A stretch of DNA of 64,000 bases from Curvibacter sp. (lineage in GTDB: Bacteria > Pseudomonadota > Gammaproteobacteria > Burkholderiales > Burkholderiaceae_C): positions 1 to 64,000 of the forward strand of contig JADCGR010000006.1 of the NCBI GenBank assembly GCA_020248905.1, written 5' to 3'. The position numbers and the translations under genes are program-made. The first letter of the stretch is position 1; each line of letters opens with the position of its first letter. Positions 1-64,000 of the stretch are shown here, piece by piece. The notes beneath the pieces are model-generated. The model made no database searches. It saw only the letters and a list, made by a program, of their open reading frames with translations, and was not told the origin of the DNA.

Positions 1-10
1 CTAACTTGAT

Positions 11-290
11 ATAAACCGCAAAAGTGCGGAATAACATGGACGGATGTGCATCTTGACGCCTCCCTTGCTGCAAGCTAAGTGCTTGTTTTGTTTGAAGAGT
101 TCAGGCGAATATAGCGCAGAGCCGCGCTCATAACAAACCGCGAAACCCCGCAAAAGTGCGGAATAACATCGGCGCCGTCTTCGAGGCGGTGGGCCTGGAG
201 CGGGTGCAAGTGCTTGTCAGGCAATGGCTGTTCTTCTGAACACCAGAGCCGGGGCTGAAATAACAAACCGACAAACCCCGCAGTGTTTCA
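11..290. repeat. Three-copy short repeat with hairpin core
   Basis: The hairpin core CCGCAAAAGTGCGG followed by AATAACAT occurs at 16-36 and again at 148-169. A longer related block (TAACAAACCG, two bases, AAACCCCGCA) starts at 131 and recurs exactly 130 bp later at 261, where it runs into the 3' end of the dehydrogenase pseudogene. The DNA between the copies has no convincing gene. On the minus strand a good ribosome-binding site precedes a 16-codon frame ending at base 1, but this is probably chance. Family and mobility are unknown. Confidence 0.6.
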
Positions 291-1322
291 AGAAGCTGCG
301 CCCTGCGCCAGCTGCCGCATCGCAGCTAGCACCGCCGCGGGTGTCTCCAGCCCCCGCGCCTGCACCCTCTGCATTTTCTGCTCCCGCGTGCTGCCGGGCA
401 GGCGCACGCAGGCCTCGGCGCACATGGCGCTGATGAGCCTATCGATGCGCTCCTGATAAGCCACCGTGCCGGCCAGCGCCGCCGGGTCAAACACAAGGAA
501 CAGCTGGCCGATGCGCGGGCGGTTGCCTTGCTCGGCAAAAAACGAGTCGGCCTCGGCACCAAAGCTTGCACCCGTGAGGCTGATGACGAGCAGCTCCACC
601 AGCAGCGCGAGCAGTGCGCCCTTCACACCGCCCGAACCAGATCCAAAAGGCAGCATGGAGCCCTGCAGCGCGGCCTGGGCATCGGTGGTGGGCTGGCCCT
701 GAGCGTCCAGCGCCCAACCCAGGGGAATGGGCTCGCCCTTTTGCGCCGCCACCATGATCTTGCCGCGCGCCACTTCTGAAAGCGACAGGTCGATCACCAG
801 CGGCGGTGCGGCGCCTGCCTGCTGGCCGCCGCGCGGGAACACGGCCGCCAGCGGGTTGGTGCCCAGCAGCGCGCGCGTGCCGCCGGCCACGGGCATGGCG
901 GCGGGCGAATTGCCCATGGCGATGCCTATGAGCCCGGCCCGGGCCACCGGCTCCAGGTGCTAGGCGACCGCGCCAAAGTGATGGCTATTACCCACGCCGG
1001 CCAGCGCCAGGCCCTGGCTGCGGGCGCGGGTCAGGGCCTCCTGCACGGCCAGTTCGCAGGCGGGGAAGGCAAAGCCGTCGCATGCATCGACCAGCACAGC
1101 AGCGGGGCGCTGGGCCACCACGCGAGGCACGGCTTGCCCGTCCACGCGGCCGGCGCGCAGATGGCTGGCGTACATGGCCACGCGCGAGACGCCGTGCGAT
1201 GCCAGGCCCTGCACATCGGCAGCCACCAGCGCGCGGGCGGTGCTGCGGGCCTGTGCTTCGCTGGCACCGGCGGCGCGCAAGGCGGCTGTGGCCAGGGTTT
1301 CGAGTTCGGCAAGAGAGATCAT
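288..1322 (-). pseudogene. Ldh-family (malate/L-lactate/ureidoglycolate-type) dehydrogenase, broken by one stop codon
   Basis: The frame is continuous from ATG at 1322 to the stop at 288-290 (345 codons, normal for the Ldh_2 NAD(P)H-dependent 2-hydroxyacid dehydrogenase family). It is interrupted by one in-frame TAG at 960-962. The stop follows the conserved active-site stretch NSHHFGAVA, where relatives normally carry a tyrosine (TAC or TAT). Downstream the same frame continues with typical family sequence (GNSPAAMPVAGG, LGTNPLA). No other lesion is visible, so the mutation is either recent or a base-call error. It lies 44 bp downstream of the split-barrel flavoprotein gene, probably in the same transcript. 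If expressed, translation would give a 120-residue N-terminal fragment only. Confidence 0.85.
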
Positions 1323-1366
1323 CAGGGCTCCGGGGGATGGGTCAGCTCAGGCGTTGAGCATGCGGC

Positions 1367-1843
1367 TCAAGTTGCATCGAGCAGCAAGGCGGCGTATTGC
1401 GCGGCTGTGAGGGTGTGGGCGCGGCCGAAGCCGGCCACATAGCGCAGGAACTGTGGCTCGATGAGAAAGAGCGAGAAATCGCCAAAGCCAAAGAGCTCTT
1501 CGGCCTCGGGCAGGCGCGCCAGGTAGGCGGTGCGTGCGGCGGCGTAGTCTGGCGCATCGGGCGGGCACACGCGCGCCTGCCCCTGCACGCTCACGCGCGG
1601 CAGGGCTAGCGGGGTGTCTGCGCTGCCGGGTGCGGCCGTGACCAGCAGGCTGGCGCCCGGGTGCGACAGCAGGTCTTGCGTGTGCGTGGCCAGGCGGCTC
1701 ACGTGGATGATGAAGCGCCCGTCGGGCAACAGCGCGTAGGGCACCATGGAGACGGCGGGCTCGTCGCGGTGCAGGGTAGCCAGTGCGGCAGTGCGCGCGT
1801 CTTGCAGGAGTTGCCGCAATGCGGCCTGGGTGGGGGCGTCCAT
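1367..1843 (-). CDS. Pyridoxamine 5'-phosphate oxidase-like (HugZ-type) split-barrel flavoprotein
   Basis: A 158-residue cytoplasmic protein with the features of the FMN-binding split-barrel superfamily. The N-terminal half has the strand pattern typical of these barrels, with AALATLHRDEPAVSMVPYA near residues 19-37 and FIIHVSRLATHT near 44-55. The C-terminal part (FGFGDFSLFLIEPQFLRYVAGFG) matches HugZ/pyridoxamine oxidase-related proteins that bind flavin or haem. No signal peptide is seen. The exact reaction cannot be assigned, since members include haem-degrading, F420/FMN-reducing and uncharacterised proteins. It is encoded just upstream of the broken Ldh-type dehydrogenase on the same strand and diverges from the cytochrome c gene. 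Confidence 0.75.
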   Translation of the reverse strand: MDAPTQAALRQLLQDARTAALATLHRDEPAVSMVPYALLPDGRFIIHVSRLATHTQDLLSHPGASLLVTAAPGSADTPLALPRVSVQGQARVCPPDAPDYAAARTAYLARLPEAEELFGFGDFSLFLIEPQFLRYVAGFGRAHTLTAAQYAALLLDAT

Positions 1844-1972
1844 GGGGGTAGGGATGTAGCAGGTACGAGCTTAAGCGATGGCCGCTGGCGCGCGGCGCTG
1901 AGCTTTCTTGAGATGGGTCAAGGCGGTGGCAATGGCTGCGCGCAGAATGAGCCAAACACTCACGGAGGCGCT

Positions 1973-2464
1973 ATGCGCAAACTCAGCCACGACCGCGCCG
2001 TTCTGCCGGCCACCCTGCTCGCCACCATACTCGCAATAGCCGGTTGCGCTGTGGAATGGGAGAACCCCAAGCCCGCGCGCCAGCTGGCGCACGAACTGGA
2101 ACCCCCGGGCTCGGCCTATCTGGGCTGGCGCGTCTACCAGGACCGCTGCGCGCGCTGCCACGGCGTGGATGCACAAGGAGCGGCCAACGCCCCCAACCTG
2201 CTGCGACGCCTGCAGACCCTGGGGCCGCGCGAGTTCGTGAGCCTGGTGCTTTACCGTTACGACGCCAGCCTGCAGGGCGAACCGGCCGCCACACGCAGCA
2301 GTCGCGAAGCGCAGGTAGAGTCCCTGATGGAACGCCGTGACCAGCCCTTGGCCATGCCCGCGTGGCGGGACGAACCCCGCGTGAACGCGCATGTGCTGGA
2401 TCTGTACGCCTACCTGTCGGCGCGATCCGAGGGGCGCCTGGGTACGGGCAAGCCGGTGCCCTGA
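1973..2464 (+). CDS. Lipoprotein c-type cytochrome (mono-haem)
   Basis: A 163-residue protein starting at ATG 1973 behind CGGAGG. The N-terminus is a lipoprotein signal (LAIAGC, lipidated Cys25). A single haem-attachment motif CARCH lies at residues 59-63. A probable axial methionine lies in PLAMPAW, about 30 residues from the C-terminus, so this is a class I cytochrome c anchored to a membrane and facing the periplasm. Its electron donor and acceptor are not evident. The nearest genes are a flavoprotein and dehydrogenase on the opposite strand, which could suggest a redox partnership, but that is inference only. The reading frame is open further upstream, but the lipobox and ribosome-binding site fix this start. 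Confidence 0.88.
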   Translation: MRKLSHDRAVLPATLLATILAIAGCAVEWENPKPARQLAHELEPPGSAYLGWRVYQDRCARCHGVDAQGAANAPNLLRRLQTLGPREFVSLVLYRYDASLQGEPAATRSSREAQVESLMERRDQPLAMPAWRDEPRVNAHVLDLYAYLSARSEGRLGTGKPVP

Positions 2465-2487
2465 GTCAGCGCGTTCATCGCCAGCGC

Positions 2488-3233
2488 TCAGCGCTCCTTG
2501 CGCGGGTCATCGCGGCGCACGTACCAAAAGTCCATGCCGGCGCGCTGCTTCACGGCCTGCGGCCCGCGGCGGACCAGCCCAGCCAGCAGCCCGAGCGTCT
2601 CCCGCACGGTGTAGGTGCGCAGCTTGCGCGCCGAGGTGATGACCGCTTCTTTCAAAACCAGGAAGCGGCCCTGCCGCTTGAGCGCGCGGCTCATGACCAG
2701 CTCCTCCGCGCCGTAGCGCGGCTCATGACCAGCTCCTCCGCGCCGTAGTACTGCTCGTCAAAACCGCCCACGGCGACAAACGCGGTTCGTGTGCAGAACA
2801 GGAAGCAGCCCGCTGCATAACCCGTGACCCGGAACAGGCACACAGCACCCCGCAGCATGAGCCGTGCGTACGCAGGAGCCGGGTCGTCAAAACGCATGCC
2901 CGCCCCACCACCCACGGCACCGCTGCGCATGGCCTGCACGGCTGCACGCACCACGGCGGCGTTGACCAGCGTGTCGGCGTCGACAAAGATCAGCCACTTA
3001 CCGCGGGCCGCGCGCGCGCCCGCGTTGCGGGTGGCGGCGATCTGCCGGTTCGCCACCGACACGACGATGGCGCCCTGCTCACGCGCGATGGCGGCGGTGG
3101 CGTCGGTGGAGGCATCGTCAGCCACGACGATTTCATACGGCTCACCCAGCGCCTGCCCCGCCGCGTGCAGGGCAGCCAGCGCGGCCGGCAGGCACTGCGC
3201 TTCGTTGTAGGCGGGGACGATGAAGGAGATCAT
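2488..3233 (-). pseudogene. Family 2 glycosyltransferase, frameshifted by a 32-bp tandem duplication
   Basis: The first frame (ATG at 3233) gives a typical GT2 N-terminus: FIVPAYNEAQ at residues 4-13, VVADDASTDAT and the metal-binding LIFVDADT. Right after the acceptor-site region (GGFDEQYYGAEELVMSRA) it runs into ARRSWS and stops at 2691. The rest of the protein (LKRQGRFLVLKEAVITSARK, ending RRDDPRKER) is intact in another frame from 2694 to 2488. The break coincides with a 32-bp direct duplication. Removing one copy restores a continuous 237-codon gene. The membrane-associated transferase is therefore probably inactive. The substrate is unknown, since no cell-envelope cluster surrounds it. 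Confidence 0.88.
2684..2748. repeat. 32-bp tandem duplication inside the glycosyltransferase gene
   Basis: The sequence beginning GCGCGGCTCATGACCAGCTC at 2684 is repeated at 2716, with identity extending to 2716 and 2748 respectively. The period is 32 bp, which is not a multiple of three, so the duplication shifts the reading frame. Replication slippage could create or remove it. It could also be an assembly artefact. Confidence 0.92.
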
Positions 3234-3288
3234 GCTGACGACCGGCCCGCTTGTGCGAAGCAGTGCACACGCACCCGCTCTGTGGGCC

Positions 3289-4671
3289 TCAGTAGGTCAG
3301 CTCCAGCTCCGTCACGCGCTGTTGCGCCGCAGGCCAGACGCGACCCGCGAGTTTTTCGCCGTTGAATTCAGCAGTGACGGGACGCTCGGCGGCGCTGGGC
3401 AGCTTGAGTTTGGCGCTGGACACGCCGGCACCCACGGGCGGCACGCCGGGCAGCGTGGCCTGACCGTCGAGGCGCAGGGTGTCGCGCTGAGGGTCGAAGT
3501 AGCCGCGCGGGCGCGTGAAGATCACGAGGGCCTGTGCATCGGCGTCGGCAGCGGCGATGCGCTCGGGCCGCAGATGGACGATGTCGCTGGAGCGCACAAA
3601 CGCGCTGCGGTAGATGTGCGTGGTGGCGTAGCCCGCAGCCTTCAGTTCGAACTCATAGGCCGTGCCGGGCTGGGCCACAAAGGGGCCCCAGCGGCCGTCG
3701 GCGCCGGTGGTATGCGTGTACACGGCGGCACCGCGCCGCGCGCCCGTGGCCGGGTCGGTGGCGTAGATGGCAAGTTGCGCGCCCGGTAGCGGCAGGTTGT
3801 TGCTGTAGTTGCCGGTAGCGGGATTGAGCGGGTCCAGGCCCAGGCCGGTGACGGTGCCACCAAGCTCCACGCGCGCCTCGGGCGCGATCTCGCGCACCAG
3901 CGTGACATCCCCGGCAATGAAGCTGTAGGCCGCGGCAAAGGCTGCCTGCGAGTAAGAGGTTTCGCGGTGGTCGATGCGCGGAATGACGATGTTAGTGGCG
4001 CCCTTGAGCTCGGGGCCGGCAAACGTGACGTTGGTGGCGCGGCCTGGCATATTGATCCACAGACCATCGGGCTGGGCGAACTTGTCGTTGTTGTCGCTGC
4101 GAATGGTCATCCAGCGCACCGGGCCCACCACCTCATCGCCATTGGCGTTCTTGGGCGCGTTCAGTGCCGTGAGGAAGGGGCCGGTGCCCGAGAACTCGTT
4201 GCCTTCCCGCACACCGGGGATGGCCCAGACGCCATGGTTGGGCGTGCCACCGAGGATGGCGTGCGAGACGCTGGCCGCGCCGCCGCCGTTGCTGATGTAG
4301 TTGCGGATGGCGTTGCCGCCGCGCGAGTTGCCGATAAGCACGACTTGGGACGCACCGGTGGCGCGCAGGAGCTTGTCGACCTCGGCCTTCAGGAAGGCCA
4401 TGTGCTCGGCGGTGGAGCTGCGCCCGGGCTGGGCCTTGCTGTCGTCATCGCGCGCCAGCGGATAGGGCAGATCGATGGCGTGCAGGCGCGAGCGCGGCCA
4501 GACGTTGGATTCGAAGCGCCAAAGCGTGGTTTGCCACAAGGCGGCACTGTCACCGTTGCCATGCACGAAGACGATGGGCGGCGGGGTAACCTGCTGCGGC
4601 GCGGTGCTGCAGGCAGTGAGCAGGGCCAGGCCTGCGGCCCACGCCCAGAGCAGGCGACGTGTCAAAAACAT
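3289..4671 (-). CDS. Lipoprotein alpha/beta-hydrolase (lipase/esterase-like)
   Basis: A 460-residue protein with a lipoprotein signal (LALLTAC, Cys21) followed by an alpha/beta-hydrolase domain. The oxyanion-hole motif FVHGNGD is at residues 35-41. The nucleophile elbow is IGNSRGG with candidate catalytic Ser116, replacing the more usual GxSxG with Arg after Ser. The first ~260 residues are the hydrolase. The remaining ~190 contain a beta-rich region (TVTGLGLDPLNPATG, then DGRWGPFVAQPGTAYEFEL) resembling a carboxypeptidase-regulatory-like fold and a C-terminal beta module. This suggests an envelope-bound esterase or lipase acting on extracellular lipids or polyesters. Substrate and catalytic acid/His are not assigned. 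It is single, with no operon partner. Confidence 0.75.
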   Translation of the reverse strand: MFLTRRLLWAWAAGLALLTACSTAPQQVTPPPIVFVHGNGDSAALWQTTLWRFESNVWPRSRLHAIDLPYPLARDDDSKAQPGRSSTAEHMAFLKAEVDKLLRATGASQVVLIGNSRGGNAIRNYISNGGGAASVSHAILGGTPNHGVWAIPGVREGNEFSGTGPFLTALNAPKNANGDEVVGPVRWMTIRSDNNDKFAQPDGLWINMPGRATNVTFAGPELKGATNIVIPRIDHRETSYSQAAFAAAYSFIAGDVTLVREIAPEARVELGGTVTGLGLDPLNPATGNYSNNLPLPGAQLAIYATDPATGARRGAAVYTHTTGADGRWGPFVAQPGTAYEFELKAAGYATTHIYRSAFVRSSDIVHLRPERIAAADADAQALVIFTRPRGYFDPQRDTLRLDGQATLPGVPPVGAGVSSAKLKLPSAAERPVTAEFNGEKLAGRVWPAAQQRVTELELTY

Positions 4672-4769
4672 GGGCGCTCCTAGATGACGATCAGACAGCC
4701 ATGGTACGGGGTACGCAGGTCAGCCGGCTGACGGCGCACACGCAGCGCTGCCCCCGTGGCGACAAGAAT

Positions 4770-5465
4770 TTATTCGAAGCCGCCCGCGCGCCGCAACTCC
4801 GCCGCTGTGGGGCTGGCAAGCAGGTCGATGAGCATGCGCGCGGCCTGCGGTTGCTCGGCCTTGGACGTGACGGCGGCGGTGTAGACCGTGGCCAGCTCGA
4901 ACTCCTTGGGCAGCATGGCCACCAGCTGCACGCCGGGCGTGTAGCGGATCTCGGTGACCTGGGTGCAGCCGATCAGCCCCGGGCCTTCGGCCTCGGCCAT
5001 GGCCTTCATGGCGGTGGCGCCATTGGGATAGGTGCGCAGCACGGAGGCGAGCTGCTGCTCCACGCCCAGGCGCTTGAGCACGTTCATGAAGTGGATGCCG
5101 GCCGTGGCCTTGTGCGGATCGGGGAAGTAGAGACCGCGCGCAGCCAGCAGCGCGGCCTTGAGCGCCCCGGGCGTGTCCACGCGCGGCGCGGCCTCGCCCG
5201 TTTTCACGGCCACCCCGGTGCGCACCCGGCCCAGTGCGCGCGCACTGCCGGGCGCCACCCGCCCGGCCACGGTGAGCTCGTCAATCAGCGGCTGCGTGAG
5301 GATGAGCACGTCACAGGGCTCACCCGCCAGCAGCTTGTCGCGCATGGCGCCCACGGCACCAAAGCTGCCCTCGATAGCCCGCCCAGTCTCGTTGTAGAAG
5401 CTGCCGCGCAACTGCTGCACCAGGCCCTGTGCCGCGCCGCCGCTGAGGATGTGGAGTGAACTCAT
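4770..5465 (-). CDS. ModA-like substrate-binding protein without signal peptide
   Basis: A 231-residue protein chosen to start at MSSLHILSGG (5465). Longer frames run through an upstream GC-rich repeat and are not believed. The sequence matches the type II periplasmic binding fold of molybdate/tungstate-binding (ModA-related) proteins: ILSGGAAQGLVQQL at the start, then GSFGAVGAMRDKLLAGEPCD, DVLILTQPLIDEL and the C-terminal TAAELRRAGGFE. No leader peptide is visible, although family members are normally exported, and no ABC permease or ATPase genes are nearby. It is therefore either a cytoplasmic ligand sensor or exported by another route. It lies downstream of the Bug-type binding protein on the same strand, separated by a dispersed palindromic repeat. 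Confidence 0.7.
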   Translation of the reverse strand: MSSLHILSGGAAQGLVQQLRGSFYNETGRAIEGSFGAVGAMRDKLLAGEPCDVLILTQPLIDELTVAGRVAPGSARALGRVRTGVAVKTGEAAPRVDTPGALKAALLAARGLYFPDPHKATAGIHFMNVLKRLGVEQQLASVLRTYPNGATAMKAMAEAEGPGLIGCTQVTEIRYTPGVQLVAMLPKEFELATVYTAAVTSKAEQPQAARMLIDLLASPTAAELRRAGGFE

Positions 5466-5538
5466 GTTGATACCTGGTCCGTCTGTCGATGCGCATGCGC
5501 GCTGCACGAGATGCCTTTTGCGGGGAACGCCGTGGAAC

Positions 5539-5607
5539 CGGCTTGGCCGGGCCACTGGCGTTGTCCCCCCGGGGGGAAGACGGCGCAAGCCGGCTCAGGG
5601 GGGAGCA
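5539..5607. repeat. GC-rich dispersed palindromic element (intergenic copy)
   Basis: The gap between the Bug-type and ModA-like genes carries CCCCCCGGGGGG near 5565-5576, then GAAGACGGCGCAAGCCGGC and another run of six G. This C6-G6-spacer-G6 layout resembles the element embedded in icmF (19157-19240). Such elements are abundant between genes in Comamonadaceae. Boundaries are approximate. Confidence 0.6.
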
Positions 5608-5609
5608 TC

Positions 5610-6575
5610 TCAATCCGCCTTGATATCCGCACTCTTGATGACCGCCGCCCATTTGGCGATGTCTTCGCGCATGTACTTGTCAAATTCCTGGGGCGTCATC
5701 ACCATGGGCGTGGCGCCCTGCCGGCCCCAGAGCTGGCGCACCTCGGGCTGGCCGACGATGCGGCTGATCTCCTGGTTGAGCCGATCGACCACGGCGCGCG
5801 GTGTGGCGGCCGGTGCCATGAGACCGAGCCAGATGGTGGCCTCGTAGCCCGGCAGACCGGATTCGTGCAGCGTGGGCACGTCGGGCAGCACGCTGGAGCG
5901 CTGGCGCCCGCTGGTGGCAATGGCGCGCACTTTACCCGCGCGGGCCTGCTCGGCCATGGTGGTCAGGGCGTCGAACATCATGTCCACCTGGCCGCCCACG
6001 ATGTCGGTGCGCGCGCCCGAGCTGCCGCGATAGGGGATGTGCACGAGGTAGATGCCGGCCATGCTCTTGAAGAGCTCGCCCGCCATGTGATACGGCGTGC
6101 CCGGGCCGCTGGAGGCATAGTTGTATTTTCCGGGCCGCTCCTTGGCAAGGCGCAGGATGTCCTGCAGGTTCTGCGCCGGCAGTGAGGGATGGGTGACGAG
6201 CAGCAGGTCGGAGTAGTTCACGGGGGCAACGGGCACGAAGTCGCGCATGAGCACAAAGGGCTTGGTGGGGATGAGCGTTTCGTTCACCGTGTGGGTGTTG
6301 GACATCATCAGCAGGGTGTAGCCGTCGGCCGGGGCCTTGGCTACAAGATCGGTGCCGATGATGGAGCCAGCGCCGGGACGGTTGTCGATGACAAAGGGCT
6401 GGCCCAGCGCGTCGCCCAGGCGCTGGCCGATGAAGCGCGCGTAGTTGTCGGCCGGCCCGCCCGCCGCAAAGGGCACGACGATGCGCACGGACTTGTTGGG
6501 ATAGTTCTGGGCCTGGGCAGCGGTAACTACCAGCAGGGCCGCAGCCAGCAGGCTGCGCAGGATCGAAACTCGCAT
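5610..6575 (-). CDS. Bug-family (tripartite tricarboxylate transporter) substrate-binding protein
   Basis: A 321-residue periplasmic protein. The start at 6575 is preferred over an upstream ATG because GGAGAG lies just before it. Residues 1-22 form a Sec signal peptide ending AAQAQ. The mature protein begins NYPNKSVRIVVPFAAGGPAD, the hallmark TctC/Bug opening, followed by GQPFVIDNRPGAG and ADGYTLLM. Bug proteins bind small carboxylates and either deliver them to TctAB permeases or signal to two-component systems. No tctAB genes are in this window, which is usual for the many orphan Bug paralogues of Burkholderiales. The ligand cannot be assigned. Confidence 0.9.
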   Translation of the reverse strand: MRVSILRSLLAAALLVVTAAQAQNYPNKSVRIVVPFAAGGPADNYARFIGQRLGDALGQPFVIDNRPGAGSIIGTDLVAKAPADGYTLLMMSNTHTVNETLIPTKPFVLMRDFVPVAPVNYSDLLLVTHPSLPAQNLQDILRLAKERPGKYNYASSGPGTPYHMAGELFKSMAGIYLVHIPYRGSSGARTDIVGGQVDMMFDALTTMAEQARAGKVRAIATSGRQRSSVLPDVPTLHESGLPGYEATIWLGLMAPAATPRAVVDRLNQEISRIVGQPEVRQLWGRQGATPMVMTPQEFDKYMREDIAKWAAVIKSADIKAD

Positions 6576-6686
6576 GACGCCTCTCCTTTTGGCAGCCATG
6601 CTAGCCCTCAGCCGCGCGCCGGGACTCGGGGGTATCCCTAGCGCGACCCTCGGGGTTTGTACGGAAGGGTCGCAAAGCGCGAGCGC

Positions 6687-7700
6687 TCAGGCCGCCAGGG
6701 GCTCCTCCTGCATGGCCTCGATCTGGTCTTCGAGCATCTGCACCTGGCCTTGCCAGTAGTCGCTGCTGCCGAACCACGGAAAGTTCAGCACGAAGGTGGG
6801 GTCGCCCCAGCGGCGGGCCAGCCAGGCGCTGTAGTGGATGAGGCGCAGCGTGCGCAGCGGCTCGATCAGGGCGAGCTCGCGGCGGTCGAACTCGCGTAGC
6901 TGCTCGTAGCCATCGAGCAGGCAGCCCAGCTGCCAGGTGCGCTGCGCGCGGTCGCCCGAAAGCAGCATCCACAGGTCCTGCACGGCAGGCCCCATGCGCG
7001 CGTCGTCCAGGTCCACGAAGTGCGGGCCGGGCCCGGCAGCGGCGGGCACATCCACGGGCGTCCACAGGATGTTGCCCGCGTGGCAGTCGCCATGCAAGCG
7101 CAGGCGGCGGATGTCGCAGCGTGCGCCGGTGAGCGCAGGATGCTGCGCCACCAGGGCCAGGGCCTCTTCGCAGCGCGCCTGCCAACGCGACTGGACGTCC
7201 AGCGGGATCATGTGCTGCTTTAGCAGCCAGTGCGCAGGCTCGCGCCCGAAAGACTCCAGGTCCAGCGCGGGGCGGTGCTCAAAGGCATGCGCCGCACCCA
7301 CGCCGTGCAGACGCGCCATGAAGCGGCCGATCCACTCCAGCACCTCTTCGTCTTCGAGCTCGGCCACGCGGCCACCGCGGCGCGGACTGACCGCGAAGTG
7401 AAAGCCTCCCTGCTGGTGCAGGGTGCGGCCCTGCAGCTGCAAGGGCGCCACCACGGGCACTTCAGCGGCCACCAGTTCGGCCGCGAATTCGTGCTCTTCA
7501 AGAATCTGTGCCTCGTTCCAGCGCCCGGGGCGGTAGAACTTGACGACGACGCTCTGCCCATCGTCAAGCTGCACCAGGTAGACGCGGTTCTCGTAGGAGC
7601 TCAGGGCCTGCAGGCGACCGTCGCAAGGCAGGCCTACGCTTTCGAGCGCGTCGAGCACGGCGTCGGGCGTGAGGTCCTCATAGGGATGGTGGGAACTCAT
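6687..7700 (-). CDS. srkA: Stress response Ser/Thr protein kinase SrkA (YihE/RdoA)
   Basis: A 337-residue cytoplasmic kinase of the choline-kinase-like fold. It has SSYENRVYLVQL near residues 34-45, the ATP-binding lysine in VVVKFYRPGRW (51-61), the catalytic loop LHGDCHAGN at 202-210 and the metal-binding FVDLDD at 228-233. Length and motif spacing fit SrkA, which in Escherichia coli counters envelope-stress and MazF-linked death. In E. coli it sits beside dsbA. Here it stands alone between the Bug-type gene and the divergent HD-GYP gene. Confidence 0.88.
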   Translation of the reverse strand: MSSHHPYEDLTPDAVLDALESVGLPCDGRLQALSSYENRVYLVQLDDGQSVVVKFYRPGRWNEAQILEEHEFAAELVAAEVPVVAPLQLQGRTLHQQGGFHFAVSPRRGGRVAELEDEEVLEWIGRFMARLHGVGAAHAFEHRPALDLESFGREPAHWLLKQHMIPLDVQSRWQARCEEALALVAQHPALTGARCDIRRLRLHGDCHAGNILWTPVDVPAAAGPGPHFVDLDDARMGPAVQDLWMLLSGDRAQRTWQLGCLLDGYEQLREFDRRELALIEPLRTLRLIHYSAWLARRWGDPTFVLNFPWFGSSDYWQGQVQMLEDQIEAMQEEPLAA

Positions 7701-7790
7701 GCACGGATTGTCACCGCGCTGCCCTGTACTGCCGAGGCGCTGGCGTTTTCCCTAGCCTGCGCATGCAGGCCCGCGACTAAACTGGATCGC

Positions 7791-9047
7791 ATGTTTCCCC
7801 TGCTTCCTTTTCAACGCAAGCTCGCTCTGGGCACGGGAGGTGTTGCACTGGCTGTGGCTGCGCTGGGCGGCATCGCGGCGGGCCTGATCGCCCATGACAA
7901 GGCCGAGGACACGCTGGTGGCCCAGGCCACCGAAGACACTGTGCGCCTGCTGCGCCATGAAGACTACCGGCCCGTCGGCGCGCAAGCCACGCTCAACGCG
8001 CGGGCAGCGGCGCATGCGCTGGCTGCTTCTTACTACGACATCGCCCGGCTCTACACACCGGGCGGCCTGCTGCTGGCCGAGGAGTTCGGCGCCAACGGCC
8101 AGGCGCTGGACGCAGAACTGCCGGCGCGCGCGGCGCCGAGCTACACCCAGTCGTGGTACGAGCGGCGCTGGTTGCCGGGCCGGCGCGCGGTGCTGCGGCT
8201 GTTCATTGCGCTGCGCAACGACGAGCAAGCCCTGAGCGGCTATTTCGAGGGTGCACGACGCGTGCCCGAAGCGCAGCGCCAGCGCATGCTGGCCGATGCC
8301 CGGCGCGTCGGGTGGCTCACGGCGGCCGCCGTGCTGCTGTGCGGGCTGGCGCTGTACCCGCTGGTGCTGCAGCTCAACCGCGACAGCCAGCGCCGACAGC
8401 GCGAGCTGCTGGAATCACACATCGCGATGATGGAGGCACTGGGCCGTGCAATCGCGCGGCGTGACAGCGACAACGGAGTGCACAACTACCGCGTGGCCTG
8501 GATCTCGGCCAAGCTGGCCGAGGCCGTGGGCGTACATGGCACACGCATGCAGGAGCTGATTGTGGGCAGCTTCCTGCACGATGTGGGCAAGATCGGCATC
8601 CCCGAGCACATCCTGCTCAAGCCCGCAGCACTGAGCAACGAGGAGATGCTCATCATGCACACCCACGTGGGCATGGGCGAGGACATCGTGGCCGGCGCAG
8701 GCTGGCTGGCCGGCGGCCGGGCGGTGGTGGCGAGCCACCACGAGAAGTGGGATGGCAGCGGCTACCCGCGCGGGCTGTCGGGCACGGACATCCCGACGGT
8801 GGCGCGCATCTTCGCCATCGCCGACGTGTTCGACGCCCTGTGCTCGCGCCGACCCTACAAGGAGCCGCTGCCGCTGGAGGCTGCGCTGCAGGCCGTGCGT
8901 GATGAGTCGGGCCGGCATTTCGACCCCCACCTCGTGCAGGTCTTCGACCGGCTGGCCCCCGAGGTCTACCGCACGCTCACCGAGTCTTCCGAAGAGGAAC
9001 TGCAGGCCCTGCTGACGCGCATGGTGCGCAAGCACTTCAGCCTGTGA
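7791..9047 (+). CDS. HD-GYP cyclic-di-GMP phosphodiesterase with periplasmic sensor
   Basis: A 418-residue membrane protein starting at ATG 7791; the longer open frame is rejected because it overlaps srkA. TM1 is at about residues 10-32, an extracytoplasmic sensor loop spans about 33-173, and TM2 is at about 174-194. A short coiled linker leads to the HD-GYP domain. All hallmark residues are present: FLHDVGKIGIPEHILLKP (HD at 263-264), HTHVGMGE (290-297) and HHEKWDGSGYPRGLSG (316-331, containing the GYP). The domain should therefore be a catalytically competent c-di-GMP phosphodiesterase. No cognate GGDEF gene is adjacent. Divergent from srkA, with a short shared promoter region. Confidence 0.92.
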   Translation: MFPLLPFQRKLALGTGGVALAVAALGGIAAGLIAHDKAEDTLVAQATEDTVRLLRHEDYRPVGAQATLNARAAAHALAASYYDIARLYTPGGLLLAEEFGANGQALDAELPARAAPSYTQSWYERRWLPGRRAVLRLFIALRNDEQALSGYFEGARRVPEAQRQRMLADARRVGWLTAAAVLLCGLALYPLVLQLNRDSQRRQRELLESHIAMMEALGRAIARRDSDNGVHNYRVAWISAKLAEAVGVHGTRMQELIVGSFLHDVGKIGIPEHILLKPAALSNEEMLIMHTHVGMGEDIVAGAGWLAGGRAVVASHHEKWDGSGYPRGLSGTDIPTVARIFAIADVFDALCSRRPYKEPLPLEAALQAVRDESGRHFDPHLVQVFDRLAPEVYRTLTESSEEELQALLTRMVRKHFSL

Positions 9048-9083
9048 ACGCAAGCCGGGCCTGCAGCGGCGGGTGCGTGCGGC

Positions 9084-10520
9084 TCAGGCTTTACCTGTCG
9101 CAGCGGCAAGGGCTTCGAAAGGCAGCGCCTGCTTGACGAGGATCACGGTGCAAGGAGCCTCCATGGCGATGCGGATGGGCACCGTCGCGATCAGGCGCTG
9201 AGTCTTGAGGCCGTGTGTGGCGGCTCCCATCACGATCACGCTGACATGGTTGCCCCGGGCGTAGGCCAGCAGCGCACGTGCCACATCGCCCCCTTCCAGC
9301 ACATGGCACGAAATCTGGCGGCCGGGTGCCTCCAGCGGGCGTGCCCACTGGTGCAGCTGTGCCAGGTGGCGGCGATGGACCTGCGTCTCGCTGTTGTCCA
9401 GGCTGTTGCCGACGGTTCCACTGGAGATGACGGTCACGCAGGCCAGCCGGGCCCCGGGCCGTGTGCCCAGCGAGCGCGCCGTGGCCTCGCGCAGCGAGTA
9501 CAGGGTGGCGTCACTCACATCGTGTTGCGGCACTGCCACCATCACGATGGGCACCTCGGCGATCTGCCGCTGCGGCAACGGGCTGGGGTGGTACTGCCGC
9601 CCCGTTGCTCGCAACCAGCGCTTGAGGTGCACCCAGAAGCCGGCGCTGCGCAACGCCTGGCCGCGCGCAGTCACGCGGACCTGGCCGGGGTGCTGCAAAT
9701 CGAAGGCCAGATGGGCAGCCGACGGGTAGCGCTGTGCGGCTTCGGGTGCGAGGCAGCGCAGAATGACTTCCTGCAGCCAGGGGGGCAGCTCGGGCCGCCA
9801 TCGACGCAGTGGCGGCGGGTCCATCCACAGGCGCTGACGCAGGCCACCCGGCGTGAGCGGCGCGCCGAAAGGCAGTTCGCGTGTGAGCAACTGGTAGAGG
9901 ATGACACCGATGGAAAAGATGTCGCTGCGGGGGTCACCACGCACGCCGACCACCTGCTCGGGCGACATCCACGCGGGCGAGCCCACGGCACGACGCAGCT
10001 GCTCGGCCAGCAGATCGGGGTAGTGCGCATGGCAGGACAGCCCGAAGTCCAGCAGCACCAGACGTCCGTCGTCCGCGATCAGCACATTGGCGGGCTTGAG
10101 ATCGAGGTGCACGGTGTCTTGCTGGTGCAGGTTGTGGACGGCTAGCGCGAGCGTCGCGCCCAGGCGCACGACGGCCTCGATCGCGGGCTGGGCGGGCGAC
10201 TCCAGCCATTGTTCAAGCGTGTGACCCGGGATGTACTCCATGACGAGATAGGGCAGATGCTCCAGGTCGCCGGCCGCGACCAGGCGCGGCACATGCGGGC
10301 CGACCAGGGCCTGCAGGATCTGATGCTCGACCTCAAAGCCGACGATGTTCTCCGCGCCATCGCCCTCGCGCATGTGCGGCATCTTCATGACCATGGGGAA
10401 GCCGGGGTCGGCCGCGCCGCTGGCGTAGGTCACGCGATACAACCGGGCCATACCGCCGTCGTGCAGGCAGTCGCCCACGAGAAATCCGTCGATCTCGCTG
10501 CCAGGCGCCAGCCTCGTCAT
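9084..10520 (-). CDS. Ser/Thr protein kinase fused to a universal stress protein domain
   Basis: A 478-residue protein. Residues ~10-280 are a eukaryotic-like protein kinase: glycine-rich loop near LHDGGMARLYRV, ATP lysine in VMKMP (Lys46), catalytic loop HLDLKPAN (138-145) with Leu where Arg is usual, DFG at 158-160, and SPAWMSPEQ as activation segment end. After a basic linker, residues ~322-470 form a UspA-like domain (IVMVAVPQHDVSD at its start, VIVMGAATHGLKTQ near its end). The Usp nucleotide-binding glycine pattern is degenerate. No membrane segment is present. The start codon overlaps the stop of the upstream phosphoesterase gene by 4 bp, giving tight translational coupling of kinase and phosphatase. 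Confidence 0.9.
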   Translation of the reverse strand: MTRLAPGSEIDGFLVGDCLHDGGMARLYRVTYASGAADPGFPMVMKMPHMREGDGAENIVGFEVEHQILQALVGPHVPRLVAAGDLEHLPYLVMEYIPGHTLEQWLESPAQPAIEAVVRLGATLALAVHNLHQQDTVHLDLKPANVLIADDGRLVLLDFGLSCHAHYPDLLAEQLRRAVGSPAWMSPEQVVGVRGDPRSDIFSIGVILYQLLTRELPFGAPLTPGGLRQRLWMDPPPLRRWRPELPPWLQEVILRCLAPEAAQRYPSAAHLAFDLQHPGQVRVTARGQALRSAGFWVHLKRWLRATGRQYHPSPLPQRQIAEVPIVMVAVPQHDVSDATLYSLREATARSLGTRPGARLACVTVISSGTVGNSLDNSETQVHRRHLAQLHQWARPLEAPGRQISCHVLEGGDVARALLAYARGNHVSVIVMGAATHGLKTQRLIATVPIRIAMEAPCTVILVKQALPFEALAAATGKA

Positions 10521-11269
10521 CGGCCCAGCTCCAGTCGCTCGGCAAAGAAGTCGGGCAGGCCCGCGCGCAGGATGGCTTCGGCTGCCGCGTGATAGTCGTA
10601 GGCCACGCGACAAAACACCAACTGGGAGCGCTCGGTGTCGTGGATGGCGTACATGGCCTTGGGGCTGCCATCGCGCGGCTGACCGACCGAACCGATGGTG
10701 GCCAGCCATTGCCGTCGCGGCGAAACCGGCACCCGCACCCCCGGTGTGGGCACAAAGGCCATGAGCAGACCGTCAGCTCCCCTGAAGTAAAGCGACTGGC
10801 GGTGGACATGGCCGCCGTAGACGTAGCGCACGTCCTGCAGCGCTGCGGCGGCACCCAGGCTGTCGGCGGCGACCTGCGACTCGTAAACGTAGCGCCAGCG
10901 CTCAGGCGCGTCGGCCGTGGCATGCACCAGCAGCAACCGGTCGACCTGCAACGTCATGGGCAGGCCGTCAAGGAAGGCGCGCTGGTCGTGCGTGAGTTGT
11001 TCGTGAGTCCACTGCGCCGTGCTTTCGCCCAGAGTCTGCCCCGCAGCCGGCGGGACCACGGCCAGCTCGTCGTGATTCCCCTTGAGCACGAGCGCGCCAT
11101 CGTGCGCCAGCGCCATGATCTGGTCGATGACCGCGCCGGGGTCGGCCCCGTAACCGACCAAATCGCCCAGAAAGGCATGGTGCGTGACACCTTGCTCGCG
11201 CGCATGGTCCAGGCAGGCCTGCAGGGCTTGGAGATTGGCGTGAATATCGGACATGAGGGCCAGGCGCAT
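10517..11269 (-). CDS. Calcineurin-like metallophosphoesterase
   Basis: A 250-residue cytoplasmic protein with the dimetal phosphoesterase motifs in order: SDIHAN (residues 7-12), GDLVGYGADP (35-44), GNHDE (64-68), LLVHAT and YGGHVHRQS. It belongs to the YfcE/PrpE-like group, some of which hydrolyse phosphoproteins, nucleotides or diadenosine tetraphosphate. The start at 11269 puts MRLALMSDIHAN at the N-terminus as in relatives; an in-frame ATG five codons earlier is possible. It overlaps the kinase-Usp gene by 4 bp, so the simplest idea is that it opposes the kinase or acts on the same signal. That pairing is inferred from coupling, not from a recognised phosphoprotein phosphatase signature. 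Confidence 0.88.
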   Translation of the reverse strand: MRLALMSDIHANLQALQACLDHAREQGVTHHAFLGDLVGYGADPGAVIDQIMALAHDGALVLKGNHDELAVVPPAAGQTLGESTAQWTHEQLTHDQRAFLDGLPMTLQVDRLLLVHATADAPERWRYVYESQVAADSLGAAAALQDVRYVYGGHVHRQSLYFRGADGLLMAFVPTPGVRVPVSPRRQWLATIGSVGQPRDGSPKAMYAIHDTERSQLVFCRVAYDYHAAAEAILRAGLPDFFAERLELGR

Positions 11270-11316
11270 GGAGGCAGTATGCATCGCGGCCGGATGGTGC
11301 GGACTGGGGGTTCTTG

Positions 11317-11793
11317 ATGCAGGTCAAGCGATGGACGGCCGCGACGGCGTACAGTGTGGCCGTGGCATCCACCCTGGAACGAGTCACCCGCCTCATCGTT
11401 CGGCGGGGCCTCATCTACCCGCTGATCCTGTCGCTGCTGATCCTCGGCCTGGGCGGCCTGGGGTTCTGGCTCATCGATCCACATGTGCAGACCTTCCACG
11501 ACGGCCTGTGGCTCGCCTTCACGACGGCGGCCACGGTAGGCTATGGCGACCTGGTGCCCACCACGGCCTTCTCCCGGCTGTTTGCGGTTGTCGTGGTGCT
11601 CATGGGTCTGGGGGTGCTCTCTTTGGTAACGGCCTCGGTGGCCGCAGTCTTCGTGGAGAGCGAGGAACGCGTGATCGAGCGCGAACTGCTGCACGAAATG
11701 GCACGCCTGCGCGCCGAGGTGGCCCGCCTGCGCGCCGATATCGCCGCGCAGGCGGGGCAAACCCGCAACCCCTCGGCGGGCGACATTGGTTAA
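11317..11793 (+). CDS. Two-TM potassium channel with C-terminal coiled coil
   Basis: A 158-residue protein with TM1 at about 34-54, pore helix and selectivity filter TVGYGD at 73-78, TM2 at about 87-111, and a charged heptad-like C-terminus (residues ~115-148, with VIERELLHEMARLRAEVARL). This is an ion_trans_2-type K+ channel lacking an RCK/TrkA domain, so the C-terminal helix probably drives tetramerisation rather than ligand gating. It is divergent from the phosphoesterase-kinase pair, with under 50 bp between starts, and is followed 28 bp later by the GMC oxidoreductase. An upstream TTG directly before the ATG is possible but less likely. Confidence 0.9.
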   Translation: MQVKRWTAATAYSVAVASTLERVTRLIVRRGLIYPLILSLLILGLGGLGFWLIDPHVQTFHDGLWLAFTTAATVGYGDLVPTTAFSRLFAVVVVLMGLGVLSLVTASVAAVFVESEERVIERELLHEMARLRAEVARLRADIAAQAGQTRNPSAGDIG

Positions 11794-11821
11794 GGTAAGG
11801 CCTGCGGGAGAGGCAGGGGGC

Positions 11822-13411
11822 ATGTACGACTACATCATCATCGGCGGCGGATCGGCGGGCTGCGTGCTGGCGTCGCGGCTGTCCGAAGATTCGCAGGTGC
11901 GCGTGGCGCTGCTGGAGGCCGGCGCGGCCGACCGCAGCGTTCTGATCCACTGCCCGGGCGGCTTGGCGCTGATGGCCAAGAGCGGCCAGGCTAACTGGGG
12001 GTTCCAGACCGTACCGCAGCAGGCGCTCGGCGGCCGGCGCGGCTACCAACCACGCGGCAAGGTGCTGGGCGGCTCAAGTTCGATCAACGCCATGATCTAC
12101 ACGCGCGGCGTGCCCCAGGACTACGACGGCTGGGCAGCAGCTGGTAACCCGGGCTGGGGCTGGTCGGACGTGCTGCCCTACTTCAGGCAGGCCGAGCACA
12201 ACGAACGAGGTGCCGACGCATGGCACGGCAGCGGTGGACCGCTGAATGTGATGGACCTGCGCTCGCCCAATCCCTACAGCCCGCATTTCGTGGAGGCCGG
12301 CCTGCAGGCGGGCTACGCGTACAACCCCGATTTCAACGGCGCCACCCAGGAAGGCGTGGGGCTGTACCAGGTCACGCACAAGAACGGCGAACGCTATTCC
12401 GCCGCCAAGGCCTATCTCACGCCCAGCCTGGGCCGCGCCAACCTGCAGGTCATCACCGGGGCACGGGCCACGCGCATCCTGCTGGAAGACCGGCGCGCCG
12501 TAGGCGTGGAGTTCATCCAGGGCGGTCAGCGCCAGACACTGCGCGCGGCGCGAGAGGTGCTGCTGAGTGCAGGTGCGCTGCAGTCGCCGCAGTTGCTGCT
12601 GCTCTCGGGGATTGGACCGGGCGGGCACTTGCACCAGCACGGCATCGCGCTGCAGCACGATCTGCCCGGTGTAGGCCGCAACCTGCAGGACCATGTGGAT
12701 GTGGTGACGGTACACGATGCGCCGCAACTCACCGACCTCTTCGGCCTGTCGTTCAAGGGGGTACTCAACGTGCTGCGCGGCATCGTGCAATGGCGGCGCA
12801 CGCGCAGCGGCATGCTCACCACCAACTTCGCCGAAGCCGGCGGCTTCATTCGCAGCCAGCCCCGCGAGCCCATCCCCGATCTGCAGCTGCACTTCGTGAT
12901 CGGCAAGCTGGTGGACCACGGTCGCGCCACCACCACGGGCCATGGCTACTCCTGCCACGTCTGCCTGCTGCGGCCCAAAAGCCGCGGCAGCCTGCGGCTG
13001 GCCAGCGCAGACCCACTGGCCGCCCCGCTGATCGACCCCAACTTCCTGTCCGAGCGCGACGATGTGGATCGCCTGATCCGCGGCTTTAGGCTGATGCGCA
13101 ACATCCTGTCGCAACCCGCGCTGGCGCGCTTCGGCGCGCGAGAGCTGCCAGCCTCGGCCCTGGCCAAAGACGATGTGCGGATCGAGCAGTTCATCCGCAA
13201 CCACGCCGACACCATCTACCACCCGGCAGGCAGCTGCCGCATGGGACCTGGCGCGGAGATGGACGTGGTGGATGCGCAGCTGCGTGTGCACGGCCTGCAG
13301 GGCCTGCGCGTGGTGGATGCATCCATCATGCCCGCCCTGGTGGGCGGCAATACCAATGCGCCGGTGATCATGATCGCGGAAAAGGCAGCGGCGATGATCC
13401 GCGCAGCCTGA
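11822..13411 (+). CDS. GMC-family FAD-dependent oxidoreductase (choline/alcohol dehydrogenase-like)
   Basis: A 529-residue protein starting at ATG 11822 behind a GAGAGGCAGGGGG purine run. The FAD-binding N-terminus [17 protein letters not shown] (residues 4-20) is followed by GMC signature 1 ([18 protein letters not shown]) and signature 2 ([18 protein letters not shown]). The C-terminal catalytic His467 lies in [10 protein letters not shown], with Asn510 in GGNTNAP. Members oxidise primary alcohols, choline or alkyl and aromatic alcohols. Length and sequence fit the betaproteobacterial choline-dehydrogenase-like alcohol oxidases, but no betaine aldehyde dehydrogenase is adjacent, so betA is not assigned. 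It probably shares a transcript with the potassium channel gene, although a functional link is not obvious. Confidence 0.9.
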
Positions 13412-13460
13412 GCGCGGGCCACGCCACGGCGCCCGTGGGCCATGTCCAACGTGAGTCGCC

Positions 13461-15069
13461 ATGGCGCGCGGCACGACGGTGCTCAAGGTCAAGATCTACG
13501 CGCCCTCGGGCTTGACGTTTTTTTCTTCCGATCTGCGGCACATCGGTGAGGACCAGTCGGACCACCAGGGCTTTCGTGCTGCGCTCGCATGCGAGGTTGC
13601 CAGCGCCCTGTCACACCGCAAGCCGTTCGATGCCTTCGAGGGCACGCTTTCGGAGCGCGACATCTTCTTTTCCGATGTGCCCATCCAGAGCACGCGGGGC
13701 CGGGTGCGCCGGTGGAGGGCGTGTTCGAGCTCTGCCGGGACGTGACGGTTCCTTGTGCAGCATGTGCGGCAACAGCTGCTGCGGGTGTCGGTGACCGCGG
13801 TGGACGTGCTGGCGACACTCTATCTGGCACTGTTTCTTGTGGTGCAGCGCGCAGGCGATCCTGCGCAGCCAGTCGCAGGCGATGGACCAACTCGCCCATC
13901 ACGATCCGCTAACCAGCCTGTCCAACCGCACCGTGTTTCGTGATCGGCCCACCTTGCGTCTGGGGCGGCTCACCTCTGCACGCAGTGCATCGCTGTCGGA
14001 GATCTTCATCGACCCGGACCGCTTAGGACGTCGGCGACACGCTGGGCCACCCGGCTGGGGAGGCGCTGCTGGTGATGCCCCCTGCTGGGGCCATGGGCAC
14101 GGGTGGCCTGCTCGCACGCCCGTGTGACGACAAGGTTATCTGCCTGCTCAAGCCGTGCTGGCCGCAAAGGGCCGAGGCCATGGCGCGGCGAAGTATCAGG
14201 CCAAGGCCCAGGGCCGCAACCGGCATCACCTCTACACCCGGGAGATGACGGCACAGGCCCGGGAACGCATCTCGCTCGAAGCCCGTCTGCGCAAAGCGAT
14301 CGCAGGGGACGGGCTGGACCTGCACTTCCAGCCCAGGGCGGATGCCATGACCGGGCGGCACACAGGCGTCGAAGCGCTGCTGCGCTGGTGCAGCCCCGAG
14401 CTTGGCGATGTCGCGACCGCGCGCTTTATTCTTGTGGTCGAGGAAACCGGCTACATCGAGGAGTTGGGGCATTGGGCACTGGACCAAGCCTGCCGTCAGC
14501 GTGCGCAATGGGATGCCACCGGCCTGCACGTGCCGGTCTTCGCCATCAACTTTTCTGTGCGGTAGCTTGAGCGTGGCAAGCTCCCCGCCCCGCTGCAGGA
14601 CTGCCTGGCGCGGCACGGCACGGGCGCGCAGAGATTCGATGTTGAGATCACTGAATCGGTGGTACTGGCAATCGCGGATGCCTTCAGCCGGCTGGCTAAG
14701 CTCAAGGCCTTAGGCGTGCGACTGGCAATCGACGACTTCGGTACCGGCCACTCCTCGCTGTCTTATCCGAGCCGGCTGCCGGTGCAAGCGCTCAAAATCG
14801 GGAGCTTCATCTCGGGCATCGGCCTGCAACGCAGCGACGAGAGCATCTTGCAGGCTATGGTCGACATCGCGCGCAGTCTGGAGCTGGTGAGCGTGGCCGA
14901 GGGAGTGGAGACCTAGGCGCAACCGCAGTTCCTGCAGCGCTTGGGCTGCGCCGAGTTGCAAGGCTATCTGCACGGCCGGCCCATGGTGGCCGCTGACTTT
15001 CTGGCTTGGTGGAAAGCAGCGCAAGGGCAAGGGCAAGCGCAGACTGAGCCTTTGTCAGGTTTTTTCTGA
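13461..15069 (+). pseudogene. Decayed sensor-GGDEF-EAL protein gene
   Basis: Remnants read in order but in changing frames. First comes an extracytoplasmic sensor piece (KVKIYAPSGLTFFSSDLRHI, 13461-13745), then APVEGVFELCRDVT, and MDQLAHHDPLTSLSNRTVF at about 13880-13940, the start of a GGDEF domain. The centre of GGDEF, including the signature motif, is missing. From about 14155 one frame carries an almost complete EAL domain: KAQGRNRHHLYT, LDLHFQPRADAMTGRHTGVE with EALLRW, and IDDFGTGHSSL. That frame is cut by TAG at 14563-14565 (relatives have Gln in SVRQLERG) and TAG at 14914-14916 (relatives have Glu in GVETEAQ), ending at TGA 15067-15069. The 5' end is also lost. The gene is an old, non-functional c-di-GMP enzyme. 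Confidence 0.88.
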
Positions 15070-15148
15070 CACGCGATACCGGCAGATGCCGATTCAAGTC
15101 AGCCAACATCGCGCCTACAGTGATTCCACCACATCGCAGTCAGGTGTG

Positions 15149-15376
15149 ATGCAAGGATCAACCGTGAGAACCAACCGCATATCGCTCAACCCTTTCAGCC
15201 TCATGATGGAGCCCGAGGTGGTGCTGCAGGCCATGGAGCGCTCGTCCGCGCTGCGCGCGCTCAGCCGCCGCCAGCTGCGCCCGCTGGACAAGCCGCTGAT
15301 TCCCTACGCCGTCGATTTGCTGGACGACGATGAAGCGGACGACCAAGACGCAGACGACGGCGGCGCGAACCACTGA
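15149..15376 (+). CDS. Small conserved hypothetical acidic-tailed protein
   Basis: About 75 residues if it starts at ATG 15149. ATG 15086 and GTG 15164 are alternative in-frame starts, the last preceded by AAGGATC. The middle (MEPEVVLQAMERSSALRALS then RRQLRPLDKPLIP) looks like two amphipathic helices with conserved-looking basic residues. The C-terminus is a strongly acidic tail rich in Asp. No known domain, signal peptide or membrane segment is evident. Codon use matches neighbouring genes, and the composition suggests a real protein, possibly nucleic-acid- or partner-binding. Function unknown. Confidence 0.55.
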   Translation: MQGSTVRTNRISLNPFSLMMEPEVVLQAMERSSALRALSRRQLRPLDKPLIPYAVDLLDDDEADDQDADDGGANH

Positions 15377-15486
15377 GCCGCGAACCCTGGGCTGCGCGGT
15401 GCTAGCATCAGCGCCATGCAGTTTTCTTGCAGGCCTGTAAGCCGTTGTTCCCCTCTTGCGGCTTGCGCCGCTGGCTGCCTGACCCC

Positions 15487-15507
15487 GGCCGCAGCGGCCT
15501 GCGTTTT
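15487..15507 (+). terminator. Possible terminator downstream of the small acidic-tailed gene
   Basis: GGCCGC-A-GCGGCC at 15487-15499 is a perfect 6-bp stem with a one-base centre (a real loop would open 1-2 pairs), followed by a T5 run at 15503-15507. It lies in the 206-bp gap before the DUF6352-like gene, which holds nothing else recognisable. Weak loop geometry keeps confidence low. Confidence 0.35.
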
Positions 15508-15582
15508 TGAGCATTTCCGTCTGGCGTTTCTGCGAGCGCATGGCGCCTCCCATACGCCCCGCCTTGCGCAAGCAGGCCCCGC

Positions 15583-16644
15583 ATGAACTGGTGGCCTTCC
15601 TGCGGCTACGAGCGCCTGCAGCTCAGCGATACGGGCTGGCTGGTACCGACACCCGACTACCTGCGGCTCTGGCTTGAGGAGCGCCCCGAGCTGGCGTTGG
15701 TGCCCGAATCCTGCAAGGCCGAGCGCCGGCTGCATGAGGCCCTGCGTGAGGACCCGTTGCGCCGTGTGGACGCGGGGGAACTGGCGCGCCTGAAGGACGT
15801 GGACGCCCGCGAGAACTACCGGCTCTTCCTGGCCCTGCGCGATGGCCTGGAGTCGGCGGGATCACTGGAAGGCTGGTACCTCGGGCTCATGCGCAGCGGT
15901 CGCATCGAAGTACCGCCGCTGTTCATCGACCTGGTCGTCCAGGCGATGCTGCGTCACCTGTTGCGCGAGAGCGACGACGTGCTGCAGCTACGCGCGGCTG
16001 AGCTTTTCTTTCGGCCCCAGCGGGTGACGGTGCAGGACGGGCAGGTGCTGTGCGCCGACCAGGCTGTGGTGGAGCAGTACAGCCGCAATGCCGGGCTGGG
16101 GGAGCTGGGCCGCCTGCTGGTGGAAAACAAGACCGCCCTGCGCGAGGCCGAGCTGACGGTGCTGGACGCATCGGACGCCGCTGCGTACCGCGAGCGAAGT
16201 GAACGCTACCGCTACCTGCTGGACCTGACCCATGAAGTCACGCAGGACCTGAGCCACGGCCTGACCCTGCGCATGACCCGCGCGCGCAGCGGGCTGAAGG
16301 GGCTGGCGCGGGTGCTGGAGGCATGGACCCAGCACCTGCTGGGTGTGACCGTGACGATTGAGCCGCTGGCTCGCGTGGACGATGCCACATGGCGCTGGCA
16401 CGTCGGTCTGGACGCCCAAGCCACCGCCATTCTGAACCAGCTGTACGAGGGGCAGGCGGTAGACGCGGCGCAGCTGCAGCGCCTGATCAGCCTCTTTCGC
16501 CTGACGTTCGCGCACGCGGCCCCGGTGCAGCCCGGGATGCAAGGCAAGCCGGTCTACCTGGGCTTGGCCATGAACGCACAGGGGTTGCTGCGCCTCAAGC
16601 CGCAGAACCTGCTGCTCAACCTGCCGCTGGCCCAGGCTTCCTGA
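15583..16644 (+). CDS. DUF6352-like protein of unknown function
   Basis: A 353-residue cytoplasmic protein with no signal peptide or membrane segment. The N-terminus MNWWPSCGYERL leads into a mixed helical protein with LVPTPDYLRLWLEERPELA (residues ~20-38), GWYLGLMRSGRIEVPPLFID near 97-116, and a C-terminal LLRLKPQNLLLNLPLAQ. I recall this layout from a betaproteobacterial family of unknown function (DUF6352), but that naming is from memory and not checked. No catalytic motif stands out. It converges with icmF (28-bp gap) and has no operon partner. Confidence 0.6.
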   Translation: MNWWPSCGYERLQLSDTGWLVPTPDYLRLWLEERPELALVPESCKAERRLHEALREDPLRRVDAGELARLKDVDARENYRLFLALRDGLESAGSLEGWYLGLMRSGRIEVPPLFIDLVVQAMLRHLLRESDDVLQLRAAELFFRPQRVTVQDGQVLCADQAVVEQYSRNAGLGELGRLLVENKTALREAELTVLDASDAAAYRERSERYRYLLDLTHEVTQDLSHGLTLRMTRARSGLKGLARVLEAWTQHLLGVTVTIEPLARVDDATWRWHVGLDAQATAILNQLYEGQAVDAAQLQRLISLFRLTFAHAAPVQPGMQGKPVYLGLAMNAQGLLRLKPQNLLLNLPLAQAS

Positions 16645-16672
16645 GTCAAGCGCGGCTCGCGATGAGCCGGCC

Positions 16673-19600
16673 TTACATATTGCGACGGTACTGCCCACCA
16701 ACCTCGAACAGCGCCGACGTGATCTGACCCAGGGAGCAAACCCGTACGGCATCCATCAGCACGTCGAACACATTGCGGTTCTCGATCACCGCCTGCTGCA
16801 GGCGCTGCAGCATGGCGGGCGCCTGAGCGGCGTGGCGGGTGTGAAAGTCCTGCAGGCGCTGCAGCTGGCTCTGCTTTTCTTCCTCGGTCGAGCGGGCCAG
16901 CTCCAGCTTTTCGAGCACGGCGTCGCCATGCGGATTGCGGAAGGTGTTCACGCCGATGATGGGTAGTTCGCCCGTGTGCTTGAGCATCTCGTAGTGCATG
17001 CTTTCGTCCTGGATCTTGCCACGCTGGTAGCCGGTTTCCATGGCTCCCAGCACACCGCCGCGCTCGGCAATGCGCTCAAACTCGGCCAGCACAGCCTCCT
17101 CCACAAGCTCGGTCAGCTCCTCAATGATGAAGGCGCCCTGGTTGGGGTTCTCGTTCTTGGCCAGTCCCCATTCGCGATTGATGATGAGCTGAATGGCCAT
17201 GGCGCGGCGCACCGAGTCTTCGGTAGGCGTGGTGATGGCTTCGTCGAAGGCATTGGTGTGCAGCGAGTTGCAGTTGTCGTAGATGGCGATCAGGGCCTGC
17301 AGCGTGGTGCGGATGTCATTGAACTGGATCTCCTGCGCATGCAGGCTGCGGCCGCTGGTCTGGATGTGGTACTTGAGCTTCTGGCTGCGCTCGTTGGCAC
17401 CGTACTTCTCTTTCATGGCCACGGCCCAGATGCGGCGCGCCACACGGCCCATCACCGTGTACTCCGGGTCCATGCCGTTGCTGAAGAAAAAGCTCAGGTT
17501 GGGTGCGAAGTCGTCAATGTGCATACCACGCGCGAGGTAGGCCTCCACCAGTGTGAAGCCATTGGAAAGCGTGAAGGCCAGCTGGCTGATCGGGTTGGCG
17601 CCAGCCTCGGCAATGTGGTATCCCGAGATGGACACCGAGTAGAAATTGCGCACGCTGTGATGGACGAAGTACTCCGCGATGTCGCCCATGACCTTGAGCG
17701 AAAACTCGGTGGAGAAGATACAGGTGTTCTGACCCTGGTCTTCCTTGAGGATGTCGGCCTGCACGGTGCCGCGCACGTTCTCCAACACCCAGGCGCGGAT
17801 TTTTTCGATTTCCGTGTCGGTCGGATCACGGCCGTTGTCGGCCTTGAACTTTTCGATGTTCTGGTCGACGGCGGTGTTCATGAACATCGCCAGGATGGTG
17901 GGAGCAGGGCCGTTGATGGTCATGCTCACGGAGGTGGAGGGGCTGCAGAGGTCAAAGCCGCTGTAAAGCACCTTCATGTCGTCTAGCGTGGCGATGGACA
18001 CACCGGAGTTGCCGACCTTGCCGTAGATGTCGGGTCGAAGGTCGGGGTCGTTGCCGTAGAGCGTCACCGAGTCGAAGGCGGTCGAGAGCCGCTTGGCGGG
18101 CATGCCTTCGCTGAGCAGCTTGAAGCGCCGGTTGGTGCGGAAGGGATCGCCTTCGCCCGCGAACATGCGCGTGGGGTCCTCGTTCTCCCGCTTGAAGGCA
18201 AAGGTTCCCGCAGTGTAGGGATAGCTCCCGGGCACGTTGTCGAGCATGAGCCACTTGAGGATCTCGCCGTGGTCCTCGTAGGTCGGCAGCACGACCTTGC
18301 GGATTGTGGTGCCTGAGAGCGAGCGGGTGGTGAGGGCGGTGCGGATTTCCTTGTCGCGGATCTTCACAACGTACTCGTCGCCGGCATAGGCCTGCTGCAT
18401 GGCAGGCCACTGGGCCAGCAGCTTGCGGGCGTCGGCATCCATTTGCAGCTCGCGGCTCTGGGCGAGATCAATCACGGCCTCGGCCGCCTTGGCGCGGTCG
18501 GGCTTGTCCACGCGCAGCATCTGTGCACTTGCGTTTAGCTGCTGGATCTCCCGTGCCAGGCGTGCCTGGGCACGAGCCCGGCGCTTGTAGCCGCGCACGG
18601 TGTCCGAGATTTCGGCGAGGTAGCGCGTGCGCTGCGCCGGGACGATAGGCGTCTGGTTGCTGCTGTGGCGCACGCTGACGGCAGGCAGGCGCCCCGGCTG
18701 CAGAGGCAGGCCGAGGGCGGCCAGGCGCCCCTTGAGCCCCTGGTACAGAGCCGTGACGCCATCGTCATTGAAGCGCGCGGCCATAGTGCCGTAGACCGGC
18801 ATGGCATCGGGCGGCATGCTCCAGGCCTCGCGGTTGCGCTGGACCTGCTTGGCCACGTCGCGCAGCGCGTCAGCAGCGCCCTTGCGGTCAAACTTGTTGA
18901 TGGCCACGAACTCGGCAAAGTCCAGCATGTCAATCTTTTCCAGCTGGCTGGCGGCACCGAACTCGGGCGTCATCACATAAAGCGGAATGTCCACGTGCGG
19001 CACGATGGCGGCATCGCCCTGGCCGATGCCCGAGGTCTCGACGATGACCAGGTCAAAGCCCGCGCACTTGCAGGCCGCCAGGACGTCGGGCAGGGCCTGG
19101 GAAATCTCGCTGCCGGCATCGCGCGTGGCGAGCGAGCGCATGTAGACCCGGGAGCCGGTATCACCGCCGGGCCGCTCCAAGGCGAGACCCGCCCCCTCGG
19201 GGGGCAGCGAACCACGCGCAGCGGGGGGCGTGGGGGCACGTTGACTCCAGGGGTTGATCGCGTTCATGCGGATGCGATCACCCAGCAGCGCGCCGCCGCT
19301 CTTGCGCCGCGAGGGATCGATGCTGATCACGGCGATGCGCAGTGCATCCGCCTGGTCTAGGCGCAGGCGGCGAATGAGTTCGTCCGTCAGGCTGGACTTG
19401 CCCGCCCCGCCCGTGCCCGTGATTCCCAGCACAGGCGCGGGGCGCGCCGCCGCCTGCGCGCGCAAGGCCTGCAGACGATCGGCGCCAAGAGCGCTGTTCT
19501 CAATGGCGGTGATGAGCTGCGCCAGCGCGCGCCAAGCCAGTTCGCCATGGCCCTGGATTGCCGAGAGGTCTTGAGGGGCGAGCCCGGACAGGTCGCGGTC

Positions 19601-20050
19601 GCAGCGCATGACCATCTCGCCGATCATGCCCTGCAAACCCATGCGCTGCCCATCCTCGGGACTGAAAATGCGGGTGACGCCGTAGTCCTGCAACTCGCGG
19701 ATTTCAGCAGGGACGATGACCCCGCCCCCGCCGCCGAAGACTTGGATGTGTTGGCCGCCGCGCTGACGCAGCAGGTCGATCATGTACTTGAAGTACTCGA
19801 CATGCCCACCCTGATAGGAGCTGACGGCGATGCCCTGCACGTCTTCCTGCAAGGCCGCAGTAACAACCTCCTCCACGCTGCGGTTGTGGCCGAGGTGGAT
19901 GACTTCGGTGCCCATGCCCTGCAGGATGCGGCGCATGATATTGATCGCGGCGTCGTGCCCGTCAAAAAGGCTGGCGGCCGTGACGAAACGCACCTTGTGC
20001 TTGGGGCGGTAGCTGGCCAGGGCCTGGTAATCTGCAGAGAGTTGGGTCAT
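16673..20050 (-). CDS. icmF: Fused isobutyryl-CoA mutase IcmF (B12-binding / GTPase / mutase)
   Basis: A 1125-residue single-chain mutase. The N-terminal cobalamin-binding domain (~20-150) has [17 protein letters not shown] with base-off His32. A MeaB-like G-protein chaperone (~205-520) has P-loop GTGGAGKSS at 212-220, [17 protein letters not shown] and NKFD. The C-terminal ~560 residues are the acyl-CoA mutase barrel ([34 protein letters not shown]). It interconverts isobutyryl-CoA with n-butyryl-CoA (and often isovaleryl-/pivalyl-CoA) using adenosylcobalamin, linking branched-chain and short-chain acyl-CoA catabolism. A GC-rich element adds about 28 residues (271-298) to the G domain. A perfect palindrome 9 bp before the start codon is probably its operator. 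Confidence 0.93.
19157..19240. repeat. GC-rich palindromic element inserted in frame in icmF
   Basis: About 84 bp encode a Pro/Gly/Arg-rich tract (residues 271-298, [20 protein letters not shown] and on) between NPWSQ and SRVYMRSL, where IcmF homologues, as remembered, join almost directly. The DNA has CCCCCTCGGGGGG and a later GCGGGGGGCGTGGGGG. This resembles the intergenic element at 5539-5607. The insertion keeps the frame and no stop is introduced. Confidence 0.7.
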
Positions 20051-20059
20051 GGGGTACTC

Positions 20060-20085
20060 GATTGACGTTTACGTAAACGTCAATC
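20060..20085. promoter_or_regulatory. Perfect 26-bp palindrome before icmF, probable LiuR-type operator
   Basis: The two 13-bp arms are exactly complementary (left arm GATTGACGTTTAC). It contains TTGACGTTTACGTAAACG and sits 9 bp upstream of the icmF ATG. The sequence resembles binding sites described for MerR-family LiuR, which controls branched-chain amino acid degradation in proteobacteria. The fit with an isobutyryl-CoA enzyme supports that. No regulator gene is in the window. Confidence 0.7.
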
Positions 20086-20111
20086 TTACCGTTTCGGGCC
20101 GTTTTCCCCAA

Positions 20112-20140
20112 AAAAAAGAGGCGCATGCGCGCCCCTTTTT
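20112..20140 (-). terminator. Terminator after the dctPQM operon (possibly bidirectional)
   Basis: GGCGC-ATGC-GCGCC forms the core stem, extended by A-rich sequence on the left and CCTTTTT on the right. Reading the minus strand it ends in a run of eight T (20111-20118 complement), 24-50 bp after the dctM stop. It separates the TRAP operon from icmF, whose promoter must lie between it and the start codon. Confidence 0.75.
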
Positions 20141-20163
20141 CCAATTTGACAGTAAATCGCTGA

Positions 20164-22074
20164 TTACTTGTACAGCAACTCCGGCAACCACAGGCCGATG
20201 CCGGGGAAGTTGTAGAGCAGGACGATGGCAATGATCTGGATGCCCATGAAAGGCAGCATGCCTGCAAATATCTGGTTCAGCGTCACATGCGGCGGGCTGA
20301 CGCCCTTGAGGTAGAAGGCTGCCATGGCCACCGGGGGCGACAGGAAGGCGGTCTGCAGGTTCAGGGCCACGAGCAGGCCGAAGAACAGCGGGTCGACCCC
20401 GAAGTTGTCGAGCAGCGGGATGAAGATGGGCATGAAGATCACGATGATCTCGGTCCACTCCAGCGGCCAGCCCAGGATAAAGATGATCACCTGGCTCAGC
20501 ACGAGGAACTCGGTCTTGCTCAGGTTCATGGACATGACCCAGTTCTCCACCAGCTCTTGCCCACCCAGCAGCGCGAAGGCCGCAGAAAAGATGGCCGAAC
20601 CAACAAACAGCCAGCACACCATGGCCGAGGTCTTGGCGGTGAGGAACACGCTTTCCTTGACGACCTCAAGCGTGAGTTGCTTGTAGGCGATGGCAAGCAG
20701 GAAGCCACCCAGCGCACCCACGGCAGCGGCCTCGGTCGGCGTGGCCAGGCCCAGCACAATAGATCCGAGCACGGCAAGGATGAGCACCAGCAGGGGGAAG
20801 AAGCTGGTGAGCAGCATCTTGAACACCTCCAGCCGGGTGAAGCTGAGCAGGGCGTAGTAAAGCACCAGGGCCAGGGCGCCCACAGCCACACCAATCCAGT
20901 AGCCTGTGGGCGCGGGCTGGGTAGTGACCACGTCAGCAGCAGCTGCGGCGGCCGGTTCCTGAACCGCAGCGGGCGCGGCACCTGCCTGCGCGGGCTCGGA
21001 GCCAGGCGGCTCCTGCATACGTTCCTTGTCGGGCTCGGAGCCGGGGGGCGCAGCCAGGCCGTCGTTATCGGCAGATGCACTGCTTTCAGAGCTGCCATCC
21101 ATGGTCTGCAACGCGGTGGCCTCCTCGACGGTGACCGTCGTGACGGAAGCGTAGCTCCACAGTGCGACAAACACAAACAGGAGCAGCGGCAGCAAGACGA
21201 CGCCCAGTTGCTTGAGCAGGTAGCGGGTCGGAACCCCGGCGTTGCTGTGGCCCTTGAGGGCTTTGAGCAGCGCGGGCAGCACGCGCGTGGAATGCGACGG
21301 CGCGATCTTTTCCATCAGCGGCGGCAGCGGGATGTAGCGCTCGGCCTCGGGCAGTGGCGGGGCCATCGAAGGCTTGAGCTTGGCGACGATGATGACGTAC
21401 ACGATGTACAGGCCCGCCAGCATGATGCCGGGGAAGAAGGCACCCGCATACAACTGGACCACGGATACACCGGCGGTGGCGCCGTACACAATGAGCATGA
21501 CCGAAGGCGGGATCAGGATGCCCAGACAGCCGCCGGCTGTGATGGCGCCTGCGGACAGCTTGACGTCGTAGCCGGCGCGCAGCATCTGCGGCAGCGCCAG
21601 CAGGCCCATAAGGGTCACCACAGCACCCACGATGCCCGTGGCCGTAGCGAACACCGCGCAGGTCACTAGCGTCGCAACCGCCAGGGCACCTGGCACACGG
21701 ACCAGGGCCAGGTGCAGGCTCTTGAACAGTTTCTCGATGAGGTTGGCACGCTCGACGAGGTAGCCCATGAACACGAAGAGCGGGATGGAGATCAGCACGT
21801 CGTTGCTCATGACCTTGAAGGCCGAGGCGACCATGAGGTTGAGGGTCTTCGCCGTGTTTTCCTCGTAGGCGATCCACGTGAAGATCATGCCCATGCCCAT
21901 GAGGGTGAAAGCCGTCGGGAAGCCCAGCATGATGGCCACAACCACCAGCGAGAGCATGAGCAGGCCGATGTGGCCATTGGTGATCTTGTCGGCGCTGAGC
22001 AGCATGGTCAGCGCGCCCAGGATGATCAGCCCCATGAGGCTGAACCCGAACCAGAGTTCTTTGCGGATCTTCAT
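20164..22074 (-). CDS. dctM: TRAP transporter large permease DctM with long internal insert
   Basis: A 636-residue inner-membrane protein, the ion-coupled large subunit of a TRAP uptake system. The N-terminal half carries MLLVVAIMLGFPTAFTLMG-like helices and GGCLGILIPPSVMLIVYG (a family hallmark). The C-terminal half has LGLATPTEAAAVGALGGFLL and WPLEWTEIIVIFMPIF. The family is usually ~430 residues. The excess is a ~190-residue segment (about 225-415) with extra membrane helices and an Ala/Pro/Glu-rich hydrophilic stretch in which PPGSEP is repeated. Extended DctM proteins of this kind occur in betaproteobacteria. The start overlaps the end of dctQ by 4 bp. Confidence 0.9.
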   Translation of the reverse strand: MKIRKELWFGFSLMGLIILGALTMLLSADKITNGHIGLLMLSLVVVAIMLGFPTAFTLMGMGMIFTWIAYEENTAKTLNLMVASAFKVMSNDVLISIPLFVFMGYLVERANLIEKLFKSLHLALVRVPGALAVATLVTCAVFATATGIVGAVVTLMGLLALPQMLRAGYDVKLSAGAITAGGCLGILIPPSVMLIVYGATAGVSVVQLYAGAFFPGIMLAGLYIVYVIIVAKLKPSMAPPLPEAERYIPLPPLMEKIAPSHSTRVLPALLKALKGHSNAGVPTRYLLKQLGVVLLPLLLFVFVALWSYASVTTVTVEEATALQTMDGSSESSASADNDGLAAPPGSEPDKERMQEPPGSEPAQAGAAPAAVQEPAAAAAADVVTTQPAPTGYWIGVAVGALALVLYYALLSFTRLEVFKMLLTSFFPLLVLILAVLGSIVLGLATPTEAAAVGALGGFLLAIAYKQLTLEVVKESVFLTAKTSAMVCWLFVGSAIFSAAFALLGGQELVENWVMSMNLSKTEFLVLSQVIIFILGWPLEWTEIIVIFMPIFIPLLDNFGVDPLFFGLLVALNLQTAFLSPPVAMAAFYLKGVSPPHVTLNQIFAGMLPFMGIQIIAIVLLYNFPGIGLWLPELLYK

Positions 22075-22691
22075 TTTTGGGCGCCTTCCTTCACGACGTA
22101 CTTGTCCAGCGCCTGGATGTCTTCGTCTTTCACATGAACCATTTCCTTGAGCTTCTCGACGTCCACTTCCTCAACGTCCTGCTCGCGCGAGGGCCACTCA
22201 CCGTCGCGGATGCACATGATGCAGCGGATGATTTCCACGATGCCCTGCAGCAGCAGAATGCCGCCGGAGAGCGGAATAATGAACTTGAAGGGGTAGACCG
22301 GCAGCGGCTCGGCCGAGAAGGTCTGCTCGCGAATCGCCAGCGACTCGCCGAAGTAGACCCAGCCAGCGTAGGTCAGTGCAGTGATGCCAGGGAGGAAGAA
22401 CAGGAAGTAGAGGATCAGGTCGATGGACGCCTGAGTACGGGGGCGGAAGAATCCGTAAAGCACGTCACCGCGCACGTGGCCGTTCTTGGACAAGGTGTAG
22501 GCGCCAGCCGTCATGAACAGGGTGCCGTACATCATGATCTGGAAGTCAAGCATCCAGGCATGCGGCTTGTTCATCACGTAGCGGGAGAACACCTCCCAGC
22601 TGATCATGAGCGTGAGGATGAGGGCGGTCCACGCAAAGATCTTGCCTATCCAGGTGGAGAGGCGATCGACCGCGAGCAGGAAGTTCTGCAT
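22071..22691 (-). CDS. dctQ: TRAP transporter small permease DctQ
   Basis: A 206-residue inner-membrane protein with four predicted helices. It starts with FLLAVDRLSTWIGKIFAWTA, then ISWEVFSRYVMNKPHAW, the typical DctQ signature of Glu-Val-x-x-Arg-Tyr near helix 1, and KNGHVRGDVLYGFF. The C-terminal ~45 residues are hydrophilic and acidic (REQDVEEVDVEKLKEMVHVK), somewhat longer than usual. It forms the integral membrane complex with DctM, whose start codon overlaps the dctQ stop by 4 bp, so the two are translationally coupled. Confidence 0.9.
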   Translation of the reverse strand: MQNFLLAVDRLSTWIGKIFAWTALILTLMISWEVFSRYVMNKPHAWMLDFQIMMYGTLFMTAGAYTLSKNGHVRGDVLYGFFRPRTQASIDLILYFLFFLPGITALTYAGWVYFGESLAIREQTFSAEPLPVYPFKFIIPLSGGILLLQGIVEIIRCIMCIRDGEWPSREQDVEEVDVEKLKEMVHVKDEDIQALDKYVVKEGAQK

Positions 22692-22777
22692 GTCGTATCC
22701 AGCAGGTCAGTTATATGTCAGGTTGATTGAAAACACCGAGGGCGCTGCGGCTTGCACCACAGCGCCCCCGGCGGGCT

Positions 22778-22798
22778 CGAGCGGATATTATCCGCTCG
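22778..22798 (-). promoter_or_regulatory. Intercistronic hairpin between dctP and dctQ
   Basis: A perfect inverted repeat CGAGCGGATA-T-TATCCGCTCG, centred in the 112-bp gap six bases after the dctP stop. There is no T-run on the coding (minus) strand, so it is more likely an RNA 3'-end protector or attenuator than a full terminator. It would let the abundant binding protein be made in excess of the permease. Confidence 0.6.
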
Positions 22799-22803
22799 GT
22801 TCA

Positions 22804-23913
22804 TCAGGCCTTCTTGCTGAAGTAGTGACGGGCGGCCATCTTGAAGTCGACCATGTAGTCGTTCTGCCAGGCGGTGGTGCGCTCCGCAAACGCCTTCTGG
22901 GAGTCGATTACCTTCTTGAACAGCGCGTTTTCAGCGCCCTTCTTGGCAATGATCTTGTCCCACGAAGCCAGCTGCGCGCGCAGGATGGCATCGGGCGTCT
23001 TGTAGAACTTGACGCCGGCCTTCTTGAGCTCGGTGTAGTCCTTGGAGTTGCGCTCGATGGCCTTCCAGCTCATATCGGCGCTAGCGGCCTGCACGGCGTA
23101 GTCGATGACCGAGCGCAGCTCGGCGGGCAGCGCAGCCAGCTTGTCCTTGTTGAAGAGGATTTCAAACTGCTCGCCCGACTGGTGGAAACTCTGCAGCATG
23201 CAGTTCTTGACGACATCGGGGAAGCCCAGCAGACGGTCGGAGGAGGCGTTGTTGAACTCGGCGCCGTCGATCAGGCCGCGGTCCAGGGCTGGCACGATTT
23301 CGCCACCGGGCAGCGGGTTCACCGCAGCGCCCATGTCGGTGTACATGTCCACCGCCAGTCCCACGGTGCGGAACTTGACGCCCTTGATGTCCTCAACCTT
23401 GGCGATCGGCTTCTTGAACCAGCCGAAGGGCTGGGTGGGCATGGGGCCGTAGAGGTAGGAGACCACGTCCATGTTGATGGACTTGTAGATTTCTTCCAGC
23501 AGGGCCTTGCCGCCGCCGTAGTTGTGCCAGGCGAGGACCATGTTGGGATCCATGCCAAAGGCAGGGCCCGAACCCCACAGGGCCAGGGCCGAGTTCTTGC
23601 CGTAGTGATAGGCCACCACGCCATGTCCGCCGTCGAGCGTGCCCTTGTTCACGGCTTCCAGTAGCTGGAAGGCTGGCACCACGGAGCCCGAGGGCAGCAC
23701 TTCGATCTTGAGCTTGCCACCGGCCATGTCGTTGACCTTCTTGGCGAAATCATTGGCGTACTCGTGGAAGATGTCCTTGGCGGGCCAGGTGCTCTGAAAG
23801 CGCAGGTTGGTGGCGGTCTGGGCGGTGGCCAGCATCGGGGCGGACACGGCGCCAGCGGCAACAGCAACGCCCTTGAGTAGGCTGCGACGGTTCGGGGATT
23901 TGTTATCGGTCAC
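22804..23913 (-). CDS. dctP: TRAP substrate-binding protein DctP (Tat-exported)
   Basis: A 369-residue periplasmic binding protein with a twin-arginine leader (NRRSLLKGVAVAAGAVSAPM, residues 8-27). The mature start is TNLRFQSTWPAKDIFHEYAN. Family hallmarks include GGKLKIEVLPSGSVVPAFQL, VKFRTVGLAVDMYTDMGA with the conserved Arg that binds the substrate carboxylate, and EFNNASSDRLLGF. This resembles the TakP-like group that binds 2-oxo acids with a metal ion, so a 2-oxo- or hydroxy-carboxylate is the best guess for the ligand. First gene of the dctPQM operon, divergent from the exported FAH-like hydrolase gene 261 bp away. Confidence 0.9.
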   Translation of the reverse strand: MTDNKSPNRRSLLKGVAVAAGAVSAPMLATAQTATNLRFQSTWPAKDIFHEYANDFAKKVNDMAGGKLKIEVLPSGSVVPAFQLLEAVNKGTLDGGHGVVAYHYGKNSALALWGSGPAFGMDPNMVLAWHNYGGGKALLEEIYKSINMDVVSYLYGPMPTQPFGWFKKPIAKVEDIKGVKFRTVGLAVDMYTDMGAAVNPLPGGEIVPALDRGLIDGAEFNNASSDRLLGFPDVVKNCMLQSFHQSGEQFEILFNKDKLAALPAELRSVIDYAVQAASADMSWKAIERNSKDYTELKKAGVKFYKTPDAILRAQLASWDKIIAKKGAENALFKKVIDSQKAFAERTTAWQNDYMVDFKMAARHYFSKKA

Positions 23914-24174
23914 GTTAGTCTCCGGTTATAAAAGAAGGATGGGTTGCGCACTGTCGGGCACGCATTCTGCGCCGCAGCGAGGGCACTGGCTTCTAGGGGT
24001 TTACACCAGTATTTCGCAACTTGCGGACGAAACTGCTTGCGCGTTTTCATTCTGCATCAATCGTTGCCAGCCCAATGCGAACCAAGCTGCAATAACCCCT
24101 CTGCGAACTGGTAGAAAGAACGCGGGCGATGCCTTGTCGCCCGTGTCGACACACAGCGATAAAGGAGGCATCTC

Positions 24175-24960
24175 ATGGATCGTCGTCATTTTTTTCAGAA
24201 CTCGGCCCTCGTCGCCACTGGCGCGCTCGCAGGCTGCGCACTGCCAGGCGTGGCGCAAAACAGACCGCGCACCCCCTTTGACGTGAAGGACACCTACATT
24301 CCCATCGTCGGCAGCGAGGAGTTTTTTCCTGTGCGCCGCATCTATTGCATCGGGCGCAACTATCGCGCCCACGCGATCGAGATGGGCTCCAATCCCGACC
24401 GCGAGCCGCCATTCTTTTTTCAGAAGCCCACCGATGCCATCCAGTACGTTGCTGCGGGTACGGTCGCAGACCACCCCTATCCCACGCTTACGAAGAACTA
24501 TCACTACGAGGCCGAACTAGTCGCCTGCCTGGGCAAGGGCGGCAAGAACGTGCCCGTCGACAAGGCCCTGGACCTCGTCTACGGCTACACGCTCGGACTG
24601 GACATGACGCGTCGCGACTTGCAGCGCGCGATGGGCGACGAGAAGAAGCCCTGGGAAATCGGCAAGAGCTTTGACCGATCCGCCCCCATCGGTGCAGTGC
24701 ACCGGCTCGCGCAGACCGGGCACTTTCGGGAGGGCGCCATCTGGCTGAAAGTCAACGGGCAAACCAAACAGAATGCGAACCTGCGCCAGATGATCTGGAA
24801 CGTGGCCGAGCAGATCAGCCGGCTCTCCGAGGCTAACGAGCTGTTTCCCGGCGACATCATTTACTCGGGCACGCCGGAGAACGTGGGTCCGGTCGTCCGG
24901 GGTGACGTGATCGAGATGCACATCGACGGCTTGCCCAATCTGAGCGTGAGGATCGTCTGA
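24175..24960 (+). CDS. Exported fumarylacetoacetate hydrolase-family protein
   Basis: A 261-residue protein behind a strong ribosome-binding site (AAAGGAGG). The C-terminal ~210 residues are a FAH-type C-C hydrolase/isomerase domain: IYCIGRNYRAHAIEMG near residues 57-72, the metal-binding EAELV, YTLGLDMTRRDLQ and FPGDIIYSGTPENVGPV. Unusually, residues 1-38 form a twin-arginine-like leader (DRRHFFQNSALVATGALAGC) with a lipobox at LAGC, so it may be exported and lipidated, whereas family members are normally cytoplasmic. The substrate is probably an acylpyruvate-like compound. It is divergent from the TRAP operon; a shared substrate is plausible but inferred. Confidence 0.85.
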   Translation: MDRRHFFQNSALVATGALAGCALPGVAQNRPRTPFDVKDTYIPIVGSEEFFPVRRIYCIGRNYRAHAIEMGSNPDREPPFFFQKPTDAIQYVAAGTVADHPYPTLTKNYHYEAELVACLGKGGKNVPVDKALDLVYGYTLGLDMTRRDLQRAMGDEKKPWEIGKSFDRSAPIGAVHRLAQTGHFREGAIWLKVNGQTKQNANLRQMIWNVAEQISRLSEANELFPGDIIYSGTPENVGPVVRGDVIEMHIDGLPNLSVRIV

Positions 24961-25060
24961 GGGGCAGCTTCGACCGCCAGCGTCCGGGCGGACACTGGCG
25001 CAGCGTGCGCGTTTTTGCGTATCCTTGGAGTTTGCGGCCCGTTCGCGGGTCAAGACAGCC

Positions 25061-26185
25061 ATGAACCCCATCCAGCTTTTCGATCCGGCCTCCAGCACCT
25101 ACACCTATGTTCTGTTTGATGCAGACAGCCGCGAGGCCCTGATCATCGACCCGGTCGACGCGCAACTTCAGCGTGATCTCGCACTCCTGCGCGAATACGG
25201 CCTGCGCCTTGTGCTCGCCGTGGAGACCCACGCCCATGCAGACCATGTGACCAGCGCTGGCCTGCTGGTGGAACACACGGGTGCGCGCACTGCGGCGCCC
25301 GAGGCCTGTGGCATCCGAACCGCTGCGCTGCAGCTGCATGACGGCACAGAGCTGAGCTTCGGACGCGAACGGCTGCGGGCTCTGCATACGCCAGGCCACA
25401 CGGCAGGCAGCATGAGCTACTTCTGGGAATCGGGCGGGCACCGTCATGTGTTTACCGGGGACACGCTGCTCATCAACGGCTGCGGCCGTACCGACTTCCA
25501 GTCGGGCAGCGCCGAGGCGCTCTACCGCAGCCTCACTGAGGTGCTGTTTTCCCTACCGGACGACACGGTGGTCTGGCCAGGGCACGATTACCACGGACGC
25601 CAGCAAAGCACCATCGGCGCGGAGAAGCGAAGCAACGCGCGCATCGCCGGCAAGTCGCGTGAAGAGTTTCTGGCCTTGATGGCCGGGCTCAATCTGCCGC
25701 GGCCCCAGAGGATTGCCGAGGCCGTGCCGGCGAACCTGCGGTCCGGCCTGCGCCACGACGCTGAGGAAGCCGAACTGTTCGGCGCACGCGCAGCGCAGGG
25801 CTATGCCGGAGATGTTTCTCCGCGCCAGGCCTGGCGCTGGATGGAAGAGGGCAGCGCCCTGATGGTGGACGTGCGCACCGACGCCGAACGCGAATGGGTG
25901 GGATTTGTGCCCGGCGCACTCGGCATCGCGTGGAAACAGTGGCCCGGTATGGCGCCCAACGCCGACTTTGACCGCCTGCTGCTGGCCGCCGCGACGCCCG
26001 GCAAGAAGATCGTGATGCTCTGCCGAAGCGGTGTGCGCTCGGTGGCGGCCGCCCGGCGAGCGACGGAGCTGGGATTGGAGGCCTACAACGTGCTCGAGGG
26101 TTTTGAGGGTGATCCCGATGACCAGGCCCAGCGCGGCCACCGCAGCGGTTGGCGTTACCATGGCCTGCCCTGGCGGCAGGGCTGA
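25061..26185 (+). CDS. Persulfide dioxygenase-rhodanese fusion (ETHE1-type)
   Basis: A 374-residue cytoplasmic protein. The N-terminal metallo-beta-lactamase-fold dioxygenase domain (~1-235) has THAHADH at 56-62, TPGHTAGS, FTGDTLLINGCGRTDFQ and VWPGHDYHGR, the ETHE1 pattern with a mononuclear iron site. The C-terminal rhodanese domain (~270-374) has LMVDVRTDAEREWVGFVPGA and active-site Cys321 in CRSGVRS. Such fusions oxidise glutathione persulfide to sulfite and make or use thiosulfate, so the role is sulfide detoxification. The start at 25061 is chosen because earlier in-frame codons lack family similarity. No sulfide:quinone oxidoreductase is adjacent. Confidence 0.9.
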   Translation: MNPIQLFDPASSTYTYVLFDADSREALIIDPVDAQLQRDLALLREYGLRLVLAVETHAHADHVTSAGLLVEHTGARTAAPEACGIRTAALQLHDGTELSFGRERLRALHTPGHTAGSMSYFWESGGHRHVFTGDTLLINGCGRTDFQSGSAEALYRSLTEVLFSLPDDTVVWPGHDYHGRQQSTIGAEKRSNARIAGKSREEFLALMAGLNLPRPQRIAEAVPANLRSGLRHDAEEAELFGARAAQGYAGDVSPRQAWRWMEEGSALMVDVRTDAEREWVGFVPGALGIAWKQWPGMAPNADFDRLLLAAATPGKKIVMLCRSGVRSVAAARRATELGLEAYNVLEGFEGDPDDQAQRGHRSGWRYHGLPWRQG

Positions 26186-26215
26186 GACACACCACGGTCC
26201 CTCACGATTTCCAGC

Positions 26216-26995
26216 ATGTCGTTTCTTGCCATCGACGTCGGCAACACCCGCCTCAAGTGGGCGCTGTACGCGTCCCCACAGCCGGGTGTGCCCGCCATCG
26301 CCCAGGGCGCCGAGTTTCTTGACCACATTGACCGGCTGGCCGATACCGCCTGGGCCGAGATACCCGCACCGCGCTGCATGCTGGGTTGCGTGGTGGCCAG
26401 CGATGCCGTGAAGCACCGGGTCGAGACGCAAATGGAGCAGTGGGACTTCGCGCCGCAGTGGGTCATTGCGAGCAGCCACGAAGCTGGCCTGAGCAACGGC
26501 TACGACCATCCCGCGCGGCTGGGACCCGATCGCTGGGTCGCCATGATCGGCGCCTGGCATCGCATGCGTGCGCTCGGGCCCGCCAGGCCCATCGTCGTCG
26601 CCATGGTGGGCACCGCCGTGACGGTTGAGGCCATTGATGCGAGCGGGCGTTTCCTGGGCGGCTACATCCTGCCCGGTCACGGCATCATGCTGCGGGCGCT
26701 GGAGTCTGGTACGGCCGGCCTGCACGTGCCGACCGGAGAGGTCCGTCCCTTCCCCACCAACACCAGCGATGCACTGACCAGCGGTGGCACCTTTGCCATC
26801 GCAGGCGCGATGGAGCGCATGGTGCAGCATGTGCGCGCCCATTGCGGTGCCGAACCCTGGTGTGTGATGGCCGGCGGTGCCGGCTGGAAAATGGCGCCCA
26901 GCCTCGCGACGCCTTTTGAGCTCATGGACACGTTAGTCTTTGACGGGCTGCTGCAAATCGCCGCGTCCCGCCGTCTGGGCCAGCAGCAGGCCTGA
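26216..26995 (+). CDS. coaX: Type III pantothenate kinase CoaX
   Basis: A 259-residue cytoplasmic enzyme catalysing the first step of coenzyme A synthesis. The ASKHA-fold phosphate loop DVGNTRLKW is at residues 7-15, [12 protein letters not shown] is the pantothenate-binding region, and [12 protein letters not shown] carries the second acidic site. [15 protein letters not shown] and [10 protein letters not shown] complete the signature. It lies 30 bp after the persulfide dioxygenase gene on the same strand and may be cotranscribed with it. Biotin ligase birA, the usual partner of coaX, is absent here. Confidence 0.93.
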
Positions 26996-27001
26996 GCAGG
27001 A

Positions 27002-28207
27002 TCAGGCGTGGGCGGGAACGCCCTTGGCCAGCCAGGCCTCGCACAGACGAACCCAGAAGGTTGCTCCCAGGGGGATGAGTTCGTCGTTGAAGTCGTAGCT
27101 CGGATTGTGCAGTGTGCAGGGGCCGCCGCCATGACCCATCTCCCGGTGCACACCGTCGCCATTGCCGATGAAGGCGTAGGCGCCGGGCTTGGCCTGCAGC
27201 ATGTAGGCGAAGTCCTCCGCTCCCATCGTAGGCTCCTGCTTCAGCACCCGCTCCGGGCCAACGATCGAGGCCATTACGTCCCTTGCAAACGAGACTTCGC
27301 GCTTGGCATTGATCGTGGGTGGATAGTTGCGGACGAACTGAAAGTCGCAGGTGGCACCGAACGCGGCGCAGGTGTACTGCGCCACCTCTTGCATGCGCGC
27401 CTCAATCTTGTCGAGCACATCCAGCGTGAACGTACGCACAGTGCCCTGCAGTTCACAGCCGTCGGCGATAACGTTGGTTGCCTCGCCAGCGTGGATCATC
27501 GTCACCGAGATCACGCCCGCGTCGATGGGCTTGATGTTGCGGCTGATGATGGTCTGAAAGGCCTGGACCATCTGGCAGGCCACGACTACGGGGTCGGTCG
27601 CGTTGTGCGGCATGGCCGCGTGGCCTCCCTTGCCGCGGATCGTGATCTTGAATTCGTTGCTGGAGGCCATCACTGGCCCCGGGCTGAGCGCAAAAGCACC
27701 CGCCGGCATGCCCGGCCAGTTGTGCATGCCGTAAACAGCTTCCATAGGGAACAGCTGGAAGAGGCCGTCCTTGATCATTCGGTCAGCGCCGCCACCGCCC
27801 TCTTCAGCCGGCTGAAAGATAAGGTAGACGGTACCATCAAAGTCACCATGTGCGGCCAAGTGCTGGGCTGCAGCAAGCAGCATGGCCGTGTGGCCATCGT
27901 GGCCGCAGGCGTGCATCTTGCCCTCGTGGCGGCTGGTATGCGCGAACGTGTTTTTTTCCTGCAGGGGCAAGGCGTCCATGTCGGCGCGCAAACCAATGGC
28001 GCGCGCGGAATTGCCCTTCTTGACGACGCCCACGACCCCCGTCCCACCGAGACCCCGGTGCACGGGAATACCCCAGCCCATCAGACTTTGGGCGACCAGT
28101 TCGGCGGTCCGGTGCTCTTCGAAGCAGAGCTCCGGGTGGGCGTGGATGTCGCGCCGGATCGCCGCGATGGAGGCCGCCTGGGCGACGATGGGATCAAGAA
28201 CCTTCAT
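27002..28207 (-). CDS. M20-family amidohydrolase (hippurate hydrolase-like)
   Basis: A 401-residue cytoplasmic metallopeptidase-family enzyme. Metal-binding motifs are visible: IRRDIHAHPELCFEE (18-32), MHACGHDGHTAMLL, FQPAEEGGGGADRMI and GAEDFAYML. The central dimerisation domain carries GKGGHAAMPHNATDPV. The family (AbgB/HipO/IAA-amino acid hydrolase) removes acyl groups from amino acid conjugates such as hippurate, giving a free amino acid and a carboxylic acid. Substrate not assigned. It converges with coaX (6-bp gap) and is followed upstream by a decayed ABC binding-protein gene. Confidence 0.9.
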   Translation of the reverse strand: MKVLDPIVAQAASIAAIRRDIHAHPELCFEEHRTAELVAQSLMGWGIPVHRGLGGTGVVGVVKKGNSARAIGLRADMDALPLQEKNTFAHTSRHEGKMHACGHDGHTAMLLAAAQHLAAHGDFDGTVYLIFQPAEEGGGGADRMIKDGLFQLFPMEAVYGMHNWPGMPAGAFALSPGPVMASSNEFKITIRGKGGHAAMPHNATDPVVVACQMVQAFQTIISRNIKPIDAGVISVTMIHAGEATNVIADGCELQGTVRTFTLDVLDKIEARMQEVAQYTCAAFGATCDFQFVRNYPPTINAKREVSFARDVMASIVGPERVLKQEPTMGAEDFAYMLQAKPGAYAFIGNGDGVHREMGHGGGPCTLHNPSYDFNDELIPLGATFWVRLCEAWLAKGVPAHA

Positions 28208-28265
28208 ACCTGGGGAGTCTAGTCCTGCCGAACGCCCCTTGTCATCCCGGGGTATCCCGCCCCAC

Positions 28266-29391
28266 TCAGGTACGGACGCGGCCGTCGCCCGTCAGCATGG
28301 ACAGTTTGACGAAGCTGCAAGCCACATCGTTGGCGGCAGGGAATTTTACGACAAAGCCACAAAATTCTGGCTGCCCAGGGCCTCGATGCCCTGGACGAGC
28401 GCCGCACGGCTTGCGATGCTGGCGCCGGCCCGCTTGAGGCCTTCGGTCATGACGCGGGCCGCAAGGTCGCCATCCCGTCCATGCTGGAGAAATTGGCCTG
28501 GACGTTACCGGCCTTCCTCGCGGCTTGGGCAAACTCGCGCGCAATTGGACGGGCTGCGCTGTAGGGTGAGGGCATGACCTGGGATACCCACCACGCCGAC
28601 GCCATCCTTGCCCAGCTCATCAGCAAGGGCCTCGGCACCAACAAAAGTTCTAGAACGTGCCGCCGTAGCCTGTGGCCCGCGCCGCCCGGATTTAGGCCGC
28701 ACAGCACTTGTAGGCGCTGATCTGGACTACCGCGTCGGGCGCGGTGGCGTTGATGGCGCGCACTGCGGCCGCCACATCGACCGATTTGCGCTTCACGGTG
28801 GCCGAGGCCACCGGCTTGAGGCCCAGCTTGTCCAGCGCAAGCGACACGCCATCAAGGCCAGCCTTGCCGTAGGCGTCATTCTGGTGGAACACGGCAATTT
28901 TCTTGAGCCCGGGGTTCGTGAGTTGACGCACGTTCAGGGCGGTCTCGTCGTCGTAGGGCGCGTGCAGGTGAATGACCTGCTTGTTGAACAGCTCGCGCAG
29001 GCCCATGGCACCGGTGAATGGCTCAATGAAGGGGACCTGCGCCTTGGTGAGCGGGCAAGGCTGCCGGGCTTGTCGGCGTGCCGACGTAGCCAAAGAGTGC
29101 ATGCACGTCCTCAGCAAAGAGCTTCTGGGTGTTGGCGGCGCAGCGGTCCGGCTCGTATCCGTCGTACAGCGTCTTGGTCTCTATCGTCCTTCCACCGATG
29201 CCGCCCTGGGCCTTGACCTGCTCGATTCAGATTTTGGCGCCGTGATGGACTTGGATGCCCCGTTCGGCCGCAGGCCGGGTGAAGCGCGCCGACTGGCCCA
29301 GGATGAGCTTGGTGGTGCCTTGCGCCTTGAGCAGGGACGGAGCGGCAAGCAGTCATGCGGTGGCGAGGCCAAATTGGCGATGGGTGGTCAT
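28266..29391 (-). pseudogene. Decayed branched-chain amino acid ABC transporter binding-protein gene (livK-like)
   Basis: Starting at ATG 29391 the frame reads MTTHRQFGLATA, stops (TGA), resumes with APSLLKAQGTTKLILGQSA, and stops again at GAKI-TGA. It continues with IEQVKAQGGIGGRTIETKTL, DGYEPDRCAANTQKLFAEDV and LFGYVGTPTSPAALPAH, then shifts frame. The next piece (28692-29117) has VPFIEPFTGAMGLRELF, PGLKKIAVFHQNDAYGKAGL and APDAVVQISAYK. Later fragments in further frames are VGAEALADELGKDGVGV, REFAQAARKAGN and the C-terminal VKLSMLTGDGRVRT ending at 28266. Two stops plus at least three frameshifts make it non-functional. The intact form would be a periplasmic type I binding protein. No liv permease genes are nearby. 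Confidence 0.88.
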
Positions 29392-29473
29392 GGTTCGGTG
29401 CTCGTGATACCGCACGGTCGGCGGCAGGTGCTTTGGTGGGATGGGGCATCGCCTGCGCAAGGCCCAAAAAGGG

Positions 29474-29497
29474 AAAAGCCCTCGATGGAGGGCTTTT
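29474..29497 (-). terminator. Strong terminator after tRNA-fMet and the ribosomal operon
   Basis: AAAAGCCCTC-GATG-GAGGGCTTTT is a perfect 10-bp stem with a 4-base loop, ending seven bases beyond the tRNA 3' end. On the minus strand the stem ends in TTTT, then CCC, then TTTTT. It should end transcripts coming from rplQ/tRNA-fMet. Confidence 0.9.
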
Positions 29498-29503
29498 CTT
29501 TTG

Positions 29504-29580
<77 letters not shown>

Positions 29581-29598
29581 GCAAGCCGGTATTGTAGC

Positions 29599-29988
29599 TT
29601 ATTCGACCTTGGCGGCCTCGGGCGTCGGCTCGGGGCGATCCACGAGTTCGACGATTGCCATCGGGGCGTTGTCACCGACGCGGAAACCCATCTTCAGGAT
29701 CCGGGTGTAGCCACCGGGACGTGTCTTGAAGCGCGGGCCCAGCTCTTCGAACAGTTTGGCCACGCTGTGGCGGCTGCGCAGGCGGTCGAAGGCCAGACGG
29801 CGGTTTGCCAGCGACGGCTCCTTGCCCAGGGTGATCATGGGCTCGACAACGCGGCGCAGTTCCTTGGCCTTGGGGACCGTGGTCTTGATGACTTCGTGCT
29901 CGATAAGCGAGTTCATCATGTTGCGCAGCATGGCGAGTCGGTGCTCGCTGGTGCGATTGAGTTTACGGAGTCCGTGTCCGTGACGCAT
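29599..29988 (-). CDS. rplQ: 50S ribosomal protein L17
   Basis: A 129-residue protein that binds 23S rRNA near the exit tunnel. [20 protein letters not shown] at the N-terminus and [20 protein letters not shown] near the C-terminus are diagnostic. Last protein gene of the alpha operon, 130 bp downstream of rpoA and 18 bp upstream of tRNA-fMet. The 130-bp gap to rpoA is long for this operon but holds no recognisable gene. Confidence 0.97.
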
Positions 29989-30118
29989 GGTGTTTTCCTT
30001 TCTTTATCTTCAAAGGCAGCCGTATGAGGTACTGCCAGTCACACCGTTGAGCATTCGGCGTTTGGTCTTTGGCGTGAACCCACGCCCTACTCCCAACGCC
30101 AAGCGCTCAAACTTCTCT

Positions 30119-31108
30119 TCAACGCTTTTCCAGTGCGGCCGGTGGCCAGTTTTCCAGCTTCATGCCCAGGGTCAGCCCGCGGGAAGCCAAGACTTCCTTG
30201 ATTTCATTGAGCGACTTTCGGCCCAGATTCGGCGTCTTGAGCAGTTCGTTCTCGGAGCGCTGGATCAAGTCACCGATGTAGTAAATGTTCTCGGCCTTCA
30301 GGCAGTTGGCCGAGCGGACCGTGAGCTCAAGTTCGTCGACCGGACGCAGCAGGATTGGGTCGAACTGGCCGCTGCCGCGCGGGGCCGGCGCGTCAAACGC
30401 GGCGAGCTCGCTGCCTTCAAGCTGAGCGAACACGGCCAGCTGCTCAACGAGGATCTTGGCCGAGGCGCGCACCGCATCCTCGGCGGTGATGGCGCCATTG
30501 GTCTCGATTTCGATGATCAGCTTGTCCAGGTCCGTGCGCTGCTCGACACGCGCGCTCTCCACGGTGTAGCTGACACGCTTTACCGGGGAGTAGGACGCAT
30601 CCAGCACGATACGGCCGATCGACTTGGAAGGCTCGTCGCCCAGACGGCGCAGCGTGCCCGGCACATAGCCGCGGCCCTTCTCGACCTTGATCTGCATGTC
30701 GAGCTTGCCGCCGGCCGACAGGGTAGCGATCACATGCTCGGGGTTGATGATCTCGACGTCGTGCGGGGTCTGGATATCGCTGGCGGTAACCACGCCTTCG
30801 CCGTCCTTGCGCAGACTCAGCGTGACTTCGTCTCGGTTGTGCAGCTTGAAGACCACGCCCTTGAGGTTCAGAAGAATATTGACGACATCCTCCTGAACAC
30901 CGTCGATGGAAGAATACTCGTGCAGCACGCCGGCAATGGTGACCTCGGTGGCCGCATAACCCGGCATCGACGACAACAGGACGCGACGCAGCGCGTTACC
31001 CAGCGTATGACCGTAGCCACGCTCAAAGGGCTCGAGCGCCACCTTGGCGCGGTTCGGGCCGAGTTGTTCGACATTGATTGCTTTGGGTTTCAGCAGACTG
31101 GTTTGCAT
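30119..31108 (-). CDS. rpoA: RNA polymerase alpha subunit
   Basis: A 329-residue protein of standard length. The N-terminal dimerisation domain has [20 protein letters not shown] (~45-64). The C-terminal DNA- and activator-binding domain (~245-320) has [19 protein letters not shown] and [18 protein letters not shown]. It scaffolds polymerase assembly and contacts promoter UP elements and activators. Between rpsD and rplQ, the normal alpha operon position. Confidence 0.97.
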
Positions 31109-31238
31109 GCAGACTTCCTGTCAATACCCCCGGCTCGTTACACCGGTAAGGCTGGTGAAGTCCCCAACCGGGACGCCTCCCGGCCAGGGACGAAAACTCC
31201 AAGGGCGAGATTGCGTCGCAACCTCGTTTCCACCTTGT

Positions 31239-31862
31239 TTACCTCGAGTACAACTCGACGATCAGCGATTCATTGATGTCAGACCCAAACTCGTCGCGGT
31301 CAGGCACTTTCTTGAACGTGCCTTCGGCCTTGTCAATATTCACTTCAACCCAGGCAGGGATGCCCACCTGCTGGGCGAGCTGCAGGGCTTCGACCACGCG
31401 GTTTTGCTTCTTGGACTTTTCGCGCACCGCCAGAACGTCGCCGGCCTTGACCGAGTAAGAGGGAATGTTCACGGCCTTGCCGTTGACCAGGATGGACTTG
31501 TGCGAGACCAGCTGGCGCGCCTCGGCGCGAGTCGAGCCGAAGCCCATGCGGTACACCACATTGTCCAGACGCGATTCGAGCAGGAACAGCAGGTTGGCGC
31601 CCGTGTTGCCCTTGCGGCGGTCGGCTTCCTCAAAATAACGACGGAACTGGCGCTCGAGCACGCCGTACATGCGCTTGACCTTCTGCTTCTCGCGCAGCTG
31701 CAGGCCGAAATCAGATGTGCGGGCGCCGGAGGTGCGGCCGTGCTGGCCGGGCTTGGAGTCGAACTTGGCCTTGTCGCTGATGGAGCGTCGAGCGCTCTTG
31801 AGGAACAGGTCCGTGCCTTCACGGCGGGATAGTTTGGCCTTGGGGCCGAGATTGCGTGCCAC
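31239..31862 (-). CDS. rpsD: 30S ribosomal protein S4
   Basis: A 207-residue primary 16S rRNA-binding protein. It begins [20 protein letters not shown] and contains the S4 RNA-binding motif ([20 protein letters not shown], then [12 protein letters not shown]). The zinc-binding cysteines found in some S4 proteins are absent. In other bacteria S4 represses the alpha operon translationally. The 119-bp gap upstream (31863-31981) can fold into GC-rich stems, but no S4 site is proven here. Confidence 0.97.
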
Positions 31863-31981
31863 TTGAGCTTCCTTCTATGTCAACTGCCGCAGCGTTTCTC
31901 TGCGGGAGCCGCAGGCCAGCAGGCTTGCGGCGGTGGGCTTGGTCTAAAAAAACTGCTAGGTACGCCAATATCTGACTTGGG

Positions 31982-32386
31982 TCAGATACGACGGCGCTTT
32001 TGCGGACGGCAGCCGTTGTGGGGCACCGGCGTGACGTCAGAAATCGTGTTGATGCGGATGCCCAGGGCGGCCAGTGCACGCACCGAAGACTCGCGGCCCG
32101 GGCCAGGGCCCTTGATCTCGACGTCCAGGTTCTTGATGCCCTGCTCCATCGCGGCGCGGCCGGCCACCTCGGACGCCACCTGCGCGGCGAAGGGGGTGGA
32201 CTTACGCGAGCCCTTGAAGCCCTGGCCACCGGACGAAGCCCAGGACAGGGCGTTGCCCTGGCGGTCGGTGATCGTGATGATCGTATTGTTGAAGGAGGCA
32301 TGCACGTGGGCAATGCCGTCAGCAACGTTCTTGCGAACCTTCTTGCGCACACGCTGCGCGGCATTATTGGCGGGAGCTTTAGCCAT
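31982..32386 (-). CDS. rpsK: 30S ribosomal protein S11
   Basis: A 134-residue platform protein of the small subunit. Diagnostic stretches are [40 protein letters not shown] and the C-terminal [20 protein letters not shown]. It lies 20 bp downstream of rpsM and 119 bp upstream of rpsD. Confidence 0.97.
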
Positions 32387-32406
32387 GATGTTCTTTCAAT
32401 GCCAGA

Positions 32407-32772
32407 TTATTTCTTCAGTGCGGCAGCGCCCTTGCGCGGACCCTTGCGGGTACGGGCATTGGTGCGCGTGCGCTGGCCGCGCATGGGCAGGCCACGGCGA
32501 TGGCGGAAGCCGCGGTAGCAGCCAATGTCCATCAGACGCTTGATATTCATCGTCGTCTCGCGGCGCAGGTCGCCCTCGATCGTGAACTGGGCGATCTGGT
32601 CGCGGATTTTTTCCAGGTCGGCGTCGGACAGGTCCTTCACCTTCTTAGAAAAAGCGATGCCGCAGGCCTCGCAAATCTTGCGGGCGCGGGTGCGACCGAT
32701 GCCAAAAATGGCGGTCAAGCCGATTTCAGCGTGTTGATGCGGCGGAATGTTGATGCCAGCGATACGTGCCAT
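32407..32772 (-). CDS. rpsM: 30S ribosomal protein S13
   Basis: A 121-residue head protein contacting the P-site tRNA and the 50S subunit. [20 protein letters not shown] opens the protein and [18 protein letters not shown] forms the basic tail that reaches tRNA. First gene of the classical alpha operon segment, following rpmJ by 24 bp. Confidence 0.97.
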
Positions 32773-32796
32773 TTTCGTCCTCTATAACTCTTGCAA

Positions 32797-32910
32797 TCAG
32801 CCCTGGCGCTGCTTGTGGCGGGGATCCGTACAGATCACGCGCACAACACCCTTGCGGCGGATGATTTTGCAGTTGCGGCAAATTTTCTTGACCGAAGCCG
32901 AAACTCTCAT
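32797..32910 (-). CDS. rpmJ: 50S ribosomal protein L36
   Basis: A 37-residue protein, [20 protein letters not shown] then [17 protein letters not shown]. The zinc-ribbon ligands (C-x2-C, C, and H in CTDPRH) are all present, so this is the zinc-containing C+ form, which zinc-responsive genomes can swap for a cysteine-free paralogue. Too short to be found by length-filtered gene calling. It sits between infA and rpsM. Confidence 0.95.
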
Positions 32911-32942
32911 GGTTCTCTCCTAAAACTGTCTTGCCTTGCGAC

Positions 32943-33161
32943 TCACTTGGCGCGGAAAACAATCCGCGCGCGGCTCAGGTCATAAGGCGTCAATTCAACC
33001 GTCACCTTGTCACCGGGAAGGATGCGGATGTAGTGCATGCGCATCTTGCCCGAGATATGTCCCAGAACAACGTGGCCATTTTCCAGCTTCACGCGAAAGG
33101 TCGCGTTAGGCAGGTTTTCCACCACCTCGCCCTGCATCTGAATCACATCATCCTTCGCCAT
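32943..33161 (-). CDS. infA: Translation initiation factor IF-1
   Basis: A 72-residue OB-fold protein, starting [20 protein letters not shown] and containing [20 protein letters not shown]. It binds the ribosomal A site during initiation. Its place between secY and rpmJ is common in betaproteobacteria, which often carry a second infA elsewhere. It starts 5 bp after the secY stop. Confidence 0.96.
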
Positions 33162-33166
33162 CCCTC

Positions 33167-34486
33167 TCAGGCCCCCTGGGTCGGCTTGAAGTTCGCTTTT
33201 TTCAGTAGCGACTCGTACTGCTGCGACATCATGTAGTTCTGCACCTGGGCCATGAAATCCATGGTGACGACCACGATGATCAGAAGCGAGGTGCCACCGA
33301 AATAAAAGGGCACGTTGTACTTCAGGATGAGGAATTCGGGCAGCAGACAGACGAAGGTGATGTAGATGGCACCGGCCAGCGTCAACCGAAGCAGGATCTT
33401 GTCGATGTACTTCGCGGTCTGGTCACCCGGGCGTATGCCCGGAATGAAAGCACCGCCCTTCTTGAGATTGTCGGCCGTCTCGCGGCTGTTAAACACCAGC
33501 GCCGTGTAAAAGAAGCAGAAAAACACGATCGCCGAAGCATAGAACATCACGTAAACGGGCTGGCCCGGCGACAGGCTGGCCGCGATGTCTTTGAGCCAAA
33601 GCATCGAATCACCGCTGCTGAACCAGCTCACCACCGTGGCCGGCAGAAGGATGATGCTCGATGCGAAGATGGGCGGGATCACCCCGGCCATGTTCAGCTT
33701 GAGCGGCAGATGGGAGGACTGACCACCGTACACCTTGTTGCCGACCTGACGCCGTGCATAGTTCACCAGAATCTTGCGCTGGCCGCGCTCGACGAAAACA
33801 ACGAACCATGTCACTAGGACGACGAGGGTCACGATGATCAGCGCAGCGATGATGCTCATCGCGCCGGTACGCACCAGCTCAAGCAGGCCGCCGATGGCGC
33901 TAGGCAGGCCCGCTGCAATGCCGGCGAAGATCAGGATCGAGATGCCGTTACCCAGACCGCGCTCGGTTATCTGCTCCCCCAGCCACATCAGGAACATGGT
34001 ACCGGCCGTCAGCGTCACCACGGCAGTGAAGCGGAAGCCGAAACCGGGTGCAATGACCAGACCCGGCGAGCTTTCCAGTGCCACGGCAATGCCCAGCGAC
34101 TGGAATAGCGCCAGGCCGAGAGTGGCGTAACGCGTGTACTGGGTGATCTTGCGGCGGCCGGCTTCGCCTTCCTTCTTGATCTGCTCGAACGCGGGCAGCA
34201 CATAGGTCAGCAGTTGCATGATGATCGACGCGGAGATGTAGGGCATGATGCCCAGCGCGAACACCGTGAAACGCGACAGGGCGCCACCCGAGAACATGTT
34301 GAAGAGGCTCAGGATGCCGCCTTGCTGCCCCTGGAACAGCTTGGCCAGCTCATCCGGATTGATGCCGGGCACCGGGATGTGCGCGCCAATGCGGTACACC
34401 ACGAGGGCGAGCAGCAGGAAGACCAGCCGACGACGCAGGTCGCCGAACTTGCCGGTCTTCGCAATCTGGGCTGCAGACGTTGCCAC
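33167..34486 (-). CDS. secY: Preprotein translocase subunit SecY
   Basis: A 439-residue inner-membrane protein with ten predicted helices, the core of the Sec channel with SecE and SecG. The N-terminal [20 protein letters not shown], the plug region ([19 protein letters not shown]), [20 protein letters not shown] and [20 protein letters not shown] are characteristic. Standard spc operon place between rplO and infA. Confidence 0.97.
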
Positions 34487-34512
34487 TTCGTTCTTCTCTC
34501 AGGTGCCGTTGA

Positions 34513-34944
34513 TCAGGCCACGCTGCCGCCGGCAGCCTCAATAGCCGCCTTGGCGCCTGCGGTGGCACCGATGCCGGTGAGCCTGACGGCCTTTTTCAGT
34601 TCGCCCGACTTGATGACCTTGACGACCTTGGCCAACTCCCCGACCAGGCCAGCCTGCTTGAGCGTCAGAATATCGACGGTGTCGGCACCCAGCTGCTGCA
34701 GCGTGCCGAGGGTGATCTCGGCGTTGTACTTCAGCAGGCGGGACTTGAAGCCACGCTTTGGCAGGCGGCGATGCATCGGCATCTGACCGCCTTCGAAGCC
34801 GACCTTGTGATAGCCGCCCGAGCGCGACTTCTGGCCCTTGTGGCCACGACCGGCGGTCTTGCCCAGACCGGAGCCGATGCCGCGACCGACGCGACGCTTG
34901 GCGTGCTTGGCGCCCGCAGCGGGCTTGATGGTATTCAGTTGCAT
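34513..34944 (-). CDS. rplO: 50S ribosomal protein L15
   Basis: A 143-residue protein with the glycine/basic N-terminal extension ([20 protein letters not shown]) that penetrates 23S rRNA, then [20 protein letters not shown] and a globular C-terminus ending in an alanine-rich helix. It follows rpmD by 10 bp. Confidence 0.97.
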
Positions 34945-34954
34945 CGTCGGCCTC

Positions 34955-35137
34955 TCAGAGAACCTTCACCAGGTAGGCGATCTTGTTGATCATGCCGCGC
35001 ACCGCAGGCGTGTCCTGCAATTCGCTGACGCTGTTCAGCTTGCGCAGACCCAGGCCCCGCACGGTGGCGCGGTGCGATACCTTGCAGCCGATGGGGCTGC
35101 GCACGAGCTGGACTTTGACGGTTTGTTGCGTAGTCAT
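34955..35137 (-). CDS. rpmD: 50S ribosomal protein L30
   Basis: A 60-residue protein: [20 protein letters not shown] then [14 protein letters not shown], typical for L30. Between rpsE and rplO. Its presence fits a proteobacterium, since L30 is missing from several other groups. Confidence 0.95.
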
Positions 35138-35152
35138 GTCTGAAACTCCCGG

Positions 35153-35680
35153 TCAGGCGAAGAGTTCTTCAACGCTCTTGCCGCGCTTGGCCGCCACAGC
35201 TGCAGGGGTGCTGCAGTTGTTCAGAGCGTCAAGGGTGGCGCGAACCATGTTGTAGGGATTGGTCGAACCATGGCTCTTGGCCACGATGTCGGTGATCCCC
35301 ATCACTTCGAAGATGGCGCGCATCGGGCCGCCTGCGATGATGCCGGTACCCTTGGGAGCGGGCGCCATCATCACCGAAGCCGCGCCGTGGCGACCGACCA
35401 CCTGGTGGTGCAGGGTGCCGTTCTTGAGCGACACCTTGAGCATGTTGCGCCGCGCTTCTTCCATAGCCTTCTGCACGGCGGCGGGCACTTCCTTGGACTT
35501 GCCCTTGCCCATACCAACGCGGCCGTCACCGTCACCCACCACGGTCAGGGCGGCGAAACCCAGGATACGACCACCCTTGACCACCTTGGTCACGCGGTTG
35601 ACCGCAATCATCTTTTCGCGCAGACCGTCCTCGGGACCCTCGGCGCCCTTGCCTTGCATTTTTGCTTGAACTTTAGCCAT
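35153..35680 (-). CDS. rpsE: 30S ribosomal protein S5
   Basis: A 175-residue protein with the dsRNA-binding-like N-domain ([20 protein letters not shown]) and the C-domain [20 protein letters not shown]. It contacts the mRNA entry channel and influences decoding accuracy. The first ~20 residues ([20 protein letters not shown]) form a betaproteobacterial-type extension. Confidence 0.97.
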
Positions 35681-35697
35681 TTTGGATTCCGATCTGC

Positions 35698-36063
35698 TTA
35701 AAACTGCAAGCCTGCTTCACGCGCGGCATCGGCCAGCGCCTTGACGCGACCGTGGTAGGCAAAGCCTGCGCGGTCGAAGGCCACCTTTTCGACGCCGGCA
35801 GCCTTGGCTTTCTCGGCGATGCGCTTGCCAACTAACTGGGCCGCAGCGGCATTGCCACCCTTGCCCGAGGCACCGAGCGACTTGCGCACTTCGGCCTCGG
35901 CCGTGGAGGCACTGACCAGGACCTTCCCGCCATCGCCGGAGATCAAGCTGGCGTAGATGTGGAGATTGGTACGGTTCACGGTCAGACGGGCCACGCCTTG
36001 CTGGGCAATGCGGACACGGGTCTGACGTGCACGGCGAAGACGCTGCTCTTTCTTGGTCAACAT
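35698..36063 (-). CDS. rplR: 50S ribosomal protein L18
   Basis: A 121-residue 5S rRNA-binding protein: [20 protein letters not shown], then [20 protein letters not shown] and [20 protein letters not shown] at the C-terminus. Between rplF and rpsE in normal spc order. Confidence 0.97.
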
Positions 36064-36074
36064 GGTGCAGCTCC

Positions 36075-36608
36075 TTACTTCTTCTTGGTCTCTTTGATCA
36101 CGACCGTCTCATCCGAATAGCGGATGCCCTTGCCCTTGTAGGGCTCGGGAGGACGGACAGCGCGGATTTCGGCGGCGATCTGGCCAACGCGCTGGCGATC
36201 GGCGCCCTTGATCACGATTTCGGTCGGGGCGGGGGTGGCCACCGTGATGCCCGCAGGCATGTCGATGTTCACCGGGTGGGAATAACCCACGGACAGATTC
36301 AGCTTGGCGCCCTGGGCCTGGGCCTTGTAGCCCACGCCGATCAGGCTCAGCTTCTTCTCGAAGCCTTTGCTCACGCCGACAACCATGTTGTTCACCAGCT
36401 GACGCATGGTGCCACTCATGGCGTTGGCTTCACGGGTGTCGTTTGCGGGGGCAAAGCTCAGCTTGCCACCCTCATTGCTCACCTTTACCAGGGCCGACTG
36501 GGCCAGCGACAGTGTGCCGCCGACACCCTTGACGCTGATCTGGTCGGCCTTGACCGACACATCCACCCCGCTCGGGATGGCAACAGGCATTTTTCCTACG
36601 CGCGACAT
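36075..36608 (-). CDS. rplF: 50S ribosomal protein L6
   Basis: A 177-residue two-domain protein near the sarcin-ricin loop. [20 protein letters not shown] opens it, [14 protein letters not shown] lies centrally, and [20 protein letters not shown] with GIRYSDETV closes it. Between rpsH and rplR. Confidence 0.97.
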
Positions 36609-36628
36609 TTCAGTTTCTCCTCAATGCC

Positions 36629-37024
36629 TCAGGCCACGTAGCACAGCACTTCGCCACCGACACCGGTGGCGCGTGCCTTGCGATCGGTCATGACGCCCTT
36701 GGGGGTCGTCACGATGGCCACACCCAGACCGTTCTGGACGTGGGGGATGGCGTCACGGCCCTTGTACACGCGCAGGCCCGGACGGCTGACGCGCTCGATA
36801 CGCTCAATCACCGGACGGCCAGCGTAGTACTTCAGGGCAATTTCCAATTCGGACTTGCCACCTTCGGTCTTCACCTGGAAGCCGTCGATGTAGCCCTCGT
36901 CCTTCAGCACCTGCGCGATGGCAACCTTCACCTTGGAGGAAGGCACCGACACGGAGGTCTTGGCCACCATCTGCGCGTTGCGGATACGCGTCAGCAGGTC
37001 GGCGATGGGATCACTCATGCTCAT
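36629..37024 (-). CDS. rpsH: 30S ribosomal protein S8
   Basis: A 131-residue protein: [20 protein letters not shown] at the start and [20 protein letters not shown] near the end. It binds 16S rRNA centrally and is the translational repressor of the spc operon in E. coli, acting at rplE mRNA. No experimental basis here for the same control. Confidence 0.97.
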
Positions 37025-37038
37025 CTCAAATCTCCTGC

Positions 37039-37344
37039 TTACCAGCTGGCCTTGGTGACACCGGGGATGTCGCCGGCAAATGCCATTTCACGGATCTTGG
37101 CGCGTGCCAGACCGAACTGGCGGAAGGTGCCACGCGGACGACCGGTGATGGCGCAGCGGTTGCGCTGGCGCGTCGGGTTGGCGTTGCGCGGGAGCTTCTG
37201 CAGGCCCAGGCGGGCTGCGGCACGCTCTTCCTCGCTGCGCTTCATGTCGCTGGCGATGGCCTTGAGTTCCGCGTGCTTCTTCGCGTACTTGGCGACCAGT
37301 TTGTCTCGCTTGAGCTCGCGCTCGGTCAAAGCTACTTTAGCCAC
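37039..37344 (-). CDS. rpsN: 30S ribosomal protein S14 (zinc-free type)
   Basis: A 101-residue protein: [20 protein letters not shown] and [20 protein letters not shown]. The zinc-ribbon cysteine pairs of the short S14 form are missing, so this is the long zinc-independent form normal in proteobacteria. Between rplE and rpsH. Confidence 0.97.
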
Positions 37345-37352
37345 AGGTCACC

Positions 37353-37898
37353 TCAGTTCTTGAAGGGGAAACGGAAGCCGGCGAGCAGTGCCTTACACTC
37401 TTCGTCCGTCTTGGCCGTGGTCGTGATGCTGATGTTCAGGCCGCGCAGGGCATCGACCTTGTCGTACTCGATCTCGGGGAAGATGATCTGCTCTTTGACG
37501 CCGATGTTGTAGTTGCCACGGCCGTCGAAGGCACGGCCTGAGATACCGCGGAAGTCACGCACGCGCGGCAGGGCCACGGTGACGAAGCGGTCAAGGAACT
37601 CGTACATCTGCACGCCACGCAGGGTCACCATGCAGCCGATGGCCTGCTGCTCGCGGATCTTGAAGCCGGCGATGGCCTTCTTGGCCTTGGTCACGACCGG
37701 CTTCTGGCCAGCGATCTTGGTCAGGTCGCCCACGGCGTGTTCCATGACTTTCTTGTCAGCGACGGCCTCGCTCACACCCATGTTCAGGGTGATCTTGGTG
37801 AGGCGCGGCACTTGCATGGGCGAGGTGTATCCGAACTTCTTGATCAGCTCGGGCGCGACCTTGTCGCGGTAGATTTCTTGGAAACGTGCCATGGTCAT
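37353..37898 (-). CDS. rplE: 50S ribosomal protein L5
   Basis: A 181-residue 5S rRNA-binding protein: [40 protein letters not shown] and [20 protein letters not shown]. Two ATG codons two codons apart are possible starts. The first (37898) overlaps the rplX stop as ATGA; the second (37892) gives the usual N-terminus MARF. Both follow AAGGCGGC. Confidence 0.96.
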
Positions 37899-38215
37899 GC
37901 CGCCTTGATTTCTTCGCCGCTGGACTTGTAGACGCGCACACGCTTGCCATCGGCCAGGAGCTTGATGCCCACGCGGTCGGCCTTGCCGGTCGCCGCATTG
38001 AAAATCGCCACGTTCGACTGGTGGATAGGCATGGACTTCTCCAAGATGCCGCCAGTGGTGCCCTTCATCGGGTTGGGCTTAGTGTGCTTCTTCACCAGGT
38101 TCACACCCTCGACCACCACGTGGGTCTCATCCTTGCGCAGCGCGACCTTGCCACGCTTGCCCTTGTCCCGCCCGGTCAGGACGATGACTTCGTCGCCTTT
38201 GCGAATCTTGTTCAT
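37895..38215 (-). CDS. rplX: 50S ribosomal protein L24
   Basis: A 106-residue assembly-initiating protein with the KOW motif ([40 protein letters not shown]) and [20 protein letters not shown]. Downstream of rplN by 9 bp, overlapping the rplE start by 4 bp. Confidence 0.97.
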
Positions 38216-38224
38216 GTCGGGTCC

Positions 38225-38593
38225 TTACAGAACTTCGGGGGCCAGCGACACGATCTTCATGAACTTCTCGGTGCGCAGTTCGCGCGTGACCGGGCCGAAG
38301 ATGCGGGTGCCGATGGGCTCCAGCTTGTTGTTGAGCAGCACGGCGGCGTTACCGTCGAACTTGACCAGGGAGCCATCGCCGCGGCGGATACCCTTGGCGG
38401 TACGGACCACCACAGCGCTGTAGACCTCGCCCTTCTTGACGCGGCCACGCGGAGCGGCTTCCTTGATGCTCACCTTGATGACGTCGCCAACACTGGCGTA
38501 CCGACGCTTGGAACCGCCGAGCACCTTGATGCACAAAACGGACTTCGCACCGGTGTTGTCGGCGACTTCTAACCGAGATTCAGTCTGGATCAT
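38225..38593 (-). CDS. rplN: 50S ribosomal protein L14
   Basis: A 122-residue protein starting [20 protein letters not shown] at 38593; longer upstream readings lack conservation. [20 protein letters not shown] and [20 protein letters not shown] follow. It is the first gene of the spc operon. The S10 operon that usually precedes it is absent; glpD lies 163 bp upstream on the same strand. The spc promoter is expected in that gap, though I could not pick a clear -35/-10 pair. Confidence 0.97.
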
Positions 38594-38755
38594 TTCAATA
38601 TTCCCAACTTGCACCGGCAGGCGCCACAAGGGCAGGCAAACCGGTCAGTCTTGGGCCCGTCGTCCACGGCGCGAACCACTCGCGCCGCTTTTGCTGGGCA
38701 GAAACCTCGCCTTTTCAAGCGAAGCCCTCAATTGTGCCTGAGAATTCAGGCGGCG

Positions 38756-40360
38756 TCAAACGCCCTGAGAGGACGGCCAGCGCAGGTAGTCCTGGGCCAG
38801 AACCAGAAAAGCCGCCAGGGCCGGGTCCCGGCCCGTCTCCTGTTCCAGGATCCGGGCCACTGCGGGGGCAAGATCGGCAGCGAGAGCGGCATCCAGAAAG
38901 AGCAGACGCGATCGCCGGGCGAGAACATCCTCAACAGTGAGTGCATACTCATAGCGAGCGGCAAAGCGGACCATGGCCGCCGTCAGGCCCGGCGCGAACT
39001 CGTCCCCGGCCCCCGGCAGATTGTGCAGGGCAGGGATCTCAGCACCATACAGATGTGCGCCGGGCGCCGCCGTCATGCCTGGGCCAGCGGGCTCGTCACC
39101 TTCAGGGGCTCCGACGAGATGCAAGGAATCGCTCACGCCGGCTCCTCGTTCTGGCAGAAGGCCCGAACGCACGCAGCGCGAGAGCACGTCCTCGGCCATC
39201 GCACGGTAGGTGGTCCATTTGCCGCCCGTTACGGTCACCAGGCCGCTGGCCGCCTGCAGCACGGTGTGCTCGCGACTGATGCTGCCCGTGTCGGCCTCAT
39301 CGCCGACCGGACGTACCAGTGGTCGCAGGCCCACCCAGAGGCTCAGGACATCCGCTGGCCCGGGAGCGCGCGACAGGTAACGGCCTGCCTCGCCCAATAT
39401 GAATTCGAGCTCGGCACGCAGCGGGCGGGGCTCGCGCAGCAGGTCACGGCACGGCGTGTCCGTGGTGCCCAGCAACAGCTTGCCCTGCCAGGGCACCGCA
39501 AACAGCACCCGGCCATCGGCCGTTTTGGGCACCAGCAGGGCATGCTCGCCAGGCAGGAAGGACCGGTCCACCACCACGTGCACACCCTGGCTCGGTGCCA
39601 CCATGGGCTCCACGGCCTTGCCCTGGCCTGCGCCATCCATCTGGCGCAGACCGTCCACCCAGACGCCCGTGGCATTGACCACGCAACGCGCCCTCAATGC
39701 ATAGGCCTGACCGTCCAGGGCGTCGCGGCAGCGCAGGCCTACGAGCCGCGAACCTTCGTGCAGCATTTCGGTGACGGGGCAATAGTTGAGGAGCAAAGCG
39801 CCCTCGCGCGCCGCCGTGCGGGCGATTGCCAGGGCGAGGCGCGCGTCGTCAAACTGGCCGTCCCAGTACTGCACGCCCCCGCGCAGACCTTCAGGGCGCA
39901 GGCGCGGCAAGGCGGCCAACGCCTCCGCCCGGCTCAGCAAGCGGGTACCGCCCAGACCCGCCCGTCCAGCCAGCAGGTCATAGAGTTTGAGACCCATGCC
40001 GTAAAAAGGAGTCTGCCACCAGGCGTAGGACGGCATGACGAAGGACAGACGCGAAGCCAGGTGCGGGGCATTGCGCAGCACCGTGCTGCGCTCGTGCAGG
40101 GCCTCGCGCACCAGAGCGACATTGCCCTGGGCCAGATAGCGTACGCCGCCATGCAGGAGCTTGGTGGAACGCGAGGACGTGCCGCCCGCAAAGTCGTGCG
40201 ACTCCAGCAGCAGCACCGAGTAACCGCGTGCGGCGGCGTCCAGCGCCACGCCCAACCCGGTAGCGCCGCCGCCGACCACGGCCAGATCCCAGGTGCGCGG
40301 CTCGGCCAGGCGCGCCAGCAGTTCGGCACGCACGGTCGGCAGCGGAGCAGCGACGCCCAT
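38756..40360 (-). CDS. glpD: Glycerol-3-phosphate dehydrogenase (FAD, aerobic)
   Basis: A 534-residue membrane-associated flavoenzyme oxidising glycerol 3-phosphate to dihydroxyacetone phosphate and passing electrons to quinone. The FAD-binding start is DLAVVGGGATGLGVALDAAA. HDFAGGTSSRSTKLLHGGVR and LSLWVGLRPLVRPVGD are family hallmarks, and TVTGGKWTTYRAMAEDVLSR begins the cap domain. The start at 40360 (MGVAAPL) lies one base after the glpK stop, so the two are coupled. Upstream of rplN on the same strand. Confidence 0.95.
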   Translation of the reverse strand: MGVAAPLPTVRAELLARLAEPRTWDLAVVGGGATGLGVALDAAARGYSVLLLESHDFAGGTSSRSTKLLHGGVRYLAQGNVALVREALHERSTVLRNAPHLASRLSFVMPSYAWWQTPFYGMGLKLYDLLAGRAGLGGTRLLSRAEALAALPRLRPEGLRGGVQYWDGQFDDARLALAIARTAAREGALLLNYCPVTEMLHEGSRLVGLRCRDALDGQAYALRARCVVNATGVWVDGLRQMDGAGQGKAVEPMVAPSQGVHVVVDRSFLPGEHALLVPKTADGRVLFAVPWQGKLLLGTTDTPCRDLLREPRPLRAELEFILGEAGRYLSRAPGPADVLSLWVGLRPLVRPVGDEADTGSISREHTVLQAASGLVTVTGGKWTTYRAMAEDVLSRCVRSGLLPERGAGVSDSLHLVGAPEGDEPAGPGMTAAPGAHLYGAEIPALHNLPGAGDEFAPGLTAAMVRFAARYEYALTVEDVLARRSRLLFLDAALAADLAPAVARILEQETGRDPALAAFLVLAQDYLRWPSSQGV

Positions 40361-40361
40361 C

Positions 40362-41864
40362 TCAAACCCTTGACCAGCCCTTGGCGCGATCCACCGCCTC
40401 GCGCCAGCGCGCCCGCTTGGCACGGCGAGAAGCGTCCGTTATTTGCGGCTCGAAGCGCTTCTCCTGCCGCCACAGGAACGACAACTCCTCCGCCCCGGCC
40501 CAAAGCCCGCTTGCCAGACCGGCCAGACCCGCCGCACCGAAGGCCGTCGTCTCCGTGAGCGCCGGGCGCAACACGGGCACGCCCAAGTAGTCCGCCTGCA
40601 TCTGCATCAGCAGGTCGTTGCGGCTGGCGCCACCATCCACGCGCAGCTCGGTGAGAGGCACACCGGCGTCTTGCCCCATGGCCTGGAACACGTCGGCCGA
40701 CTGCAAGGCGATGGCTTCAAGGGCTGCGCGCGCGATGTGGGCGCGGCCTGTGCCGCGCGTCATGCCCACCAGCGTGCCGCGGGCGTGGCCGTCCCAGTCC
40801 GGCGCGCCCAGGCCGGCAAACGCGGGCACCAAGTAGACATCCTGGGTGTCAGGCACGCTGGCGGCCAGGGCCTCGACCTCGCTGGCCGAACGGATGATCT
40901 GCAGCCCGTCGCGCAGCCACTGCACGGTAGCGCCCGCCATGAAGACCGAGCCTTCGAGCGCGTAGCAGGCTGGCGTATGGGGGCCGAGCCAGGCCACGGT
41001 ACTCAGCAGACGATGCTGGCCGTGCACAGCTGTGTCGCCCGTGTTCATCAGCATGAAGCAGCCGGTACCGTAGGTGTTCTTGGCCATGCCTGGCGCAAAG
41101 CAGGCCTGGCCGAAGGTGGCGGCCTGTTGGTCGCCCGCAATGCCCGCCACGGGCAAAGCCGCGCCCAGCAGGCTGGCCTCGGTCTCGCCGAACACGCCGC
41201 TCGATGGGTAGACGTGGGGCAGCACGGCAGAAGGAATGCTGAAGAGCCTGAGCAGTTCCGAGTCCCACTCCATGGCGTGGATGTTGAAGAGCAGGGTCCG
41301 GGCGGCGTTGCTCGCATCGGTGGCGTGCACCTGCCCGCCTGTGAGGTTCCAGAGCAGCCAGCTGTCAATGGTGCCGAAGGCCAGCTCGCCCGCCTCGGCG
41401 CGCTGGCGTGCACCGGGCACATGGTCCAGCAGCCACTGCAGCTTGGTGGCGGAAAAATAGGCATCGAGCACCAGGCCGGTCTTGCGCTGGATGCGCGCGG
41501 CCCAGCGCGGGCGCAAGGCATCGCACTGCGCTGCGGTGCGGCGGTCCTGCCAGACGATGGCCGGTGCCACCGGCTCGCCAGTGCGTCGGTCCCAGAGCAC
41601 CGTGGTCTCGCGCTGATTGGTGATGGCCAGCGCTCGCAACTGGATGGCTGTCAGGCCGGCGCGCTGCAGCGCCTGGCGCGCCACGGCTAGCTGAGTGCGC
41701 CAGATCTCGGTGGCATCGTGCTCCACCCAGCCGGCCTGCGGAAAATGCTGGGCGAACTCCTGCTGCGCCAGCGCGACCACCGCGCCGTGCCGGTCGAACA
41801 CGATGGCGCGAGAGCTGGAGGTGCCCTGATCCAGGGCGAGGATGTGCTCGGCGTGAGAGTTCAT
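40362..41864 (-). CDS. glpK: Glycerol kinase
   Basis: A 500-residue FGGY-family kinase phosphorylating glycerol to glycerol 3-phosphate. [19 protein letters not shown] near the N-terminus binds ATP phosphates. [42 protein letters not shown] and [20 protein letters not shown] follow. The start at 41864 is the usual [14 protein letters not shown]; a longer open frame runs back over the divergent proC gene and is rejected. No glpF facilitator or glpR regulator is visible in the window. Confidence 0.96.
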
Positions 41865-41951
41865 GGCGCAACAGACTCCTGCAAGAGGACCCAATACAAA
41901 CTGCGACAATTCTCGCCCGAATTCGACCCCGACAGCCCCCAGGAACCACAT

Positions 41952-42767
41952 ATGAGCAAGCGCACGGCATTCATCGGCGGCGGCAATATGGCCAGCGCCA
42001 TCATCGGCGGCCTGATCCAGCAGGGCCGGCCGGCCGCTGACTTCGAGGTCGTGGAACCCTTTGCCGAAGCGCGGCAAGCGCTCAAGGACAAGTTCGGCAT
42101 CACGGCGCACGAGCAAGCGGGGGAGTTTCTGCGGGGCGTGACGCTCGTGGTCTGGGCCACCAAACCGCAGAACTTCCGGGAAGCCACCGCGCCCGTGCGC
42201 GCCCATGTCGCGGGTGCCCTGCACCTGAGCGTGGCCGCCGGCATCACCAGCGACAGCATCGCGCGCTGGCTGGGCAGCGAGCGCATCGTGCGCAGCATGC
42301 CCAACACACCGGCGCTCGTGGGCCTGGGCATGACGGGCCTGTACGCACGCGGCGGCGTCACGGCGCAGGACCGCGCGCTGATCGAGGCCGTAACGGCCAC
42401 CACGGGCGAATTCATCTGGGTGTCGCGCGAAGAGCAACTCGACGCGGTCACGGCGCTGTCCGGCTCCGGCCCGGCCTACGTGTTTTATTTCCTTGAAGCC
42501 ATGCAGCAGGCCGGCACCGAGATGGGCCTCCCCGCCGCGCAGGCCTATAAATTAGCCGTGGAAACCTTCCGAGGCGCGAGCGCGCTGGCCAGGGCCTCGA
42601 GCGAGCCGCCCGAGGTACTGCGCCAGCGCGTCACCTCCAAGGGGGGCACCACGCATGCGGCGCTCACGAGCATGGAGGAAAGCAAAGTGAAGGTGCTGTT
42701 TGTCCAGGCACTGCACGCGGCCGAGCGGCGGGCCCACGAACTGGGCGTGGAGTTCGGCAAGGACTAG
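41952..42767 (+). CDS. proC: Pyrroline-5-carboxylate reductase
   Basis: A 271-residue cytoplasmic enzyme, last step of proline synthesis. The NAD(P)H-binding [15 protein letters not shown] is at residues 8-22. [20 protein letters not shown] and [16 protein letters not shown] are family signatures (P5C-binding region). Divergent from glpK with an 87-bp gap. Confidence 0.95.
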
Positions 42768-42886
42768 CTTGCATCGACTGGGTCAATCTCGGAAACAGGG
42801 CTCAGCAGGCGTCGCGCTCCTGCAGCCCAGGTCGCTGACGTAAAGATTGCGCCACATCCAGACGCAGGGCTCTTTTCCGAGCAACC

Positions 42887-43057
42887 CTAAAGGACGTTCG
42901 TCTTGAACAGGACGACCGTCACCACCAGCGCCAGGATGAACAGCCAGATTTGGCCGAGATGGCCCACGATGTATGACACCACTTTGCTCTCGAAGTCTTT
43001 CTTGCCAAGCGCTGCTGGCTGCTTGAGGAGGTCGTAAAGCATTTTGCTGCTGGTCAT
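42887..43057 (-). CDS. Small single-pass membrane protein
   Basis: A 56-residue protein with start ATG 43057 overlapping the stop of the upstream gene (ATGA). The N-terminal ~35 residues are polar (MTSSKMLYDLLKQPAALGKK, then DFESKVVSYIV). The C-terminus is one hydrophobic helix, IWLFILALVVTVVLF, ending KTNVL. It looks like a tail-anchored protein with a cytoplasmic N-domain. Function unknown, but coupling to the DUF2076-like gene suggests a two-protein unit. An in-frame start 10 codons earlier exists but lies inside the upstream gene. Confidence 0.6.
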   Translation of the reverse strand: MTSSKMLYDLLKQPAALGKKDFESKVVSYIVGHLGQIWLFILALVVTVVLFKTNVL

Positions 43058-43356
43058 GGGGGGGTGCGATCCGTGGGCAAACCCCACTCCGCATTCTCAG
43101 GTTTCAGGAAGTCTTCGGCAGGCAAAGGTGCGTCGGGGAGTACGGCCTTGCCTTCAAGTTCCATGATCCGGCGCCGTGCTCCGGCCAGCTCATGTTCCAG
43201 CGATAGCGCGCGCTGGACCAGCAGGTAGCTCGCGTTGGGCTGGCTGCGCAAAGCATCCTGAATGATGTTGTGGGCCGCCAGGTCGCCAGGAACAGTTCGG
43301 CTTTGCGCCAACTGGAGCAAGAACGGCATCAGCATTTCACGTTCGCTTTGAGTCAT
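43054..43356 (-). CDS. Short DUF2076-like protein
   Basis: A 100-residue cytoplasmic protein: MTQSEREMLMPFLLQLAQSR then a helical repeat-like stretch (DLAAHNIIQDALRSQPNASY, LLVQRALSLEHELAGARRRI). That resembles the N-terminal domain of DUF2076 proteins (PNAxYxLVQ), which in longer members precedes a Gln/Pro-rich linker. Here the protein ends ~35 residues after the domain. It overlaps the start of a small membrane protein by 4 bp. I cannot assign a function. Confidence 0.6.
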   Translation of the reverse strand: MTQSEREMLMPFLLQLAQSRTVPGDLAAHNIIQDALRSQPNASYLLVQRALSLEHELAGARRRIMELEGKAVLPDAPLPAEDFLKPENAEWGLPTDRTPP

Positions 43357-43593
43357 TCGCGCTCCAAATGTGAGATTTCAACTGCCCCTTTATAGCTTCA
43401 ATCGACGCGAGACCCATGGAAAAGACCTCACGCTTGGGGAAATCCCGCACTGCACCATACGAAGCGAATCAGAGCGCTGAAGAGTTCAAGCGCAACAACC
43501 CCGCTATCCGGTTGAGGGCCACCCGACTCGCGGCTTGCACGTGCCAACTGTCTTGCCAGCAGTGACTCGAACTGGATTGGCTGGCTCCGTCCG

Positions 43594-44460
43594 TCACCCT
43601 TGCCTGAACGCGTGGCCCGCCACCACTCCGACAAACACCGTGCAGCCGAACCAGTGGTTGACGCGGAAGGCCTTGAAGCATCCCTCACGCGTGCGCTCCC
43701 GGATCAGGCGGTGGTGCCAGACGATCTGGGCGACGGCGGCCAGCAACGCAAGAAACCAGGCCCAGGGCGCGAGGCGCTCGACGAGCAGCACCGTCCAGAC
43801 GACGAGATGGATGAAGTAGAAGGAGGTCACCGCCGCCACGTCCCAGCGGCCAAGGGTGATGGCCGAGGTCTTGATGCCGATGTGCAGGTCGTCATCACGG
43901 TCCACCATAGCGTACTCGGTGTCGTAGGCCAGCACCCAAAACAGATTGCCCAGCAGCAGACCCCAGGCCAGCGCAGGCACGTCTGCCTGAACCGCAGCGA
44001 AGGCCATGGGAATGCCGAAGCTGAAGGCCACGCCCAGCACGGCCTGCGGCATGGCGAAGACGCGCTTGGCAAAGGGGTAGACGATGGCCACGGCCAGCGC
44101 GGCGAAAGACCAGGCCACGGCCACGCGGTTGGTGGTGAGCACCAGACCGAAGGCCAACAGGGCCAGCACGGCTCCGAGCACCAGCGCCTCGCGCACCGAC
44201 ACCCTGCCCGCCGTCACCGGGCGCTGCGCGGTGCGCTTGACATGCTTGTCGAAATCGCGGTCGGCCACGTCGTTCAGGCAACAACCCGCGCTGCGCATGA
44301 GGATGGTGCCCAGCACAAAGACCGCGAGCAGATGCCAGCCCGGCCAGCCACCGGCTGCCACCCACAGAGCGCTCAAGCTGGGCCAGAGCAGAAGCAGCCA
44401 ACCCGCAGGGCGATCCCAGCGGATCAGGTCCAGGTAGACAGAAAACTTCTCGCGCAGCAT
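43594..44460 (-). CDS. ubiA: 4-hydroxybenzoate polyprenyltransferase UbiA
   Basis: A 288-residue inner-membrane enzyme attaching the polyprenyl tail to 4-hydroxybenzoate in ubiquinone synthesis. Eight or nine helices are predicted. The two Asp-rich Mg-prenyl-diphosphate motifs are present: [15 protein letters not shown] and [12 protein letters not shown]. The start at 44460 ([20 protein letters not shown]) matches the family; the longer frame overlaps the oxyR 3' end. The 237-bp stretch downstream (43357-43593) holds no gene I can support. Confidence 0.93.
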
Positions 44461-44489
44461 CCGGGCGTGGCCGCAGGCAGTGGACAGGC

Positions 44490-45449
44490 TCAGGACAGGC
44501 GCTTCACGCCCGGCAACTCGCAGGCGTAGATGGCATTGCGCAGCGCGGCGATGGCCTCGTAGCGCGGGAAGCTGCGGCGCCACACGAGCACCACGCGCCG
44601 CGTGGGCGCCTCGCCACTGAAGGGCAGGTAGCCGATGAGACCGTCTTCCAGACCGGCGCCTCTGGACTTGCCCTTGCCGGGCAACGCGGCCTTGGGGATG
44701 CTGAGGCGGGGCACCAGCGTCACGCCCATGCCGGCGGCCACCATGTGCTTGATGGTCTCCAGCGAGGAGCCCTCAAAGCTCTTGCGGATGCCCTCGGCAT
44801 GGCTGGAGAAGCGCGCGAACTCGGGACAGACCTCGAGCACATGGTCACGGAAGCAGTGGCCGGTGCCCAGCAGCAGCATGGTCTCGGCCTTGAGCTCCTC
44901 GCTGCTGATGCTGTCGCGCCGCGCCAGCGCATGGTTGTGCGGGACCGCCGCGTAGAAAGGCTCGTCGTACAGCGGCGCTACGGCCAGCCCGGCGTCGGGG
45001 AAGGGCTCGGCGAGGATGGCGCAGTCGATCTCGCCAGTGCGCAGCATCTCCAGCAGCTTGACCGTGAAGTTCTCCTGTAGCATCAGCGGCATCTGGGGGA
45101 TATGCGTGATCATCTGGCGCACCAGATCGGGCAACAGGTAGGGGCCGATGGTGTAGATCACGCCTAGCTTGAGCGGGCCCGACAGCGGGTCCCTGCCGCG
45201 CTTGGCAATCTCCTTGATCGCGGCGGCCTGCTCCAGCACCGCCTGGGCCTGGCGCACGATCGCTTCACCCAGCGGCGTGACTGTGACCTCATTGGCGCTG
45301 CGCTCGAAGATCTTGACGTCCAGCTCTTCCTCGATCTTCTTCACCGCCACCGAAAGCGTGGGTTGCGAGACGAAACAGGCCTCTGCGGCGCGGCCGAAGT
45401 GCTTTTCGCGCGCGACGGCAACGATGTATTTGAGTTCGGTGAGTGTCAT
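44490..45449 (-). CDS. oxyR: LysR-type peroxide sensor OxyR
   Basis: A 319-residue transcription factor. The helix-turn-helix is at ~16-40 ([20 protein letters not shown]), followed by the ligand domain. The redox-active cysteine pair is conserved: Cys199 in GTGHCF and Cys208 in VLEVCPEF, so it should form the peroxide-responsive disulfide. It would activate catalase, alkyl hydroperoxide reductase and similar genes. Directly upstream of ubiA, as in other betaproteobacteria where recG-oxyR-ubiA is a recurrent neighbourhood. Here two unrelated transcription units separate it from recG. Confidence 0.93.
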
Positions 45450-45542
45450 GTGGAGCCCGGTCCCGCTGGCAAGTCCAGTGGCGATGGCCGTTGAATTGTG
45501 CCATCGCGTCGCGCGGAGCGATAGCCAATCTCTTGCGGGGAA

Positions 45543-46157
45543 TCAGGGCGCGGTCACGCGCAGTTGCAGAAGGCGCGGGCGCTGGCCCGCTGCGTCGCTG
45601 CGGTAAACGCCGGGCTGCGGCGCGTTGCCGCTGCGCGCCAGCGTGACCCACTGGCCCAGTGGCGCCTGCACCGTAGTGGCCAGTTCGCTGCGCTCCTGCG
45701 TGGGCAGCACGCGGTCGGGCTGCTGCTGCACGGCGGCAGTCTGCACTTCCACTTCTACCGTGGCCGGCCACTGGCCACCGGGCCAGCTGGGCCTAAGCTG
45801 CAGGCTTTGCCCGGCCTGCAGCCAGATCAGGCCCTGCCGGACGCCCGCGCCCGTCATCGGGCCGTGGGCCTGCACGGACTGCACCCACTGGAGCGGCGTG
45901 GCCTGGGAAAAACTCAAGCGGGCCGAGCTGCCATTGCGCACCTGCAACTGCTGCAGCGGCATCAGCGGCGCCTGCGGCCGCGTGCCTACCACGTAGCCGC
46001 TACCGCCCTCTTCGATCTCGCGCAGCTCCAGCACGAGGTCGCGCTGCGGCAGCGCCGCCTTGCTCGCGGAAGGCTCGGCCGCACGCAGACCCGGCGCGCT
46101 CAGCGCCAAAAGCAGCATCCAGCAGACAAGGGGGCGTCGTTGCATTTCTGTGGCCAT
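45543..46157 (-). CDS. Secreted protein of unknown function
   Basis: About 204 residues from ATG 46157 (an ATG four codons later is equally likely). A Sec signal (RRPLVCWMLLLALSAPGLRA) is followed by a beta-rich domain: RDLVLELREIEEGGSGYVVG, LQQLQVRNGSSARLSFSQ, LQAGQSLQLRPSWPGGQ, PATVEVEVQTAAV and a C-terminal LLQLRVTAP. The pattern of alternating hydrophobic strands and a VRNG turn recalls secretin-associated or pilotin-like beta domains, but no family is recognised. Divergent from the Old Yellow Enzyme gene. Confidence 0.6.
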   Translation of the reverse strand: MATEMQRRPLVCWMLLLALSAPGLRAAEPSASKAALPQRDLVLELREIEEGGSGYVVGTRPQAPLMPLQQLQVRNGSSARLSFSQATPLQWVQSVQAHGPMTGAGVRQGLIWLQAGQSLQLRPSWPGGQWPATVEVEVQTAAVQQQPDRVLPTQERSELATTVQAPLGQWVTLARSGNAPQPGVYRSDAAGQRPRLLQLRVTAP

Positions 46158-46237
46158 TGTTCCACGGGCGCTGCGGCCACGCCAACCGGGGCCCGACGCG
46201 CCGCGTGCCACAATGGCCGCCCCTCTGGAGACCCCTC

Positions 46238-47359
46238 GTGAGCCTGCTCTTCACCCCCTTCGACCTGCCCGCCCCGGGTGGCACACTGGCGTTGCCCAAC
46301 CGCATCGTCATCGCTCCGATGTGCCAGTACTCGGCCCCCGAGGGAGCCGCGACCGACTGGCATCTGGCGCACTGGAGCAGCCTGCTCAACAGCGGCGCAG
46401 GTCTGCTGACCATCGAGGCCACGGCGGTCACCCACACGGGCCGCATCACCCCCGGCTGCCTGGGCCTGTGGGACGAGCGCACGCAAGAGGCGCTGGGTAG
46501 CACCCTGCAGCGCGCCCGCAAGCTGGCACCACCGATGCCCGTCTGCATCCAGCTCGCGCATGCGGGCCGCAAGGCGTCCAGCGCCGTTCCCTGGCGGGGC
46601 GGACAGTTGCTGGACGCAACCCAGGGCGGCTGGCTGCCGCTGGGCCCCTCGGCCCTGCCGCAGCTGCCGGGCGAGGCGCCGCCGCGTGCAATGGAAGCGG
46701 CCGACCTGGAGCAGGTACGCGAGGCTTTCGTGGCCGCAGCGCGCCGGGCCCGGCGAATCGGCATCGAAGCCATTGAGCTGCACGCCGCCCACGGCTATCT
46801 GCTGCACCAGTTTCTTTCGCCCATTGCCAACCAGCGCAGCGACGACTATGGCGGCAGCCTGGAAAACCGCATGCGCTTTCCGCTTGAAGTGTTTGCCGCC
46901 GTACGCGCCGTTTTCGATGGCCCGGTCGGCGTGCGCGTGTCCGCGACCGACTGGGTGGACGGCGGCTGGGACGTGCAGCAAACGGCCGAGTTCGCGCGCC
47001 GGCTGAAGACGCTGGGCTGCAGCTTCATGCATGTGTCCACAGCGGGCGTCTCACCGCAGCAGAAGATTGCGCTGGGCCCCGGCTACCAGGTGCCTTTTGC
47101 GCGCGAGGTGCGGCTGGCCTGCGGCCTGCCTACCACCGCCGTGGGCCTCATTACCGAGCCGCAGCAGGCCGAAGCCATCCTGCAGGCCGGCGACGCCGAC
47201 CTCATCGCCATCGCCCGCGCCCTGCTGTACAAACCGCGCTGGCCCTGGGAAGCCGCCGCCGCGCTCGGTGGCCAGGTACAGGCTAGCGCCCCCTACTGGC
47301 GCTGCCTGCCGCGCGAAGCGCAGGGTATCTTTGGCGACGCGCGCATCGGCCAGCGCTGA
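46238..47359 (+). CDS. NADH:flavin oxidoreductase (Old Yellow Enzyme, YqjM-like)
   Basis: A 373-residue FMN enzyme starting at GTG 46238 with GGAG 8-11 bases upstream. The barrel start TLALPNRIVIAPMCQYSAPE (with catalytic Cys in MCQYS) and IELHAAHGYLLHQFLSP (active-site His pair) place it in the thermophilic-like/YqjM and xenobiotic-reductase class. It reduces activated C=C bonds or nitro compounds with NAD(P)H. The physiological substrate is unknown. It is in the oxyR-recG interval, which would suit an oxidative or electrophile stress role. Confidence 0.9.
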   Translation: MSLLFTPFDLPAPGGTLALPNRIVIAPMCQYSAPEGAATDWHLAHWSSLLNSGAGLLTIEATAVTHTGRITPGCLGLWDERTQEALGSTLQRARKLAPPMPVCIQLAHAGRKASSAVPWRGGQLLDATQGGWLPLGPSALPQLPGEAPPRAMEAADLEQVREAFVAAARRARRIGIEAIELHAAHGYLLHQFLSPIANQRSDDYGGSLENRMRFPLEVFAAVRAVFDGPVGVRVSATDWVDGGWDVQQTAEFARRLKTLGCSFMHVSTAGVSPQQKIALGPGYQVPFAREVRLACGLPTTAVGLITEPQQAEAILQAGDADLIAIARALLYKPRWPWEAAAALGGQVQASAPYWRCLPREAQGIFGDARIGQR

Positions 47360-47413
47360 ACGCCACCAGCCATGCGCTCGCGTAGAGGCAAAACTCGCGA
47401 AGCAAGCGTCGCG

Positions 47414-47460
47414 AGCAGCCGCAGCCAACACCGCCCAGCGCTGCAATCGGATCGCGCAGC
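47414..47460. repeat. Dispersed repeat, copy 1 (partner at 48974-49020)
   Basis: A 47-bp block containing AGCCAACACCGCCCA matches 48974-49020 at about 39 of 47 positions by eye. Both copies are intergenic, flanking the SPOR-domain gene. The match extends only weakly on either side. Confidence 0.55.
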
Positions 47461-47477
47461 CGCTGGAGCCACACGCT

Positions 47478-48743
47478 TCAAGGACGCTGGCGGATCACGA
47501 GCACCGGCAAATCCAGCGCCTTGATGCGCAGCGCGGCCTGCTCGGCCTCGGCCTGGCGCGTGAACGGCCCGACCCGCACGCGCACGAGCGGGCCCTTGGC
47601 CGTGGTGAAAGTCTCTGCGCCGGCATCCAGGCCCAGCCCCTGCACCTGGGCCAGCGCCCGGCGGGCGTTGTCTTCCTGGGCGTAGGCGCCCACCTGGATC
47701 ACCCACACATAGCGCAAGGGCGAGGCCGGCTCACTGGCTGCCGCTGCGGGCGCCGCCGCCGCCGTCGCCGTCACGGTGGCGCGGGCCTGCGCCGCAGCAT
47801 CGCTGCGCGGGGCCGCTGGCGCACGATCGACGACCGTGATCCGCGCGGCGGGCGGGGTAGCCGGCGTCACTGCGGGTGCGGCGGTTGACGCCACCACGGC
47901 GACGGTGGGCGCCGTTGACGCGGGCCCGGGGAGGGTGGGCTCGGCGCTTGCAGCTGCTGGCACTGCGGCCATGGCCGGCGAAGGCGAGGACACAGGCGAT
48001 GAAGCAGCGGCAGTGACAGCGGGCTTTTCGGGCGCGCTGGCAGATGAGACGGGCGGCGCGGCAGCGGGCGCGGCCCTGCCAGCAGCGGTTGCGGGGGCGC
48101 TAGCGGGGTTGTTGGCGGGAGCGCTAGGAGGGTCAGCCGGGCCGGCAACGGTGCCGGCGACCTGGACACGCTCCTCGCGCGTGGCGAGCTGCGGCCGGTC
48201 AGCACCAGACGAGCGCAGGCCGTTGACCACAATCAAAGCCACCGCCAGCAGCGCGCTGTTTCCCAGGGCCAGCAGCAAGAGACGGCGATTGTCCGGGGCG
48301 TCGGCGGCCAGCACGGTGGCGGCCTGCTTCAGGTCCGGTGTCTGGCGCAGCGTGGCGGAGATCTTCTCGTTGCAGTGCGTGTAGAACCACGCATTGGCGT
48401 ACAGGCCCGGCACGACGAAGGCCAGCGTGAGCAGGAACAGCGAAAGCAGAATGGCACTGGTGTCGGTGTAGTTCAGCACGAGCTTGCCCACGCCAAAGAC
48501 GAGCAGTGCCAGCCCGATCAGGGCGCCAACATACGCCAGGGCCCAGCCCCACATCTTGCGATAGAGCAGCCAGTTGAAGGTGGTCCAGTACGCGGCCCAG
48601 TTCCAGCTGCTGCTGGCCTTGCCCTCGCCATCGAAGCGCGCGAACTGGCGCAGATAGTAGTCCTGGCTGCGCTTTCCGATGGCAGCGCGGTAGAGGTAGG
48701 CGGTGTCGCCCGAGGCTACGGAAGTGGGTGCGGCGGTGGCCAT
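47478..48743 (-). CDS. DUF2628 membrane protein with C-terminal SPOR domain
   Basis: A 421-residue protein. Residues ~1-70 are cytoplasmic (YYLRQFARFDGEGKASSSWN then WAAYWTTFNWLLYRKMWGWA), typical of DUF2628 proteins. Then come three helices (~70-170). A long Ala/Pro/Ser-rich, low-complexity linker (~190-345) leads to a SPOR domain (~350-421: WVIQVGAYAQEDNARRALAQ, VRVRVGPFTRQAEAEQAALR). SPOR domains bind denuded peptidoglycan at division sites. The linker is long enough to cross the periplasm, so a role in sensing or remodelling wall glycan is plausible, unproven. Confidence 0.8.
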   Translation of the reverse strand: MATAAPTSVASGDTAYLYRAAIGKRSQDYYLRQFARFDGEGKASSSWNWAAYWTTFNWLLYRKMWGWALAYVGALIGLALLVFGVGKLVLNYTDTSAILLSLFLLTLAFVVPGLYANAWFYTHCNEKISATLRQTPDLKQAATVLAADAPDNRRLLLLALGNSALLAVALIVVNGLRSSGADRPQLATREERVQVAGTVAGPADPPSAPANNPASAPATAAGRAAPAAAPPVSSASAPEKPAVTAAASSPVSSPSPAMAAVPAAASAEPTLPGPASTAPTVAVVASTAAPAVTPATPPAARITVVDRAPAAPRSDAAAQARATVTATAAAAPAAAASEPASPLRYVWVIQVGAYAQEDNARRALAQVQGLGLDAGAETFTTAKGPLVRVRVGPFTRQAEAEQAALRIKALDLPVLVIRQRP

Positions 48744-49038
48744 CCAGTGTGCCCTGTTGTTGTTCCGAGTCTAAAGCAGGCATGGCCGCATGCAACGCGG
48801 TTTCTTGTGGGTGTGCCACTTATTTGCAACTGAAACTGGCAAAGAAATCGTAGCGAGCGACCCGAGCGCAAGGCGGACGGAGCGCCGCCACTGGAACGTA
48901 GGCTGGAGGTACGCGAGGATGGCGACAACGAAGTTGCGGCGCAGGCTAACTTTCGCGTCGCGAAAGTTAAGCCGAGCGGCCGTAGCCAACACCGCCCAAC
49001 GCAGCGATCGGGCCGCGTAGTAAACCTATTTGCCAGCT
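48744..49038. repeat. Gene-free stretch with dispersed repeat copy 2 and a 23-bp palindrome
   Basis: A 295-bp stretch between the SPOR and recG genes. It holds repeat copy 2 (48974-49020) and a perfect inverted repeat TAACTTTCGCG-T-CGCGAAAGTTA at 48947-48969. Open frames on both strands (for example 48790-49020 plus) lack protein-like composition. It may encode a structured RNA or be a decayed mobile repeat. No gene is supported. Confidence 0.5.
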
Positions 49039-51219
49039 TCAGGCCTTCAGGTAGTCCGTACGGCTGCCAAGCCATCGCGCCACGTGCCGCGCGGCCAGCG
49101 CGGGATGGCGGTCCAACATGACAGGCGCGGCCTCGCGCGCCCAGGCCAGCAGCTCGCTGTCCTGCGCTAGGTCGGCAAAGCGCAACAGGGCTGCCCCCGA
49201 CTGGCGCGCGCCCAGAAACTCGCCCGGCCCACGGATGTCGAGGTCACGTCGTGCGATCTCGAAGCCATCGCTGGTCTCGGCCATGGCCTTGAGGCGCTCG
49301 CGCGCCGTCTCACTCAGGCGCGGGGTATCGCCAGTGGAGTACAGCAGCACACAGGCCGAGGCCGCCGCCCCCCGACCCACCCGCCCGCGCAGCTGGTGCA
49401 GCTGCGAAAGTCCGAAGCGCTCCGCGTGCTCAATGACCATCAGCGTGGCATTGGGTACGTCCACGCCCACCTCGATCACCGTGGTGCTGACTAGCACCCC
49501 CATTCGCCCGCCGACAAAGAGCGACATCACCGCCTTCTTCTCGGCCGCGGGCATGCGTGAATGCAGCAGGCCCACCAGAACGCCGGGCAGCGCCGCACTA
49601 AGCTGCGCATGCGTCTCGGTGGCATTCGTGAGGTCGAACATCTCGCTCTCTTCGATGAGCGGGCAGACCCAGTACACCTGCCGCCCCTGCTCGATCTGGC
49701 CACGGATACGCTGGATCACCTCGTCTCGCCGCTGCTCGGACACCACCTTGGTCACGATGGGGCTGCGCCCCGGCGGCAGCTCGTCGATGGTGGAGACGTC
49801 GAGGTCCGCGTAGTAGCTCATGGCCAGGGTCCGCGGGATCGGCGTGGCCGTCATCATGAGAAGATGAGGCTCGCGCTGCGCGCGCCCCTCAGCTCTCGTT
49901 TTGCTGTGGCTCGCCCCCTCCCCACCCCTCCCCCCGCCTGGGGAGGGGCGATCGGGCTCCTGCGACTTCGAGCGCAGCGCAAGGCGCTGCGCGACGCCGA
50001 AGCGATGCTGCTCGTCGATGATAGCCAGGGCCAGGTTCTGAAACTGCACCTGCTCCTGGATCACCGCATGCGTGCCCACCACCAGGCCAGCCTCGCCGCA
50101 AGCGATGAGGTCCAGCATGGCGGTGCGTTCCCTTTTCTTCTGGCTTCCCGTGAGCCAAGCCACGCGCACGCCCAACGGCTCCAGCCAGGCCACGAGCTTG
50201 CGGAAATGCTGCTCGGCCAGAATCTCGGTAGGCGCCATCAGCGCGCATTGCCAGCCCGCGTCCATGCAGATGGAGGCAGCCAAGGCGGCGACGACGGTCT
50301 TGCCAGAACCCACATCGCCCTGCAGCAGGCGGTGCATGGGCTGGGTCTGCGCGAGATCCGCTGCGATCTCGCGGCACACGCGCTGCTGCGCAGCGGTCAG
50401 CGCGAAGGGCAAGGCAGCGAGTAAATGCTCGTGCAGGGAGCCGGCACCGTCCACACTCAGCACCGGCGCGCGCAGGTGCTCACGCTCGCGGCGCGCCTGC
50501 AACTGCGAGAGCTGCTGGGCCAGCAGTTCCTCGGCCTTGAGGCGCTGCCAGGCAGGATGGGTGTGGTCTTCAAGCTGGGCCAGCGACACATCGGGCGCCG
50601 GTTGGTGAAGGAACGCGAGCGCCTGCCTGAGCGTCCACAGCGGCCGCAGTTTGAGCGTGGCTGCCACCTCGGGCGGCAGGGTATCCGATAGCTCGGCTCG
50701 GTTGAGCCCCGCCAGTACCGCCTTGCGCAGATAGGCCTGGGGCAAGGCGGCCGTCGTGGGGTAGACGGGCGTGAGGGCCTTGGGCAACTCGCCACTGGCC
50801 GCGCGCGTGTAAGGGTGCAAGAGGGTCCAGCCCAGGAAGCCGCCGCGCAGCTCACCACGTGCACGCACGCGGGCTCCGACTGACAGCGCCTTCTGTTGCG
50901 AGGGATAAAAGTTGAAGAAGCGCAGCACACAGCTGTCGGTGCCGTCGTTGAGGGTGACCAGCAATTGACGGCGTGGCCGATAGGCCACTTCGCAGGCGCT
51001 TACTTCGCCCTCGATCTGTACCATCTCGCCCTCCCGCGCATCGGCCAGCTTCACGATACGCGTCTCGTCCTCGTAGCGCAGCGGCAGGTGCAGGGCCAAG
51101 TCGATGTCCCGCCTCAGGTTGAGCTTGTCCAGCGCCCTCTGCGGCGCACTTTTGGCGGCCGGGATCGACTTCTTCTCGGCAGCAGCGGGCTTCGTGGCGG
51201 CTTTGGGGGCGCGGGGCAT
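49039..51219 (-). CDS. recG: ATP-dependent DNA helicase RecG
   Basis: A 726-residue fork-reversal helicase. The N-terminal wedge/OB domain includes EGEVSACEVAYRPRRQLLV. Walker A is LLQGDVGSGKTVVAALAAS, motif II is IIDEQHRFGVAQRLALRSK, motif III is LLMMTATPIPRTLAMSYY. The C-terminal helicase domain has LHSRMPAAEKKAVMSLFVGG and VGVDVPNATLMVIEHAERFG. About 32 extra residues (419-450) lie just after motif II, encoded by a GC-rich element. The standard length is ~690-700. A small N-terminal basic extension (APKAATKPAAAEKK) is also unusual. Repairs stalled replication forks. Confidence 0.94.
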   Translation of the reverse strand: MPRAPKAATKPAAAEKKSIPAAKSAPQRALDKLNLRRDIDLALHLPLRYEDETRIVKLADAREGEMVQIEGEVSACEVAYRPRRQLLVTLNDGTDSCVLRFFNFYPSQQKALSVGARVRARGELRGGFLGWTLLHPYTRAASGELPKALTPVYPTTAALPQAYLRKAVLAGLNRAELSDTLPPEVAATLKLRPLWTLRQALAFLHQPAPDVSLAQLEDHTHPAWQRLKAEELLAQQLSQLQARREREHLRAPVLSVDGAGSLHEHLLAALPFALTAAQQRVCREIAADLAQTQPMHRLLQGDVGSGKTVVAALAASICMDAGWQCALMAPTEILAEQHFRKLVAWLEPLGVRVAWLTGSQKKRERTAMLDLIACGEAGLVVGTHAVIQEQVQFQNLALAIIDEQHRFGVAQRLALRSKSQEPDRPSPGGGRGGEGASHSKTRAEGRAQREPHLLMMTATPIPRTLAMSYYADLDVSTIDELPPGRSPIVTKVVSEQRRDEVIQRIRGQIEQGRQVYWVCPLIEESEMFDLTNATETHAQLSAALPGVLVGLLHSRMPAAEKKAVMSLFVGGRMGVLVSTTVIEVGVDVPNATLMVIEHAERFGLSQLHQLRGRVGRGAAASACVLLYSTGDTPRLSETARERLKAMAETSDGFEIARRDLDIRGPGEFLGARQSGAALLRFADLAQDSELLAWAREAAPVMLDRHPALAARHVARWLGSRTDYLKA
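49870..49965. repeat. GC-rich element inserted in frame in recG
   Basis: About 96 bp encoding SQEPDRPSPGGGRGGEGASH and 12 further residues. The DNA carries CGCCCCCTCCCCACCCCTCC followed by CCCGCCTGGGGAGGGGCG, an inverted repeat of C- and G-runs. It falls between LALRSK and PHLLMMT, adjacent in RecG homologues as I recall them. The frame is kept and no stop is introduced. Confidence 0.7.
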
Positions 51220-51310
51220 GGGCTTATTGTGCGGCAGCGCACCGGGTTATCGGGGCGCGCCCGGCACGGAAACGGGGGCGCGCTTAAGCTGCCGGTCTCG
51301 ATTGAACGCC

Positions 51311-52831
51311 ATGAGCTATCACCTCGTCTGGTTCAAGCGCGACCTGCGCCTGCACGACCACGCCGCTCTGCACGCTGCCAGCAAGCGCGGGCCCGTGCTG
51401 TGCCTGTACATCGTTGAGTTCGGCCTTTGGCAGCAGCCAGATGCCGCGCGCCAGCACTACGAGTTCGTGCGCGAAAGCCTGGCCGATCTGCAGCGCGAGT
51501 TGCAAGCGCGCTCAGGGCATCTGCTCGTGCTGCATGGCGAGGCCACGGAAGCGCTGGCGCGCTTGTGGCAGGCCGCGCCCTTTGACAGCCTGCACAGCCA
51601 CGAAGAAACGGGCAACGGCTGGACCTATGTGCGCGACCAAGCCGTGGCCCGATGGTGCCGCGCCCACGGCGTGCCCTGGCAGGAGGCGCCGCAATTCGGC
51701 GTCGTGCGCGCGCTGCGCAACCGCGACCACTGGCAGGGCGCCTGGGAAGAGTTCATGGGCGCGCCCGTGCTCGACACCCCCGCATTGCGGTTCGCGCCCC
51801 CGCCGCTTGCCACCGAGCCTCTGCTCAGCTACGGTGCCCTGGGGCTGGACCCGCACGACCCGCCGCGACGCCAGCGCGGCGGCCGCACGCTCGGGCTGGC
51901 CGTACTGCGCTCCTTCCTCGGGGAACGGGCACGCCATTACCGCGGTGGCATCTCTTCGCCGTTGACCGCGCCCTCGGCCTGCTCGCGACTCTCGGCCTAC
52001 CTCGCCTGGGGTTGCCTGAGCCTGCGCGAGGTGGTGCAGGCCACGCGCGAGCGCACGGCCTTCAGCGAGGATGCGCGCCTGAACGCCGGCCTGCACGCGT
52101 TCCAGAGCCGGCTTTACTGGCACTGCCACTTCATCCAGAAACTGGAGAGCGAGCCTGCGATCGAGTTCGAGAATATGCATCGCGGTTACAACGGCCTGCG
52201 CGAGGGCGACTTTAACGCCGCGCACTTCGAGGCGCTCACCAACGGCCGCACGGGCTGGCCGCTGGTGGACGCCTGCGTCGCCATGCTGCGCGAGACCGGC
52301 TGGCTCAACTTCCGCATGCGCGCCATGCTGGTCTCGGTGGCAGCCTACCCGCTGTGGCTGCACTGGCGACCGGTGGGCGTATGGCTTGCGACGCAGTTTC
52401 TCGATTACGAGCCCGGCATCCACTGGAGCCAGTTGCAAATGCAATCGGGCACCACCGGCATCAACACCACTCGTGTCTACAACCCGGTGAAGCAGGCGCT
52501 GGACCACGATCCCGGCGGTCGTTTCGTCCGCAAGTGGCTGCCGACGTTGCGGCGTGTGCCCGACAGCTGGCTGCTAGAACCCTGGCGTATGCCCAGATCG
52601 ATGCAGGAAGCCTGCGGCGTGCACCTCGACCGCGAATGGCCGAACCCCTTGGTTGAGCTTGAAGCGGCGACGCGCATAGCCAAACAGCGGCTTTACGAGC
52701 GACGCGGCCAGGCGAGCGTGCGCGCCGCAAAGGCCGACGTGGTGCAGCGGCACGGCTCACGGCGCCGTCCCGAGTCGACTGCCCGCAAGACACCTGCGGC
52801 ACCAGACCAACAGCTGAGCCTTGACTGGTAA
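51311..52831 (+). CDS. Divergent photolyase/cryptochrome-family flavoprotein
   Basis: A 506-residue protein. The N-terminal Rossmann domain (HLVWFKRDLRLHDHAALHAA, residues 4-23) and the C-terminal FAD domain (LSAYLAWGCLSLREV ~228-242, FQSRLYWHCHFIQ, GRTGWPLVDACVAML, WLNFRMRAMLVS) are intact. In class I CPD photolyases the segment WQWAASTG supplies the first electron-transfer tryptophan. Here the aligned residues are SQLQMQSG (373-380), so Leu375 sits where that tryptophan should be. QSGTTGINTTRVYNPVKQ follows. It resembles a separate bacterial clade of photolyase-like proteins, so DNA repair activity is not certain. Between recG (divergent) and queA. Confidence 0.87.
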   Translation: MSYHLVWFKRDLRLHDHAALHAASKRGPVLCLYIVEFGLWQQPDAARQHYEFVRESLADLQRELQARSGHLLVLHGEATEALARLWQAAPFDSLHSHEETGNGWTYVRDQAVARWCRAHGVPWQEAPQFGVVRALRNRDHWQGAWEEFMGAPVLDTPALRFAPPPLATEPLLSYGALGLDPHDPPRRQRGGRTLGLAVLRSFLGERARHYRGGISSPLTAPSACSRLSAYLAWGCLSLREVVQATRERTAFSEDARLNAGLHAFQSRLYWHCHFIQKLESEPAIEFENMHRGYNGLREGDFNAAHFEALTNGRTGWPLVDACVAMLRETGWLNFRMRAMLVSVAAYPLWLHWRPVGVWLATQFLDYEPGIHWSQLQMQSGTTGINTTRVYNPVKQALDHDPGGRFVRKWLPTLRRVPDSWLLEPWRMPRSMQEACGVHLDREWPNPLVELEAATRIAKQRLYERRGQASVRAAKADVVQRHGSRRRPESTARKTPAAPDQQLSLDW

Positions 52832-52915
52832 AGCCCCGCAGCCTGCCCCTGCATCGGACATCGGAGAAAATCGCGTTTTCTGAACTTGGAACGGGTCCGT
52901 CCGGCCCTCAAGCCC

Positions 52916-54043
52916 ATGAGCCACGCCTCTGACGCCGCGCGCGCCTACACCCTCAGCGACTTTGATTTCGACCTACCTGCGGAACTGATTGCCCAGCATC
53001 CCACGGCGGAGCGCAGCGCCTCGCGCCTTCTCGACGGTTGCGGCACCGCCCCCGTGGACCGCATCTTCCGCGAGCTGCCTGCGCTGCTGCAGCCGGGTGA
53101 TCTGCTGGTCTTCAATGACACCAAGGTGGTCAAGGCCCGCCTCTTTGGCCATAAACCAGCCGCCCCCCGAGGCGCTACGGCGCCGCCCCCCCAGGGCGGC
53201 GGGGGCGGCTTGGGGCGGCCCGGCGCTGCCCTCCCCCTGGGCGGCAAGCTCGAACTGCTGGTGGAGCGCGTCCTGCCGGGCCACGAGGTCATCGCGCACA
53301 TGAAGGTCAGCAAGAAGCCGGCTGTGGGCACGGTCCTGCTGATGACGGGTGCTTACACCGCAGAACTGCTGGGCCGCTGGCCGGACGAACACGGACAGCT
53401 CTTCCGGCTGCGCTTCAGCGCGGAGCCCCACCTCATGATGGAGCAGCACGGGCACGTGCCCCTGCCGCCCTATATCGAGCACGATGACAGTGCGGAGGAC
53501 GAATCCCGCTACCAGACCGTGTTTGCAGACAAGCCCGGCTCTGCCGCCGCACCCACAGCCGCTCTGCACTTCGACGAGGGCGTACTCGCAGCCCTGGAGG
53601 CGCGCGGCGTGCAGCGCGCCAACGTCACCCTGCACGTGGGTGCCGGCACCTTCTCACCCGTGAAAACCGAGAACATCGCCGAGCACCGCATGCACAGCGA
53701 GTGGTACGACGTGCCCGCCGCCACGCAAGAAGCGATCGCCGCCACCAAAGCGCGCGGCGGGCGCATCGTTGCCGTGGGGACCACCACCATTCGCACGCTG
53801 GAATCGTGGGCGAAGACGGGCCTGGGCACGGGCGACACCGAGATCTTCATCACCCCGGGCTTTCAGTTCCAGGTGGCGGATCTGCTGATCACCAACTTCC
53901 ATTTACCAAAGTCCACCCTCATGATGCTGGTCAGCGCCTTTGCGGGGTATGAACACATCATGGATCTGTACCGTCACGCGATTGCGCAGCGGTATCGGTT
54001 CTTCAGTTATGGGGATGCGATGGTGTTGGAAAGAGATTCATAG
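52916..54043 (+). CDS. queA: S-adenosylmethionine:tRNA ribosyltransferase-isomerase QueA
   Basis: A 375-residue enzyme that adds the epoxycyclopentane precursor of queuosine to t[43 protein letters not shown] and [12 protein letters not shown] form the N-terminus. [17 protein letters not shown] and [12 protein letters not shown] are C-terminal hallmarks. Family members are ~345-355 residues. The extra ~27 residues (82-108, a Gly/Pro-rich tract) come from a GC-rich element between FGHKP and GGKLELL. Upstream of tgt, the other key queuosine gene, but 2.2 kb and several genes apart. Confidence 0.94.
53159..53239. repeat. GC-rich element inserted in frame in queA
   Basis: About 81 bp encoding [20 protein letters not shown] and further residues. 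It contains CCGCCCCCCCAGGGCGGCGG, a C-run/G-run inverted repeat. QueA homologues, as remembered, run directly from HKP to a short turn and GGKLELL. The frame is kept and no stop is introduced. Confidence 0.7.
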
Positions 54044-54078
54044 GCTCATAGAGGTAAAGCCAGCGAGCTACGCGCGCC

Positions 54079-54423
54079 GTGCTCGGAGTGCGTGCTGCTT
54101 GGACCGTCGTAGAGCCAGCGGGGTTGCACCTCTCGTAGAAGAATGCCGACGCTGGAGTTGTATCGCACTGGCCCCCAGTTACGAATCGTTCTACGGACAA
54201 GCGGCAGGAAAAGAGACCGACTGGGCCGCAGCCTCAGGGGAACTGCACCTGATGTTCCCCAGCTACTGGCAGCGGTAGAAACGCTGTGCGGTACCCGGGT
54301 CGATTTGATCGCGCTGGACATTCCACTTGCATCGGTACCAATCACTCTACGCCGCGCGGCAGACAGTCTGGTATCCAAAGAGTTTGGCTCGCGATGGTGC
54401 GCGGCCCATAGTCCCAATGCAAT
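54079..54423 (+). pseudogene. Decayed DUF429-family gene
   Basis: The first frame reads VLGVRAAWTVVEPAGLHLS, then TAG, then KNADA. A shift near 54157 gives WSCIALAPSYESFYGQAAGK and ETDWAAASGELH. A further shift near 54249 gives PDVPQLLAAVETLCGTRVDL, IALDIPLASVPITLRRAADS and KEFGSRWCAAHSPNA. Together these match DUF429 proteins (predicted nuclease-like), which normally run ~230 residues. Here the C-terminal half is missing, cut where the Bug-type gene ends. There is one stop and two frameshifts, so it is not functional. This fills the 380-bp gap after queA. Confidence 0.75.
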
Positions 54424-55395
54424 TCACTCCGACTTGATGCCCGCGTGCGCCGCCACACGGGCCCAGCGCACGAGTTCGGAACGCATGAAATCGGTGGCCT
54501 GATCGGGATTGAGGAAAACGAAGTCAAAGCCCATGCCTTCGAGCTTGGCGCGCGTCTCGGGCTGCCTGAGGACCTGGGTGTAAGCGGCGTGCAGGCGTTT
54601 GACCACGGCTGGCGGTGTATCAGCCGGTGCATAGAGCGCAAACCAGTTGGAAACCTCGGCGCCGGGATAGCCAGACTCGATGAGCGTGGGCGTTTGCGGC
54701 AGCTCGCGATGGCGCTCGCGCGCGGCCACGGCCAGCACACGGATACGACCCTGCTTGATGAAGGGCAGCGCGTTCTGCAGCGGGCTGAACATGTAGTCAA
54801 GCTGGCCGCTGGCCAGGTCGGCCATAGCCTGCGATTGCCCACGGTAGGGCACGTGGTTGGCGCTGGTGCCCGCCAGCTGGTTGAAGTACTCGGCCGTGAG
54901 ATGCTGCGAGCTACCCATGCCCGCCGAGCCGTAATTGAGCGCGCCGGGCTTGCTGCGCGCCAGCTCCACGAACTCTTTGACGCTCGTGGCCTTGACCGAA
55001 GAGTGCACGACCAGGGCGACGTCAGTCTGGCCGACCAGGGCGATCGTCTGGAAGTCCTTGAGCAGGTCGTAGGGCAGCTTGCGGTATACCGCCACGTTGG
55101 TGGCGATGGTGCTGGGCGAGAACAGCAGGGTGTAGCCGTCGGCCTTGGCCTTGGCCACGTATTCCACACCGATGTTGCCGCCCGCGCCGGTGCGGTTTTC
55201 TACCACCACCGGCTGGCCCAGCAACTCGCTCACCTTCTGGCCCACGGTACGCGCCATGACGTCGGTGCCGCCACCGGCGGACACGGGCACGATGAGCTGG
55301 ATGGGGCGCTGCGGGTAAGTCTGCGCGCTGGCGCCAACCAGCAGGGTGAGGCCCAGTGTCAGGCCAGTGAGGAATTGACGGGCGGCGCTGGTCAT
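54424..55395 (-). CDS. Bug-family substrate-binding protein, second copy
   Basis: A 323-residue periplasmic protein starting at 55395 behind AGGAGAC. The signal peptide is RQFLTGLTLGLTLLVGASAQ. The mature N-terminus YPQRPIQLIVPVSAGGGTDV is the Bug signature, then GQPVVVENRTGAGGNIGVEY and KADGYTLLFSPSTI. It binds a small carboxylate for a TctAB-type permease encoded elsewhere. It is divergent from a class II aldolase-family gene with only 78 bp between starts, so they probably share a regulator and a substrate pathway. The 5' part of the shared region has no obvious palindrome. Confidence 0.9.
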   Translation of the reverse strand: MTSAARQFLTGLTLGLTLLVGASAQTYPQRPIQLIVPVSAGGGTDVMARTVGQKVSELLGQPVVVENRTGAGGNIGVEYVAKAKADGYTLLFSPSTIATNVAVYRKLPYDLLKDFQTIALVGQTDVALVVHSSVKATSVKEFVELARSKPGALNYGSAGMGSSQHLTAEYFNQLAGTSANHVPYRGQSQAMADLASGQLDYMFSPLQNALPFIKQGRIRVLAVAARERHRELPQTPTLIESGYPGAEVSNWFALYAPADTPPAVVKRLHAAYTQVLRQPETRAKLEGMGFDFVFLNPDQATDFMRSELVRWARVAAHAGIKSE

Positions 55396-55473
55396 GGTGT
55401 CTCCTGTAATGCTTGTTGGCGTTCGCTCTAAGATGATAGTCATACCTACCCACTCCGCAACACGGAGGCACTC

Positions 55474-57463
<1,990 letters not shown>

Positions 57464-57507
57464 CGATCAGCGCGAAAGATTTTTCCGCGCTCCTGTAAGA
57501 ATTTCGA

Positions 57508-57537
57508 CCCCGGCTGCGACTGACCCTTCAGCCGGGG
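57508..57537 (+). promoter_or_regulatory. Hairpin in the leader of the thioredoxin-CcdA-sigma cluster
   Basis: CCCCGGCTG and CAGCCGGGG form a 9-bp stem with a 12-base loop between tgt and the thioredoxin-like gene. Just before it is TGTAAGAATTTCG (57494-57506), which could be a -35-like element for an ECF sigma factor. The assignment is a guess. The hairpin could instead be the end of the tgt transcript. Confidence 0.35.
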
Positions 57538-57575
57538 CCGAAGGGCGGCTCCGCACCCCTGAACGGAGACCGACC

Positions 57576-57956
57576 ATGTCCATCCTGCGCATCGTCCTGG
57601 CCGCCCTGGCCTTCACCCTGAGCTTGGGCGCCGCCGCGCTCGAGATTCGTCCCTACAGCGCGGCCGCGCTGCTGGCAGCCCAGCAGGCCGGCCAGCCCGT
57701 GGCCCTGCACTTCCATGCCGACTGGTGCCCCACCTGCCGTTCGCAGGAAAAGACCTTCCAGTCCTTCAAGGACGATGCCAAGCTGCCCATGACGCTGCTG
57801 GTAGTCAACTACGACCAGGAGCGCGAGCTCAAGCGCCAGCTCAAGGTGCGCGCCCAGTCCACGCTCGTGGTCTACCGCGGCGCGCAGGAGACGCGCCGTT
57901 CGGGCGGCGAGACGGACGCTGCGGCGCTGCGCGCCACCCTGGCCTCGGCCCTATGA
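57576..57956 (+). CDS. Periplasmic thioredoxin-like protein
   Basis: A 126-residue protein with a Sec signal peptide (ILRIVLAALAFTLSLGAAAL) and a thioredoxin fold. The active site is FHADWCPTCRSQEKTF at ~46-61 (CPTC). A cis-Pro loop is expected near STLVVYRG but no proline is seen there, which departs from classic thioredoxins. Its electron donor is probably the CcdA-like protein encoded 18 bp downstream. It may reduce disulfides on periplasmic or cytochrome-maturation targets. Confidence 0.85.
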   Translation: MSILRIVLAALAFTLSLGAAALEIRPYSAAALLAAQQAGQPVALHFHADWCPTCRSQEKTFQSFKDDAKLPMTLLVVNYDQERELKRQLKVRAQSTLVVYRGAQETRRSGGETDAAALRATLASAL

Positions 57957-57974
57957 AGCGCGAGAGCCACAGCC

Positions 57975-58706
57975 GTGACCGAACTGAGCTTTTCGCACTT
58001 GGGCCTGAGCATGGCGGCCGGCAGCCTGACCACCCTCTCCCCCTGCGTCTTCCCCCTGCTGCCCCTGGTGCTGGGCGGCGCCGTGCAGTCCAACCCGCTG
58101 GCACCGCTGGCCATGGGCGCAGGCATGACGGCGTCCTTCGCGGGCATCGGGCTGCTGCTGGGCGCCCTGGGCCCGGCGCTAGGGGTGGACGCCGACAGCG
58201 TGCGCACGCTCGGCGCAGCCATGCTGATCGCCTTCGGCATCGTAATGCTGGTGCCCGCGCTCAACGAGCGCTTCACCCAGGCCGTGATGCCCATCGCCAG
58301 CTCGGCGCAGGCGGCCAGCAGCCGCCTGAACGCGGGCTCGCTCATTGGCGCGCTGCTGCTTGGCGGGCTGCTGGGCCTGGTGTGGAGCCCTTGCTCGGGC
58401 CCGCTGCTGGCTTCGGCCATGACGCTGGTGGCCAGCGAAGGCGGCGCCGGGCGCGGCGCACTCATCCTGGGCCTGTTTGGTCTGGGCGCGGCGGCGCCAC
58501 TGATGGCGGCCGCCTATGCCTCACGCAGCGGCTTCCTGCGCGCACGTGGCTGGGTGTTGGCGCATGCCGGGACGCTCAAGACGGCTTTCGGCCTGCTCAT
58601 CGTGGCGGCTGGCATAGCCATCCTGACCGGCGCGGACAAATGGCTGGAGGCGCGTGTGCTGGACGGACTGCCGGAGTCATGGGTTCGACTCACGACTCTG
58701 TTTTAA
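57975..58706 (+). CDS. CcdA-family thiol-disulfide transmembrane protein
   Basis: A 243-residue inner-membrane protein with GTG start at 57975. About six helices are predicted. The redox-active cysteines are in LSPCVFPLLPLVLGG (~22-36) and VWSPCSGPLL (~138-147), the paired CcdA/DsbD membrane-domain positions. It shuttles electrons from cytoplasmic thioredoxin to the adjacent periplasmic thioredoxin-like protein. It lies between that gene and a sigma factor. Confidence 0.88.
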   Translation: MTELSFSHLGLSMAAGSLTTLSPCVFPLLPLVLGGAVQSNPLAPLAMGAGMTASFAGIGLLLGALGPALGVDADSVRTLGAAMLIAFGIVMLVPALNERFTQAVMPIASSAQAASSRLNAGSLIGALLLGGLLGLVWSPCSGPLLASAMTLVASEGGAGRGALILGLFGLGAAAPLMAAAYASRSGFLRARGWVLAHAGTLKTAFGLLIVAAGIAILTGADKWLEARVLDGLPESWVRLTTLF

Positions 58707-58713
58707 TGCCTGC

Positions 58714-59292
58714 ATGCTCGACGCTAACACGCTTGCTGCACTGCGCCCCGACCTGCTGCGCTTTGCGCGCCTGCAGCTGCGTGACGCCGCCGCAGCCGAG
58801 GACGCGGTGCAGGAGGCGCTCCTGGCAGCGCTGGGCAATGCAGGGCAGTTCGACGGTCGAGCCCAGGTCAAGACCTGGGTGTTCGGCATCCTCAAGCACA
58901 AGATCGTGGACACCATCCGCCAACAGGCCCGCAGCACCAACGTCTCGGCGCTGGGCCCGCAAGAGGCTAGCATGGACCAGACCTTCGACGCCCTGTTCCG
59001 CGACAACGGCCACTGGACGCCGGCAGCGCGCCCCCGTGACTGGGGCGACCCGCAGGCCGCCCTGCGCCAGCAGCGTTTCTGGGACGTGTTCGACGCCTGC
59101 CTCAACCATCTGCCCGAAAACACGGCCCGGGTCTTCATGATGCGCGAGTTCCTCGAGTTCGAAACGCGCGAGGTCTGCCAGACGCTGGGCATCACCGTGA
59201 GCAACTGCAACGTCATGCTGCACCGCGCGCGCAACGCGCTGCGCCTGTGCCTGCAGCGAGGCTGGTTTGTAACAGGAGCGTCCACATGCTGA
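58714..59292 (+). CDS. RNA polymerase sigma factor, ECF type
   Basis: A 192-residue sigma factor. Region 2 is RFARLQLRDAAAAEDAVQEA (~16-35), with VKTWVFGILKHKIVDTIRQQ (region 2.4). An unusually long ~50-residue linker (LGPQEASMDQTFDALFRDNG, HWTPAARPRDWGDPQAALRQ) precedes region 4: LNHLPENTARVFMMREFLEF and VCQTLGITVSNCNVMLHRAR. Start codon ATG 58714 follows the CcdA-like gene by 7 bp. The next gene is a small zinc-finger protein overlapping its 3' end, the usual sigma/anti-sigma arrangement. Confidence 0.88.
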   Translation: MLDANTLAALRPDLLRFARLQLRDAAAAEDAVQEALLAALGNAGQFDGRAQVKTWVFGILKHKIVDTIRQQARSTNVSALGPQEASMDQTFDALFRDNGHWTPAARPRDWGDPQAALRQQRFWDVFDACLNHLPENTARVFMMREFLEFETREVCQTLGITVSNCNVMLHRARNALRLCLQRGWFVTGASTC

Positions 59293-59477
59293 AGTGCAAG
59301 CAGGTCAACCGCCTCCTCTCCGAGGCCCAGGACCGCCCGCTCACGCCGCGCGAGAAACTGCCACTGCGCCTGCACCTGGCCATGTGCGACGGCTGCCGCG
59401 TGCTTGGCAAGCAGCTGGACCTCCTTCGCCAGGCCAGCCGCAGCTACTTCAGGCGCGACGATGGGACCCCGCGCTGA
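59286..59477 (+). CDS. Small zf-HC2 anti-sigma factor
   Basis: A 63-residue cytoplasmic protein starting at ATG 59286, overlapping the sigma gene by 7 bp. It contains the HxxxCxxC zinc-binding motif LHLAMCDGCRVLGKQ (~29-43) after a helical MLKCKQVNRLLSEAQDR. No membrane segment, so it is a soluble ZAS-type anti-sigma factor. Zinc-thiolate release by oxidants is the expected way of freeing the sigma factor. Confidence 0.85.
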   Translation: MLKCKQVNRLLSEAQDRPLTPREKLPLRLHLAMCDGCRVLGKQLDLLRQASRSYFRRDDGTPR

Positions 59478-59498
59478 CGCGCGGCGCACCCTCGCGCC

Positions 59499-61394
59499 TT
59501 ACTTCAAGTGGTCGCGCAGCACCCAGGCGAAGGCCGCCAGCAGCAGCACCGCCAACCCGGCGAAGTACGCCGCCCAGGGGCGCTTCTTCTCGGCGTAGGG
59601 ATCGGTCAGCGCACGCTCGGCGTTGGGCGGCAGCTGTGCCAGTTGTGTCAGCGAGGTGCCGAAGGGAATGTTGATCATGGCGCGGGCGTTGATGGCCCAG
59701 CCGTTGGCGTCGAGGATCGGGCCCAGGGTGCGGCTGCGCAGCTTGAACCAGGCGAGGATGACCGCAGGTCCCGAGACCAGCAGCACCAGCCCCGCAATCG
59801 CAATCGGCCACTGCCACCACACCAGCGCAAAGAAGCCCGCCAGCACCGAGGCCAGGGCCGAACCGATGGCACCCAGCGCCAGACCGATGGCGGCAAAGAT
59901 ACCGGCGAACTTGGCCACGTCGAACGGTGCGGGCGCTGCCGGCGCCGCGGAGGGTGCTGCGACAGGCGCGGCGGCCGCAGTGCTGGCCGTCGCCACCTTC
60001 TTGCCACTGTCCAGCGCCACCGTGGTGAGCTTGTCGTCGGCAGCCTTGGCCTTGCTGGCCGCCATCTTCTGCAACTGCTCGCCCACAAAGCGCGCCAAGC
60101 GCTTGTAGGGTGACCAGAACGCCTGGCGCAGGCTGATGGGGTGCTCCACGATCTTGCTGATGGTGGCGTCCCAGTCACGGCCCTGCCGGTCGTAGAACAC
60201 GCCGTTGCGACCCACCATGAGCTGGTCGGCATCCCCGGCCGTGAAGGCTGCGGCTACGCTGAGCTTGTCGTCACCGCGCACGCAGTCCACATAGACCAGG
60301 CAGATGCGCGAGAGCGTGGCCAGCGTGGCATGGCGGCCGGCATCGTTGACGGCAACGCAAAGCTCGGCCGAGCGTCCGTCGAGGTAGAGCGTGCCCACCT
60401 GAAAGCTGGCCTTGCCTTGCCGGGTATAGAAATCGCGGAAGGCCACGAAGTTGTTGGCAAGCTGCTGCAGGTCGCGCACATAATGGGCCAGCTTTTCGAG
60501 CTGATGGATGCCCTCGCCCTGCGCAGCAGCGTCAGGGCGCGCGGCCAGCCAGGCGGCATAGGGCGCAAGCCGCTCCTTCAGGGTGTGCCAGTCGGCCTCG
60601 GTGAGAAGGGCCCGCTCGCCGAGCAGGGGCTGCACGGCCGCGCTGCGTAGCGCGGCGATGCGCGCGGCCCAGGCCGGGTTCAGCCCGCTGGCCAGCGGCA
60701 GCGCGGTGCCCGCCTGCACCCGGGCCAGGGGCAGCGCCGCCACGGCATCCGCGTCGGTCTTGAGCGTCGCCGCGCCCAGCGCGGCCAGCGTGGCGTCGGC
60801 TGCGTTGAGGGCCGCACCCGCGCGCTCGTCATAGGCGGCCAACCGGCAGCGTACAAACCAGTCTTCCACCTTCTCGGCCACGGCCTGCAGCGCGTCGAAG
60901 GCGGCGGCCGTGTCCTCACCCAAGGGACGTGCTGCGGTACCTGCGGCCTCCCATGCGGTCAGCGCCCGCTGGGCATGGCGCTCCTGCGCTGCGCGCGCGG
61001 CTTCGGCGGTAACCATGCCGTCGCCGCTGTTCAGATCGGTGAGGAACTCACGCGCGGCATCCACGATGGCCGCGCCCTCGGCGTCGTCGGCACGGATGGC
61101 GGCCAGCGGAACGCCGGGCAGGCCGCGCACGAGCACCTCCGGGTCCCGCAGGCGCTCAGCCGTCCACCGCATGGCGGCGATCAACTCGGGAGCACGCACA
61201 TGGCCGTCGCCATCGCTGTCCACAAAGGCCAGGGTACGCGCATCGAACTCGATGCCCTGCACCGGGCACGACAGGGCGACCCAGAGCTTCTGGTCAAGCT
61301 GGCCGATGTTGAGCAGTTCGGCGGCGGTATCCAGGCGAACCTGGTCAAAACCGCCAGCGCGGAAGAAACGCCAGTGGGTCAGGGTTGGGGTCAC
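59499..61394 (-). CDS. Large membrane protein with EF-hand-like site, unknown function
   Basis: A 631-residue protein starting at GTG 61394 behind GAGGAG (an ATG 14 codons earlier is possible). Residues ~35-75 contain a canonical EF-hand loop DSDGDGHVRAPE within ALAFVDSDGDGHVRAPELIA. A second, degenerate one is DLNSGDGMVTAEA (~120). The central region is helical and soluble. The C-terminal ~170 residues hold an Ala/Pro-rich linker and three helices, including ASVLAGFFALVWWQWPIAIA and a final LAVLLLAAFAWVL. It is a predicted calcium-responsive membrane protein with no family I can name. Adjacent to the Kef-type antiporter on the same strand. Confidence 0.75.
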   Translation of the reverse strand: MTPTLTHWRFFRAGGFDQVRLDTAAELLNIGQLDQKLWVALSCPVQGIEFDARTLAFVDSDGDGHVRAPELIAAMRWTAERLRDPEVLVRGLPGVPLAAIRADDAEGAAIVDAAREFLTDLNSGDGMVTAEAARAAQERHAQRALTAWEAAGTAARPLGEDTAAAFDALQAVAEKVEDWFVRCRLAAYDERAGAALNAADATLAALGAATLKTDADAVAALPLARVQAGTALPLASGLNPAWAARIAALRSAAVQPLLGERALLTEADWHTLKERLAPYAAWLAARPDAAAQGEGIHQLEKLAHYVRDLQQLANNFVAFRDFYTRQGKASFQVGTLYLDGRSAELCVAVNDAGRHATLATLSRICLVYVDCVRGDDKLSVAAAFTAGDADQLMVGRNGVFYDRQGRDWDATISKIVEHPISLRQAFWSPYKRLARFVGEQLQKMAASKAKAADDKLTTVALDSGKKVATASTAAAAPVAAPSAAPAAPAPFDVAKFAGIFAAIGLALGAIGSALASVLAGFFALVWWQWPIAIAGLVLLVSGPAVILAWFKLRSRTLGPILDANGWAINARAMINIPFGTSLTQLAQLPPNAERALTDPYAEKKRPWAAYFAGLAVLLLAAFAWVLRDHLK

Positions 61395-61468
61395 GGACGG
61401 GCTCCTCGTCTTGGGGATGTCCCATCTTAACGGCACTGCCTGCGACCAGGGTGTGCCGCCCGCGAGAC

Positions 61469-63175
61469 TCAGCGATGGGATGTGGCAGTGCCCTGCAACT
61501 GCGCGATGATGTGGCCGGCCATGCCACGAGCCAGTTCCTGCTCGCCCATGAAGACCGTGCCCATGTTCTCCTGGCGCAGCAGCTGCGCCTCTTCTTCGTT
61601 GTGAGTGCGCAGCACCACCTGCAGAGCCGGGTTGAGCGTACGCGCGATCTCCACCATGCGGCGTACATGGACGGTGTCGGGTATGGCGATCACCAACAGC
61701 GCGGCCTGCGCTACGTGGGCCTGGATGAGCACCTCGGGCGTCTGCGCGTCGCCCGTCACGGCAGGGATGCCTTCCTTGCGCAGGGCGTCCACGACCTCGC
61801 GGTTCTGCTCGGCCACCACATAGGGGATGCGCTGCTCGCGCAGGGTCTGCGCGATGCGCCGGCCCACGCGGCCGTAGCCCACCAGCACCACCTGGTTGCG
61901 CAGCGCCTGGGCGTCGGTACTCATGGGCAGCTCGGCCAGCGGGTCGTCGCGCTGCTCCATGCGCCGCGCCCAGGCCGAGCGCTCACGCATCCAGCGTTGC
62001 GCTGGCTCGATGGCCACGAACAGCGCGGAATTCAGGGCGATGGAAATCAGCGCGCCCGCCAGCACCAGGCTCTGCCCCTCCACCGGCATGAGCTGCAGCG
62101 CCACACCCATGCCCGCCAGGATGAAGGAGAACTCCCCGATCTGCGCCAGGCTGGCGCCCACGGTGAGCGCGGTGTTAAGGGGGTAACGCAGCAGCAGCAC
62201 CAGGGCAACGGCCGCCAGCGTCTTGCCCACCACGATGATGGCCACCACCGCCAGCAGCTTGACCGGCTGCTGGACGATGACCATGGGGTCAAAGAGCATG
62301 CCCACCGACACGAAGAAAAGCACAGCGAACGCGTCGCGTAGCGGCAGCGACTCGTCGGCTGCGCGGTGGCCGAACTCTGATTCGCGCATCATCATGCCGG
62401 CGAAGAAGGCCCCCAGCGCAAAAGACACGTCAAACAGCTTGGCCGCGCCAAAGGCCACGCCCACGGCCACGGCCACCACGCTGAGGGTGAAGAGTTCCTG
62501 TGAGCCGCTGCGCGCCACCCACCACAGGGCCCTGGGCAGCACACGGCGCCCAACCACGAGCATGAGCACCACGAAGGCCGAGACCTTGGCCAGCGTCAAG
62601 CCCACTGTCTCCCAGATATCGCCGGGGCTCGCCACACCACCGGCCGCGCCCAGCACGCCCGCCAGCGCGGGCAGCAACACCAGCACCAGCACCATGACCA
62701 GGTCTTCGACCACCAGCCAGCCCACCGCGATCTGCCCGTTGATGGACTTGAGCAGACCCTTGGCTTCCAGCGCCCGCAGCAACACCACCGTGCTGGCCAC
62801 CGAAAGGCACAGGCCGAAGACCAGCGCGCCACCCAGGCTCCAGCCCCAGAGCACGGCCACGGCCAGGCCCAGCAACGTGGCCACCGCAATCTGTACCACT
62901 GCCCCGGTCACGGCGATGCGGCGTACGGCCATGAGGTCGTTGAGCGAGAAGTGCAGGCCGACACCAAACATCAACAGCATCACGCCGATCTCTGCCAGCT
63001 GGCCGGCCAGCCCCACATCGGCCACGAAGCCGGGTGTGAAGGGGCCGATGAGGATGCCCGCGAAGAGATAGCCCACCAGAGGCGGCATGCGCAACTGGGT
63101 GGCGAGCAGGCCAAAGACCATGGCCAGGCCGAAGGCGGCTGCGATGGTGGCAATAAGGCTGACGTCATGAGGCAT
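61469..63175 (-). CDS. Kef/YbaL-type cation:proton antiporter with TrkA-N domain
   Basis: A 568-residue inner-membrane protein. Twelve or so helices of the CPA2 family (FGLAMVFGLLATQLRMPPLV and GYLFAGILIGPFTPGF near the start, MLLMFGVGLHFSLNDLM, FDVSFALGAFFAGMMM) are followed by a cytoplasmic TrkA-N nucleotide-binding domain starting VVLVGYGRVGRRIAQTLREQ. The latter binds NAD(H) or similar and gates transport. It may exchange K+ or Na+ for H+. The start at 63175 gives the expected N-terminal helix; an upstream frame is rejected. Divergent from the sensor gene below. Confidence 0.88.
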   Translation of the reverse strand: MPHDVSLIATIAAAFGLAMVFGLLATQLRMPPLVGYLFAGILIGPFTPGFVADVGLAGQLAEIGVMLLMFGVGLHFSLNDLMAVRRIAVTGAVVQIAVATLLGLAVAVLWGWSLGGALVFGLCLSVASTVVLLRALEAKGLLKSINGQIAVGWLVVEDLVMVLVLVLLPALAGVLGAAGGVASPGDIWETVGLTLAKVSAFVVLMLVVGRRVLPRALWWVARSGSQELFTLSVVAVAVGVAFGAAKLFDVSFALGAFFAGMMMRESEFGHRAADESLPLRDAFAVLFFVSVGMLFDPMVIVQQPVKLLAVVAIIVVGKTLAAVALVLLLRYPLNTALTVGASLAQIGEFSFILAGMGVALQLMPVEGQSLVLAGALISIALNSALFVAIEPAQRWMRERSAWARRMEQRDDPLAELPMSTDAQALRNQVVLVGYGRVGRRIAQTLREQRIPYVVAEQNREVVDALRKEGIPAVTGDAQTPEVLIQAHVAQAALLVIAIPDTVHVRRMVEIARTLNPALQVVLRTHNEEEAQLLRQENMGTVFMGEQELARGMAGHIIAQLQGTATSHR

Positions 63176-63312
63176 GGCCCAAGGATATGACGGATCCCAT
63201 GAACCATGGGTCCGTATGGACAAGCGCAAGTCGAGGCCGCTTTGTGCGCGCAGCCTCATCAAGTAAGCTGCGAGGAATGGCGGCCCGAACGCCGCCCTCA
63301 CACCGAGCGCAC

Positions 63313-64000
63313 ATGCCACTGTCTTTGCACCGCCTGCTGCCCAATTCGCTGGTCGCTCGCGTCCTTTTTCTGTACGCTGCCCTGATGCTGGTGCTCTCCA
63401 GCACCAGCCTGTGGCTGTACTTGAACCATCAGCTCCGTCAGGATATCGAGCGCGCGCAGCAGACCATGAACCTGCTGGCCGACACCATGGCCCTGCAGGC
63501 TGTGCCCCCTGCGCTGGACGGCAACATGGTCGCTCTTGAGCGCGCCCTGCAACTGGCCGCCCAGCGCCCGGGCATCGCTGCGGCGGCCTATGTCAATGCC
63601 CAGGGTGTCGTGCTCAACAGTGCGGCCGCAACTGAAGGCGTCGGGCCCTCACCCGAATGGCTGCGCGGCGAGATTTCGGCCGTGCTGCCAGACGTGCGCC
63701 GGCCGCTGGGTGATGCCGGGCAGGCCCTGGGCACGCTGCAGCTCAGCCATGACGTGGCCGCCCTCGCCGCCCGGCTCTGGGCCCAGCTGCTGGTCGCCCT
63801 GTACCTGGCCCTGGCGGCACTCTTCGGCGGCCTGCTGCTGATCTGGCTGGGGCTGCGGCGCTGGCTGGCCTCGCTGCGGCGCCTTGGCGCCGGCACGCCT
63901 GCGGGCGCGGTGCCTTACGAGACCCTGGCCAGCCAGCTGGTGCAGGCCGTGCCCGTGGAGTTCCGCCCTGCGTTCGAGACGCTGCAACGGGTCTCGGGCA
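63313..64000 (+). CDS. Two-TM sensor protein (partial, runs off the window)
   Basis: At least 229 residues from ATG 63313 with no stop before the window ends. TM1 is at ~17-38 (VLFLYAALMLVLSSTSLWLY), a periplasmic domain of ~115 residues follows, and TM2 is at ~157-177 (LLVALYLALAALFGGLLLIW). It then continues into a cytoplasmic part (LETLQRVSG region). This is the layout of histidine kinases and GGDEF/EAL proteins; which one is not visible here. Divergent from the Kef-type antiporter. Confidence 0.75.
   Translation, partial: MPLSLHRLLPNSLVARVLFLYAALMLVLSSTSLWLYLNHQLRQDIERAQQTMNLLADTMALQAVPPALDGNMVALERALQLAAQRPGIAAAAYVNAQGVVLNSAAATEGVGPSPEWLRGEISAVLPDVRRPLGDAGQALGTLQLSHDVAALAARLWAQLLVALYLALAALFGGLLLIWLGLRRWLASLRRLGAGTPAGAVPYETLASQLVQAVPVEFRPAFETLQRVSG

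Follow-up and report, generated by a model that had tools for sequence, protein, structure and literature searches.

The window analyzed here, a 64,000-nucleotide stretch of a Curvibacter sp. genome (positions 1 to 64,000 of contig JADCGR010000006.1), carries an icmF gene whose product scores 1935.5 bits against the NCBIfam equivalog NF045497 (cut-off 1500) and whose alignment with the solved IcmF structure 4xc6 is interrupted at query residues 267–300 (Table 1). Compared with IcmF of the same-genus genome G021, the protein has 28 extra codons between NPW and RVYM; because the two halves abut exactly in G021, the net insert in icmF is 28 codons, or 84 bp. It lies in the G domain, just after switch I and a few residues C-terminal of the GDRIRM motif, with the reading frame kept. 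In MeaB the switch I residues are D105 and R108, and the G-domain contact in active IcmF is formed by switch I together with switch III (excerpts of PMC10481361).

A first-pass annotation, made from the DNA letters, had described an insert of about 28 residues in the IcmF G domain, and the comparison with close relatives supports it: the frame is kept and the tract is absent from them, 14 of 18 same-genus rows (this genome's own row included) having a short loop of 11 residues. Its placement at 19157–19240 needs a small correction; the element is present, but our repeat model R1 sets its ends two bases away, at 19155–19238. In an AlphaFold model, residues 269–297 have pLDDT below 50 and no secondary structure, and are flanked by a helix (259–265) and a strand (302–308); this model is poor overall (mean pLDDT 52.4, with 615 of 1125 residues below 50), weak evidence for the loop and unfit for a fold search.

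Table 1. Features of the window, with positions counted from its first letter.
Feature	Position	Strand	Basis
icmF, fused isobutyryl-CoA mutase, 1125 aa	16673..20050	-	ORF list, NCBIfam, solved-structure alignment
Enlarged IcmF loop (residues 269–300) between NPW and RVYM, insertion hot spot	19151..19246	-	loop lengths in relatives; AlphaFold
Family A copy (84 bp) inside icmF	19155..19238	-	repeat model R1, 87.3 bits
Hairpin 3 of the icmF copy, copy-specific stem round conserved loop TTGGAGCGGCCCGGC	19159..19187	-	90.9% of cells paired, compensatory changes in 6 of 7 pairs
Hairpin 2 of the icmF copy, GCCCCCCGAGGGGGC	19191..19205	-	97.7% paired; nearly invariant, so covariation is not informative
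Hairpin 1 of the icmF copy (CCACGC..GCGTGG)	19212..19233	-	80.7% of cells paired, zero compensatory changes
IcmF residues DRIR in the GDRIRM motif, equivalent to MeaB switch I D105/R108	19268..19279	-	motif, by eye
Family D repeat, intergenic and distinct from family A	5525..5615		39 own-genome matches; not matched by R1
queA (tRNA ribosyltransferase-isomerase), start codon uncertain	52886..54043	+	solved-structure comparison, ORF
Degenerate family A copy in frame in queA	53153..53235	+	R1, 24.5 bits, E 0.022 for the window

Copies of the repeat and their empty sites

The insert belongs to a repeat family, which we call family A. A blastn search of its own genome with the icmF insert returned 17 matches including itself, some of them partial (E ≤ 2e-6): the core of the icmF copy, 19164–19237, is matched in whole or in part at 16 further places, the best at E 6.7e-19. 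The R1 covariance model recovered at least 23 copies at E ≤ 0.0014 and 25 at E ≤ 0.06 (150 of 4204 candidates scored). Ten of the 23 are carried in frame by conserved proteins assigned by NCBIfam: IcmF, PheS, FtsY, Rep, UvrA, XdhA, FdhA (formate dehydrogenase alpha), CobQ, MCC-alpha (an MCC-type biotin carboxylase) and YbgC. The scores of Rep, YbgC, formate dehydrogenase, biotin carboxylase and UvrA fall below the curated cut-offs, a shortfall explained at least in part by a match broken at the insert or by a cut locus. Two copies lie at gene starts (Maf by NCBIfam, LpxB by eye), and the remaining 11 lie between genes or at gene ends, as judged from the ORF layout with neighbors named by eye. 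The genome search by blastn and R1 found further copies, both intergenic and intragenic, and the own-genome copies agree with its proposal that the element enters coding DNA with the frame kept as well as sitting between genes.

Two further loci deserve mention. The queA copy is the second protein-embedded family A copy within the window; at its site QueA has 32 residues, against 7 in the solved structure 1vky. Elsewhere in the genome, UvrA (L016, contig C23) contains two different in-frame repeats, family A and a downstream family B-like tract, PVQPELVEGPGGVSTGSG, recognized by eye.

The supposed kinship of the icmF insert with an intergenic repeat at 5539–5607 did not survive. R1 gave that repeat 10.1 bits (E 4.9), and none of ten examined copies is intragenic by ORF layout; we rejected it as a relative of the icmF copy and treat it as a real but distinct repeat, family D. 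All ten examined family D copies lie directly behind the end of an ORF, from a 3-bp overlap to 36 bp away, which is terminator- or REP-like.

Family A is widespread. At E ≤ 1e-6 it was detected in 216 of 299 genomes of the window's family, representing 117 of 141 genera; three candidates were scored per genome, so copy numbers are lower bounds. An order-level scan with another copy as query was positive in 20 of 250 genomes, 13 of them outside the family. A search for plasmid carriers gave no lead: 5 of 72,556 plasmid records held a copy at E ≤ 1e-8. The icmF copy shares 92–93% DNA identity over 73–79 bases with the best copies in other genera. Among the 29 best copies outside this genome (L172–L200), which are those most like the icmF copy and not a random sample, 17 lie inside scan-assigned conserved proteins, for example ValS, MoeA, Mpl, RecQ, GlpK, ThrC and MetX, several of these assignments scoring below the curated cut-off. 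The other 12 comprise L186 and L193, whose local sequence is the same as that of assigned ValS and ThrC, two copies at an aldolase gene start (one of these scanned), two in ORFs whose scan gave no family match, and six with no assignment. Several sites recur by eye: MCC-alpha (this genome, L192 and L197), CobQ (this genome and L188), a FadB-like protein (L172 and L181) and ThrC (L193 and L195). The Mpl gene at L178:590–2137 (reverse strand) holds two family A copies in tandem and in frame; the MetX gene at L200:925–2424 (reverse strand) holds two, one partial, with a third copy nearby.

Same-genus orthologues provide the empty sites. PheS was matched in 25 of 26 same-genus genomes; the insert is present only in this genome and G013, the 23 others being split at the site, and the PheS flanks are 97–99% identical to those of G021, which is without it. 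FtsY was matched in all 26, with the insert only in this genome and in G020 (where the contig starts within the query) and 24 matches split. For Rep, matched in 24 of 26, this genome alone has the insert among orthologue-level matches, and 21 other genomes align to one or both flanks only. XdhA was matched in 14 of 26: the insert is present in this genome, G013 and G022 and absent from G007, G014 and G024; G002–G004 have a different long loop, and the rest match too weakly to judge. By alignment coordinates the net insert is 84 bp in IcmF, PheS and FtsY and 93 bp in Rep, and the best alignments of FtsY, MCC-alpha and PheS with solved structures are likewise interrupted at the insert. Because this genome (99.87% complete) has a single PheS match and, besides FtsY, only a 44% paralogue, the insert-bearing genes are, on this gene content, very probably the working copies and functional. 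A 51% match through the Rep query in G002 (L298) is, by eye, a UvrD-like helicase paralogue; a separate family A copy sits in it, in frame, at the position corresponding to the Rep insert.

Hairpins and reading frames of family A

Family A is a repeat of about 84 bp with three hairpins. We aligned 59 copies (alignment A1), omitting 15 weak, duplicate or tandem copies from a total of 74. The alignment shows a conserved 5′ part, GCCCCCACGCT, followed by the nearly invariant central hairpin and then a 3′ hairpin in which the loop, TTGGGGCGGCCCGGC, is conserved and the stem is copy-specific yet still complementary. Because the right arm of hairpin 3 is part of the unit, the unit is about 84 bp long; tandem arrays in several genomes have an 84-bp period (such as contig 28 of G112 and contig 10 of G210, and also G199), and others a period of 83 or 87 bp.

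Pairing covaries among the copies. In A1, 89.8% of stem cells are paired, against 81.2% after shuffling; 93 cells are changed on both sides (27.3 shuffled), further pair types number 28 (21.9 shuffled) and covariation is 0.220 (0.076 shuffled), none of 500 shuffles reaching any of these four values. A fifth measure, the number of pairs with a both-side change, was not above the shuffles in A1 (6 against 5.6; 273 of 500 as high). Sliding the partner by 1–3 columns lowered paired cells to 41–59% and doubly changed cells to 10–42. The signal comes from hairpin 3, which has 51 distinct left arms among 68 distinct arm pairs and, at stem positions 2–8, pairing above all 2000 permutations; these permutation tests on arms and covariation take no account of kinship among copies. 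Hairpin 1 is the least certain of the three. The folding energy of the icmF copy is no better than that of equal-composition shuffles (z +1.54 and +0.67), and we rejected single-copy energy as structural evidence. What establishes the structure is the covariation between copies; the energy of the icmF copy does not. We likewise rejected an Rfam RNA family for the element, the best of four matches having E 0.46 and none reaching the gathering score.

Insertion within proteins is strongly biased in frame. Of 33 internal copies, spread over 29 host ORFs (27 scanned), 31 use two of the six possible frames, 16 in one forward frame and 15 in one reverse frame. The nominal P of 4e-13 assumes independent copies, an assumption that recurrent sites break. 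PheS and XdhA are the exceptions; by eye, each starts in a second frame and then switches frame within the element. All ten internal own-genome copies retain the host frame. The family A consensus contains no stop in any of six frames, which is likely anyway because the DNA is GC-rich. Net charge is 0 and −1 for the peptides of the two used frames, which are also the richest in Pro, Gly, Ala and Ser, and +2 to +8 for those of the remaining four.

Parallel insertion at the IcmF loop

IcmF was found at E ≤ 1e-20 in 197 of the 299 family genomes, 32 of which (this genome included) have one match running through the site. We read the loop in 125 of 127 IcmF rows, 118 of the rows being different; the two that the loop pattern missed, L081 and L091, are absent from the tree described below, and in L081 the IcmF match includes a copy of family A. 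The rows were picked by likeness to the window's IcmF and include some species twice, so their shares are not population frequencies. Among the 125 loops, 69 are short, 14 contain family A (10 forward, 4 reverse), 8 contain a second repeat, family B (CCGTTCG...CGAACGG, by eye an inverted repeat, CCGTTCGCCCTGAGCCTGTCGAAGG), 3 contain a third, family C (including L146, assigned by hand ahead of tree building), and 31 are long without a recognized repeat. Families B and C resemble family A in occupying the same IcmF loop, in frame, and in being palindromic by eye, but their sequences are unrelated, with their own cores and their own encoded peptides.

We built a tree of the 125 rows from the IcmF flanks without the loop. 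On it, the distribution of repeats requires 21 changes: 8 for family A forward, 3 for family A reverse, 7 for family B and 3 for family C, where three changes could equal one gain and two losses. The starred branches alone, 34 of 115 inner branches, require 6, 2, 6 and 2, respectively. At 100%, L163 with family B and L105 without it form a clean sister pair. As reconstructed from these flanks, the loop has been hit in parallel, by family A in both orientations and by the unrelated families B and C. The 31 long loops without a recognized repeat imply that the IcmF loop also lengthens by other routes. Some of these, in L047, L113, L153, L149 and L147, measure 34–40 residues; they are possibly decayed repeats or members of further families.

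Origin of the insert and its relation to known repeats

We think it very likely that the 84-bp tract is a non-autonomous mobile palindromic repeat that has multiplied across the chromosomes of this bacterial family and is tolerated in protein loops. Family A would insert both between and into genes, presumably moved by a trans-acting enzyme that recognizes its hairpins. Intragenic copies would survive only in a tolerant loop, in frame and in one of the two benign frames, whose product is a Pro/Gly/Ala/Ser linker of some 25 residues with almost no charge; the others would be purged by selection. The IcmF loop after switch I would be one such permissive site, where family A and two unrelated palindromic families have landed many times independently. 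The insert is probably translated and retained as a flexible, surface-exposed and disordered loop whose effect would be neutral or mildly tuning.

The recurrence at IcmF could instead reflect benefit, with the loop extension tuning the GTPase or the G-domain contacts and being kept by positive selection. The site does adjoin switch I, which with switch III takes part in the G-domain contact (excerpts of PMC10481361), and long loops occur there in many species. We nonetheless consider such domestication quite improbable, because the peptides encoded there by three unrelated repeats, of which one occurs in both orientations, are themselves unrelated, most same-genus relatives have no IcmF insert at all, and the element also sits in PheS, FtsY, ValS and other proteins without a common function. 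Removal of the element after transcription or translation, as with an intron or intein, would make any site harmless and would fit the hairpins and the essential genes that are hit; such removal would not need the frame retention of the ten own-genome copies or the use of two frames by 31 of 33, no Rfam family reached the gathering score, and we know of no self-removing element as short as 84 bp, all of which makes this explanation very hard to credit. We give even less credence to an ordinary variable linker grown by slippage, with repeat likeness arising by chance in GC-rich DNA. Loop length does vary, and slippage may hold for the 31 of 125 rows with long loops and no assigned repeat, but for the icmF copy it is refuted by the second own-genome copy, by the identity between genera and by the covariation. 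An assembly or binning artefact has an equally negligible chance: many of the named relatives are metagenome bins, yet the IcmF site is also filled in assemblies with as few contigs as one (G279, family B), two (G097, family A reverse) and seven (G318, family A forward), and orthologous inserts are common to separate genomes (PheS with G013, FtsY with G020, XdhA with G013 and G022).

A mobile, tolerated repeat of this sort has precedents. Rickettsia palindromic elements (RPEs) are described as 105–146 bp long with terminal inverted repeats, in intracellular bacteria (Ogata 2000, as excerpted in PMC2229807, whose table gives 12 bp for the repeats), or as about 150 bp in a 2024 review (excerpt of PMC10969869). 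The likeness to RPEs put forward in the first-pass annotation is apt for behavior: family A is palindromic, multicopy in one genome, also intergenic, and in frame in ten conserved own-genome proteins. It was drawn too narrowly, this behavior being confined neither to IcmF nor to Rickettsia (excerpts of PMC3733652). Compared by description only, family A differs from RPEs in being about 84 bp long and GC-rich, with three hairpins; its aligned ends are not mutual inverted copies (A1, by eye), and it thus lacks the terminal inverted repeats of a MITE. ERIC/RU and Correia/NEMIS elements, MITE-like and about 103–168 bp long, mostly with terminal inverted repeats, are unlike family A in those two respects and like it in supplying open frames that join genes in frame, some of these conserved, although many of the listed fusions involve small or hypothetical proteins (excerpts of PMC2229807 and PMC2759123).

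GTAG/CGTC REPs hit some of the same target classes. These are units of 20–40 bp with a GTAG or CGTC tag, found mainly in the gamma and alpha divisions; intragenic copies, published in frame for several free-living species, occur in uvrA, uvrD/Rep and tRNA synthetase genes, in most cases (over half) as dimers or groups that encode 20–30 residues, and recB of two Xanthomonas species has different REPs at about the same site (Di Nocera 2013, excerpts of PMC3733652). Family A shares short palindromes in these same gene classes, and it is chromosomal, multicopy, and both inter- and intragenic. Against membership stand unit length (about 84 bp with three hairpins, and net inserts of 84, 84, 84 and 93 bp, against 20–40 bp), the tag (no GTAG or CGTC seen by eye at the ends of the 59 aligned copies) and transposase linkage in this genome, whose sole PF01797 Y1 (RAYT-like) transposase gene (L141, a 244-aa frame) lies in a 3.3-kb locus without family A copies; that family A belongs to the RAYT-mobilized REP class is in our judgment unlikely.

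In-frame palindromic inserts are established as a kind, and family A works like them. Our literature search, mostly outside subscription journals, returned no description of family A or of in-frame palindromic inserts in Comamonadaceae, and in excerpts of a Rhodoferax genome paper the only palindromic repeats named are those of CRISPR (PMC2755013). As far as searched, four things are new: family A itself, a stem that is copy-specific yet complementary, the two-frame rule and the extent of three-family parallel insertion at one loop. They extend protein-invading palindromic repeats to a large, mostly non-rickettsial bacterial family, and they offer a natural insertion screen, since across many genomes essential proteins can be set side by side with and without the insert, each genome with family A recording which protein loops tolerate foreign DNA. 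The three-repeat IcmF loop and the use of two frames make the question of tolerated junk or useful addition testable in close filled and empty pairs. Annotation and structure prediction must take account of inserts of this type.

It is conceivable, if on balance not likely, that the element is adapted to life inside proteins, as a 28-codon in-frame passenger with one benign frame per orientation and in-frame tandem arrays, whose copy-specific 3′ stem may form afresh whenever a copy inserts, or may select targets through base pairing to adjacent host sequence. By eye, the outer stem arm resembles the empty-site DNA in FtsY and PheS and does not in Rep; XdhA is ambiguous. Target-site duplication has at best a faint signal: in 55 copies (13 tandem neighbors and copies without a recognizable start being excluded), the longest direct repeat at the insertion ends averages 3.8, against 3.46 when permuted, a weak excess reached in 6 of 500 permutations; a few cases stand out, such as AAGCATGA at L017.

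G013 has both the PheS and the XdhA inserts of this genome (L237 and L320; the G022 insert is L319), and relatives with PheS flanks more similar than those of G013 are without the PheS insert. The inserts of G013 may thus reflect either lateral transfer or losses that recurred.
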